Positions 1 through 41,578 of a stretch of DNA of 41,578 nt are shown here, piece after piece; position 1 is the stretch's first letter, and the number at the start of each line of letters is the position of its first letter. The notes below the pieces were generated by a model. The model saw nothing but the letters and a program-made list of their open reading frames with translations. It did no database searches and was not told the DNA's origin. This stretch comes from Sphingobacteriales bacterium (GTDB lineage Bacteria > Bacteroidota > Bacteroidia > Chitinophagales > JADJOU01). Both the position numbers and the translations under genes were made by a program. The stretch lies in assembly GCA_021297855.1 (NCBI GenBank), contig JAJTHM010000035.1, positions 1 through 41,578 on the forward strand. Reading direction: 5' to 3'.

Positions 1-6
1 AATAGC

Positions 7-38
7 GGTTTTAAAATGGTCCAACCCATTTTAAAACC
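7..38. repeat. Perfect 13-bp inverted repeat (hairpin)
   Basis: Positions 7-19 (GGTTTTAAAATGG) and 26-38 (CCATTTTAAAACC) are exact reverse complements around a 6-base loop. No T tract follows on the plus strand, so it is not a classic terminator for a plus-strand gene. It could terminate a gene left of the window or be the arm of a small repeat. Confidence 0.6.
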
Positions 39-103
39 TTGCTATGGTAAATGCCGTAGCTGTATTTGTTTAGTGCAATGAGCCATGCGACATTGGACTA
101 TTA

Positions 104-128
104 CTAATACGCTTACGGTATTAGTTTT
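104..128 (+). terminator. Weak terminator-like hairpin
   Basis: CTAATAC (104-110) pairs with GTATTAG (118-124) around a 7-base loop and is followed by TTTT. The stem is short and AT-rich, so this is only a possible terminator for a gene left of the window. Confidence 0.25.
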
Positions 129-157
129 CATTTGAATCTATCCCTAGTTCGTGTCAC

Positions 158-198
158 TTCGTGCTATTCGTGGCGTGTATAGCCACAAATAACACGAA
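158..198. repeat. 17-bp imperfect inverted repeat
   Basis: 158-174 and 182-198 are reverse complements except at two positions, around a 7-base loop. The two mismatches are C-A in plus-strand RNA but G-U in minus-strand RNA, so the hairpin folds fully only if transcribed from the minus strand. Confidence 0.5.
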
Positions 199-229
199 TT
201 TTCTTCCCTCTAAGTCTCCTGCAAGCGGA
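198..229. repeat. 32-bp direct repeat, copy 1
   Basis: This 32-base segment, containing CCCTCTAAGTCTCCTGCAAG, is identical to 352-383, 154 bases downstream. Copy 1 continues into a purine-rich tail; copy 2 runs into the folded element at 387-494. Confidence 0.75.
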
Positions 230-273
230 ATCAGAGGAGTATAGCACATTTGTAGCCCTAGACGCACTTTTAA

Positions 274-295
274 CTCCGCAGGAGTGGTATGTTTG
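274..295. repeat. Small hairpin repeat, copy 1
   Basis: CTCC-GCA-GGAG (274-284) is followed by TGGTATGTTTGT. It matches the layout of 327-348, where the stem is CCCC-AGA-GGGG followed by TGGCATGTCTTA. The stem differs in both arms in a compensating way, so structure rather than sequence is conserved. Confidence 0.45.
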
Positions 296-326
296 TAATA
301 GACAAGATTAGACCATAACTTTGAAA

Positions 327-348
327 CCCCAGAGGGGTGGCATGTCTT
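327..348. repeat. Small hairpin repeat, copy 2
   Basis: CCCC-AGA-GGGG (327-337) followed by TGGCATGTCTTA is the second, diverged member of the hairpin pair that starts at 274. Similar G/C hairpins followed by TGRYATGT are, to my knowledge, dispersed between genes of several Bacteroidota; that link is from memory and was not searched. Confidence 0.45.
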
Positions 349-351
349 ACC

Positions 352-383
352 ATTTTCTTCCCTCTAAGTCTCCTGCAAGCGGA
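352..383. repeat. 32-bp direct repeat, copy 2
   Basis: This is identical over 32 bases to 198-229 and ends 3 bases before the folded element at 387. Confidence 0.75.
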
Positions 384-386
384 TAA

Positions 387-494
387 ATCAATGTCGTTTA
401 GTTCGTGTTTGGTTCGTGGGGAAACGAACCATTGCAGTTCGCCATGCTGCGTGTCTCAGGCGGCATTCGTATTTCTTATCTAAACGACATTGAT
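387..494. mobile_element. 108-bp MITE-like element with 15-bp terminal inverted repeats
   Basis: The ends 387-401 (ATCAATGTCGTTTAG) and 480-494 (CTAAACGACATTGAT) are perfect 15-bp inverted repeats. An inner inverted repeat, TGGTTCGT ... ACGAACCA (410-431), lies near the left arm. There is no coding capacity. Length and terminal inverted repeats fit a miniature inverted-repeat element or a REP-like fold. No clear target duplication is seen at the edges, so mobility is only inferred. Confidence 0.5.
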
Positions 495-555
495 ATATAA
501 ATGGTATGATTGTTTTAGGCTAAATTTGAGTTCGATGAATTCTGTCAGTTTTTTT

Positions 556-563
556 TACATTTG
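556..563 (+). promoter_or_regulatory. Bacteroidota -7 box for pheT
   Basis: TACATTTG matches TAnnTTTG, the -7 element of Bacteroidota sigma-ABfr promoters. It lies 77 bases upstream of the pheT ATG. No good TTG -33 element sits at the expected distance. Confidence 0.4.
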
Positions 564-640
564 TCCAGTATTGAATTAAGACCTTCTTTCAGAGTATTTG
601 AATACCCTCTGACAGTAAGTAACGTATAAAAAATAAATAG

Positions 641-3061
641 ATGAAAATTTCATGGAATTGGTTAAATGATTATCTCACCTGCGAACCATTAACCATAGAC
701 GAAGCAGCTTCTATCCTTACGTCAATAGGCTTGGAGGTGGAGGGTATCGAAAAGTTTGAATCTATCAAAGGGGGATTGGAAAAGTTTTTTATTGGGGAAG
801 TTATTTCCTGTGAGAGACATCCAAATGCCGACAAGTTGAGTTTGACGCAGGTCAATTTGGGTTCTATCTTGGGAATAAAAAAAATAGTCTGCGGAGCACC
901 CAATGTGGCCGCTGGACAAAAGGTGGCGGTAGCAACAGAAGGAGCAGTTATTTACCTGCCAAATGGGGAATCGTTTACCATAAAAAATTCAAAGATTAGA
1001 GGAGAGGAAAGTCAAGGAATGATTTGCGCCGAAGATGAATTGGGCATTGGCACTCGTCATGATGGAATATTAGTTTTAGATCATGAAGCAGGTGTGGGAA
1101 CTCCTGCAGCTGCTTATTTCAGTATCAGCACCGATTCTGTTTTCGAGATTGGGCTCACACCCAATCGAACGGATGCTATGTGTCACAAAGGGGTAGCCAG
1201 AGACTTAGCTGCGGCTATTAATGCACGCGGAGGCAGATGTGTTTTCCACCCGAATAGTAAAATGGATTTTCAACCAATTAGCAGCTCTCCACTTCGGACT
1301 ATTGAAATAGAGAATAACACCGAAAAAGCGCCTAAATTTGGAGGTTATGTCATAGAGGGCATTCAAAATAATGCATCTCCTACTTGGCTGAAAGAAAGAC
1401 TCGCTGCTATCGGGGAATCATCAAAAAATCTCTTGGTAGATGTTACCAACTATATTTTACATGATTTAGGACAGCCATTGCATGCCTATGATTTAGAAAA
1501 AATTCAAGGGAATAAGCTTGTCGTCGAAGAGTTAACTAAAAATGAGGATTTTACTGCCTTAAATGGGAATCAGTTAAAGCTGAAAACCGGCGATATTGTC
1601 ATTAGAGATAAAGATAAAATAGTGGGAATAGCAGGGGTTATGGGCTCATTGTCGTCTTGTATAGACGATCATACGAATGCTATTTTCCTAGAAGGAGCCA
1701 TCTTTCATTCTACCTCTGTAAGACAGATGAGTCAGAGATTGCAGTTGAGATCGGAGGCAGCAATTAAATTTGAAAAAGGAGTGGATCCAAACGGAACGGA
1801 GTACGCATTGGAAAAAGCAAAAAATATAATACGCTCCGTTTCAAAAAATGCAACCGCAGGTTCTTTGGCTATGGTGGCGAAGTCTGACTTCCCTTTTTGG
1901 ACTGTCACCTTGACTAGAGCCAAACTGGACATGTATGCCAATATGAGTATAGAAAAAGAGAAGGTTGATTTTATACTATCAGCAGTGGGTATCGATATAG
2001 TAAACAGCGATGATAAAACATGGTCACTGCAAGTGCCGAGATATAAAGAAGATGTGAAGCGAGAAGAGGATGTCATAGAGGAAGTATTGCGAATTTATGG
2101 GTATAATTTATTGCCCTATCCTAAATTTTTAAAGTCCAATCTTAGTTTTAGTCAAGGACTGAGCTCGACCCAGCTAGAAGAAAACATATCAGGATTATTG
2201 ACGGGGAGTGGTTTTCAGGAAATATTGACCAATTCCATTTCACAATCAAATTATTTTCCAGATACCGCACCTATTCGATTGCTCAATTCGATGACCAGTG
2301 AGCTGGACTGCATGCGCGCTTCTATGATTCCAGGGTTTTTAGAGGTCATTGAATACAACCTGAATAGAGATCAAAAGGACCTGGCTTTGTATGAATTTGG
2401 CAATGAGTATTTCACCGATAAGTCTGGAAAGTTTAGACAGCGGAAGCGATTAGTATTGGCCTGTACGGGTATGACTGATAGTCCATATTGGCAACAACCA
2501 AAGGGCCGACTAAATGATTATTTCCAGCTCAAGGCTGCTATAGAGAAACTATTTCAACATTTAAAAATTGAAGTGACTTACAAAGAGACGGAGAATAAAG
2601 ATTATGTATATGGACTTGCTTTATTCATCGGGCAGAGAGAACTGGGCTATCTAGGTGAACTAAAGTGGGATAAGAAAATGTTTGATGTCAAACAAAAGGT
2701 GTATTTCGCTGAACTTGATTTAGACTATATATTTCAAGTATTGGCAAAAGGAAAAATTCAGTATTCCGAAGTTTCAAAATTTCCCACGGTGCGTCGGGAC
2801 TTGGCACTTGTTTTAGACCGACATGTTCGCTTTGACCAGGTAGAGTTGATTGCTAAAAAATCACTTGGGAAGGCATTGACAAAAATGGTCTTGTTTGATG
2901 TGTTTAAGGATGATTCGCTCGGCGAAGACAAAAAATCGTACGCAGTTCGATTCTTTTTAACGAATTCTGAGAAAACTTTGTCCGACAAGGAAATAGAAGG
3001 AATGATTCAAAAACTAATGACCAGTTATCAAAAAGAACTCACCGCTGAAATTCGCTCTTAG
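641..3061 (+). CDS. pheT: Phenylalanyl-tRNA synthetase beta subunit
   Basis: This is the large subunit of the alpha2-beta2 enzyme that charges tRNA-Phe in the cytoplasm. At 806 residues it has normal full length. The N-terminus MKISWNWLNDYL is typical of PheT. It is followed by the EMAP-II-like OB-fold tRNA-binding domain (about 45-155), the B3/B4 editing region with GLTPNRTDAM (about 170-180) and LLVDVTNYILHDLGQPLHAYD (about 265-283), a B5 domain, the catalytic-like core, and a C-terminal anticodon-binding FDX-ACB domain (about 710-805, with SKFPTVRRDLALVL). pheS is not adjacent, as is common when the two genes are split. A TAnnTTTG box lies upstream. The ATG at 641 gives the canonical N-terminus. 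Confidence 0.97.
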   Translation: MKISWNWLNDYLTCEPLTIDEAASILTSIGLEVEGIEKFESIKGGLEKFFIGEVISCERHPNADKLSLTQVNLGSILGIKKIVCGAPNVAAGQKVAVATEGAVIYLPNGESFTIKNSKIRGEESQGMICAEDELGIGTRHDGILVLDHEAGVGTPAAAYFSISTDSVFEIGLTPNRTDAMCHKGVARDLAAAINARGGRCVFHPNSKMDFQPISSSPLRTIEIENNTEKAPKFGGYVIEGIQNNASPTWLKERLAAIGESSKNLLVDVTNYILHDLGQPLHAYDLEKIQGNKLVVEELTKNEDFTALNGNQLKLKTGDIVIRDKDKIVGIAGVMGSLSSCIDDHTNAIFLEGAIFHSTSVRQMSQRLQLRSEAAIKFEKGVDPNGTEYALEKAKNIIRSVSKNATAGSLAMVAKSDFPFWTVTLTRAKLDMYANMSIEKEKVDFILSAVGIDIVNSDDKTWSLQVPRYKEDVKREEDVIEEVLRIYGYNLLPYPKFLKSNLSFSQGLSSTQLEENISGLLTGSGFQEILTNSISQSNYFPDTAPIRLLNSMTSELDCMRASMIPGFLEVIEYNLNRDQKDLALYEFGNEYFTDKSGKFRQRKRLVLACTGMTDSPYWQQPKGRLNDYFQLKAAIEKLFQHLKIEVTYKETENKDYVYGLALFIGQRELGYLGELKWDKKMFDVKQKVYFAELDLDYIFQVLAKGKIQYSEVSKFPTVRRDLALVLDRHVRFDQVELIAKKSLGKALTKMVLFDVFKDDSLGEDKKSYAVRFFLTNSEKTLSDKEIEGMIQKLMTSYQKELTAEIRS

Positions 3062-3139
3062 TTTTAAGCATTTTATTTCTATTTCCATTTGCGGGAGCAT
3101 AGAAAGCTAAAAAAAAGGCATACAAACGATTCTTTTATA

Positions 3140-3147
3140 TAAATTTG
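3140..3147 (+). promoter_or_regulatory. -7 promoter box before the OmpA/TSP3 gene
   Basis: TAAATTTG matches TAnnTTTG and lies 32 bases upstream of the ATG at 3180. It gives the OmpA gene its own start of transcription after pheT. No convincing -33 element is seen. Confidence 0.4.
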
Positions 3148-3179
3148 TGCTTCTTTTTCGGAAATATTCAACATAACAC

Positions 3180-5483
3180 ATGCGGTATGTACTCTTTTTG
3201 CTTTTTCTGACGCTAGGCTCTAGACTGGCTGCACAGATGGATTTCGGGGAATTTAATACCCCTTATTCTGGCGTACATGGTTTGAGTTTTAACCCAGCAG
3301 AAATAGTAGATAGTCGTTACCGATTCCATATGAACCTGTGGGGTTTTGGCTTGCGAACAGCAAATAATTTTATAGGGGCAAGTTCAGAAATGCTTTCATT
3401 TTCCCCACCAGACCTGAATGATAGTACCAAGAAAATTTATCTGCCAAGACAACTCAATGGTTCTCCAAAGAATTTATTTTTGCAAGCAGACTTGATGGGG
3501 CCAAGCTTTATGTTTTCTGTTGGACGGAAAAACAAGTTTAGTTTCGGATTTAGCTCCAATTTCAAAACCCTCATTACGGCTAATAACGTAAGTGAGCGAT
3601 TGGCCAATTATATGTTTGACAATAAGGATACCAATAACTGGAAAGAGTCAACCAGTAAGGATATCATGGCAAATGCATCCATGTGGGTGAATTTTGGTCT
3701 GACCTTGGGGACTGTAATTATAGACAAGCCTGGATATACTTTAAAAGGGGCCATCACCCCGAAAATAAATGTTGGACTCGTCAATACCTATCTCTTTTCC
3801 CCTGATTTAAAGATAGAATTTGCAAGTCAAAATGCAGTAAGAAATGCCAATGGAATGATTGACAATCAAATATCCGCTCCTTTTATTGTCAATTCGGAAT
3901 TCAAATCGGACAGCGTGAAATTCTTTGAAAATATGGGTTTTGGCGCCGATATAGGTTTTATTTTTGAGAAAAAGAAAAAACAAGAATTTACCTATGAAAT
4001 GGATTGTCGTACAGATAATGTTAGACGCGATTTAAATAAATATATTTATAGAATTGGATTGAGCTTGATAGACTATGGATTTATTCAATGGAAAGGGAAG
4101 GCACCAATAAGACGCATGGCGGTGGATGAAAACGCCTTTACGACCGATGTCGAGAATAAAAAATTTAGCAAGTTTCCGGATGTCAAGGAACACACGGATA
4201 ATATTTCTGGATTAAGTGCCAATGGAGTGACTCTTGATACATCTAGAGCGGACTATTTTATGTGGACACCGACCAAGTTAAATGCCTTTATCGACGTGAA
4301 TATCTATAAAGGGATATCCCTTGCTGCCAATGGTACCTATGGATTTGTTATCAATAATTTTGCGTCTTCAAAAACCCAGAATATGCAATTTTCGATGATC
4401 CCAAGAATTGAAAACAAACTATTTGGATTATATCTTCCGGTGAGCTATAATATGCTGGCTCAGGAGTTGAACTCAGGCATAGGGTTTAGATTATTATTTT
4501 TCAATTTTGCCCTCTATGACTGGATGGGTATCGCAGGGGTAAAGTCTCAGACTCGCAATGCAGCATTTAACTTCAGTTTAAATATACCGTTCCATCAAAA
4601 GGCTAGACCAAAGGATAATGATGGAGATTTGATGTCAAATAAAAAGGATAAATGCCCGAATGATGCTGGGGATTGCAATGGAGATGGCTGTCCTGAGCCA
4701 GACGATGATGGAGATGGCATAGGAAATTCTATAGACAAATGTCCTAATCTGAAAGGAGTGAAGGCCTTTGATGGTTGTCCAGATACAGACGAAGATGCAG
4801 TTCCTGACAATTTAGACCGCTGCCCGAAAAAGAAAGGACTGAAAGAACTGGGAGGCTGTCCTGATAAGGATGGAGACGGGCTACCTGATCATGAGGACAA
4901 GTGTCCAAATGAAAAAGGTCTTAAAAAGTTTGACGGCTGTCCAGACTCGGACAATGATGGTGTTCCAAATATGGCAGATGAATGTCCTTCTGTAGCTGGA
5001 GTATATGAAAATAATGGATGCCCACCAATCATCCCTCCAAAAGATTCAGACGAAGATGGATTAATTGATTCGCTAGACAAATGTCCGTTTGAAAAAGGAC
5101 TAAAGTCCAATAAAGGATGTCCTATCACTGCTGAAGCTATTTCTATAGTGAAGGTAGCAATGGAAAAACTAGAATTTGAAACGGGAAGTGCTGTGATTAA
5201 AAAGGAATCATATCAATCATTGACTACCTTAGCCTATTATTTGGTGCGAAATGCTGACTTAAAAGTAAGTCTCAGTGGACACACTGACAATGTAGGATCT
5301 GTAGAGAAAAATCTCAAGCTATCCAAAGAAAGAGCTAACGCTGTCAAAACATTCTTTGAAGAGAGAGGGGTAGATGTCCGCAGGATGACTTCGGAGGGAT
5401 TTGGTATGCAATCCCCAATCGCCGACAATAGAACTCCGGCCGGCAGAGCAGCAAATAGAAGGGTTGATATTGAAATAAAATAA
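3180..5483 (+). CDS. DUF5723-type OmpA family protein with thrombospondin type 3 repeats
   Basis: This is probably an outer-membrane protein anchored to peptidoglycan. It starts with a signal peptide (MRYVLFLLFLTLGSRLAAQ). Residues about 20-475 resemble the DUF5723 beta-barrel region of Bacteroidota, with early motifs GVHGLSFNPAEIVDSRY. Residues about 480-650 are a calcium-binding TSP3 array with repeated DxDxDGxxDxxDxCP units. Residues about 655-767 form an OmpA-C domain with GHTDNVGS and NRRVDIEI, the usual diaminopimelate-binding elements. The stop is followed directly by the oxidoreductase gene. The barrel call rests on family resemblance; the TSP3 and OmpA parts are clear by motif. Confidence 0.9.
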   Translation: MRYVLFLLFLTLGSRLAAQMDFGEFNTPYSGVHGLSFNPAEIVDSRYRFHMNLWGFGLRTANNFIGASSEMLSFSPPDLNDSTKKIYLPRQLNGSPKNLFLQADLMGPSFMFSVGRKNKFSFGFSSNFKTLITANNVSERLANYMFDNKDTNNWKESTSKDIMANASMWVNFGLTLGTVIIDKPGYTLKGAITPKINVGLVNTYLFSPDLKIEFASQNAVRNANGMIDNQISAPFIVNSEFKSDSVKFFENMGFGADIGFIFEKKKKQEFTYEMDCRTDNVRRDLNKYIYRIGLSLIDYGFIQWKGKAPIRRMAVDENAFTTDVENKKFSKFPDVKEHTDNISGLSANGVTLDTSRADYFMWTPTKLNAFIDVNIYKGISLAANGTYGFVINNFASSKTQNMQFSMIPRIENKLFGLYLPVSYNMLAQELNSGIGFRLLFFNFALYDWMGIAGVKSQTRNAAFNFSLNIPFHQKARPKDNDGDLMSNKKDKCPNDAGDCNGDGCPEPDDDGDGIGNSIDKCPNLKGVKAFDGCPDTDEDAVPDNLDRCPKKKGLKELGGCPDKDGDGLPDHEDKCPNEKGLKKFDGCPDSDNDGVPNMADECPSVAGVYENNGCPPIIPPKDSDEDGLIDSLDKCPFEKGLKSNKGCPITAEAISIVKVAMEKLEFETGSAVIKKESYQSLTTLAYYLVRNADLKVSLSGHTDNVGSVEKNLKLSKERANAVKTFFEERGVDVRRMTSEGFGMQSPIADNRTPAGRAANRRVDIEIK

Positions 5484-5486
5484 TTG

Positions 5487-6434
5487 ATGCATCACATTGG
5501 CATTGTCGGGTTGGGCCACTTGGGGGAGATTCACCTCAAACAATGGCTCGAGATTATATCCAGAGAACATATTACTTGTTTTGATGCTGACGAGGAGAAA
5601 ATGACTCTGATTTCTGAGAGATATCAAGTAGAAAAAGCAAAGAACTTCGATAGCCTCCTAGCCCGCAGTACAATAATAGATGTGGTCACACCGACGGACT
5701 CCCATCATTTCTATGCTGAAGAAGCTTTGAAAAAGGGCAAACATGTTTTTATCGAAAAGCCAGTCTGCACGAGTATGGCAGAGGTTGAAAATTTAATTCA
5801 TTGGCAAAATAAGTCTGGCGCTATGGTTCAGGTAGGGCATGTAGAGCGATATAATCCCGCTTTCCAAGTCGTTAAGGCTAGCATACATCAACCAAAGTTT
5901 TTTGAAGTGCATCGTTTAGCACCTTTTGTTTCAAGAGGGACCGAGGTTTCTGTTATTATGGACCTCATGATTCACGACTTGGATATTATATTATATTTAG
6001 TTGATTCACCGATTCGGGACATTGCTGCTAAAGGGGTTGCGATCTTAAGCCAAACTCCTGATATAGCCAATGTCCGTTTGGAATTTGAGAATGGATGTGT
6101 GGCGAATTTGACAGCAAGTCGTATTTCCATGAAAAAAATGCGCAAAATGAGAGTTTTCTCTGACGAAGGTTATACAGCAATTGATTTTCTGGAAAAAAGT
6201 GCTGAAATAATGACTATAAGTGAGATGGGAGAGGGCATTGCCTTCACAACAAACGAAGGTGTAGATAAAAGGCTAATGGTAAAATCGTATGATAAATTGG
6301 ACAAAAATGCCATATTTGAGGAGTTGAATGATTTTTACAATAGCGTAACAATGGGTAAAAGTGAAACAGCAGTTGACCTCGCAAGTGCTTCAAAAACAAT
6401 GAGTTTAGCCCTTAGAATACAAGAATTATTATAA
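5487..6434 (+). CDS. Gfo/Idh/MocA family NAD(P)-dependent oxidoreductase
   Basis: This soluble sugar or nucleotide-sugar dehydrogenase has a Rossmann N-terminus (IGIVGLGHLGEIH) and the family EKP motif (HVFIEKPVC, about 90). A C-terminal substrate domain contains VGHVERYNPAF and DLMIHDLDIIL. Those last two motifs resemble the UDP-GlcNAc 3-dehydrogenase (GnnA-like) branch, so nucleotide-sugar oxidation for lipid A or surface glycans is plausible but not proven. I start at ATG 5487, one codon inside a TTG at 5484; only 3 bases separate it from the preceding stop, suggesting cotranscription with the OmpA gene. About 315 residues, normal for the family. Confidence 0.88.
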   Translation: MHHIGIVGLGHLGEIHLKQWLEIISREHITCFDADEEKMTLISERYQVEKAKNFDSLLARSTIIDVVTPTDSHHFYAEEALKKGKHVFIEKPVCTSMAEVENLIHWQNKSGAMVQVGHVERYNPAFQVVKASIHQPKFFEVHRLAPFVSRGTEVSVIMDLMIHDLDIILYLVDSPIRDIAAKGVAILSQTPDIANVRLEFENGCVANLTASRISMKKMRKMRVFSDEGYTAIDFLEKSAEIMTISEMGEGIAFTTNEGVDKRLMVKSYDKLDKNAIFEELNDFYNSVTMGKSETAVDLASASKTMSLALRIQELL

Positions 6435-6496
6435 ATTTCCGCACCTACTCTCAAAAATTTCTTAAAAAAAGATACAATTATTATTCCAAACTCTCT

Positions 6497-6504
6497 TAGA
6501 TTTG
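6497..6504 (+). promoter_or_regulatory. -7 promoter box before the porP-like gene
   Basis: TAGATTTG matches TAnnTTTG, 27 bases upstream of ATG 6532. It would start a porP-porE-like transcript. It also overlaps the TTG at 6502, which argues against that TTG being a start codon. Confidence 0.45.
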
Positions 6505-6531
6505 CCATCAAATTTTAATAAACTTATAAGT

Positions 6532-7524
6532 ATGAAGAAAAGGTTTTTACTTTTTATAATTTTGTTTGCTATGGGAAAGACAAGCCAGGCGCAGCAAGAT
6601 ATTTCGTTTAGTATGTATAATTTTAATCCGCTTTTTGTGAATCCAGCTACTGCAGGTTATCAGGATAAACATTGGCTATCTGCTCTAGGAAGATATCAAT
6701 GGGTAGGTATAGAAGGCGCTCCTAAATCAGCCGTTGTTTCTTTTCAAACACCATTAAAAAATGAAAATTTAGCCATCGGTGCACTATTTAAGTATGATGC
6801 GCTTGGCTTTATGAAAAATATGGGATTAGACTTAAGTTTTGCTTACAGAATACGATTGGACGAGAAAACAAGACTTAGTCTAGGTTTAATGGGTTCAATA
6901 TTTCACTATAATGATCAAAGAAGGGATGCACAAGGAGTCGCGCTAAATGATCCTACACTAAGCAATGTGACAGCTTGGATTCCTAATTTTGGAGGAGGTC
7001 TTTATTTGTATAGCAATAGATATTTTATTGGGGCTTCTGCTCCACATTTGTTGAACTTGCGAATAGCGGATCCTCAGGCAGCAGTCGTTGGCTCCACACT
7101 AAGTAGAATTTATAACCATTATTTCGCGAGTGCAGGTTATGTATTTGGAAAAGAGGATGGCGTCAAATTCAAGCCTACTACTTTTGTAAAGTTTTCAGAA
7201 AACTCATCTTTGAATATTGATATCAATGGCAACATACTTCTACAAGATCGTTTTTGGTTTGGTCTAGGATACAGAACAGGAGGGGATGTTATCGATCAGA
7301 ATGGCGTGTTTCAATCTTTGGGTTCATTCAGAGGAGAATCAATGATCGCTACATTCAAAATGATGGCGACCAACTACCTAGAAATAGGGTATTCGTATGA
7401 TTATCCTTTGTCAAGATTGAATGTCAATACTTCTGGCTCTCATGAAATTTATATCGGTATGGAGCTCGGAAAGAGAGTAGGTAGCATGAGATATGTATCT
7501 CCTAGATATGTCAATTACTTCTAA
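6532..7524 (+). CDS. PorP/SprF family type IX secretion membrane protein
   Basis: This outer-membrane barrel protein belongs to the PorP/SprF family that works with the T9SS and gliding machinery. The signal peptide MKKRFLLFIILFAMGKTSQA is followed by QQDISFSMYNFNPLFVNPATAGY, the family hallmark (YxxNPLxxNPAxAG). The alternating beta pattern continues to the C-terminus, which ends near GMELGKR. I chose ATG 6532 because it begins exactly at the signal peptide; a TTG at 6502 would add ten non-signal residues. The next gene, 43 bases away, is PorE-like, a pairing frequent in Bacteroidota. Such genomes carry many PorP paralogues, so this need not be the core T9SS copy. Confidence 0.92.
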   Translation: MKKRFLLFIILFAMGKTSQAQQDISFSMYNFNPLFVNPATAGYQDKHWLSALGRYQWVGIEGAPKSAVVSFQTPLKNENLAIGALFKYDALGFMKNMGLDLSFAYRIRLDEKTRLSLGLMGSIFHYNDQRRDAQGVALNDPTLSNVTAWIPNFGGGLYLYSNRYFIGASAPHLLNLRIADPQAAVVGSTLSRIYNHYFASAGYVFGKEDGVKFKPTTFVKFSENSSLNIDINGNILLQDRFWFGLGYRTGGDVIDQNGVFQSLGSFRGESMIATFKMMATNYLEIGYSYDYPLSRLNVNTSGSHEIYIGMELGKRVGSMRYVSPRYVNYF

Positions 7525-7567
7525 TTTATTACAACCAAATAATCTAAAAACTTAAAGAAGAACAAAT

Positions 7568-9799
7568 ATGAAAAAGTTTCAGATATTAATTATGTCGATT
7601 TTGTTTACCTTTTCTGCTATTGCACAAGGAACCGATGTCACAGAAATGCTTAAAAAAGGCGAAGCCGCCATGTCAGGTTATGAATTAGATAGAGCGATTA
7701 AAATTTATTCTGATGTTCTTGCTTCAAACCCAGACAATACAGAGGCTAAAGAAAGATTAGGCTATATATACACCGCACCAGGGCCAAATCAGGATTTAAG
7801 CAGTGCGGATAAGTATTATGGAGAGGCGTTTACCTCTGGGTTTATGTCGCCTGCTGCTATGCTGCGATACGCCAATTTATTGCAAATACAGAATAACTTT
7901 GACAAAGCTCGTTCGGTTTACAATTTTTATTCCAATAGAGGATATTCATCCAATTCACTTATTAGAAATGTCAATGCAGGTTTTTTCTCTAAAATTTCAG
8001 AGCCTAATACAGGAATCGTAGTGAAAAATGTGGAAGATATCAATACCGCTAATTCAGATTTTTCACCATCATATTATAGAAATGGCATTACCTATGTCTC
8101 CACAAGAAAAAATAGAACGAAGACAGGTTATAGTTCAGAAGATGAAATTGTAAAAAGTTTCACGGACATTTTCAAAGCTACTCAAAATGAAAAAGTGAAG
8201 GGAACATTCAATGAGTCCGAATTACTTTTAAAGACCAATGAAAAATATATGCTAGGGCCTATGACTTTTTCTGAGGATTTTGGGGTAGCCTACATCACTC
8301 GTTCTACAGTGAAGGATGGTAAATCTTTTGCGAAAGATGACCAAAGAACGGTATTGATGGAAATTTGCAGGGTCAATTATTCGAATGGAGATGTGGAGAA
8401 TTGGGATGATGTAACCTCTGTAGTTCTCAATAGAGGAATGGGTTATCAGAACTTTTCGTATGCACATCCTGCATTTGTTACAGGAAGAGGAGATGAAATG
8501 ATATTTGTTAGTAATATGCCTGGAGGATTAGGTGGAAATGACTTGTGGTATTCAAAACTAGTCGGCTCAGAGTGGTCTGCACCCATAAATCTTGGCCCTG
8601 AGGTGAATACTTCTGGAGATGAAATGTTTCCTTTTGTTGGAAAGGATGGGGTTCTTTTTTATGCATCTAATGGTCTTCCAGGTCAAGGAGGTCTTGACAT
8701 CTACCGTGCTACAAAAATAGATGATGCCAAATACGGTCAGGCAGAAAATATGGGCGCACCATATAACTCAAAATATGATGATTTTGGTTATGTGGTCAAT
8801 GAAACAGAGAGAGATGGCTACTTCTCCTCTAATAGAGCAGGTGGTAAAGGATCGGATGATATTTATTTCTGGAGAACTGGTGAAACTCAATTATGCATTA
8901 AAGTTATAGAACTAGTATCCAAAGATCCTATAATGAATTCAGGCGTAAGAATTCCATGTCTTGGCAGTAAAACATATTATACAGATGCAAATGGACTAGC
9001 TTGTATAACAGTTACAGCTTTGAAAAATTGCGATGTAAAGGCCAGCGCAGATGGGTTTAAATCTAACTCTGTCACAATAAAAAATCTTCAAGCAAATAAG
9101 ATAGTTGAAGTTACTTTGGATAGAGATCTTGAACAGCGATGTAAGTTTGTCATTATCGTTCTAGACGAAGAATCTAACCAGCCGATTAAGGGAGCTTCTG
9201 TCAATATTCGTCAACCCTCTACCAATGAAGAAATTGATGGTAATACTAAATCGGATGGTTCTATCAGAGTAAAGGGCATCAGTATGAATGAATACTATGA
9301 GATTAATGCTTCTAAAACTCTACCAGATGGCACAAGATACATTGGTATCCCTGAGAGTGCTATTTGCAAGGGATTGAAAAATGACGACTCTATTGTGAAG
9401 ACTATTTATCTTAAAAAGGCATCCGTTGGTATAGGTTTCGAGATACAAAATATTTTTTATGACCTTAATAAGTGGAATATTCGTCCGGATGCGGCTTTTG
9501 AGTTAGATAAAATCGTTTCTCTATTGCGTCAATACCCTTCGATGGAGATCGAAATGGGATCTCATACAGACTGTAGAGCTACTGCAAAATACAATGAGAC
9601 CCTTTCTTCTAGGAGAGCCGAAGCTTGTGTAGAGTATTTGATAAGCAAAGGTATAGCCTCTTCTAGATTGACTTCTAGAGGTTATGGTGAATCTCAATTG
9701 AAAAATGGCTGTGCCTGCGAAGGGCGTGTTAAATCAAATTGTTCTGAAGCAGATCATCAGAGGAATAGAAGAACCGAGTTTACGATTACCAAGTTTTAA
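7568..9799 (+). CDS. PorE-like OmpA protein (TPR, PD40 propeller, CRD, OmpA-C)
   Basis: This 743-residue exported protein has the domain order of Porphyromonas PorE. A signal peptide (MKKFQILIMSILFTFSAIAQ) is followed by TPR helices (about 30-140) and a PD40/WD40-like propeller (about 160-430), with SDFSPSYYRNGITYVSTR and repeated GG-LDIYRA/NDLWYSK-type strands. Two carboxypeptidase-regulatory-like beta domains follow (about 435-620), then OmpA-C (about 625-743) with MGSHTDCRATAKYN and HQRNRRTEF. PorE is known as a peptidoglycan-tethered T9SS component. The gene follows the porP-like gene and precedes a strong terminator, so the two form a likely two-gene operon. Whether it is the core PorE or a paralogue cannot be told here. 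Confidence 0.88.
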   Translation: MKKFQILIMSILFTFSAIAQGTDVTEMLKKGEAAMSGYELDRAIKIYSDVLASNPDNTEAKERLGYIYTAPGPNQDLSSADKYYGEAFTSGFMSPAAMLRYANLLQIQNNFDKARSVYNFYSNRGYSSNSLIRNVNAGFFSKISEPNTGIVVKNVEDINTANSDFSPSYYRNGITYVSTRKNRTKTGYSSEDEIVKSFTDIFKATQNEKVKGTFNESELLLKTNEKYMLGPMTFSEDFGVAYITRSTVKDGKSFAKDDQRTVLMEICRVNYSNGDVENWDDVTSVVLNRGMGYQNFSYAHPAFVTGRGDEMIFVSNMPGGLGGNDLWYSKLVGSEWSAPINLGPEVNTSGDEMFPFVGKDGVLFYASNGLPGQGGLDIYRATKIDDAKYGQAENMGAPYNSKYDDFGYVVNETERDGYFSSNRAGGKGSDDIYFWRTGETQLCIKVIELVSKDPIMNSGVRIPCLGSKTYYTDANGLACITVTALKNCDVKASADGFKSNSVTIKNLQANKIVEVTLDRDLEQRCKFVIIVLDEESNQPIKGASVNIRQPSTNEEIDGNTKSDGSIRVKGISMNEYYEINASKTLPDGTRYIGIPESAICKGLKNDDSIVKTIYLKKASVGIGFEIQNIFYDLNKWNIRPDAAFELDKIVSLLRQYPSMEIEMGSHTDCRATAKYNETLSSRRAEACVEYLISKGIASSRLTSRGYGESQLKNGCACEGRVKSNCSEADHQRNRRTEFTITKF

Positions 9800-9823
9800 A
9801 TTTAGTTTTTAAAATAGATTCAC

Positions 9824-9856
9824 AAGGTCGAGATATATGTCTCGACCTTTTTTTTT
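9824..9856 (+). terminator. Rho-independent terminator after the porE-like gene
   Basis: AAGGTCGAGA (9824-9833) pairs perfectly with TCTCGACCTT (9840-9849) around a 6-base loop, followed by a run of nine T. It ends the porP-porE-like unit and separates it from recR. Confidence 0.92.
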
Positions 9857-9888
9857 GCCTGTATATGGTTATAATTCATTTATTTTTG
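9855..9888 (+). promoter_or_regulatory. Candidate recR promoter squeezed between terminator and start codon
   Basis: TTG (9855-9857) and TATTTTTG (9881-9888, TAnnTTTG) are 23 bases apart, slightly long for the family. The box ends only 4 bases before the recR ATG, so transcription would begin at or next to the start codon, giving a leaderless or nearly leaderless message. Confidence 0.4.
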
Positions 9889-9892
9889 ACTC

Positions 9893-10507
9893 ATGTACTT
9901 ATCGAAATCCATCGAAGAGCTTGTCAATGAGTTTGCAAAACTGCCAGGAGTAGGCAAAAAGACTGCATTTCGATATACGCTTCATTTCTTAAACAGCACC
10001 AAGGAGGAGAACAAGCGTTTTTCGGAGGCCTTAATTCATCTTAAAGAGAATATAAAGTTGTGCAGTGTTTGTCATACTCCAAACGATGACCAAATTTGTT
10101 CTATTTGCTCTAATAAACTGAGAACAAAAAATTTAATTTGTGTGGTGGAATCATACAAGGATTTAGTAGCCATAGAAAATACGAATCAATTTTACGGACA
10201 ATATCATGTATTAGGAGGAGTTATTAGCCCTATAGATGGCATTGGGCCAGATAAGCTCACTATTCATTCTCTCATAAAGCGCGTAAGCGAAATGGAAGAC
10301 ATGGAACTCATTATGGCTTTAAATCCTACCATAGAGGGAGATACGACCATTTACTACCTAACTAATTTATTGAAGCATTATCCAGTAAAGATCACAACTA
10401 TATCCAGAGGGGTTTCTTTTGGAGGCGAACTGGAATATACAGATGATTTGACACTAGGTAGGAGTATACAAGCTCGACAGCCCTACGAATTATTAATTAA
10501 TAAATAA
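9893..10507 (+). CDS. recR: Recombination mediator RecR
   Basis: RecR acts with RecO/RecF to load RecA on gapped DNA. The 204-residue protein is full length. It has a helix-hairpin-helix (LPGVGKKTAFRYTLHFL, about 17-33), a C4 zinc finger (C57, C60, C69, C72), a Toprim domain starting LICVVES, with GGVISPIDGIGPDKL, and the C-terminal Walker-B-like region ending LGRSIQARQPYELL. The ATG at 9893 gives the canonical N-terminus. It lies directly after a terminator, so it needs its own promoter in 36 bases. The stop codon overlaps the likely ATA start of the next gene. Confidence 0.96.
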   Translation: MYLSKSIEELVNEFAKLPGVGKKTAFRYTLHFLNSTKEENKRFSEALIHLKENIKLCSVCHTPNDDQICSICSNKLRTKNLICVVESYKDLVAIENTNQFYGQYHVLGGVISPIDGIGPDKLTIHSLIKRVSEMEDMELIMALNPTIEGDTTIYYLTNLLKHYPVKITTISRGVSFGGELEYTDDLTLGRSIQARQPYELLINK

Positions 10508-12282
10508 GCAGTCCCATTCAACCAAATCTCAGTGTCATTATTGTCAGTTATAATGCAAAGTATTATTTGCATTTAACCCTGTCTTGCCTAGCCAAGATGT
10601 CCCGCCCGTTGGGGATTGAAGTCATTGTGGTAGATAACAATTCCAGCGAGCCTGTTGTCCATTATAGTCAAACAGCATTTTCCGATTTTAAATTTATTAA
10701 CAGCGATAGCAACCTAGGCTTTTCCAAAGCGAATAATCTAGGTATAGAACATGCGCGATCTGAGAATATTTTAATTCTGAATCCAGATACGATTATCTCA
10801 GAGGAGATTATTCTACATGCTACTCAATTATTAAATGCAGATAAGCAAACAGGAGCTGTAGCAATTAGAATGATGGATGGGCGCGGAGATTATTTGCCCG
10901 AGAGTGCACGTGGGTTCCCAGATTTAAAGTCCAGTTTTTTGAAGTTGTTGGGACTTAAAAAATGGTCGAGCTACTATAAAACCCAGGATGCGAATGACCA
11001 TATTGAAGTCATGTCAGGTGCATGTATGTTTTTCAAAAAAGATGTATATAAGGCAATTGGAGGACTCGATGAACGCTTTTTTATGTATGGCGAGGACATT
11101 GACATTTCATACCAGTTGCACAGAGCAGGATATGTTATAAAGTATATTAGTGATAAAGAAATCGTTCACTTCAAAGGGCGGAGTTCTGTGAAATCTAATT
11201 GGCGTTATCAGACCGCTTTTTATAATGCGATGAAACTCTATTGGCAGAAAAATTTTCAATGGGGCCAACAACCCATCTTAAATTTTGTTTTGAATCTGGC
11301 CTTAGGGCTCTTAAAAATTTTATCCGCGTTGAGACATGGATTCAAAATGGTCTTACTACCCGTAGCGGACTTTATGGGCATCATATTAGCATCTGCTGCC
11401 TTTACTTATGTTTGGTCAGTGTATATCAAACTGGATGTTGGGTTCCTCCCGCTTAGTTTTTATATGATTATATTGCCGCTGTACACACTCGCAGCTATTT
11501 TATCTATGCTCTTTGCCAAGTTTTATCTCACCGAAATAGATATTTCCAAGCTTGTGAAAGCCTCCATTATCAATTTGATACTTTTTTTAATCGTTTACTT
11601 TCTATTGCCTGCAGATTATAAGTACTCCAGAGCGGTCATCGTTTATTTGGCTATAATTTCTTTTTTTGTGCCACTGCTTATACGCTGGATGTACGCACGT
11701 TGGTTCAATGTTCCTCTGCTTTTCACAGATACGAAACATCTAGAGGCAAAGATTCTTCCCGATAACTCTAAGGAGGAAGCCATAAAAGAACTGATCAATC
11801 GATACTCAAATTACCAGTTGGTGATGTCAGCTAAGCAGCCGGATGCTTGCATTCTTGATTTAGCCCAGACTACCAATAGGGAGCTTCTTCATGCGATTAA
11901 ACATACAAAACAATATGGTACTATTTGGATTTATTCAGACCATGGCCAATATCTCATGCGCTGCCACGGAAAAGATGCTTTAGGATATATCATAGCGGCA
12001 GACGAGAATTTTTCAATTTATGAATGGACCCATCAAGTTCGCAAAAGAATACTAGATATCCTTTTTTGTATTTTAGCTCCGCCAATATCCTTATTTTCGA
12101 AGCACTCTTTTTTTCAAATTATAAAATCTTGTCATCGAGTGCTGTTTCACGGTAGTTCTTGGGTGCATGTAAATGATAAGGCTATTTATCAACTATCCAC
12201 GGAGGTTTCAGAGAATTATCTAAGAAATTATAGTCTGAAGGATGATATTTATTACTTTTTTAGGTATATGTTTATATCCTAA
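10504..12282 (+). CDS. GT2 glycosyltransferase with C-terminal membrane region; non-canonical start
   Basis: The N-terminal domain is a family 2 inverting glycosyltransferase of the rhamnosyltransferase-like type, with VVDNNSS, ILNPDT (metal-binding) and MYGEDIDISYQLHRAGY. Several hydrophobic helices follow (about 250-385, counting from 10504), then a C-terminal part with KRILDILFCILAPPISL, recalling the membrane helix of initiating sugar transferases but lacking their catalytic core. It likely builds a surface glycan at the inner membrane. The first usable TTG (10567) would delete the essential first strand, yet the in-frame bases upstream encode PNLSVIIVSYNAKYYLHLTL, a textbook GT2 start. 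No ATG, GTG or TTG exists there, so I place the start at ATA 10504, which overlaps the recR stop as ATAA. The substrate is unknown. Confidence 0.78.
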   Translation: MSSPIQPNLSVIIVSYNAKYYLHLTLSCLAKMSRPLGIEVIVVDNNSSEPVVHYSQTAFSDFKFINSDSNLGFSKANNLGIEHARSENILILNPDTIISEEIILHATQLLNADKQTGAVAIRMMDGRGDYLPESARGFPDLKSSFLKLLGLKKWSSYYKTQDANDHIEVMSGACMFFKKDVYKAIGGLDERFFMYGEDIDISYQLHRAGYVIKYISDKEIVHFKGRSSVKSNWRYQTAFYNAMKLYWQKNFQWGQQPILNFVLNLALGLLKILSALRHGFKMVLLPVADFMGIILASAAFTYVWSVYIKLDVGFLPLSFYMIILPLYTLAAILSMLFAKFYLTEIDISKLVKASIINLILFLIVYFLLPADYKYSRAVIVYLAIISFFVPLLIRWMYARWFNVPLLFTDTKHLEAKILPDNSKEEAIKELINRYSNYQLVMSAKQPDACILDLAQTTNRELLHAIKHTKQYGTIWIYSDHGQYLMRCHGKDALGYIIAADENFSIYEWTHQVRKRILDILFCILAPPISLFSKHSFFQIIKSCHRVLFHGSSWVHVNDKAIYQLSTEVSENYLRNYSLKDDIYYFFRYMFIS

Positions 12283-12352
12283 TCTCCATTTTTAATTCAA
12301 ATTGACTTTATTTGTCTTTTAAAAATTTCCAGTAGAGAGATAGAACAGAATT

Positions 12353-14926
12353 ATGTCCGAATCAAATATAACCCTTCATGTTGACGACCTTTATGAAAAG
12401 TGGTTTCTAGAGTATGCATCCTATGTCAATCTCGATAGGGCTATTCCGCATATACAGGATGGTCTGAAGCCTGTGCAGAGAAGAATTCTGCATGCCATGA
12501 AGGAGCAGGATGATGGCAGATATACCAAAGTAGCCAATCTTATCGGGCAAACCATGCAGTATCATCCGCACGGAGATGCCAGTATAGGGGATGCCTTGGT
12601 CAAAATCGGACAAAAAGAATTGATGATAGACACGCAAGGAAACTGGGGAGATGTGCGCACGGGGGATGTGGCCGCTGCACCGAGATATATTGAAGCTCGA
12701 TTAAGTCCATTTGCACTATACACAGCTTTTCATGATGAGAATACAGAGTGGCAGCTGAGTTATGATGGACGCAAGCGTGAACCAGTGAAGTTACCTATCA
12801 AATTTCCTTTATTATTGGCTCATGGTGCCGAAGGGATTGGTGTCGGATTGAGGTCTTATATTCTACCTCATAATTACAATGAACTTTGTCAGGCTTCTAT
12901 TGCAGTGATAAAGGGAAAAAAGTTTGAACTATTCCCTGATTTTCAAACGGGAGGCTATATCGATGTGGGAAATTATCAGCAGGGCTTGCAGGGAGGTAAA
13001 GTCAAATGCAGAGCTAAAATTGAAAAAGACGGCAAGAATTTAAAGATCATTTCAGTTCCATTTTCTGAGACTACAGGCAGTCTGATAGATAGTATTCTAG
13101 CTGAGAATGAGAAAGGGAGGATAAAAATAAAAAAAGTCATCGACAATACATCCAGTGAAGTAGAAATTCTATTGGAACTTCAACCGGGTGTTTCTCCTGA
13201 CCTCACCATAGACGCACTCTACGCATTTACTAAGTGTGAAATATCGCTGAGTCCACTTGGTTGCTGCATTATAGGGGATAAGCCTACCTTTCTCGGAGTA
13301 GATGAAATGTTGCGAATTTCTACCCAGAATACAGTGCAACTTCTGCTCCAAGAACTTCAAATAAAACAAAAAGAATTAGAGAATAAATGGCACTACCTCT
13401 CGTTGGAAAAAATATTTTTCGAAGAGAAAATATATAAAGAATTAGAGAAAAAACACGGCGACTGGGATGCTGTGCTCAAAGCGATAGAAAAGGCATTCAA
13501 GCCTTTTCTAAAAGGCTTGAAACGCGAGGTCACCCAAACTGATTATGAAAAACTAACGGAGAAGCCTGTTCGACGAATTTACAAATTAGATATTGATGAT
13601 TTACAGGATAAAATCAAAAAGCTAGAAGGAGAGATTAAAGAAGTCAAGCAAAGCATTGCAACGATCGACGACTATGCGGTGGACTACTTCAAAACCTTGA
13701 TGACTAAATTTGGTAAAGGCAAGGAACGCAAATCAGAGATTAGAAAGTTTGAGCAGATAGAGGTGAAGAATGTGGCCGTCAATAATCAAAAGCTCTATGC
13801 TAATTTTAAAGAGGGCTTCATTGGTCACGGTTTGAAGAAGGAAGAATTTATCTGCGACTGCACGGATATGGATGACATCATTGTGATACGCAAAGATGGT
13901 AGAATGTTGGTCACCAAAATCTCTGATAAGAAATTTGTAGGCAAGGATATTCTGCATATAGGTATATGGAAAAAAGACGATGAGCGCACGATATACAATC
14001 TCATTTATGCAGAAGCTAGGTCGAATAAGAATTTCGTCAAGCGATTTAATGTGACAGGTGTTACCCGCGATAAAGAGTATGAAATAGCCAAAGGAGACAA
14101 GTGTAAAGTTATCTACCTGACCGTAAATCCAAATGGGGAAGCGGAGGTAGTCACCATCAAATTGAAAGATGACAGCAAGGCGCGTATCAAGGTTTTTGAT
14201 TTCGATTTTTCCAGCGTGATGGTCAAAGGGAGAAGCAGCCTGGGCAATACACTCTCGACTTATCCTATTCACAAAATAGAATTGAAGAAGGCAGGAACAT
14301 CTACGCTAGGTGGTGTGAAAATATGGCTTGACAGAGATGTTGGGCGTATCAATAAAAATAGATATGGACAGTATCTCGGCGAATTTTTTGCTGAAGACTT
14401 GATATTGACTTTACAAAAAAATGGCACCTATGCGCTGCAGAGCTATGAAAATATCGTTCGGGTCGATATGGATTTATTACAATCGATAGAAAAATTTGAT
14501 ATTGAAAAACCTATCTCAGCAGTTTACTACGATGGCAATAGCAAAAACTACTACGTCAAACGATTTCTTATAGAGACCAAGGAAGATGGAAAAATTCACA
14601 GTTTTATCACCGATCATAAAGATAGTAAGTTGATTTTCGCATCTACCTCAGAAAACCCTCTGATTCAAGTGGAGATATTCAAAGGAAAGGCCAAAGTAAA
14701 AGAAATACTGGATATAGACTTGGTAGAATTTATCGATGTCAAAGGATGGAAATCATTGGGAAATCGGCTAACCCAATACGACTTCAAAGGAAAACTCAAG
14801 GACTTAAGTACATACGATGTGCCCGTGGAAGAAGAAAAAATGGAGGAAGAAAAAGAGAAAAAAGCCAACTTTGATGAACTACCTAAGCCGAATTTTAAAG
14901 ACGGCGTGCAGGGAACCTTGTTTTAG
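12353..14926 (+). CDS. parC: DNA topoisomerase IV subunit A
   Basis: This type IIA topoisomerase A subunit decatenates chromosomes with ParE. At 857 residues it opens with YLxYASYVNLDRAIPHIQDGLKPVQRRIL. Next come HPHGDASIGDAL and the active-site AAPRYIEARLS, with catalytic Tyr112 preceded by Arg111. The coiled-coil region (about 340-450) and a beta-pinwheel-like C-terminus without a GyrA box favour ParC over GyrA. The tail (about 820-857) is acidic and lysine-rich. parE is not adjacent on either side. GVGLRSYILPHN replaces the more usual GVG(M/L)ST-ILPHN. Gyrase A is the alternative, considered less likely. Confidence 0.9.
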   Translation: MSESNITLHVDDLYEKWFLEYASYVNLDRAIPHIQDGLKPVQRRILHAMKEQDDGRYTKVANLIGQTMQYHPHGDASIGDALVKIGQKELMIDTQGNWGDVRTGDVAAAPRYIEARLSPFALYTAFHDENTEWQLSYDGRKREPVKLPIKFPLLLAHGAEGIGVGLRSYILPHNYNELCQASIAVIKGKKFELFPDFQTGGYIDVGNYQQGLQGGKVKCRAKIEKDGKNLKIISVPFSETTGSLIDSILAENEKGRIKIKKVIDNTSSEVEILLELQPGVSPDLTIDALYAFTKCEISLSPLGCCIIGDKPTFLGVDEMLRISTQNTVQLLLQELQIKQKELENKWHYLSLEKIFFEEKIYKELEKKHGDWDAVLKAIEKAFKPFLKGLKREVTQTDYEKLTEKPVRRIYKLDIDDLQDKIKKLEGEIKEVKQSIATIDDYAVDYFKTLMTKFGKGKERKSEIRKFEQIEVKNVAVNNQKLYANFKEGFIGHGLKKEEFICDCTDMDDIIVIRKDGRMLVTKISDKKFVGKDILHIGIWKKDDERTIYNLIYAEARSNKNFVKRFNVTGVTRDKEYEIAKGDKCKVIYLTVNPNGEAEVVTIKLKDDSKARIKVFDFDFSSVMVKGRSSLGNTLSTYPIHKIELKKAGTSTLGGVKIWLDRDVGRINKNRYGQYLGEFFAEDLILTLQKNGTYALQSYENIVRVDMDLLQSIEKFDIEKPISAVYYDGNSKNYYVKRFLIETKEDGKIHSFITDHKDSKLIFASTSENPLIQVEIFKGKAKVKEILDIDLVEFIDVKGWKSLGNRLTQYDFKGKLKDLSTYDVPVEEEKMEEEKEKKANFDELPKPNFKDGVQGTLF

Positions 14927-14980
14927 TAGGTAGTGGTCAGTTTTCAGTAATCAGTCGCTGTAGTCACTTACAGTTGTTAG

Positions 14981-15124
14981 AAGTTCGTCGTCTGACAGGT
15001 TTGCTATTTCCCCTTTGTTGTTCATATTGACCAATAAGGGAAATAACCAAGATTTTATACCATAGCATTTGTGAACTAGTTTGCATTTACAAATGGCATA
15101 ACTTCGTGTAACCTGTCTGACGAC
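14981..15124. repeat. 144-bp folded element with nested inverted repeats
   Basis: GTCGTCTGACAGGTT (14987-15001) and AACCTGTCTGACGAC (15110-15124) are inverted repeats with one mismatch. Between them lie smaller inverted pairs, ATTTCCC...GGGAAAT and CATTTGT...ACAAATG. The element fills most of the gap between convergent parC and the T9SS gene. There is no coding content. It may act as a folded terminator or be a MITE-like repeat. Confidence 0.45.
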
Positions 15125-15190
15125 AAGGCAGGCTTGGCACTCCATTCACGAGTAAACTCAATTTCCTGCTTGTGCAGACAAGAAAATGAC

Positions 15191-17854
15191 TTATTGAACC
15201 ACTATTCTCTCCATCTGTTTCTCATCACCATTAAATACCAGAAGCATATAGATACCCGGTGAGAGGTGGCTGAGGTTTAGGATTTCGCTGTGACTATTGG
15301 TATTCTCAGTATGCACGGGCTTACCAGTATAGTCCAATACTAGTATCTGACTAGTTGCGGTTGATTTATTTTTCAATATCAGCTGATACTGCGTTCTATT
15401 CATTTCAGATAAGGGATATACGGCCATTTCAAACACCTTATCCGCTAGGTCCCCGCGCTTGGCTAGGATAATTTTTGAATACTCAAAACTACCCTCAATA
15501 TCCATTTGTTTCAGTCGATAATACTTTATCGGCGCTAAATCAAAATCTTTAAATGAATAACTCAATAAACTCGCGCTATTGCCAGCTGCTGCTATATTCT
15601 CACCTAGTTGTTTAAATTCTTTTCCATCATAGCTTGCCTCTACTTCGAAATGACTCGTATTCTGCTCACTGGCGGTATGCCAGATAAGCTCAGTAAAATC
15701 AGTTTGCACACTCGCATCAAAACCAGCCCAGGTGACAGGGAGGCCAACGCCGCCACCACTGCTTGGCCCAAAACCAAAACCACCACCACCGCCTGAAAAT
15801 GACTGAATACCAGAAAACTCAACATAGCGTACACCATTTAATGTGCCATAGGTAGGGCTGAGTTTTATATGGGCTACGGTCATTCTATTTCCTGTAAACA
15901 TAGATGGAGCATACGGTGCACCAGTATTGTTTTTTACCCATTGCATAGACGTTGTGGTGTCCGCAAGGGTGTTGACATTCGAGGCTTTAAGTGCTAAAAA
16001 ACCAGCACGCATCGCATTATGTGCAGCCGTGCTATCTGCTGGATCGTAGAAGAAACGAACAGACACACCACCATTAGTCGTAGGCGTGCAGCCACCACAG
16101 TTCACATTCCAATAGCGCTTCATCAAATAACTCGCATGCTCTTGATTCGCTCCATTACTTGATTTCGAAGAATCAACGGCAGCAGAGGAGACGGTGATAT
16201 CTAGAGTTGGTGTTAAAGTGTTTCCGTTTTTGTTGATGGCGAAATAATAATTTGTCCCATCTCCGTAATAATTCCATACGCCATAGCCTTGACATTGTAC
16301 CGTATAGGGATATGTTCCAGGAGTATTTTGAGTTGCTACATTAGCTTTACAATTATCACAGTAAATTTCAACATCATCAAAAGCTAGATTTCCATTAACT
16401 TTTGTATATGTAAACCTAAACTGCGTAATTCCTTCAGGCAATGCTGGACTAGTTGTTGAAGTATAGGATTTAGTTGCGGCAGAGTTAGAAATGCTTGTAA
16501 TATTCTCTATCGTAACCCAGCTAGTCCCATTAAATCCCTCTATAAGAAATGCAGAAGCGCCACTAACCGAAGCTCCTCTCATCCAGAAGCTTAATGAACG
16601 AGCACCATTACTTGTAGATGGTGTAATTAAATTGTCTCCATTGTCATCAAATCTAGCGGAGTTGGCAGAATTTCCAAAAAATCCAGTGGATGCTGAATTG
16701 TAATTATTGCAACCACTGCCACTCCATCCGGCTGGTGCACCAGATGTAAAACTATTGAAGTTTTGTGCTATACACGGACCATCCGTAACTGTTAAAGTAG
16801 CAGCATTTGAATTAACCACATTAGTGCAAGGACTTGCTGATGTAACGACGCATCTATAGGTATAACCACTCAAACCGAGAGTAGCACCAGTAATTGTCAG
16901 AGAATTGGTTGTCGCACCACTATAAACACCTCCATTGCTTAAATTTGTAAAACCTGCACCAGTATTCACTTGCCATTGATAGCTAGGACTATTCGTCGCC
17001 GAAACTGAAAAGCTTGTATTAGCCGCTGCAAATATTGAGCTGTTTGTTGGATGAGAGGATATGGCAGTATTATTAGCAATTGATGAGACGGTAGATGAAA
17101 TCGTTCCAGTAGACCAGCAAGAAGTACCATCATAAGCTCTAGCATGCCAAGTTCCAGTTGAGGTTACATTCAGAGGCGAGCTAGCTGGATTGGCTGTCGC
17201 TGTTCCTGTAGCAGAGGTTTGCCAATAAATATTTGTTGGTGTACCAGAATAAGCTAAAGCTACACTTCCGCAGTTAGTTGTTTGAGTAATAGAGCCTGCT
17301 GGGTTGGAGGGTGGGGTGCAGGTTGATGTTACTGACCCAAATAAGGTAAAATCATCTACCCTGCATGTACCAGTACTAGTTGCACCTGAGAAAGTGAGAA
17401 TTATAGTAATTGTGCCGGTTAATCCACTTATAGTTGAAGAAACCGCTGTAGTTCCGAGTGCAGATCCAGTAGTAGGTATAGTTCCAGATCCAACTGAAGT
17501 CCCATTTATTGTCATTGCCCAATTTTGTGCACCAGTACTACTTCTTACTCTCCAGAAATCGAAATCTGTTATGGCAACTTGGAATCCTGATGCTACGTTA
17601 AATGTTAAAGTAAATGTTGGTGTTCCAGAAGAGTTTGACAATGAAAGAGATTGACTAGGACTGCCCCCATTTCCAACTAATCCACCAAAACCAGATGCAC
17701 TAGTGGTCCATGAAGAAGATGATAAATTTGAATTAAAGGTAGTTGGAGCAGCAGTATAAGGTTTTGTGGTGATTGAAGTAGTGCCAAAATCATGCTGATA
17801 TATCTGCCCCCACAATCCAATCGGTAACAACACTAAAAGTAATAATTTTCTCAT
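15191..17854 (-). CDS. Large secreted protein with Ig-like domain and T9SS sorting domain
   Basis: This 887-residue exported protein starts with a signal peptide (MRKLLLLVLLPIGLWG). Serine/threonine- and glycine-rich beta regions follow: a lectin-like N-terminal part (about 25-175), an Ig-like segment with YQWQVNTGAGFTN and YRCVVTS (about 270-355), a second beta-sandwich (about 360-500) and a Cys-containing region (about 500-690) with CDNCKAN and NCGGCTP. A glycine patch (SGGGGGFGFGPSSGGGVG) precedes VTWAGFDASVQTDFTELIWHT, a segment typical before T9SS tails. The last 80 residues match a type A sorting domain (YPLS..., ILVLDYTGKPVHT, LSHLSPGIYMLLV). It is therefore probably carried to the cell surface; its ligand is unknown. 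Confidence 0.88.
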   Translation of the reverse strand: MRKLLLLVLLPIGLWGQIYQHDFGTTSITTKPYTAAPTTFNSNLSSSSWTTSASGFGGLVGNGGSPSQSLSLSNSSGTPTFTLTFNVASGFQVAITDFDFWRVRSSTGAQNWAMTINGTSVGSGTIPTTGSALGTTAVSSTISGLTGTITIILTFSGATSTGTCRVDDFTLFGSVTSTCTPPSNPAGSITQTTNCGSVALAYSGTPTNIYWQTSATGTATANPASSPLNVTSTGTWHARAYDGTSCWSTGTISSTVSSIANNTAISSHPTNSSIFAAANTSFSVSATNSPSYQWQVNTGAGFTNLSNGGVYSGATTNSLTITGATLGLSGYTYRCVVTSASPCTNVVNSNAATLTVTDGPCIAQNFNSFTSGAPAGWSGSGCNNYNSASTGFFGNSANSARFDDNGDNLITPSTSNGARSLSFWMRGASVSGASAFLIEGFNGTSWVTIENITSISNSAATKSYTSTTSPALPEGITQFRFTYTKVNGNLAFDDVEIYCDNCKANVATQNTPGTYPYTVQCQGYGVWNYYGDGTNYYFAINKNGNTLTPTLDITVSSAAVDSSKSSNGANQEHASYLMKRYWNVNCGGCTPTTNGGVSVRFFYDPADSTAAHNAMRAGFLALKASNVNTLADTTTSMQWVKNNTGAPYAPSMFTGNRMTVAHIKLSPTYGTLNGVRYVEFSGIQSFSGGGGGFGFGPSSGGGVGLPVTWAGFDASVQTDFTELIWHTASEQNTSHFEVEASYDGKEFKQLGENIAAAGNSASLLSYSFKDFDLAPIKYYRLKQMDIEGSFEYSKIILAKRGDLADKVFEMAVYPLSEMNRTQYQLILKNKSTATSQILVLDYTGKPVHTENTNSHSEILNLSHLSPGIYMLLVFNGDEKQMERIVVQ

Positions 17855-17881
17855 AATAAACGTATTTTCAATTTAATAGTG

Positions 17882-17889
17882 CAAAGATA
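17882..17889 (-). promoter_or_regulatory. -7 box for the minus-strand T9SS gene
   Basis: Read on the minus strand this is TATCTTTG, matching TAnnTTTG, 27 bases upstream of the ATG at 17854. No clear -33 element. Confidence 0.45.
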
Positions 17890-17993
17890 ATTTGATTTAT
17901 ATTTTTTGAATATGAAACGAATGTTAACTTTGTCTTCAATTCAATTTAGCATAGCTATCAATATTTATTCCAAAAGGACTAAGGGAATAAGTT

Positions 17994-18001
17994 TATTTTT
18001 G
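17994..18001 (+). promoter_or_regulatory. -7 box for lpdA
   Basis: TATTTTTG matches TAnnTTTG, 32 bases upstream of the lpdA ATG. No clear -33 element at the usual distance. Confidence 0.4.
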
Positions 18002-18033
18002 CTTTTCAGTAAATTTAATAATTTTTATAGACC

Positions 18034-19422
18034 ATGAATTTTGATTTAATTGTGATAGGATCGGGGCCAGGCGGCTATGTGACTGCTATTCGCGCCTCTC
18101 AGTTGGGTATGAAGGTAGCCATTGTCGAGAAAGAAAGTCTTGGGGGCGTCTGCCTCAACTGGGGTTGTATTCCGACCAAAGCATTACTAAAAAGTGCACA
18201 GGTTTTTGAATATATTAACCATGCAGAGGACTATGGAATCACGGTAGGCAAGTCCAGTGCTGATTTCACCAAAGTGGTAGGTCGCAGTCGCGGTGTAGCA
18301 GATGGTATGAGCAAAGGGGTTCAATTTCTCATGAAGAAAAATAAGATTGAAGTCATCAGCGGCACTGCCAAACTGAAAAGAGGCAAGGTAGTAGAAGTGA
18401 CTGCTGCAGATGGAGCTAAGAAAGATTACTTAGCTAAACACATAGTGATAGCCACGGGATCTCGCAGTCGTGTGTTGCCTAATCTGAATCAAGATGGCAA
18501 AAATATCATCGGCTACAGAGAGGCTATGACTTTATCAAAAATGCCTAAGTCGATGATTATTGTCGGCACAGGAGCTATTGGAGTCGAGTTTGGCTATTTC
18601 TACCATACCATGGGTTGCGAAGTGACCTTGGTGGAGTTTTTGCCGAATATCATGCCTCGTGAAGATGTGGATGTGAGCAAGGAACTAGAAAAAATTTACA
18701 AGAAAAAAGGCATGAGCATTATGACCAACGCCTCGGTAGAAAAAGTGACCGTAGGCAAAGAAGGTTGTGAAGTAGAAATCAAAACAGCTACAGGTGTCGA
18801 GAAGAAAAATGCAGAAATTGTGCTGTCTGCGGTAGGGATTCAAGCAAATATTGAAAACATAGGTCTAGAAGATTTAGGAATCAAAACAGAGAAAGGAAAA
18901 ATCGTTGTCGATAATTTCTATCAAACAAATGTAGCGGGAATATATGCAATAGGCGATGTCATTGATACGCCCGCTTTGGCGCACGTGGCGAGTGCAGAGG
19001 GGATTACTTGTGTAGAGAAAATAGCCGGTATGCATGTAGAAGCTATTGATTATAGCAATATACCGGGCTGTACCTATTGTGTGCCAGAAGTGGCCTCGGT
19101 GGGTATGACAGAAAAAGAAGCCAAGGAAAAAGGATTTGAATTGAAGGTGGGCAAATTTCCATTTTCTGCCAGCGGTAAAGCCAGTGCAGCTGGCGCTAAA
19201 GAGGGTTTTGTGAAAGTGATTTATGATGCGAAATACGGCGAACTCCTCGGTGCGCATATGATAGGCATGAATGTAACCGAAATGATAGCCGAAATGGTAG
19301 TCGCTAAAAAGCTAGAAACCACCGGGCATGAAATACTGAAAGCCATTCACCCGCATCCTACTATGAGCGAGGCAGTGATGGAAGCTACTGCTATGGCTTA
19401 TGGGGAGGTGATACATCTTTAG
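18034..19422 (+). CDS. lpdA: Dihydrolipoyl dehydrogenase (E3)
   Basis: This FAD enzyme re-oxidises dihydrolipoamide in the 2-oxoacid dehydrogenase complexes and, where present, the glycine cleavage system. It has 462 residues, normal length. It shows the FAD-binding GSGPGGYVTAIRA, the redox-active pair C40/C45 in GGVCLNWGCIPTKALL, an NAD-binding GTGAIGVEFGYFY (about 178-190), the second FAD motif IYAIGDVIDTPALAHVA (about 306-322), and the catalytic His439 in HPHPTMSEA. No lipoyl E1/E2 genes are adjacent, so it probably serves several complexes. It stands alone between a divergent T9SS gene and a small membrane protein gene. Confidence 0.96.
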   Translation: MNFDLIVIGSGPGGYVTAIRASQLGMKVAIVEKESLGGVCLNWGCIPTKALLKSAQVFEYINHAEDYGITVGKSSADFTKVVGRSRGVADGMSKGVQFLMKKNKIEVISGTAKLKRGKVVEVTAADGAKKDYLAKHIVIATGSRSRVLPNLNQDGKNIIGYREAMTLSKMPKSMIIVGTGAIGVEFGYFYHTMGCEVTLVEFLPNIMPREDVDVSKELEKIYKKKGMSIMTNASVEKVTVGKEGCEVEIKTATGVEKKNAEIVLSAVGIQANIENIGLEDLGIKTEKGKIVVDNFYQTNVAGIYAIGDVIDTPALAHVASAEGITCVEKIAGMHVEAIDYSNIPGCTYCVPEVASVGMTEKEAKEKGFELKVGKFPFSASGKASAAGAKEGFVKVIYDAKYGELLGAHMIGMNVTEMIAEMVVAKKLETTGHEILKAIHPHPTMSEAVMEATAMAYGEVIHL

Positions 19423-19479
19423 AAGTAAGTCGCAGAGGTTAGTCCTTGAAGCTATCGGGAATTGGAGCGGTCAGTTAAA

Positions 19480-19528
19480 GTCAATAGCCGCTAGTTTCTA
19501 GTAGCTAGCAACTAGTAACTAGTAACTC
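19480..19528. repeat. CTAGT-rich low-complexity intergenic repeat
   Basis: The gap between lpdA and the next gene contains overlapping CTAGTTTCTAG, TAGCTAGCAACTAG and repeated TAACTAG units. A related sequence in the opposite orientation lies at 24903-24946, upstream of lspA. Confidence 0.5.
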
Positions 19529-19539
19529 AAAAAGAATAA

Positions 19540-20256
19540 ATGGAACTAAAAATATACAAAGATGTCTTGATGCGAACCATTCATTTTATGCGTTTGCACT
19601 ATCTGCATCTTCTACCTTTTTCCTTTGTCTTATTTGTCTTATTGCTCTTGGTAGGATTTGTGTCGGTATCATCCAATAAGTTATCCATACTGATTTTAGC
19701 CATGGTCAGTCCACTATTATTTTCCTTTGCTTTTTATGTGCATAGATTCGAGCATCATGGAGAGAATACCTGGAAAAATTTTATCAATATCTATGCTGAT
19801 ATAGTCAGATACTATAAGGTTCAGGGACTCAAGTACTTCTTATTTTTAATTGCTTTGCTTCCTATGATTGTGGTTTTACAGATTGAGTTAGCAGCTTTCG
19901 GTTTCGACCTGGAACTCTTTTATCACGCGGAGAAATCAGGAAGTTATCTGCCTTCGCCTTACCTCTATCTCACAACCTTTTTTAGCGTGACACTCACCAT
20001 GCTATGTTATCCATTCGTTATTTTCCCAGAGTATTTCTATATTTTTGAAAAGCTTGATATCAAGTCAGCTTATAAGAAATCGTTTGATCTGGCGAAGCAC
20101 AATTATTTTTCACTCTTGTTTCTTATGGTTATTCAAATCATTATATTTTCATTGGGTAGCTTCTTATCTTGTGGTTTTCTATTTGTTTTGGCCTTGCCAT
20201 TTTTTAGCATATTGACCTATTACATCTATTCTAGTTGGTCAGCTCGTTTATCTTGA
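19540..20256 (+). CDS. Uncharacterised multi-pass membrane protein
   Basis: I do not recognise the family. The 238-residue protein has about five or six hydrophobic helices: about 22-46, 48-66, 95-116, 142-165, 190-210 and 213-232. A positively charged N-terminus and a short soluble stretch HRFEHHGENTWKNFINIY precede the third. The pattern of long helices with SAYKKSFDLAKHNYFSLL in a connecting loop recalls DUF975-like or glycerophosphodiesterase-membrane-domain proteins, but the match is only by general feel. The ATG follows the CTAGT repeat, and the next gene, ileS, has its own promoter box. Confidence 0.65.
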   Translation: MELKIYKDVLMRTIHFMRLHYLHLLPFSFVLFVLLLLVGFVSVSSNKLSILILAMVSPLLFSFAFYVHRFEHHGENTWKNFINIYADIVRYYKVQGLKYFLFLIALLPMIVVLQIELAAFGFDLELFYHAEKSGSYLPSPYLYLTTFFSVTLTMLCYPFVIFPEYFYIFEKLDIKSAYKKSFDLAKHNYFSLLFLMVIQIIIFSLGSFLSCGFLFVLALPFFSILTYYIYSSWSARLS

Positions 20257-20310
20257 TATTTTAAAAGCCAAAATAAACAAAAATAATCCCCTATTTTATT
20301 TGAAAATCAG

Positions 20311-20318
20311 TACTTTTG
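20311..20318 (+). promoter_or_regulatory. -7 box for ileS
   Basis: TACTTTTG matches TAnnTTTG, 39 bases upstream of the ileS ATG. It likely drives ileS, the dksA-like gene and lspA. Confidence 0.45.
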
Positions 20319-20357
20319 CACCTTTTTTAAGGAAGGAGCTAATTAGCTGATTTTAAA

Positions 20358-23300
20358 ATGATATACAAAGAATACAAAGGTTTAAATCTGCCAGAGATAG
20401 AAAAGGATGTTCTCCAGTTTTGGGAGCAGAATGTTATCTTTCAGCAATCTATAGATTCGAGACCAGACGATAAATCCTTTGTCTTTTATGAAGGTCCTCC
20501 GTCTGCCAATGGTCTCCCGGGTATTCATCATGTGGTAGGTCGCACGATCAAAGATATTTTTTGTCGATATAAAACGCTTCAAGGATTTCGGGTAGAGCGC
20601 AAAGGAGGCTGGGATACCCATGGACTGCCTGTGGAGCTTAAAGTAGAACAGGAGCTAGGCATTACCAAGGAGGATATCGGCACCAAGATTTCCATAGAAG
20701 AGTATAATGTCAAATGCCGTGAAACGGTCATGCAGTTCAAGTCTCAATGGGATGATCTCACGAAAATTATGGGTTTTTGGCTCGATTTGGAACATCCATA
20801 TATGACGTTTGAAAATGGCTATATCGAATCTGTCTGGTATATCATTTCAGAGATATACAAAAAAAATCTGATGTACAAAGGTTATACCATTCAGCCTTAC
20901 TCCCCAGCAGCGGGCACTGGATTGAGTACTCATGAACTCAATCAACCTGGTTCTTACAGAGATGTTACGGATACTACCATTGTCGCTTGTTTTGAAGTGG
21001 AGTCTTGTTGTATAGATAAATTGAATGTGGCATTTAATACTAAGTTAGAAAATGCTCACTTCCTAGCTTGGACAACGACTCCCTGGACCTTGCCTTCCAA
21101 TACGGCTTTGACAGTAGGAGCTAAAATTGAATATGCTTTAGTGGCATCATTCAATCCATATACCAAGGCGCGTCAGAATTTTATTCTCGCCAAAGAACTT
21201 ATTTCGAAATGGTTCAAACCTGAGCAAGAAGTTCAGTCTATTGAAGAACTGGCTGTCGATGAAAAGACGTTTAATTATTTCGTAGTAGGTACAGCCTTAG
21301 GTTCGGCCTTGAAGGGGATCATGTATCATCAGCTACTGCCATTCGAAGCGAATAGCGCAGATAAGATAGAAGGAAAATCATTTCAAGTGATCACAGGCGA
21401 TTTCGTCACCACGACGGATGGCACAGGGATAGTCCATACGGCGCCTTCTTTCGGGGTAGATGATAGAAAGGTAGCCAAAGAGAATGGTATTGGTAGCTTG
21501 ACAATGGTGGATCTAGAAGGGAAATTTATCCAAGGGATGGGCTTTCTTTCGGGTAGATACGTCAAAGATTATAGAGATGAAAAGGACTACAAAAGTCCTG
21601 ATGTAGATATAGCAATCGAGTTAAAAACAAAAGGGCTTGCATTTAATGTGCAGAAATATGTGCACAGCTATCCTCATTGCTGGCGTACAGATAAGCCTGT
21701 GATTTATTATCCTATGGATAGCTGGTTTATCAGAACCACATCGGTTAAAGATCAATTGATAGCCAACAACAAAAAAATCAATTGGAAGCCAGAGAGCACG
21801 GGTACGGGGCGTTTTGGGCAATGGTTGGAAAATATTCAAGACTGGAATTTGACGCGCTCTCGATTTTGGGGTATTCCATTACCGATTTGGAAATCAAAAA
21901 ATAACGAAGAATTATGCTGCATCGGAGGTCAACAGGATTTATTGACGCACATAGGTAATGCCAATGCAAGTGGACTTTTATCCGCTGAAGAGGTCGTAGA
22001 AAATGAAAAATTTAAAGCAGACTTCAGCGCTGGAAAAGGAGATTTACATAAGCCTTTCATCGATAGAGTCACGTTAGTACAAAATGGACAAGTTCTCAAA
22101 AGAGAAGAAGATGTCATCGACGTATGGTTCGATAGCGGTTCTATGCCTTATGCGCAGTGGAATTATCCTTTTTCTAATCAAGATAAATTCAAGCAAGCCT
22201 ATCCTGCCGATTTCATAGCAGAAGGCGTGGATCAAACCAGAGGTTGGTTTTATACTTTACATACCATATCTACTATTTTATATGACCAGCCGGCCTATAA
22301 AAATGTCGTGTCAAACGGACTCGTCTTAGATAAAAACGGCGAGAAAATGTCTAAGCGCAAAGGCAATGTCATCAACCCGTTTGATGCTATACCTAAGTAT
22401 GGTGCCGATGCTATTCGCTGGTATATCATTTCAAATTCTGCCCCTTGGGAAAATTTGAAATTTGACATCAATGGGGTAGATGAAGTGAAGCGTAAACTTT
22501 TTGGAACGCTATACAATACATATTCATTTTTCACACTATACGCCAATATCGATCAATTCGTTTTAGATGAAATGAATGTCACACCAATTAGGGAGCGAAC
22601 AGAGTTGGACCGCTGGATTATTTCCAAATTGAATACCTTGAAAAAAGAAGTTCAGGAGGCATTGGAAAATTATGAACCGACAGATGCAGCGAGAGCTATC
22701 GATACATTTGTAGATAGAAATTTGTCGAATTGGTACGTGAGACTTTGTCGCAGGAGATTTTGGAAAAATGATGTGAGTGCAGATAAGCGCGCTGCCTATG
22801 AGACCTTATACGAATGCTTGATGACCGTGGCTCAGTTGATGAGTCCTATTGCACCTTTCTTTGGGGAATGGTTATATCAAACACTCTCTAATCCACTGAG
22901 AGAAAATGCAGTGAAGAATAATACACCATTGAGACATATTTCAGTGCATTTGACTACTTGGGCTCCTATCGAAGAGGAGTATATCGATCTCAATCTTGAA
23001 AGACGTGTGGAGCTGGCACAGGATGTATCTTCTATGATTTTATCATTGAGAAAAAAAGAACAAATCAAGGTTCGCCAACCATTGCAGAAAGCAATGATTC
23101 CAGTATTGAATGAGCAAGAAAAGATGCTCTATCAATCCATCGAAGATATAGTCAAAGCAGAGGTGAACGTCAAGGAATTTGAATACGTAGATGAAAACTC
23201 GGGATTATTTGTCAAGAGTGCCAAGGCTAATTTCAAGTTACTTGGGAAGAAACTCGGGAAAGATATGGCAGCAATAGCAAAGAAAATTGCGGAATTTGAT

Positions 23301-23732
23301 CAGAATCAAATCAATCAAGTAGAGAGAGAGGGCAAAATTAATATCGAAGAAGGCGGAGTGAATTATGAGCTGGTCAAAGCAGAAATTGAAATTTCTACTT
23401 CTGATATGCCAGGCTTTTTGGTGGTGTCAGAAAATGGAATCACACTGGCATTGGATATCAGTATGACGGAGGATTTGCTCGACGAAGGGGTAGCTCGCGA
23501 ACTCATCAACAAAGTGCAGAACTATCGCAAGGACCAAAACTTCAATGTCACCGATAGAATCAAGATAAATTACGCCCCTGAATCCAATATGGATAGGGTC
23601 ATTAAAAAATTTGGTTCATTTATTTCTACCGAGGTCTTAGCAAACGAGATTGAACCATCCGCTTCTATGCAGAAACCACTAGATGTAGAATTGAATGAAA
23701 TCAACACTAAAATTGAAATTTCTAAATTGTAA
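20358..23732 (+). CDS. ileS: Isoleucyl-tRNA synthetase
   Basis: This class I synthetase charges tRNA-Ile and edits valine. At 1124 residues it is the long form common in Bacteroidota and eukaryotes. The HIGH-equivalent is GIHH (55-58) in PPSANGLPGIHHVVGRTIKD. The CP1 editing domain contains WTTTPWTLPSNTAL and the GTGIVHTAPSFGVDD region. EGVDQTRGWFYTLH precedes the KMSKR loop (663-667). The C-terminal part has the anticodon-binding helices (LDRWIISKLNTL) and a further domain with VARELINKVQNYRKDQ. ATG 20358 gives the expected N-terminus. The dksA-like gene follows after 5 bases, a conserved Bacteroidota neighbourhood. Confidence 0.97.
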   Translation: MIYKEYKGLNLPEIEKDVLQFWEQNVIFQQSIDSRPDDKSFVFYEGPPSANGLPGIHHVVGRTIKDIFCRYKTLQGFRVERKGGWDTHGLPVELKVEQELGITKEDIGTKISIEEYNVKCRETVMQFKSQWDDLTKIMGFWLDLEHPYMTFENGYIESVWYIISEIYKKNLMYKGYTIQPYSPAAGTGLSTHELNQPGSYRDVTDTTIVACFEVESCCIDKLNVAFNTKLENAHFLAWTTTPWTLPSNTALTVGAKIEYALVASFNPYTKARQNFILAKELISKWFKPEQEVQSIEELAVDEKTFNYFVVGTALGSALKGIMYHQLLPFEANSADKIEGKSFQVITGDFVTTTDGTGIVHTAPSFGVDDRKVAKENGIGSLTMVDLEGKFIQGMGFLSGRYVKDYRDEKDYKSPDVDIAIELKTKGLAFNVQKYVHSYPHCWRTDKPVIYYPMDSWFIRTTSVKDQLIANNKKINWKPESTGTGRFGQWLENIQDWNLTRSRFWGIPLPIWKSKNNEELCCIGGQQDLLTHIGNANASGLLSAEEVVENEKFKADFSAGKGDLHKPFIDRVTLVQNGQVLKREEDVIDVWFDSGSMPYAQWNYPFSNQDKFKQAYPADFIAEGVDQTRGWFYTLHTISTILYDQPAYKNVVSNGLVLDKNGEKMSKRKGNVINPFDAIPKYGADAIRWYIISNSAPWENLKFDINGVDEVKRKLFGTLYNTYSFFTLYANIDQFVLDEMNVTPIRERTELDRWIISKLNTLKKEVQEALENYEPTDAARAIDTFVDRNLSNWYVRLCRRRFWKNDVSADKRAAYETLYECLMTVAQLMSPIAPFFGEWLYQTLSNPLRENAVKNNTPLRHISVHLTTWAPIEEEYIDLNLERRVELAQDVSSMILSLRKKEQIKVRQPLQKAMIPVLNEQEKMLYQSIEDIVKAEVNVKEFEYVDENSGLFVKSAKANFKLLGKKLGKDMAAIAKKIAEFDQNQINQVEREGKINIEEGGVNYELVKAEIEISTSDMPGFLVVSENGITLALDISMTEDLLDEGVARELINKVQNYRKDQNFNVTDRIKINYAPESNMDRVIKKFGSFISTEVLANEIEPSASMQKPLDVELNEINTKIEISKL

Positions 23733-23737
23733 TAATC

Positions 23738-24883
23738 ATGGCAAAAAAGGTAAAAAAATCAACTAAGCCAGTAGCTAAAAAAGCTGCAACAAAAAAGGTA
23801 AATGCAAAACCAACTGCAAAGAAGGCTGCTCCAAAACCGGCACCTAAAAAAGCAACTGCCAAACCAGTAGCTAAAAAATCGGCATCTAAACCTGCTACGA
23901 AAAAACCATTAGCTAAAGCAGCCCCAAAAAAGGCAGCAACAAAACCTCTAACGAAGAAAGCAACACCCAAACCGGTGGCTAAAAAACTAGCTAAGAAAAA
24001 TGTTACTAAACCAGTGGCTAAAAAAGTAGTAGCCAAGAAATCAGTTGCTAAACCAGTGGCTAAAAAAGCAGTAGCCAAGAAATCAGTTACTAAACCAGTG
24101 GCTAAAAAAGTAGTAGCAAAAACTGCAGCTAAGAAAAGTGTAGCTAAACCAGTTGCGAAGAAGGCGACTCCTAAAAAGGCAGCGGCAAATAATACAAAAG
24201 TGTTGCGTGTTGCGCCAAGCGCAAGAGGTGTAGTTATTGATAAGAAGCTTTCTAGTAAAGAAAGAAAGAAAACGGCAGTGAAGCCAGTGGCTAAAAAAGT
24301 AGTAGCAAAGCCTGTAGCAAAAAAGGTTTCTCCTAAACCATCTGTTAAGAAAGAAGCAAAGCCAAATAGTTTAACCCCAGCGTCAATAATCAAAGAAGAT
24401 AAATCAGCTAAACTCGCCTTGCGAAGAAAAAAGATTCAAGAGATCAAGAATAATTATGAGAGCCCATCAAAGAACGAGGAAGATAACTTCGACAATTATC
24501 GTTTACCAATCATAGGAAGAACGAGATTTAATGATGCTGATTTGAATGAATTCAGAGCGATTATTAATAAAAAATTAGCGGAAGCACGCGAGGAGCTTAA
24601 TTTCTACCAAGATCAAATGAAAGAGAGCGAAATGAATGACGATGATATAAAGTTTTCCGGGATGGAAGATGGAGGTCATACTAATGACAAGGAGCATTTA
24701 AGTGCCATGGCTAATCGCCAGGTGAAATTCATTCAAAATCTAGAAGGAGCCTTAGTAAGAATTGAGAATAAAACCTATGGTATTTGTCGAATGACAGGGA
24801 ACCTTATTGATAAGAAAAGATTGCTGGCTGTGCCTCATGCTACCTTAAGTATGGAAGCTAAAACAGGAGCAAAAAAGAAATAA
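23738..24883 (+). CDS. TraR/DksA family protein with histone H1-like Lys/Ala/Pro tail
   Basis: The 381-residue protein has two parts. Residues about 1-225 are almost entirely K, A, P, V, T and S in PVAKK-type repeats, resembling histone H1 tails and suggesting DNA or RNA binding. Residues about 255-381 resemble the DksA/TraR fold: an acidic coiled-coil region (FRAIINKKLAEAREELNFYQ), then YGICRMTGNLIDKKRLLAVP. Only the first of the four zinc-finger cysteines is kept, the usual state in Bacteroidota members. DksA proteins act at the RNA polymerase secondary channel; whether this one does is unproven. It is 5 bases after ileS and before lspA. Codon use in the repeat is limited (AAA, GCT, CCA), favouring repeat slippage. 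Confidence 0.85.
   Translation: MAKKVKKSTKPVAKKAATKKVNAKPTAKKAAPKPAPKKATAKPVAKKSASKPATKKPLAKAAPKKAATKPLTKKATPKPVAKKLAKKNVTKPVAKKVVAKKSVAKPVAKKAVAKKSVTKPVAKKVVAKTAAKKSVAKPVAKKATPKKAAANNTKVLRVAPSARGVVIDKKLSSKERKKTAVKPVAKKVVAKPVAKKVSPKPSVKKEAKPNSLTPASIIKEDKSAKLALRRKKIQEIKNNYESPSKNEEDNFDNYRLPIIGRTRFNDADLNEFRAIINKKLAEAREELNFYQDQMKESEMNDDDIKFSGMEDGGHTNDKEHLSAMANRQVKFIQNLEGALVRIENKTYGICRMTGNLIDKKRLLAVPHATLSMEAKTGAKKK
24008..24133 (+). repeat. 42-bp (14-codon) tandem repeat inside the dksA-like gene
   Basis: Near-identical units start at 24008, 24050 and 24092, each beginning AAACCAGTGGCTAAAAAAG. They encode KPVAKKVVAKKSVA and close variants. The period is a multiple of three, so expansion or loss would keep the frame. 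Confidence 0.8.
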
Positions 24884-24902
24884 AATTTATTTAGATAACA
24901 GT

Positions 24903-24946
24903 CTCTAGTTGCTAGCTAATCACTAGCAGCTAGAAACTTGTCGCTA
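24903..24946. repeat. CTAGT-rich low-complexity repeat, inverted relative to 19480
   Basis: The sequence contains TCTAGTTGCTAGCT, CACTAGCAGCTAG and AAACTTGTCGC. Its reverse complement lines up with the repeat before 19540, with a few differences. It separates the dksA-like gene from lspA. Confidence 0.45.
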
Positions 24947-24961
24947 ACAACTTGTAAAAGT

Positions 24962-25591
24962 ATGAATCAAAGGAAAAATTGTGCTTGGATGTATTGGCTT
25001 TTTGCCATTATTCTAATAGCCATAGATCAAGCTTCCAAAATATATGTGAAGACGAATTTCTACATGGGAGAAGAAGTCATGGTTATTCCTACTTGGTTCA
25101 GACTCGTATTTACTGAAAACCCAGGTGTCGCTTTTGGCATGGAATGGGGAGGAACGATGGGTAAATATTTCCTCTCCGTTTTTCGTATAATTTTCTCTTT
25201 GGTTATAGCCTTCTTCTTGTATAAAAGTATTCAGAAAAAAGAACATAAAGGTCTTTTGATAGCAGGTGTCTTAATTCTAGCTGGAGCTGTTGGAAATGTC
25301 ATCGATGGCATATTTTATGGAGCTATTTTTTCTGCCAGTAGTTATCATTTGTCTAATGTCGCTGAGTTTGTTTCCTTTAGTCAGGGTTATGCACCATTGC
25401 TGCAAGGCAAGGTAGTGGATATGTTTTACTTCCCTTTATTTGACGGCGTATTCCCAAGTTGGATGCCGATTTATGGCGGACAACCTTTTTCTTTTTTCAA
25501 TGCCATATTCAATGTAGCGGATGCATGTATATCGGTGGGACTAGTTTTACTTCTCATTTTTATGAGAAAGTATGAAGAAAAAGCCCACTAG
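24962..25591 (+). CDS. lspA: Lipoprotein signal peptidase (signal peptidase II)
   Basis: This inner-membrane aspartyl protease cleaves the signal peptides of prolipoproteins. The 209-residue protein has four hydrophobic helices. The family motifs are DQASKIYV (about 22-29), ENPGVAFGM (about 52-60), GNVIDGIFYG with catalytic Asp115, and FNVADACIS with catalytic Asp187. The stretch between the two aspartates is long (about 70 residues), as in other Bacteroidota members. I use ATG 24962; the TTG at 24938 would place the start in the low-complexity repeat and add eight unrelated residues. ileS-dksA-lspA is a recurring gene order in this phylum. Confidence 0.95.
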   Translation: MNQRKNCAWMYWLFAIILIAIDQASKIYVKTNFYMGEEVMVIPTWFRLVFTENPGVAFGMEWGGTMGKYFLSVFRIIFSLVIAFFLYKSIQKKEHKGLLIAGVLILAGAVGNVIDGIFYGAIFSASSYHLSNVAEFVSFSQGYAPLLQGKVVDMFYFPLFDGVFPSWMPIYGGQPFSFFNAIFNVADACISVGLVLLLIFMRKYEEKAH

Positions 25592-25682
25592 CGAATTAAA
25601 CTTAGAATACGCATTAGAAAAGCAGGTTCGTATAAGAGTTTTATGGTGAATATTTTAGAATAATTGACCAAAACTTTATCAC

Positions 25683-25702
25683 GTCTCGTTAGTTGACGAG
25701 AC
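25683..25702. terminator. Hairpin between convergent lspA and ccg-type genes
   Basis: GTCTCGT (25683-25689) pairs with ACGAGAC (25696-25702) around a 6-base loop. It lies between two convergent genes and may stop transcription from both sides, but no T tract follows on either strand. A second small palindrome, TCGCTT-T-AAGCGA, is at 25772-25784. The rest of 25592-25813 holds nothing recognisable. Confidence 0.4.
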
Positions 25703-25813
25703 CACCTATCGCATTATCCTTTTATTCATTGTTTAATTTTTTGGGTTAATAGACATTTGTGGAGGTGAAAATCGCTTTAAGCGAGATTGGACTTACTTTT
25801 ACAGAAATTTTTT

Positions 25814-26593
25814 CTAAATAGAAGAATTTAAAAGCTCTACAATATCTAGAACCTTGACTTCATTTTGCTTTTCAAATGACTTGACGCCATCTTCGAGCAT
25901 AGTGGTACAAAAAGGACAATTAGCAACTATAATACTCGCCCCTGTGTCGAGGGCTTCTTTAGTTCTATTCGTATTGATGCGTTCAGTACCAGTTTCTTCT
26001 TCTTTAAACATCTGTGCCCCGCCAGCGCCGCAGCACATTCCAGTCTTTTTACTGCGTCCCATTTCGGCCAAATCAATATCAAGTGCAGCTAGAACAGCTC
26101 TAGGAGCTTCATACACATCATTGGCACGACCTAAATAGCAGGAATCGTGATAGGTCACTCGTTTGCCTTTGAATTCAGAGGTATCCGATAGTTTGATTTT
26201 CCCTTGATCGATGAGTTCCTGCAGCAATTGAGTATGATGAATGACTTCATAATTTCCACCCAACTCTGGATATTCATTTTTCAAGGAATTGAAGCAGTGA
26301 GGACATGCGGTCACTATTTTTTTGACTTCGTAGCCATTCAAAATTTGGATATTTTGATAAGCCATCATTTGAAAAAGAAACTCATTCCCTGCGCGTCGAG
26401 CAGGATCGCCTGTGCAGCTCTCTTCCTGACCTAGTATCGCGAATTTGATACCGCATTTGGTTAGTATCTCAGCGAAGGCTTTTGAAATTCGCTTGGCTCT
26501 ATCATCAAAACTACCAGCGCATCCCACCCAGAAAAGAATATCAGGACTTTCACCTGCGGCGAGATAGTCTGCCATTGTTTTTATTTCTGTCAT
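25814..26593 (-). CDS. CCG-domain (Fe-S)-binding protein, HdrB/LutA-like
   Basis: The 259-residue protein carries two CCG (cysteine-rich) domains like those of heterodisulfide reductase HdrB/D, LutA and GlpC partners, which bind a non-cubane Fe-S cluster. Domain 1 has GCAGSFDD (Cys24), EESCTGDPARRAGN and CPHCFNSL. Domain 2 has YHDSCYLGR, GMCCGAGGA and NCPFCTTM. It is probably the partner of the membrane Fe-S protein at 29415-30719, as together they make an HdrDE-like unit. The ATG overlaps the stop of the broken PIN toxin gene (ATGA). A diverged copy of its first 33 codons exists at 27276-27377. Confidence 0.9.
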   Translation of the reverse strand: MTEIKTMADYLAAGESPDILFWVGCAGSFDDRAKRISKAFAEILTKCGIKFAILGQEESCTGDPARRAGNEFLFQMMAYQNIQILNGYEVKKIVTACPHCFNSLKNEYPELGGNYEVIHHTQLLQELIDQGKIKLSDTSEFKGKRVTYHDSCYLGRANDVYEAPRAVLAALDIDLAEMGRSKKTGMCCGAGGAQMFKEEETGTERINTNRTKEALDTGASIIVANCPFCTTMLEDGVKSFEKQNEVKVLDIVELLNSSI

Positions 26594-27000
26594 AATTTAC
26601 TTATAATATCAATAAATTCATTCATGTTTAAAGTTTGCACTTGAGGAAATTTAATATCCTTAAGTATATTGTAATGATTGTCTTGTGTCACAATAAAATC
26701 AGAATTTGAACATATGGCTAAATCTACAAATTTATTATCGTCAGGGTCTATGGATATGAGTTCAAATTTGAAATACGGCTCTTGCAAGAAAACATTGTCT
26801 AAATTTTATATTTCATCAATCACCACTTCAGCAAACTCATTAGAATAAAATTTACACAGCAATTCATAATATTCTGTTAAGACTTTATTAGATATAATTA
26901 ATTGATATTTACCTATTCTTAATACATCGTAACCAGTTCGATATTGAGACTTTAAATGAACCGAGACTAAGAGTATGTTCGTGTCTAAAATAATCTTCAA
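26590..27000 (-). pseudogene. PIN-domain toxin interrupted by an in-frame TAA
   Basis: Read through, this is a 136-residue PIN-domain RNase of the 'putative toxin, PIN family' type. It opens with MKIILDTNIL (Asp6) from a TTG start and continues with NKVLTEYYELL (acidic residue) and DPDDNKFVDLAI plus VTQDNHY (further acidic active-site residues). The frame is intact except for one TAA at 26808-26806, after VVIDEI, followed by NLDNVFLQEPYFKFE in the same frame. All catalytic acids are present on both sides, so this looks like a recent nonsense mutation. Its start follows the antitoxin stop with no gap, and its stop overlaps the ccg-type ATG. Confidence 0.82.
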
Positions 27001-27216
27001 CTAGTTTCTTATTATATGATTGTTTAAAATATTATCCATTTCTTCTTGAGATAATTTTTTTTCCTTCCATAATTTATCGGACAGCTCATCTACTTTTTCA
27101 GCAAAAAATTTACTTAGAAGTTCTTTGACTTCTTTCAGTTGATTTTCTGATTTCGTATATTTGAACATATTCAATAAATGAATTTGTGTTTCGTTAAATT
27201 TTGTAGTTTCTATCAT
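27001..27216 (-). CDS. Antitoxin-like protein paired with the PIN toxin
   Basis: This 71-residue, charged, helical protein is rich in Lys and Glu (FKYTKSENQLKEVKELLSKF, DKLWKEKKLSQEEMDNIL). Similar small proteins commonly precede PIN-family toxins in Bacteroidota. The stop codon abuts the toxin's TTG start with no spacer, so translation of the two is coupled. A -7 promoter box lies 20 bases upstream. With the toxin broken, the antitoxin may now be idle. Confidence 0.72.
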   Translation of the reverse strand: MIETTKFNETQIHLLNMFKYTKSENQLKEVKELLSKFFAEKVDELSDKLWKEKKLSQEEMDNILNNHIIRN

Positions 27217-27236
27217 TGTAAAGTCAATTATAAGTT

Positions 27237-27244
27237 CAAATATA
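27237..27244 (-). promoter_or_regulatory. -7 box for the antitoxin-toxin genes
   Basis: On the minus strand this reads TATATTTG (TAnnTTTG), 20 bases upstream of the antitoxin ATG at 27216. The toxin-antitoxin module therefore likely has its own promoter. Confidence 0.45.
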
Positions 27245-27275
27245 AAATGTTTAATTCAATAAATATATTAAAAGC

Positions 27276-27377
27276 TTAAATAGATTTCGCTCTACCATCA
27301 AAAGAGCCTACCCAAAACAAGATATCAGGACTATCTCCATCAGCTAGATAGTCTGCCATTGTTTTTATTTGTGTCAT
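27276..27377 (-). pseudogene. Truncated, diverged copy of the 5' end of the CCG Fe-S gene
   Basis: An ATG at 27377 opens a 33-codon frame, MTQIKTMADYLADGDSPDIL..., that matches the start of the intact gene at 26593 (MTEIKTMADYLAAGESPDIL...) at most positions. The two DNA copies differ at many third positions and by a three-codon deletion that removes the first cluster cysteine (VGCAGSF becomes VGSF). After RAKSI the frame hits TAA. Its ATG overlaps the HNH-like gene's TGA as ATGA, exactly as the intact copy overlaps the PIN gene. Confidence 0.88.
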
Positions 27378-28036
27378 AATTCTTCGATATTTAGTTGTTT
27401 CATGCTCATTTCAAATGCAGTATAAAATTTGTATAAGTCTTTTCTAATTTCTAAAATTTCTTTTTTCCCCATGAGTGCTTCTGAAAAAAGATTCTTTAAG
27501 TATTTCTCCCTATCATTAACAATCGGGCCATAATTTAAACCTAAAATGTCAATGTCATGTTTTATCTTGATTTGAAAATCTATATCTCTTTCTGAATTTG
27601 GAATAAAAATATGCTTGACATAATTGTACTCCAAAAAATAAAATGGGTCAAAATCAGACTTGTCAGGTTTTAGAATGCCATGTGGCTGATTATCTCTTTT
27701 TATTTTTGAATTTATATCGTAGTCAATTAGAAAGAAATTTTGCCAGTCCCATCCTGTTTCTCTTTTTAAGTTGGGAAAATAGTGATCTAAAGCACCCTTT
27801 ACCTCAAATCTATTAAACATTCCATCAACCCATTTTTCTGGTGCAACAGTCTTTTTATCATTTAATAGTACTTCTGTATAAGCACAAAGTCCCCCTTGTA
27901 TCCATACCAAATTGGCTACTATGTCATAATAAAATTTGTGTTTACTAGATGTGTATTCAGGGTGGGTTTCGCCTAAATTATCTAGCCAAGTTTTATACGA
28001 TGTGGCTAAGATTTCAGACTTGTCAATTTTTTTCAT
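27374..28036 (-). CDS. PtuB/TIGR02646-like HNH protein lacking zinc-ligand cysteines
   Basis: The 220-residue protein lines up with the HNH partner of Septu-type ATPases. GGLCAYTE (48-55) stands where the family has CAYCE. ALDHYFPN (82-89) stands where it has EHxxPK, keeping the putative catalytic His85. WQNFFLIDYDINSKIKRDN (98-116) stands where it has NLFLSCxxCNxxKG, keeping Asn109 and Lys111. DILGLN with DRE (163-177) matches the conserved tail. All but one of the zinc cysteines (C51) are gone, so it is either a zinc-free nuclease or inactive. It overlaps the ATPase gene by 14 bases, so they form one operon. Family assignment is by motif pattern only. Confidence 0.7.
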   Translation of the reverse strand: MKKIDKSEILATSYKTWLDNLGETHPEYTSSKHKFYYDIVANLVWIQGGLCAYTEVLLNDKKTVAPEKWVDGMFNRFEVKGALDHYFPNLKRETGWDWQNFFLIDYDINSKIKRDNQPHGILKPDKSDFDPFYFLEYNYVKHIFIPNSERDIDFQIKIKHDIDILGLNYGPIVNDREKYLKNLFSEALMGKKEILEIRKDLYKFYTAFEMSMKQLNIEEL

Positions 28037-29384
28037 CTTCTAACACATTGAAATCCCATGCTACCTGCTCGGCAAGTCTTTTATACTTATCAAATAAATC
28101 CTTAAATTCTTTCGTATTCGTTTTTCCTTCCTTCTTTAGTTTGAAAAGATGGTTCTTATACATTAGTACATCACCTATTTTGTCTATACCTATTTGTGGA
28201 CGTGTTTCCTTCAAATCAAACACATTTTTCAGCATAGTATCATAATCTAAATACTGAGGATAAATATGGTAATTGTCCACATGCCTTTCCCCTTTGTAAT
28301 ACAAATCTTGGTAAACATATCCATTCTCGTCGAGCTTTAACTCTATTATCTCCCATGGCTCAAAGCTAGAAGCTATAATCGGCGAGTGGGTAGCGTAGAA
28401 AAACTGGCTATCTTGGGTCAAACTGGAATAGAAATCTATTATCATTCGCTGCATATCAGGATACAAGGAACGCTCTGGCTCATCAAAAAGAATAATCGTA
28501 TTCCTTGGCTTTAGCAGGTAGAGGGGCAATGCAGAGTATAAAATTTGTTTTGTTCCTGTACTAAGCAGTCCATGAGGAATCTCATTGCCATCAAAGTCCT
28601 CAATTTTAATAAATCCAATCTCTTCTTTACTTTGAATGTCGGATTCTCGTTTAACTCTAAGGTTCAAGGGTTTTAGCAAAAAGTCAATACATTTTTCTGC
28701 TATCACTTCAATAGGACTTGCATTTTTTTTCTTCCAATTTTCAAATTTTCTGACAACTTTCTGAATTTCCTTTATATCTGCATTGAATGACTCTGCTACT
28801 CTAGAAATTTCTTGTCTAAAAATCAAACTCTTTTCTTGATATATTTTAATTTCATCAAGGATAATATTCCAGATATCACCTAGTGATTCATGTGCTAAGT
28901 CAATTACTTTTTTATCTGTAATTTTATAGTTTTCTTTTTGGGCAATGTTTTCATATTTAAGATCAGCAGGAAAGTTTATTATATGGGTAGGTATTTCCAA
29001 TATTACGCTTGCCTTATAGGTTTTGGCTCTATCGAAAGTGCTTTTTCTTCCTCTTATCGAATAATCCTGCCAATAGTATCTTGCTTCCTGAGTAGACTCA
29101 TCGTAACCGAGGGTTACTCTATACTTAAGGTCGTTCAAAATATTGCTAACGTAAATACTATTTTTTGTTTTATTTAAGTTATAAAATTTTTCAAAATCTC
29201 TTAACCTATATGTATGCCCACCTAAAATTTTCAACAACGTCGTCTTCCCCGTCCCACTCTGCCCTATAAAGCACACCTTATCCAAAGGTTGCCCTTCTTT
29301 CGCATGGCCTTTTGGATAAGTCAAGTCAATATCCAAGCTTTTGAATTGATTGAAATCCTTTATTTCTATTCGAGTGACTTTCAT
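28023..29384 (-). CDS. ABC/AAA-type ATPase of a Septu (PtuA)-like defence module
   Basis: The 453-residue protein has an SMC/ABC-like split ATPase fold. It shows Walker A GQSGTGKTT (41-49), a helical insertion (about 160-245), the signature LLSTGTKQ (273-280), Walker B IILFDEPE (297-304) and an H-loop ATHSP (331-335). The N-terminus (MKVTRIEIKDFNQFKSLDIDL) is typical of AAA_21/OLD-like defence ATPases. No Toprim follows, so it is not an OLD nuclease by itself. Its 3' end overlaps the HNH-like gene, the arrangement of PtuA-PtuB. It begins 30 bases after the Fe-S membrane gene, in the same direction, with an AGGAG stretch upstream. Cell-level role is inferred. Confidence 0.82.
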   Translation of the reverse strand: MKVTRIEIKDFNQFKSLDIDLTYPKGHAKEGQPLDKVCFIGQSGTGKTTLLKILGGHTYRLRDFEKFYNLNKTKNSIYVSNILNDLKYRVTLGYDESTQEARYYWQDYSIRGRKSTFDRAKTYKASVILEIPTHIINFPADLKYENIAQKENYKITDKKVIDLAHESLGDIWNIILDEIKIYQEKSLIFRQEISRVAESFNADIKEIQKVVRKFENWKKKNASPIEVIAEKCIDFLLKPLNLRVKRESDIQSKEEIGFIKIEDFDGNEIPHGLLSTGTKQILYSALPLYLLKPRNTIILFDEPERSLYPDMQRMIIDFYSSLTQDSQFFYATHSPIIASSFEPWEIIELKLDENGYVYQDLYYKGERHVDNYHIYPQYLDYDTMLKNVFDLKETRPQIGIDKIGDVLMYKNHLFKLKKEGKTNTKEFKDLFDKYKRLAEQVAWDFNVLEDEKN

Positions 29385-29414
29385 TACTTTTTTCTTTTAC
29401 CTTTCTCCTTTCAG

Positions 29415-30719
29415 CTACTTCGCCCAATTTCCTCTTTCACTCTGCGCAAATTTCCATGGCGCACCATTATTTTCTATATTGCCAAACATTCCATTCCACT
29501 CTTGAGGAGAATTTGACTCTTCCATGATGAGGTTTCTGCGGAGTTGTACGATAATATCGAGCGGAGAAATATTGATAGGACATTCTTCGACACAGGCATT
29601 GCAGGTAGTGCATCCCCTCAATTCTTCTACCGAAATATAATTGTGAAGAAGGGATTTACCGTCCTCTTTCCATTCATTGTTATTGGCTTCCATTAGTTTA
29701 CCTACTTCTTCTAGTCTATCACGGGTATCCATCATGATTTTGCGAGGAGAAAGTTTTTTCCCTGTTTGATTGGCAGGACAGGCAGAGGTACATCGACCAC
29801 ACTCCGTACACGCGTATGCATCCAATAAATTTTTCTGCGATAAATCGAAGATATCTTTCGCTCCAAATTTTGGCATCGCATTGGGATCCGAAGCCTCTAC
29901 CGGTTCACCCATCATGGATTTGATTTCATGCAAAATCTCTGGCATATACGCTATGTGGCCTTTCGCATTTGGGTTAGACAAATAGGCATTTGGGAAGGCG
30001 AGGAGAATATGTAAATGCTTCGAATGTGGAAGATAGAGTATAAACCCTAAAATACCGATGAGGTGCATCCACCAGCCAAATTTGGATAGAAAAACAACTG
30101 TTTCTGGGTGTAAACCATTAAAAATAAAAGCAATTTTACTACTTATAAAGAAACTGTATCCTTCTTGGCTTGTTATATTCATATAAAAAGACTCTGCTCC
30201 ATTCATCAAAAATATTCCAAAGACAAGAAAAATTTCTCCAATCAATATAATATTGGCATCCTTCATCGGCCAGCCTTTCAGTTCAGCCATATTCAATCGA
30301 GGCAATTTCAATAAATTTCTTCTACTGAGAAATACAACCGTAGCAATGAGAGCCAATAGGGATAGGATTTCTATGGTATTGATCAAAGAAGTATATAGCC
30401 ATGAACAACAGGATAGCATGGCATGTCCTAGGATTCTATGGGATCCAGTAAAGCCATCAATCAAAATTTCAATCAACTCTAGCTGCGTAAAAACAAAGGC
30501 TATATAAATAAATAAGTGGAAGATAGCGGCTATTGGTCTTGAGAACATTTTTTTCTGACCTAGTGCTATAAGCGCCATATTCTTTAATTTCGCCAAAGTG
30601 CCATTTGGATTTGAGTAGGTCTTACCTAACTGAATGTTAGAATATATTCGCTTATATTTCTTGATGGAGAAAAAGATTACTACTGCTAGAAGCAAACAAA
30701 AAACCAGAATGGAAATCAT
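29415..30719 (-). CDS. Membrane (Fe-S)-binding reductase subunit, HdrE/HdrD-like
   Basis: The 434-residue protein has an N-terminal membrane part with about six helices (about 1-20, 62-85, 108-132, 157-175, 190-205 and 213-231), like a NarI/HdrE-type cytochrome b subunit. A soluble part follows with two [4Fe-4S] ferredoxin motifs, C304-x2-C307-x2-C310-x3-C314-P and C370-x2-C373-x2-C376-x3-C380-P. It probably passes electrons between the quinone pool and the CCG protein at 25814, which in simpler operons would be the next gene. Here an accessory insert separates them. Its ATG is 1 base after the desaturase stop, so these two are cotranslated. Confidence 0.87.
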   Translation of the reverse strand: MISILVFCLLLAVVIFFSIKKYKRIYSNIQLGKTYSNPNGTLAKLKNMALIALGQKKMFSRPIAAIFHLFIYIAFVFTQLELIEILIDGFTGSHRILGHAMLSCCSWLYTSLINTIEILSLLALIATVVFLSRRNLLKLPRLNMAELKGWPMKDANIILIGEIFLVFGIFLMNGAESFYMNITSQEGYSFFISSKIAFIFNGLHPETVVFLSKFGWWMHLIGILGFILYLPHSKHLHILLAFPNAYLSNPNAKGHIAYMPEILHEIKSMMGEPVEASDPNAMPKFGAKDIFDLSQKNLLDAYACTECGRCTSACPANQTGKKLSPRKIMMDTRDRLEEVGKLMEANNNEWKEDGKSLLHNYISVEELRGCTTCNACVEECPINISPLDIIVQLRRNLIMEESNSPQEWNGMFGNIENNGAPWKFAQSERGNWAK

Positions 30720-30720
30720 A

Positions 30721-31755
30721 TTATCCTATTTCAACGGCTTCTTTTGAAAGCACCAATTCATTTCTGTCCATAAATTCTTTGTCCACGCCAAATTTGCCAT
30801 CCTTGCTTCTCACTATGCGGGAGAATAAATCATATTTAGGATTAAAGATGAAATTGAAAAAAAGTTTGACCCAAGAAGTATGATGGACTAAATGGACATA
30901 GTATTCTGGTGCAATTTTTCGCAACTCTGGCAATTTATTCCAGGGAATACTAGGAAAATCATGATGCTCGTTGTGCAAACCTACATTGAGGCTCATCATA
31001 TTCAATCTACCCTCATAATTAAATGATTCTTGTGGATTGCCTTCTGGGGTATAGTGCTCCTGTATCCAGCGAGCGCCTAGAGGGTGAAGACCAATGGAGA
31101 ATGCAAAGCTGAGAAACATATAAAGCACTCCATTCCATCCAAAAACATACCCTATCATGAGAGCATATGAAAAAGTGGTAATGACATTGAGGACTACCCA
31201 AGGATTCCACATTTTAATATTCTTTAGTCTGAAAGGTCTCAGGCCCTGCACTATCGGGAAAAATAACAACCAAACCATTTTCAATATTGGATTATTGCCA
31301 ATGGTGGTAGCCTCATGTTTGTAGGGAAGGTCGGCATCAAACTCATAGTCGCCTTGGTGAGCATGATGGCGAATATGGTAAACTCTAAATCCCTCAGCCG
31401 ATGGAAATACATTGACTAGATCAACTAAACACGCTGCAAATCGGTTGAGCACTTTTCTGTTAAAAACAGCATTGTGAGAAGTCTCATGGATGATCACAAA
31501 ACTGGCATGATTGAAAAAAGCACCGAAGCAGTAGGCCGCTAGGACGGATACCCACCAATATTCAAAGCCTGCCATGCCAAGGAAAATAGCGAAAAAGCTT
31601 TGAAAAATGACAATCTGCAATATGATAATCATGGTTTTGGGCTCTGCGCCAAAAAGTCCTCTAATTTGTGGAAAAGCTTGTAGCATAGCTTTGGCTCTCG
31701 ATGGATGGGGTTGATTTTTATCTGTGTAGAAAAAATCTGATTTTGGATTGGTCAT
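30721..31755 (-). CDS. Sphingolipid delta4-desaturase (DES1)-like fatty acid desaturase
   Basis: This 344-residue integral membrane di-iron desaturase has three histidine boxes: HETSH (90-94), HIRHH (127-131) and HNEHH (261-265). Several segments match the eukaryotic dihydroceramide delta4-desaturase DEGS1: the N-terminal DFFYTDKNQPHPSRAKAML, GLHPLGARWIQEHY, the HNEHHDFPSIPW box, and RKIAPEYYVHL...SWVKLFF. The protein also opens with the lipid_DES-like PH-R pattern. A role in desaturating long-chain bases or acyl chains is therefore inferred; a generic acyl-lipid desaturase is the alternative. It is the first gene of the operon, with a -7 box 20 bases upstream, followed by the Fe-S membrane protein. 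Confidence 0.87.
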   Translation of the reverse strand: MTNPKSDFFYTDKNQPHPSRAKAMLQAFPQIRGLFGAEPKTMIIILQIVIFQSFFAIFLGMAGFEYWWVSVLAAYCFGAFFNHASFVIIHETSHNAVFNRKVLNRFAACLVDLVNVFPSAEGFRVYHIRHHAHQGDYEFDADLPYKHEATTIGNNPILKMVWLLFFPIVQGLRPFRLKNIKMWNPWVVLNVITTFSYALMIGYVFGWNGVLYMFLSFAFSIGLHPLGARWIQEHYTPEGNPQESFNYEGRLNMMSLNVGLHNEHHDFPSIPWNKLPELRKIAPEYYVHLVHHTSWVKLFFNFIFNPKYDLFSRIVRSKDGKFGVDKEFMDRNELVLSKEAVEIG

Positions 31756-31774
31756 GGATTTTTTTTAGATTGAG

Positions 31775-31782
31775 CAAATATA
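31775..31782 (-). promoter_or_regulatory. -7 box for the desaturase operon
   Basis: On the minus strand this reads TATATTTG (TAnnTTTG), 19 bases upstream of the desaturase ATG. No clear -33 element. Confidence 0.45.
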
Positions 31783-31967
31783 ACTCAGTATTATTAAAAA
31801 TAAACTATAGAATAATGATGAAATTAAAACCAACAAATATACTCATGCTTATTCTTTGAAATGAGAGCTATTGCTGGTAAAATAAAATCTTGTTAAATTC
31901 TACAAGCCCATTTTAAAATCAAAATTAAAGGATAGGATAAATTTTTACAATTTTAATTCTTAATTAC

Positions 31968-31975
31968 TATCTTTG
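31968..31975 (+). promoter_or_regulatory. -7 box for the large T9SS gene
   Basis: TATCTTTG matches TAnnTTTG, 29 bases upstream of ATG 32005. The same TATCTTTG is used by the other T9SS cargo gene (17882-17889, minus strand), 27 bases before its ATG. Confidence 0.45.
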
Positions 31976-32004
31976 GTCTTTAAAACAATTTAACATCAAA
32001 GTAT

Positions 32005-35000
32005 ATGAAGTTGAGATATACCTATTTATTTTTTATAGCTGTAGCCGCTTGGGTGCTTTTGAAGAGCAATTCTTCTGGAAGAGTCACTACTGGTACTCCC
32101 ATGCAGGCTTGTGGGAGTGGCGGGTGCCATACTACAACTGGATTTGGAAATACTACCTCTGTAGATAGTTTCTTGATTATAGATAGAGTCACCAATCAAC
32201 CAGTTACTCAGTATATGCCGGGTCAATCCTATCGAGTGGCTATTTTTGGGAGATTAACGAATTTATTCGCTACGCCAAATTTTCCAAAATTTGGTTTTGC
32301 AGTTGACAATGGCGGTAAAGGAACTTTTTCGGGTACTTCATCAGGATCTACGACAGCATCTTCAGGAAGATATTGGGGTCACAATGCCAAGAAAGATAGC
32401 TTTTTAAGTATTCCCGCATTGCGAACAATTATTTATGTTGATACGTGCAATTGGACGGCTCCTGCCGCAGGTGCTGGAACAGTGACGTTTAATTCCTTGC
32501 TCAATGCAGTCAATGATAATAACGCACAGACAGGTGATGTTTCTAATGCAGTAGCAGTTGCCAAATCTATTGCTGAGTTCAATAATACTGCCGGGGTTTC
32601 CATTACCATGGTGGGTGGTCCGGCTCCTTTCTGCGCGGGCACCTCAAAAACCTTTCTAGCTACGCCTACCAATCCAGGAACTACCCCTGTCTATCAGTGG
32701 TTTGTGAATAGCACGCCCGTAGGTACAGGAGGCATATCTTATACTTCAGCTACCTTGGTAAACAATGACAGTGTTTGGGTGCGGATGACTTCAAGTATTT
32801 CTGGCATTACCAATAACCCAGCCAATGCGACAAGGATAGTTGTCAGAGTCAACCCTGCATTTAATAATGAGGTTACTATATTAGGCAATAAGACCACAGC
32901 TTGTGCAGGAGATACTGTTGTCTTTACTGCAACACCATGGACCGGGACCATCACCCCACAATATCGATGGTATAGAAATAATACCCAAATTCAAGGCCCT
33001 GGATATTTTCCAAATCCAGCAAATTTAACTACCTGTCAAGTGATCGGGTTTACTGCAGGAGATTCCTTTTCATGTCGTTTACAGGTTGGCAATGCTTGTG
33101 CAACTCCACCTAATGATACGTCTAATTACTTAAAAATAGCGGTAACCGCTTCTCCTGTTATCACGGGACATATAAATGATACGATCTGTGCTGGCGATAG
33201 TTCGAATGCCACGAACTGGCAAAGTTCTATACCAGGGACTACCTATACTTGGACAAATAGTAATCCAGCTATAGGCCTACCAGCAAGCGGTACAGGACCT
33301 ATTCCGAAATTTAAAACTCCCGATGTGATAGCAGGCCCGCAAATAACGGGGACTATCACTATTCAATCTTTTGGAGGGGGTTGTGCAGGGGCACCAGTGA
33401 CCTACAACGTTTTAGTTCGAAGAAAACCTACAATTGGTATCGCAGGGCTTCAACGGTTTTATTGTGAAGGGGCTTCTGGCAACATTACAATTAGTAGCAC
33501 AGGTGGGGGCAACACATTTAGTTGGACCAATGACAATACCGCATCTGGCATAGCCGCCAGTGGTACAGGTGATACAATAACTTTCACTGCTACTAATACT
33601 AAATCTGACTCCATCGTATCCAATATTACAGCATCTGTTTTCAATGCTACCAGCCGATGTACAAAAGATACCGCTATAAAAATTACAGTTTATCCAAAGC
33701 CTAATGTCAATGCAATCTCCAATATAGCTCCATGTCAAGGAAATACGGTGCCAGCCTTCAATCTTACTTCTAGTGTGCCAGGTACCACATTTACTTGGAT
33801 CAATACGAATACAGCTATTGGCTTGGGAGCAAGTGGTTCAGGTAATATTCCTTCTTTTACCGCAACCAACTCTACTATTGGACCCATTAGTGGAACTGTA
33901 ACTATTAGTCCTGCATACAAAACATGTCTTGGTACCAATCAAGCATTTACTATAACGGTAGAAAAAAATGCAGCTCCTTCGGTATCAATTTCAACTAGTG
34001 CTACAAATCTCTGTGCTGGTGCCTCTGCATTTTTTACCGCCGCACCAATCGGAGGGGGGACATCCCCTTCTTATGAATGGACAAAAAATGGCGTTACAAT
34101 ATCCGGCGCTACCAAAGACACTGTGACAATAACGAATGTTCAGAATAATGATAAAATCATTTGTAAATTGATTTCTAGTTCACCATGTGTGACTACTCCT
34201 AATGCTACTTCAAACGAATACACCATAGTGACTATTACCAATCTGGTGCCGAAAGTGACCTTGAGTACAATTAGTGACACTACCTGTGTGGGATCTGTCT
34301 TAGTGATTAATACCACAGTCGTAAATGGAGGGACATCCCCGACTTATAAGTGGTTCTTGAACGGCAATCCTATATCTGGCGCCAATTCAGATGTATTCTT
34401 CTCGAATTCTTTAGTTACGGACGATGAAATTACTTGTGAGATGACATCGAGCTCGGGGTGTGCGAATCCGAAAACTGTATTATCTAATATTAAGAAAATA
34501 AAAGTATTTAAGCCTACACCTACTACGATTTCCCTAACCAAGAGTGCAAATTCTATCTGTTCCGACCAATATGTGACTTTCACTACTAGTTTTACTGGCG
34601 GAGGATTAAATCCAAAAGTGAACTGGACATTGAATGGACAGCAAATGAATACGAACAAGAAATTTATTACCATTCCTATTACCAGTATTTATGATATTGT
34701 AGAATTGAATGTGAAGTCTAGTGAACCATGTCCTAGTCCTCCATATCCAACACTCACTATTTCTGTAGATACAGTTTCTCAAGGACCTATTGTTAATGTA
34801 TTGCCGAATCCCTATTTTGCATTCTGCCAAGGAGACTCAGCAGAAGTCAAAGTGCTAAATGGCTTACCAAATTATTCCTACAAATGGAGCAACGGTTCCA
34901 CTGCGATGAGCTTCTATTCCAAAGTGACTAATTCATACACATTGACTGTAACCGAAACAGGCAATCCTTGTCCTAGATACTACGGACCGTTAACAACAGT

Positions 35001-35472
35001 AGCCAATCCATTGCCATTTAAGCCTACAGTATACGCTGAAAATGGCGTATTGATTTCCTCAGCGTCTGATCGATATCAGTGGCAGCTCAATAAGCAAGAC
35101 ATCGTATATGCGGATAGCATTCGATATAAACCAATTATTGCCGGAATGTATAGGGTCAGAGTGACTAATAATGCGGGTTGTATAGCCTATTCTGATGAGT
35201 TTAATTCCGCTAGTTTGGGGGTCTCCGTTATTTCTACTTCAGACAAGTTTGTCGTATATCCGAATCCTTCCAATGGTATATTTACTATCAGCTCTAAGGA
35301 TAAGCGTATCGAAGAAATTAGGTTGTATGATTTGATGGGCAAGTTGATTCATCAATCTGCAGTGAATGACACGGAAAAAGAAATAAGGCTTAAAGATCTG
35401 CCAAAAGGGGTGTACTTCCTACACATTCATTCGGAGAGCCAAAATGTGATACATAAGCTGGAAATAAAGTAA
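32005..35472 (+). CDS. Giant secreted protein: choice-of-anchor V-like domain, Ig-like repeats, T9SS sorting domain
   Basis: The 1155-residue protein starts with a hydrophobic export signal (MKLRYTYLFFIAVAAWVLL). It next has ACGSGGCHTTTG, a CX4CH motif (C36, C41, H42) that could bind heme or metal, then YMPGQSYRVAIFGR and GTVTFNSLLNAVNDNNAQTGD, resembling the Reeler/choice-of-anchor V domain. About nine Ig/PKD-like beta repeats follow (about 200-1060), with recurring CxGxxxxF, TPxYxWxxNG and I-C-x(2-4)-SS strings. The C-terminus (YPNPSNGIFTISS, RLYDLMGKLIH, LPKGVYFLHI) is a type A sorting domain. It is probably a cell-surface adhesin-like protein. It ends at a strong terminator. Confidence 0.9.
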   Translation: MKLRYTYLFFIAVAAWVLLKSNSSGRVTTGTPMQACGSGGCHTTTGFGNTTSVDSFLIIDRVTNQPVTQYMPGQSYRVAIFGRLTNLFATPNFPKFGFAVDNGGKGTFSGTSSGSTTASSGRYWGHNAKKDSFLSIPALRTIIYVDTCNWTAPAAGAGTVTFNSLLNAVNDNNAQTGDVSNAVAVAKSIAEFNNTAGVSITMVGGPAPFCAGTSKTFLATPTNPGTTPVYQWFVNSTPVGTGGISYTSATLVNNDSVWVRMTSSISGITNNPANATRIVVRVNPAFNNEVTILGNKTTACAGDTVVFTATPWTGTITPQYRWYRNNTQIQGPGYFPNPANLTTCQVIGFTAGDSFSCRLQVGNACATPPNDTSNYLKIAVTASPVITGHINDTICAGDSSNATNWQSSIPGTTYTWTNSNPAIGLPASGTGPIPKFKTPDVIAGPQITGTITIQSFGGGCAGAPVTYNVLVRRKPTIGIAGLQRFYCEGASGNITISSTGGGNTFSWTNDNTASGIAASGTGDTITFTATNTKSDSIVSNITASVFNATSRCTKDTAIKITVYPKPNVNAISNIAPCQGNTVPAFNLTSSVPGTTFTWINTNTAIGLGASGSGNIPSFTATNSTIGPISGTVTISPAYKTCLGTNQAFTITVEKNAAPSVSISTSATNLCAGASAFFTAAPIGGGTSPSYEWTKNGVTISGATKDTVTITNVQNNDKIICKLISSSPCVTTPNATSNEYTIVTITNLVPKVTLSTISDTTCVGSVLVINTTVVNGGTSPTYKWFLNGNPISGANSDVFFSNSLVTDDEITCEMTSSSGCANPKTVLSNIKKIKVFKPTPTTISLTKSANSICSDQYVTFTTSFTGGGLNPKVNWTLNGQQMNTNKKFITIPITSIYDIVELNVKSSEPCPSPPYPTLTISVDTVSQGPIVNVLPNPYFAFCQGDSAEVKVLNGLPNYSYKWSNGSTAMSFYSKVTNSYTLTVTETGNPCPRYYGPLTTVANPLPFKPTVYAENGVLISSASDRYQWQLNKQDIVYADSIRYKPIIAGMYRVRVTNNAGCIAYSDEFNSASLGVSVISTSDKFVVYPNPSNGIFTISSKDKRIEEIRLYDLMGKLIHQSAVNDTEKEIRLKDLPKGVYFLHIHSESQNVIHKLEIK

Positions 35473-35486
35473 AATTGAATGATATG

Positions 35487-35515
35487 GGGAGAATGCAAAA
35501 CATTCTCCCTTTTTT
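35487..35515 (+). terminator. Rho-independent terminator after the giant T9SS gene
   Basis: GGGAGAATG (35487-35495) pairs perfectly with CATTCTCCC (35501-35509) around CAAAA, followed by TTTTTT. It argues that the next gene starts at ATG 35520 rather than at a TTG upstream of the hairpin. Confidence 0.92.
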
Positions 35516-35519
35516 ATAT

Positions 35520-36221
35520 ATGAAACACAGAACCGCTCTCTTATTGATGTTAGTGTCTGGTTTGCATACTGTCTCAGCCCAGACAGATTTGGTTACCTAT
35601 GGATTTAAAGGAAGGGTAAGAGCCGCTATATACCGCATATACAATGAAGCGAAATTTGATTCGTTCGGAAAATATATTGATGAGAAAAAGCAACCCTATA
35701 TAGAAAAGGCGATCTATTTCGACAAAATGGGCAATATAGATTCTGTGGTAGAAGTGCTCTCTGAAGGGCATTTTTTTGAGAAGTATATCACCTACCATAC
35801 CCATGGGGGAAATAAAATCCGCTCCACGATTAAGTATCGATACTACACCAATGAAGTGATAGAGGAGACAAAATATACCTGGTCTGAAGGAAATTCTAAG
35901 TGCAGTTTTAAAGGGAAGGGTATCTTGACCCTTACTTCGGGATTTCGAAAACTAAGCTATAACCATAGAGAGAGTAAAGGGGAGTATAGCCAAGAGACAA
36001 AAAAAGGAGTCATCTTACTCAAAGAGGCGTATAAAAATGAATTTGACGATAATTGGAATCTGATTAAAACACACTACAGCAATGCTACCAAAGGCTTCTA
36101 TACCATAACCTATACCTATGACGAAATGGATGAAACTGGCAATCATCAGCAGGTCAAACTTATTTACGAGGATACGAAAAAACTTCAACGCTTTATTAAA
36201 AAGGAGTTTATCTACTACTAG
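35520..36221 (+). CDS. Small exported protein of unknown function
   Basis: I do not recognise the family. The 233-residue protein starts with a signal peptide, MKHRTALLLMLVSGLHTVSA, and then QTDLVTYGFKGRVRAAIYRIY. It is rich in Lys, Tyr and Glu, with repeated aromatic beta-like segments such as KYITYHTHGGNKIRSTIKYR and TYDEMDETGNHQQ. Similar strings (FxYDxxGN) occur in RHS/YD-like and WG-type repeat proteins of Bacteroidota, so a periplasmic or surface repeat protein is possible. The ATG 5 bases after the terminator T tract was chosen because the signal peptide starts there. Such proximity is tight for a promoter, so readthrough may feed it. Confidence 0.65.
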   Translation: MKHRTALLLMLVSGLHTVSAQTDLVTYGFKGRVRAAIYRIYNEAKFDSFGKYIDEKKQPYIEKAIYFDKMGNIDSVVEVLSEGHFFEKYITYHTHGGNKIRSTIKYRYYTNEVIEETKYTWSEGNSKCSFKGKGILTLTSGFRKLSYNHRESKGEYSQETKKGVILLKEAYKNEFDDNWNLIKTHYSNATKGFYTITYTYDEMDETGNHQQVKLIYEDTKKLQRFIKKEFIYY

Positions 36222-36278
36222 GTTTTAGTTAATTAATTAAAATTTAACAGTTTAATTAGATTAAATGATAGGTCACAC

Positions 36279-36310
36279 TTGACAAAGCATGTTCGCAACC
36301 CTTATATTTG
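36279..36310 (+). promoter_or_regulatory. Complete Bacteroidota promoter for queA
   Basis: TTG (36279-36281) and TATATTTG (36303-36310) are 21 bases apart, matching the -33 and -7 elements. The ATG follows 50 bases after the box. Confidence 0.65.
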
Positions 36311-36360
36311 CCCGCTCTTCTAAAAATAGCAAATTACAATAATCAGAAAATCAAAAAATT

Positions 36361-37428
36361 ATGTCTGAAGTTTATAAATTAAGTAAGTTTGATTTCCCTC
36401 TCACCGAAGAACACATAGCCCTCTATCCACCCAAGGAAAGAAGCGATTGTAAGATGATGGTTGTTCATAGAGATACGGGCAAAATAGAGCATAAAAAGTT
36501 TAATGATATCCTCAACTATTTTTCAGACGATGATCTCCTACTAATCAATAATACCAAGGTGATACCAGCTAGAATGTGGGCGACCAAGGAGAAAACGGGA
36601 GCTAAGATTGAAGTATTTTTATTGAGGGAACTGAATTCAGAGCAGTTGGTTTGGGATGTTTTGGTAGACCCTGCACGGAAGATTAGAGTCGGCAATAAAT
36701 TATATTTTGGCGATGATGAAATTCTAGTAGCCGAGGTCATAGACAATACAACCTCACGAGGACGCACTATTCGCTTCTTATATGATGGGGATCCTTCTGG
36801 ATTTACGGATTATTTATTTAGCTTTGGAGAGACCCCATTGCCGAAGTGGATACAACAGAAAAGAGGTTTAGACCCTTCGGATAAAGAGCGCTATCAGTCT
36901 ATTTTCGCAAAAGAAATAGGCGCTGTGGCTGCGCCATCTTCTAGCTTGCATTTCACAAAAGAAATTATGAAGCGTTTAGAAATCAAAGGTGCAGAATTCG
37001 GTGAAATGACCGTGCATACTGGCTTAGGATCTTTTAGAACGATAGATGTAGAGGATTTATCCAAACATCGAGTGGATGCTGAGTATGTGCATATCCCAGA
37101 AAAATTAGCTAATAAAATCAACAAAACCAAAAAAAATGGCAACAAGGTATTAGCTGTAGGAACTTCCATTATGCGAGGATTAGAAAGCTCTGTCACAAGC
37201 ACTGGAGATGTAAAGCCTTATGATGGGTGGACCAATTTATTTATCTATCCACCATTCCAATTTAATGTAGCCAATTGTCTGCTGACCAATCTGCATGTAC
37301 CTAAATCCAGCCTTCAAATCATGGTCTGCTCATATGCTGGGTATGATTTAATCATGAAAGCTTATGAAGAGGCCATGGAGAAAAACTATAAGTTCTTTAC
37401 TTATGGAGATTGTATGTTAATTTTGTAG
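36361..37428 (+). CDS. queA: tRNA queuosine biosynthesis: S-adenosylmethionine:tRNA ribosyltransferase-isomerase
   Basis: QueA adds the ribosyl moiety of SAM to preQ1 at tRNA position 34, making epoxyqueuosine. The 355-residue protein has the usual full length. It shows FDFPLTEEHIALYPPKERSDCKMM, LLLINNTKVIPARM, GETPLPKWIQ, GAVAAPSSSLHFTKE, GEMTVHTGLGSFRTI and TNLFIYPPFQF followed by TNLHVPKSSLQIMV, all typical QueA strings. It has its own full promoter. No other queuosine genes (queC, queF, tgt) are adjacent. The next gene's promoter box lies inside its last codons. Confidence 0.97.
   Translation: MSEVYKLSKFDFPLTEEHIALYPPKERSDCKMMVVHRDTGKIEHKKFNDILNYFSDDDLLLINNTKVIPARMWATKEKTGAKIEVFLLRELNSEQLVWDVLVDPARKIRVGNKLYFGDDEILVAEVIDNTTSRGRTIRFLYDGDPSGFTDYLFSFGETPLPKWIQQKRGLDPSDKERYQSIFAKEIGAVAAPSSSLHFTKEIMKRLEIKGAEFGEMTVHTGLGSFRTIDVEDLSKHRVDAEYVHIPEKLANKINKTKKNGNKVLAVGTSIMRGLESSVTSTGDVKPYDGWTNLFIYPPFQFNVANCLLTNLHVPKSSLQIMVCSYAGYDLIMKAYEEAMEKNYKFFTYGDCMLIL
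37418..37425 (+). promoter_or_regulatory. -7 box inside the end of queA
   Basis: TAATTTTG matches TAnnTTTG, 23 bases upstream of ATG 37449. It ends 3 bases before queA's last base. No clear -33 element, so moderate. Confidence 0.35.
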
Positions 37429-37448
37429 TTTTACTAAAATATTTAATT

Positions 37449-37835
37449 ATGAAGTATATAGGTCTCAGTTTTTTATTAGTGCTCATCATTGGTGGTGGCT
37501 TTGTTTATTGGAATTATTTTTTTGTATATAGCGATGGCTATAGAGAGGGAGTGCTAAACAAATTCTCCACGAAAGGGACAATATTTAAAACACACGAAGG
37601 AGAGCTTTTGATGCCAGGTGTCGTGCCGACTATGAATCAGCTTTCAAATAATTTTTTTTACTTTTCTTCTACAGATCATAAAGTGACTGAGCAGCTCAAT
37701 GCAGCCATAGGCAAGAAGGTAAAGGTGCATTATGTACAGTATAATTCTTCACTGCCATGGAGAGGAGATAGTTATACGGATAAAAATAAAGAAACGGGTC
37801 AATATATTGTAGATAAGATAGTACTTGAGCCTTAA
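37449..37835 (+). CDS. Conserved small membrane-anchored protein of Bacteroidota
   Basis: The 128-residue protein has one N-terminal helix (MKYIGLSFLLVLIIGGGFVY) and a short periplasmic part with the conserved-looking YSDGYREGVLNKFSTKGTIF, KTHEGELLMPG and KVKVHYVQYNSSLPWRGDS, ending QYIVDKIVLEP. Relatives are frequent in this phylum and are often annotated, probably wrongly, as 6-phosphogluconate dehydrogenase; nothing here resembles that enzyme. ATG 37449 was chosen because the signal/anchor starts there, whereas an upstream in-frame start would overlap queA. Function unknown. Confidence 0.72.
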   Translation: MKYIGLSFLLVLIIGGGFVYWNYFFVYSDGYREGVLNKFSTKGTIFKTHEGELLMPGVVPTMNQLSNNFFYFSSTDHKVTEQLNAAIGKKVKVHYVQYNSSLPWRGDSYTDKNKETGQYIVDKIVLEP

Positions 37836-37891
37836 TATAGATGTCAAGAGAAGAGACTTTCTACTTTAAACTTTCCACTTTCAACTAATTT

Positions 37892-38197
37892 ATGTCCATA
37901 GTATATAGCGTCACAGTAAAGCCAGATCAAGATATAGAGCAGGATTATGTGAAATGGCTCCAAGAAGAGCACATTCAGGAAGTAGTGTCTACCGGCTGCT
38001 TTGATGATTTTAGATTCTTTAAGGTGCTAGCAGAAGATGAACGAGATGGTTCATCTTATAATATTCAATATGTGACGACTGATATGTCGCGCTATTTTGA
38101 TTATATCAATATACATGCGCCCCTTATGCGCAGTAAAGGAAAGGAAAAATTCGGAGAGAAATTCCATGCTTTTCGCACTGTCTTGAAAGGTTTGTAA
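37892..38197 (+). CDS. DUF4286 family protein
   Basis: The 101-residue protein has a ferredoxin-like or dimeric alpha/beta-barrel feel: IVYSVTVKPDQDIEQDYVKWLQ, HIQEVVSTGCFDDFRFFKV, then YNIQYVTTDMSRYFDYI and KFGEKFHAFRTVL. These motifs match DUF4286 proteins of Bacteroidota, small cytoplasmic proteins of unknown role. The 56-base gap after the preceding gene holds a low-complexity CTTT run (ACTTTCTACTTTAAACTTTC). Confidence 0.82.
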   Translation: MSIVYSVTVKPDQDIEQDYVKWLQEEHIQEVVSTGCFDDFRFFKVLAEDERDGSSYNIQYVTTDMSRYFDYINIHAPLMRSKGKEKFGEKFHAFRTVLKGL

Positions 38198-38205
38198 ATC
38201 ATCCA

Positions 38206-38237
38206 TTTGCATTTTCTAATTTTTTGCGTTATTTTTG
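38206..38237 (+). promoter_or_regulatory. Complete promoter for the Uma2-type gene
   Basis: TTTG (38206-38209) and TATTTTTG (38230-38237) are 20 bases apart, matching the -33 and -7 elements of Bacteroidota. The ATG at 38255 follows 17 bases after the box. The promoter probably serves both the Uma2 gene and the YhcH-like gene. Confidence 0.65.
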
Positions 38238-38254
38238 TTATATAATATATCGAA

Positions 38255-38854
38255 ATGAGCACAGTTATTACACATATTGACCAGTTAGATATGAATAAGA
38301 CTTATTCATATGCTGATTATTTCTCTTGGAAATTTATAGAAAGACTCGAGCTTATTAAAGGAAAAATATTTACCATGAGCCCAGCACCTAGTAGAATTCA
38401 TCAGAAAGTATCTATGAATTTAACTTTGCTTTTTGGAACTTTTTTTAAATCACACCCTTGCAATTTATATATAGCTCCATTTGATGTTCGATTTCCAAAA
38501 AAGGAAATTAGTGATAACAAAATCTACGATGTCGTTCAGCCAGATTTATGTGTTATTTGTGATAATTCAAAGTTAGATGATAGAGGTTGTATCGGTTCGC
38601 CTGATTTGATTGTAGAAATATTGTCGCCAGGTAATTCTAAAAAAGAATTGCATGATAAATACGAACTATACAGAGATAATGGCGTCAAAGAATATTGGAT
38701 TATTCACCCATCAGAGCAGACTGTTTTAATATATAAATTGGTAGAAAATGAATACGTACCAAGCAGACTATACAATGGAGAAGAGACCATAGGCAGCAGT
38801 CTTTTTCCAGACTTAGACATAGACTTAAAAGAAGTATTCGCAGATAAAATTTAA
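38255..38854 (+). CDS. Uma2 family (DUF820) putative restriction-like endonuclease
   Basis: The 199-residue protein has the PD-(D/E)XK-like core of Uma2 proteins: RLELIKGKIFTMSPAPSRIHQKVS at the start, IYDVVQPDLCVICDN with the first acid, LIVEILSPGNSKKELHDKYELYRDNGVKEYWIIHP with the second. Uma2 proteins are widespread in cyanobacteria and Bacteroidota, of uncertain role, and some are linked to mobile elements. The next gene starts 7 bases later, so they form a two-gene operon. Confidence 0.88.
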   Translation: MSTVITHIDQLDMNKTYSYADYFSWKFIERLELIKGKIFTMSPAPSRIHQKVSMNLTLLFGTFFKSHPCNLYIAPFDVRFPKKEISDNKIYDVVQPDLCVICDNSKLDDRGCIGSPDLIVEILSPGNSKKELHDKYELYRDNGVKEYWIIHPSEQTVLIYKLVENEYVPSRLYNGEETIGSSLFPDLDIDLKEVFADKI

Positions 38855-38861
38855 AAACTAA

Positions 38862-39305
38862 ATGATAGTAAACTCCCTAAAAAATATTTCCATTTACACT
38901 TCAGTCTATCCTCATATGAAGGAAGCAGTAGATTTTATTCAAAATACTGGATTTGATCAATTAGTTAGTGGGAAAAATGAAGTTTCAGATAACGTCTACA
39001 TTATGAAAAATGTAGGAGAAAAAAAATCTGACTTCGAAGGTGTTTTAGAAGTACACAAAGATTGGATAGATATACATATTCCACTGACGGATGATGAGAT
39101 TATAGCATTCAAAGAAATCTCTGAATGTAAAAACTTAACCAAAGAATATGATCCTGAAAATGATTATGCCCTCTATACAGAAGAGGATATATCGCAGCTG
39201 ACTTTAGCTAAAGGATATTTCGCTATTATAGATCCCACTATAGCACACATGGCTATGCTAGGAGAAGGAAGTATGGCTAAATTAGTATTCAAAATTAGGA
39301 AATAG
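38862..39305 (+). CDS. YhcH/YjgK/YiaL family protein (DUF386)
   Basis: The 147-residue protein has the YhcH/EbgC beta-sandwich pattern: VHKDWIDIHIPLTDDEII (metal-binding His), EYDPENDYALYTEED, then KGYFAIIDPTIAHMAMLGEG (second His). Members are sugar-metabolism accessory proteins, linked to sialic acid or galactoside use, and bind a metal. The Uma2 gene precedes it by 7 bases, which is an unusual partner. Substrate unknown. Confidence 0.85.
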   Translation: MIVNSLKNISIYTSVYPHMKEAVDFIQNTGFDQLVSGKNEVSDNVYIMKNVGEKKSDFEGVLEVHKDWIDIHIPLTDDEIIAFKEISECKNLTKEYDPENDYALYTEEDISQLTLAKGYFAIIDPTIAHMAMLGEGSMAKLVFKIRK

Positions 39306-39412
39306 GAGTTGCTTGTTTTTCAATTAGGTCATTCATGTATTAGAAATAATCCAAACTATTTTGAGTATTATCTCTTAACCTAGATTTAAATATCCCTTAG
39401 TCTTTTATTGAT

Positions 39413-39420
39413 TATATTTG
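39413..39420 (+). promoter_or_regulatory. -7 box for the polysaccharide antiterminator gene
   Basis: TATATTTG matches TAnnTTTG. It is followed by CCC as in the queA promoter. The start codon is 91 bases downstream, leaving a long leader with a hairpin (39456-39480). Confidence 0.5.
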
Positions 39421-39437
39421 CCCATAATTTTAAAGAA

Positions 39438-39502
39438 ATGAGTACGCTGGTATGGGGCTCATGAGGCAGAGCTGTGAGCCATTAATATATAATATACAAT
39501 AA
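39438..39502 (+). promoter_or_regulatory. Leader with hairpin and two overlapping mini-ORFs
   Basis: In the leader, ATG 39438 opens MSTLVWGS-stop (39438-39464). Its stop overlaps ATG 39461 (ATGA), which opens MRQSCEPLIYNIQ-stop (39461-39502). GGCTCA (39456-39461) can pair with TGAGCC (39475-39480), spanning the junction of the two. The stop of the second mini-ORF lies 9 bases before the TTG of the NusG-like gene. Such a layout could couple translation to antitermination; it is inferred from sequence only. Confidence 0.35.
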
Positions 39503-39511
39503 TTATCGACT

Positions 39512-39985
39512 TTGACAGAAAACTGGAACGCTTTATATCTGAAACCGAGAACCGAAAAAAAGGTTGCCCTGCTACTGAACCGTAAAGGCATAGAAGCTTT
39601 TTTACCTCTCTGTCAGGTGAGAAAACAATATAGTGATCGTATCAAGAAAGTAGAAGAGCCCCTTTTAAAGTCCTATATTTTCGTCAGAGATTCAGGGGCT
39701 AGAAACCCAGAAGTACTTCGCACAGATGGTGTTCTCAATTATGTCCTCAATAGCTGCACAGGAAAGCTAGCGCTTATCAAACAAGCAGAGCTGGATGACA
39801 TAAAAGACTATCTGAATCAGAAAATATTTGAAGAAAGTGAACTAGATGCCATAAAGCTGGGAGATACGAAAACCATGCATGCAGCACCTTTTAACGGACG
39901 GCAAGGTCAAGTCATCGAAGTGAAAAAAAACAAGATAAAATTTATTATAGAAGAATTAGGCTTTGTATGGGAAGTGAGCAGATAG
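39512..39985 (+). CDS. UpxY-like NusG paralogue (transcription antiterminator)
   Basis: The 157-residue protein resembles UpxY proteins that allow RNA polymerase to read through long capsule or O-antigen operons. The NusG N-terminal domain has WNALYLKPRTEKKVALLL (about 4-21) and LLKSYIFVR (about 50-58). A KOW domain has NGRQGQVIEVKKNKIKFIIE (about 130-149). The start is TTG 39512: the in-frame TAA at 39500-39502 rules out any earlier start, and no ATG fits the N-terminus. The ABC permease gene overlaps its end by 19 bases. Confidence 0.9.
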   Translation: MTENWNALYLKPRTEKKVALLLNRKGIEAFLPLCQVRKQYSDRIKKVEEPLLKSYIFVRDSGARNPEVLRTDGVLNYVLNSCTGKLALIKQAELDDIKDYLNQKIFEESELDAIKLGDTKTMHAAPFNGRQGQVIEVKKNKIKFIIEELGFVWEVSR

Positions 39986-40848
39986 AAAAACAAGAAGAGA
40001 ATATGGATGACTACTGGGATCTTGTCATAGAACCCCGGTCTTCTTTGTTTCAGATAGATTTAAAGGAGATATGGAAATTTCGCGACCTCCTACGCATGTT
40101 TGTCAAGCGAGAAATTGTACAATTTTACAAGCAGACGATTCTCGGTCCGCTTTGGTTTTTTATTCAGCCTTTGCTAACGACTATTGTTTTTGTAATTGTC
40201 TTCGGCAAGATAGCGAAGATTACTCCCGCTGGAAAAAATGAATTTCTTTTTTATTTATCTGGGGTGGTTTTGTGGAATTATTTTGCCGATGTCTTGAACA
40301 ATACAGCAGCTACATTTAGAGAAAATGCACAGCTTTTCGGCAAGGTTTATTTCCCGCGGATCATAGCTCCAGCCGCCAAAGCTATTTCCAATCTACTTAA
40401 ACTCCTGATCCAACTCGGATTATTTTTCACTATTTATTTTTATTTAGTCATAGTAGGAAAGATTGAATTTTCTATTTCTTGGACTATATTCTTATTGCCT
40501 ATATTGGTTCTTATTTTATTCAATCTAGGTATGGGACTCGGTATGATAGTGACCTCTATGACGGCTAAGTACAAAGATTTAATTTTCCTTATCACCTTTG
40601 GAGTGCAGCTATTGATGTATGCCACGCCAGTGATCTATTCGCTTCAAACTATTGAAGGGACTCGTTACTATCCATTCATAGCTTACAATCCACTATCGCC
40701 GGTGATAGAGATTTTTAGAAATAGTTTACTGGGTGGGAATATAGATTTTGCCATGCTAGGATATTCACTCGTTTCATCACTGGTCGTTTTCATGTTAGGT
40801 CTTTTGATATTTAATAAAACGGAAAAGACTTTCATCGATACGGTGTAG
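39967..40848 (+). CDS. Polysaccharide ABC transporter permease (Wzm-like)
   Basis: The 293-residue inner-membrane protein belongs to the ABC-2 family that exports O-antigen or teichoic-acid-like polymers. It shows LLRMFVKREIVQFYKQTILGPLWFFIQPLLTTIVFVIVFG, six hydrophobic helices and IAYNPLSPVIEIFRNSLL near the end, all typical of Wzm/TagG. The partner ATPase (Wzt) is not next to it: the following sequence is a low-complexity repeat and a four-helix-bundle gene. Two ATGs fit (39967 and 40003); 39967 overlaps the antiterminator and is kept, though 40003 gives MDDYWDLVIEPRSSLFQ, a more usual start. Confidence 0.9.
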   Translation: MGSEQIEKQEENMDDYWDLVIEPRSSLFQIDLKEIWKFRDLLRMFVKREIVQFYKQTILGPLWFFIQPLLTTIVFVIVFGKIAKITPAGKNEFLFYLSGVVLWNYFADVLNNTAATFRENAQLFGKVYFPRIIAPAAKAISNLLKLLIQLGLFFTIYFYLVIVGKIEFSISWTIFLLPILVLILFNLGMGLGMIVTSMTAKYKDLIFLITFGVQLLMYATPVIYSLQTIEGTRYYPFIAYNPLSPVIEIFRNSLLGGNIDFAMLGYSLVSSLVVFMLGLLIFNKTEKTFIDTV

Positions 40849-40851
40849 TGG

Positions 40852-40995
40852 GGGTAAGGGTTGAGAGGTGCAGAGTTTAGGGTTGAGAGATGAAGGGTTT
40901 AAAGGTTTAAAAGTTTAGGGTTTAGAAGGTTGAGAGGTGTAGGTGTTGTAAATAGAGAGGCAATCCTCAACCCCTAAACTATCAACTATAAAATA
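40852..40995. repeat. Low-complexity TTTAGGGTTGAGAGG repeat, left of the four-helix gene
   Basis: The gap contains many imperfect copies of GTTTAGGG and GGTTGAGAGG in the plus orientation, ending with the reverse motif CCTCAACCCCTAAAC (40972-40990). Left and right parts can pair into a hairpin. The complementary version, CCTCAACCTCTCAACCCTCAAC, recurs after 41520. Confidence 0.65.
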
Positions 40996-41039
40996 TCTTC
41001 AAATTCGAACAATTCAAAAAAATATAAATTAAAGAACGT

Positions 41040-41408
41040 ATGAAAGTATATAGTTTTGAAAAATTGGAAGCTTGGGTATTAGCTAAGGATTTAACTAAAC
41101 AGGTTTATTTGCTAACAAAAAAGTTTCCCAATGAAGAAATTTATGGACTGACAAGTCAAATAAGACGAGCAAGCATTAGTATCTGCTCTAATATAGCCGA
41201 AGGAAGTGGCAGAACAAGCAAGATTGATTTTGCTCGTTTCATTCAAATAGCCTATGGTAGTATGATGGAATTGCTCAATCAACTCATTATAGCAGAAGAA
41301 TTGGAATATATTCAAAAGGATGAACTAGTAAAAATAAGAGAACAAATAGACCAGATTAGCATAAGATTAAGTGGACTCCGTAAATCACTGCTTCAATCGC
41401 AACTATAG
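41040..41408 (+). CDS. Four-helix-bundle protein (S23 / IVS-type)
   Basis: The 122-residue protein matches the four-helix-bundle family (TIGR02436), first known from 23S rRNA intervening sequences and related to the Avd protein of diversity-generating retroelements. Motifs are FEKLEAWVLAKDLTKQVYLL, FPNEEIYGLTSQIRRASISI, SNIAEGSGR and FIQIAYGSMMELLNQL. It binds nucleic acid in the Avd case; here the role is unknown. It sits between the ABC permease and the window end, flanked by G-rich and C-rich low-complexity repeats in opposite orientation, so it may have arrived as a unit. Confidence 0.9.
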   Translation: MKVYSFEKLEAWVLAKDLTKQVYLLTKKFPNEEIYGLTSQIRRASISICSNIAEGSGRTSKIDFARFIQIAYGSMMELLNQLIIAEELEYIQKDELVKIREQIDQISIRLSGLRKSLLQSQL

Positions 41409-41435
41409 TTCCTCTCAACTCTCGCGAAATGTATA

Positions 41436-41578
41436 GAATCTTATGGTTTAGAAGTTTAGAGTTTAGAAGGTTTAGTTGTCGGCATCAGAATTACATACCT
41501 AAACGCAACACTCTACTATAGTGCCCTCAACCCCTCAACCTCTCAACCCTCAACTATAAAAAACCCTCAACCCGACAC
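41436..41578. repeat. Low-complexity repeat right of the four-helix gene, inverted
   Basis: GTTTAGAAGTTTAGAGTTTAG (41445-41465) is followed by CTCAACCCCTCAACCTCTC (41523-41541), which is the reverse complement of motifs in the left block. GTTGTCGG (41474-41481) and CCCGACAC (41571-41578) also pair. The window ends inside it, so the right edge is unknown. Confidence 0.6.

Follow-up and report, generated by a model that had tools for sequence, protein, structure and literature searches.

Organization of the ptuAB Locus

The window, i.e., the whole stretch of 41,578 nucleotides that was analyzed, carries two overlapping genes that we assign to a Septu type I system. They are located together with a toxin-antitoxin pair in an insert between two oxidoreductase genes. 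The features of the region are:

25814..26593, minus strand: gene for a CCG-domain oxidoreductase subunit, flanking the insert
26594..29414, no strand assigned: AT-rich insert of 2,821 bp between the two oxidoreductase genes, holding ptuAB and the toxin-antitoxin pair; 31.1% GC (38% in the window)
26590..27000, minus strand: PIN_3 toxin-like gene with a TTG start and one in-frame TAA after residue 64
27001..27216, minus strand: antitoxin-like gene, 71 aa, of a family that precedes PIN genes
27374..28036, minus strand: ptuB, HNH nuclease with PtuB fold and without the Cys4 zinc site, 220 aa
27710..27724, minus strand: DYDIN, PtuB residues 105-109, lacking the second Cys pair but with Asn109 kept (counted from the ORF start at 28036)
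27872..27886, minus strand: CAYTE, PtuB residues 51-55, the first zinc half-site with Thr at the second Cys (counted from the same ORF start)
28023..29384, minus strand: ptuA, ABC-type ATPase of Septu, 453 aa, assigned by profiles and fold
29415..30719, minus strand: gene for a 4Fe-4S membrane oxidoreductase, flanking the insert, 30 bp upstream of ptuA

The open reading frames, their coordinates and strand, and the 14-bp overlap between ptuA and ptuB (28023-28036) were exactly as given in the original prediction. The ATPase motifs quoted there were all present, i.e., Walker A (GQSGTGKTT, residues 41-49), the signature (LSTGTKQ), Walker B (TIILFDEPE, residues 296-304), and the H-loop (THSP, residues 332-335), but the signature is located at residues 274-280 and not at 273-280. 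In PtuB we identified C51-A-Y-T54-E55, D84-H85, W98-Q-N100, D105-Y-D-I108-N109, and K111. N100 is the first Asn of H-N-H and was missing from the residues listed previously. The proposed loss of zinc ligands was confirmed, as T54, D105, and I108 align with the second, third, and fourth Cys of canonical PtuBs.

The insertion site was found empty in four genomes of the same genus (L066-L069), where both oxidoreductase genes are adjacent and about 20 bp apart. In the window, a two-gene (Fe-S) oxidoreductase operon is thus split by the insert. The stop codon of the PIN gene still overlaps the start codon of the CCG gene (ATGA) at the insert end, and the junction therefore looks seamless. No integrase or transposase was seen at the insert, and no direct repeat of at least 6 bp between its ends was found in the zones tested.

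Relatives of the 71-aa gene (L114, L119, L120) are each located directly before a PIN-domain gene, and the toxin-antitoxin assignment is therefore sound. Intact relatives of the PIN toxin-antitoxin pair exist, L119 in the window's own genome and L120 in a second genome of its order. The toxin-antitoxin genes had been taken as support for a defense context. The genes do exist, but since the PIN gene contains an in-frame stop they are weak evidence of such a context; the pair indicates a site that has collected mobile cargo and is not strong evidence for defense.

The neighbors of ptuAB in the window are the oxidoreductases, a desaturase, the toxin-antitoxin pair, and lspA. There was no reverse transcriptase among the neighboring genes. 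A 381-aa protein encoded at 23738-24883 has an N-terminus with a long Lys/Ala/Pro (PAKK) repeat and a DksA/TraR-like C-terminus. The latter reads GICRMTG, and the usual DksA/TraR zinc cysteines are seemingly missing.

Identity of the HNH Protein

The AlphaFold2 model of the 220-residue protein had a pLDDT of 88 and a pTM of 0.86. The first 12 PDB matches of the model were all PtuB chains (Z 8.3-16.4), with full-length PtuBs at Z 12.7-16.4. After a gap, the next group consisted of Cas9-type HNH domains at Z 4.8. The best match was retron Ec78 PtuB (9u9y_H, Z 16.4, 2.8 Å, 183 residues aligned), and PtuB of E. coli Septu (8eea_G) was matched at Z 15.4. The identity to solved PtuBs was 15-22% in structural alignment. 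The model contains the beta-beta-alpha metal motif, formed by strands 81-85 and 101-105 and helix 106-111. The strong match, to PtuB structures only, identifies the predicted fold as that of PtuB. The predicted structure thereby agrees with the earlier view that the protein follows the PtuB pattern from end to end, and not with an unrelated fold.

The profile searches were less uniform. The PADLOC profiles HNH_I-A (E 8.5e-11) and PtuB1 (E 4.2e-9) matched the protein, whereas the scores for NCBIfam PtuB NF041761 (E 7.3e-7, 29.2 of 150 bits) and for TIGR02646 (E 0.033, 14.3 of 52.15 bits), the family to which it had been compared, were far below the curated cut-offs. There was no significant match in Pfam (DUF596 at 0.02).

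Loss of the Zinc Site in a Bacteroidota Lineage

A scan of 84,980 species genomes with an alignment-based query resulted in 13 related loci, all in records named as Bacteroidota, while the same scan with the single PtuB sequence found nothing. In the data used, two loci were cut short, L025 by an in-frame stop and L028 by the end of the contig. Residues 51-55 read CA[YF][TS]E in all 13 loci, and the second Cys pair was present in none of them. An ATPase gene was found immediately upstream of ptuB in every homologous locus. Conservation of CAYT and DYDIN in a clade of such pairs, raised as a question in the original prediction, thus holds as a common loss. Thirteen sequences, the window and 12 of the related loci, were aligned, with 36-55% identity to the window. 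C51, E55, H85, N100, and N109 were invariant, as was H25 in the long type represented by the window, and position 84 was D or E. The replaced zinc positions varied: position 105 is D, H, S, Q, or E, position 54 is Thr or Ser, and position 108 is Ile, Val, or Thr.

A shorter PtuB of 189-198 aa, likewise without zinc site, was found in the genomes with the top PDLC00274 matches (L030-L032) and in L106 and L107. These short-type proteins carry CAYT, CVYT, or CAYS, lack the second Cys pair, and have xWN or xIN in place of DxDIN. Altogether, the two Cys pairs around the HNH motif were missing from each of the 17 clade members. Both pairs were kept by the canonical PtuBs that the survey also contained (e.g., L036, L057, L059, L105, and L108, the last from the window's own genome).

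Since all 13 related loci share the loss, and C51, E55, H85, N100, and N109 are invariant in the alignment, it is more than chance; it is a feature of a Bacteroidota lineage and not an oddity of a single gene. We rejected sequencing error and gene decay as explanations, because the loss is fixed throughout a clade whose catalytic residues do not vary. Four candidates from a class-wide search (L082-L085, open frames of 811-839 aa) were dropped; two of them, L082 and L083, are Lon proteases. L012 was matched at E 0.008. A related PtuB remnant with an in-frame TAG (L013/L086, G190 C2 5208-5618) was found in a Runella genome that also has an intact pair.

Loss of structural zinc often goes together with loss of activity. 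PtuB of this lineage could therefore be a catalytically dead scaffold or regulator, with PtuA sequestering something or with another activity altogether. We consider this improbable, since H85, N100, N109, D/E84, and C51-E55 should have been lost from a dead nuclease but persist in the 13 aligned sequences, at 36-55% identity, as well as in the short sister type. The same invariant H-N-H residues do not support the repurposed effector suggested originally.

It is similarly improbable that the zinc site was rebuilt instead of lost, so that C51 together with, e.g., Asp/His105 or His25 still binds metal. C51 and, in the long type, H25 are invariant as such a site would have it, but positions 54, 105, and 108 are not, H25 lies in a low-confidence stretch of the model (pLDDT 58), and no His precedes the CxYT motif in the short types L031 and L032. 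The retention of C51 throughout leaves, strictly taken, some room for a residual or different metal site in PtuB.

The ATPase Partner and Comparison to Known Systems

The ATPase was matched from end to end (residues 1-434) by the PADLOC profile PDLC00274 PtuA1 at E 2.7e-67. The AriA models of PADLOC matched at E 1.2e-22 and Pfam AAA_15 at E 6.8e-24. The AlphaFold2 model, built from 11 sequences, was mediocre (pLDDT 72). It was nearest to PtuA of E. coli Septu (8ee4_E, Z 22.3; 8eea_D, Z 22.1), with AriA of PARIS nearly as good (Z 20.3) and SMC/Rad50 heads lower. In a sequence search of PDB, AriA ranked first (E 6.7e-7). Despite this rank the ATPase is PtuA of Septu, because profile and partner decide.

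The pair resembles Septu type I (E. coli 8eea/8ee4; Septu EcB88) in the ptuA-ptuB order, a PtuA-type ABC ATPase by motifs, profile, and fold, a PtuB-fold HNH partner encoded directly downstream of ptuA, the catalytic residues H85, N100, and N109, and no reverse transcriptase or retron RNA. PtuA1 profile and PtuB fold thus agree with the Septu-type pair proposed originally. The pair differs from Septu type I in that PtuB is without the Cys4 zinc site and that, in the long type, CAYTE is separated from the HNH strand by about 20 additional residues. The term divergent, used earlier, has to be qualified, since the ATPase is well within the existing PtuA1 family of PADLOC, in which zinc-less PtuBs are likewise the partners of the other members. 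In these Bacteroidota pairs (L030-L032, L106, L107) the ATPase belongs to the same clade as that of the window, but their PtuB is of the short type whereas the window has the long type with DxDIN.

The PtuAB effector of type I-A retrons (Ec78/Eco7, Ec83) is also similar, with Ec78 PtuBs being the top structural matches and HNH_I-A the best PADLOC profile. In contrast to these retrons, the window has no reverse transcriptase gene beside ptuAB, and there is no room for a retron RNA because only 30 bp precede ptuA. Ec78 PtuB moreover retains CAYC and C...C. A role like that of PARIS, i.e., an AriA-type sensor ATPase with another effector, would account for the related ABC ATPase head and the AriA matches, but is very unlikely given that AriB is a TOPRIM nuclease while the partner here has the PtuB fold and no TOPRIM, and that the PtuA1 profile fits far better than AriA.

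Phylogeny, Further Losses, and an Apparent Partner Swap

In the PtuB tree the 17 zinc-less sequences, of both long and short type, formed a single clade (support 98/97). The 16 partner ATPases formed a single clade in the PtuA tree (support 100/100). The exception was L026, with a PtuB that is placed within the long type (99/99) and a PtuA that falls outside the clade and comes from a different one. The simplest reading is a partner swap, and L026 apparently combines a zinc-less PtuB of the same type with a foreign PtuA. The pair (L026 1732-3627) is located 20 bp ahead of a tgt-like gene.

Outside the clade, three TIGR02646-type proteins (L050, L052, and L062) also lack the cysteines; they read CGYTE or CCYTG and miss the second Cys pair. 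L050 and L052 joined the zinc-less clade weakly, while L062 was placed among PtuBs with zinc site (95/89). At least two losses of the zinc site are therefore needed. L050 and L052 lack the cysteines yet score 79 and 76 bits against TIGR02646, above the cut-off of 52, and at least one further loss (L062) is independent. The zinc site is therefore dispensable and does not define the PtuB family or Septu. In L102 (G057 C1 near 632-634 kb), a TIGR02646 protein of 297 aa directly follows a 742-aa protein that itself has a TIGR02646 match.

Genomic Placement

Homologs found without the ATPase and far from defense genes had been named as evidence against a Septu pair, and this was not seen in full. 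The ATPase was always there, but most homologs are not beside other defense genes; relatives are mostly located outside defense islands, at the tails of housekeeping genes. In 14 of 17 loci, at most 120 bp separate the start of ptuA from the gene ahead of it on the same strand. This placement was weakly enriched relative to a background of 55% (p 0.017, for members that are not independent). The preceding gene is often a housekeeping gene, and the pair could on that account serve the housekeeping operon it is located in instead of defense. We find this hardly probable, because the neighboring genes, named from their sequences, differ between genomes (trpB, pntB, asnS, purK/purE, a recD-like helicase), four congeners have an empty site, and the distribution is patchy (4 of 395 genomes).

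No relatives were found by tblastn in plasmid and phage records (PtuB in both, PtuA in plasmids only) or among IMG/VR viral contigs, and nothing thus indicates that phages or plasmids carry the pair.

The window's own genome contains two more Septu-like pairs with complete zinc sites, L108 (C80) and L109 (C27), which immediately follow a sucA-like and an acyltransferase E2-like gene, respectively. All three Septu-like pairs of this genome lie within 50 bp after a same-strand metabolic gene. In L031 and L032 (L111), from two genomes of one genus, a zinc-less Septu pair is located between purK and purE.

Proposed Function

We conclude, with a probability of roughly 0.8, that the pair is a Septu type I system of a Bacteroidota lineage in which PtuB lost its structural zinc but kept the HNH active site, and that it encodes a predicted phage-triggered nuclease held by PtuA. 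Since the nuclease lineage consistently lost the zinc site while keeping the catalytic residues, the pair is natural variation within a known system and not a new system. As the active-site residues are invariant and the structural metal site alone is gone, an active HNH nuclease held and triggered by PtuA is the most likely function. Other HNH domains, those of Cas9 and the colicin DNases, also do without structural zinc, and a zinc-free active HNH is therefore plausible biochemistry.

By analogy to the solved PtuAB complexes, PtuB would be held by an oligomer of PtuA ATPases, and phage infection may release or activate it. With Asp84/His85, Asn100, and Asn109, PtuB would bind a divalent metal and cleave nucleic acid. 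The substrate may be DNA or, as for retron-Eco7 and Septu EcB88, a tRNA, and phage growth would be stopped. PtuB is presumably zinc-free in the cell, with the zinc knuckle, which links the HNH helix to the loop that precedes the HNH strand, probably replaced by ordinary packing of Thr/Ser54, Ile/Val108, and a polar residue at position 105.

In Septu EcB88, both Walker motifs of PtuA and PtuB residues H75 and N91 are essential for defense, and tRNA-Tyr is cut in the variable loop after infection (PMC13096335). By spacing and alignment, H75 and N91 probably correspond to H85 and N100 here. The known PtuBs differ in target, as PtuAB of retron-Eco7 likewise depletes tRNA-Tyr while Septu PtuB of E. 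coli ATCC 25922 targets phage DNA.

Septu itself has been described before, and PADLOC already contains the ATPase family; a non-exhaustive search of the searchable literature gave no description of a zinc-less PtuB. More tentatively, and with doubt prevailing, the altered HNH region of this lineage, with no knuckle and an insertion of about 20 residues by the active site, may direct the zinc-free PtuB to a target other than the DNA or tRNA-Tyr of known PtuBs, and such a PtuB may be transferable to an unrelated PtuA as in L026. For annotation, the lineage is a warning that real PtuBs are overlooked when searches rely on the CxxC pairs and on the cut-off of TIGR02646. With the zinc knuckle by the active site gone, the catalytic residues kept, and the ATPase changed once, it provides a comparison set for the contributions of the knuckle, the insertion, and PtuA.
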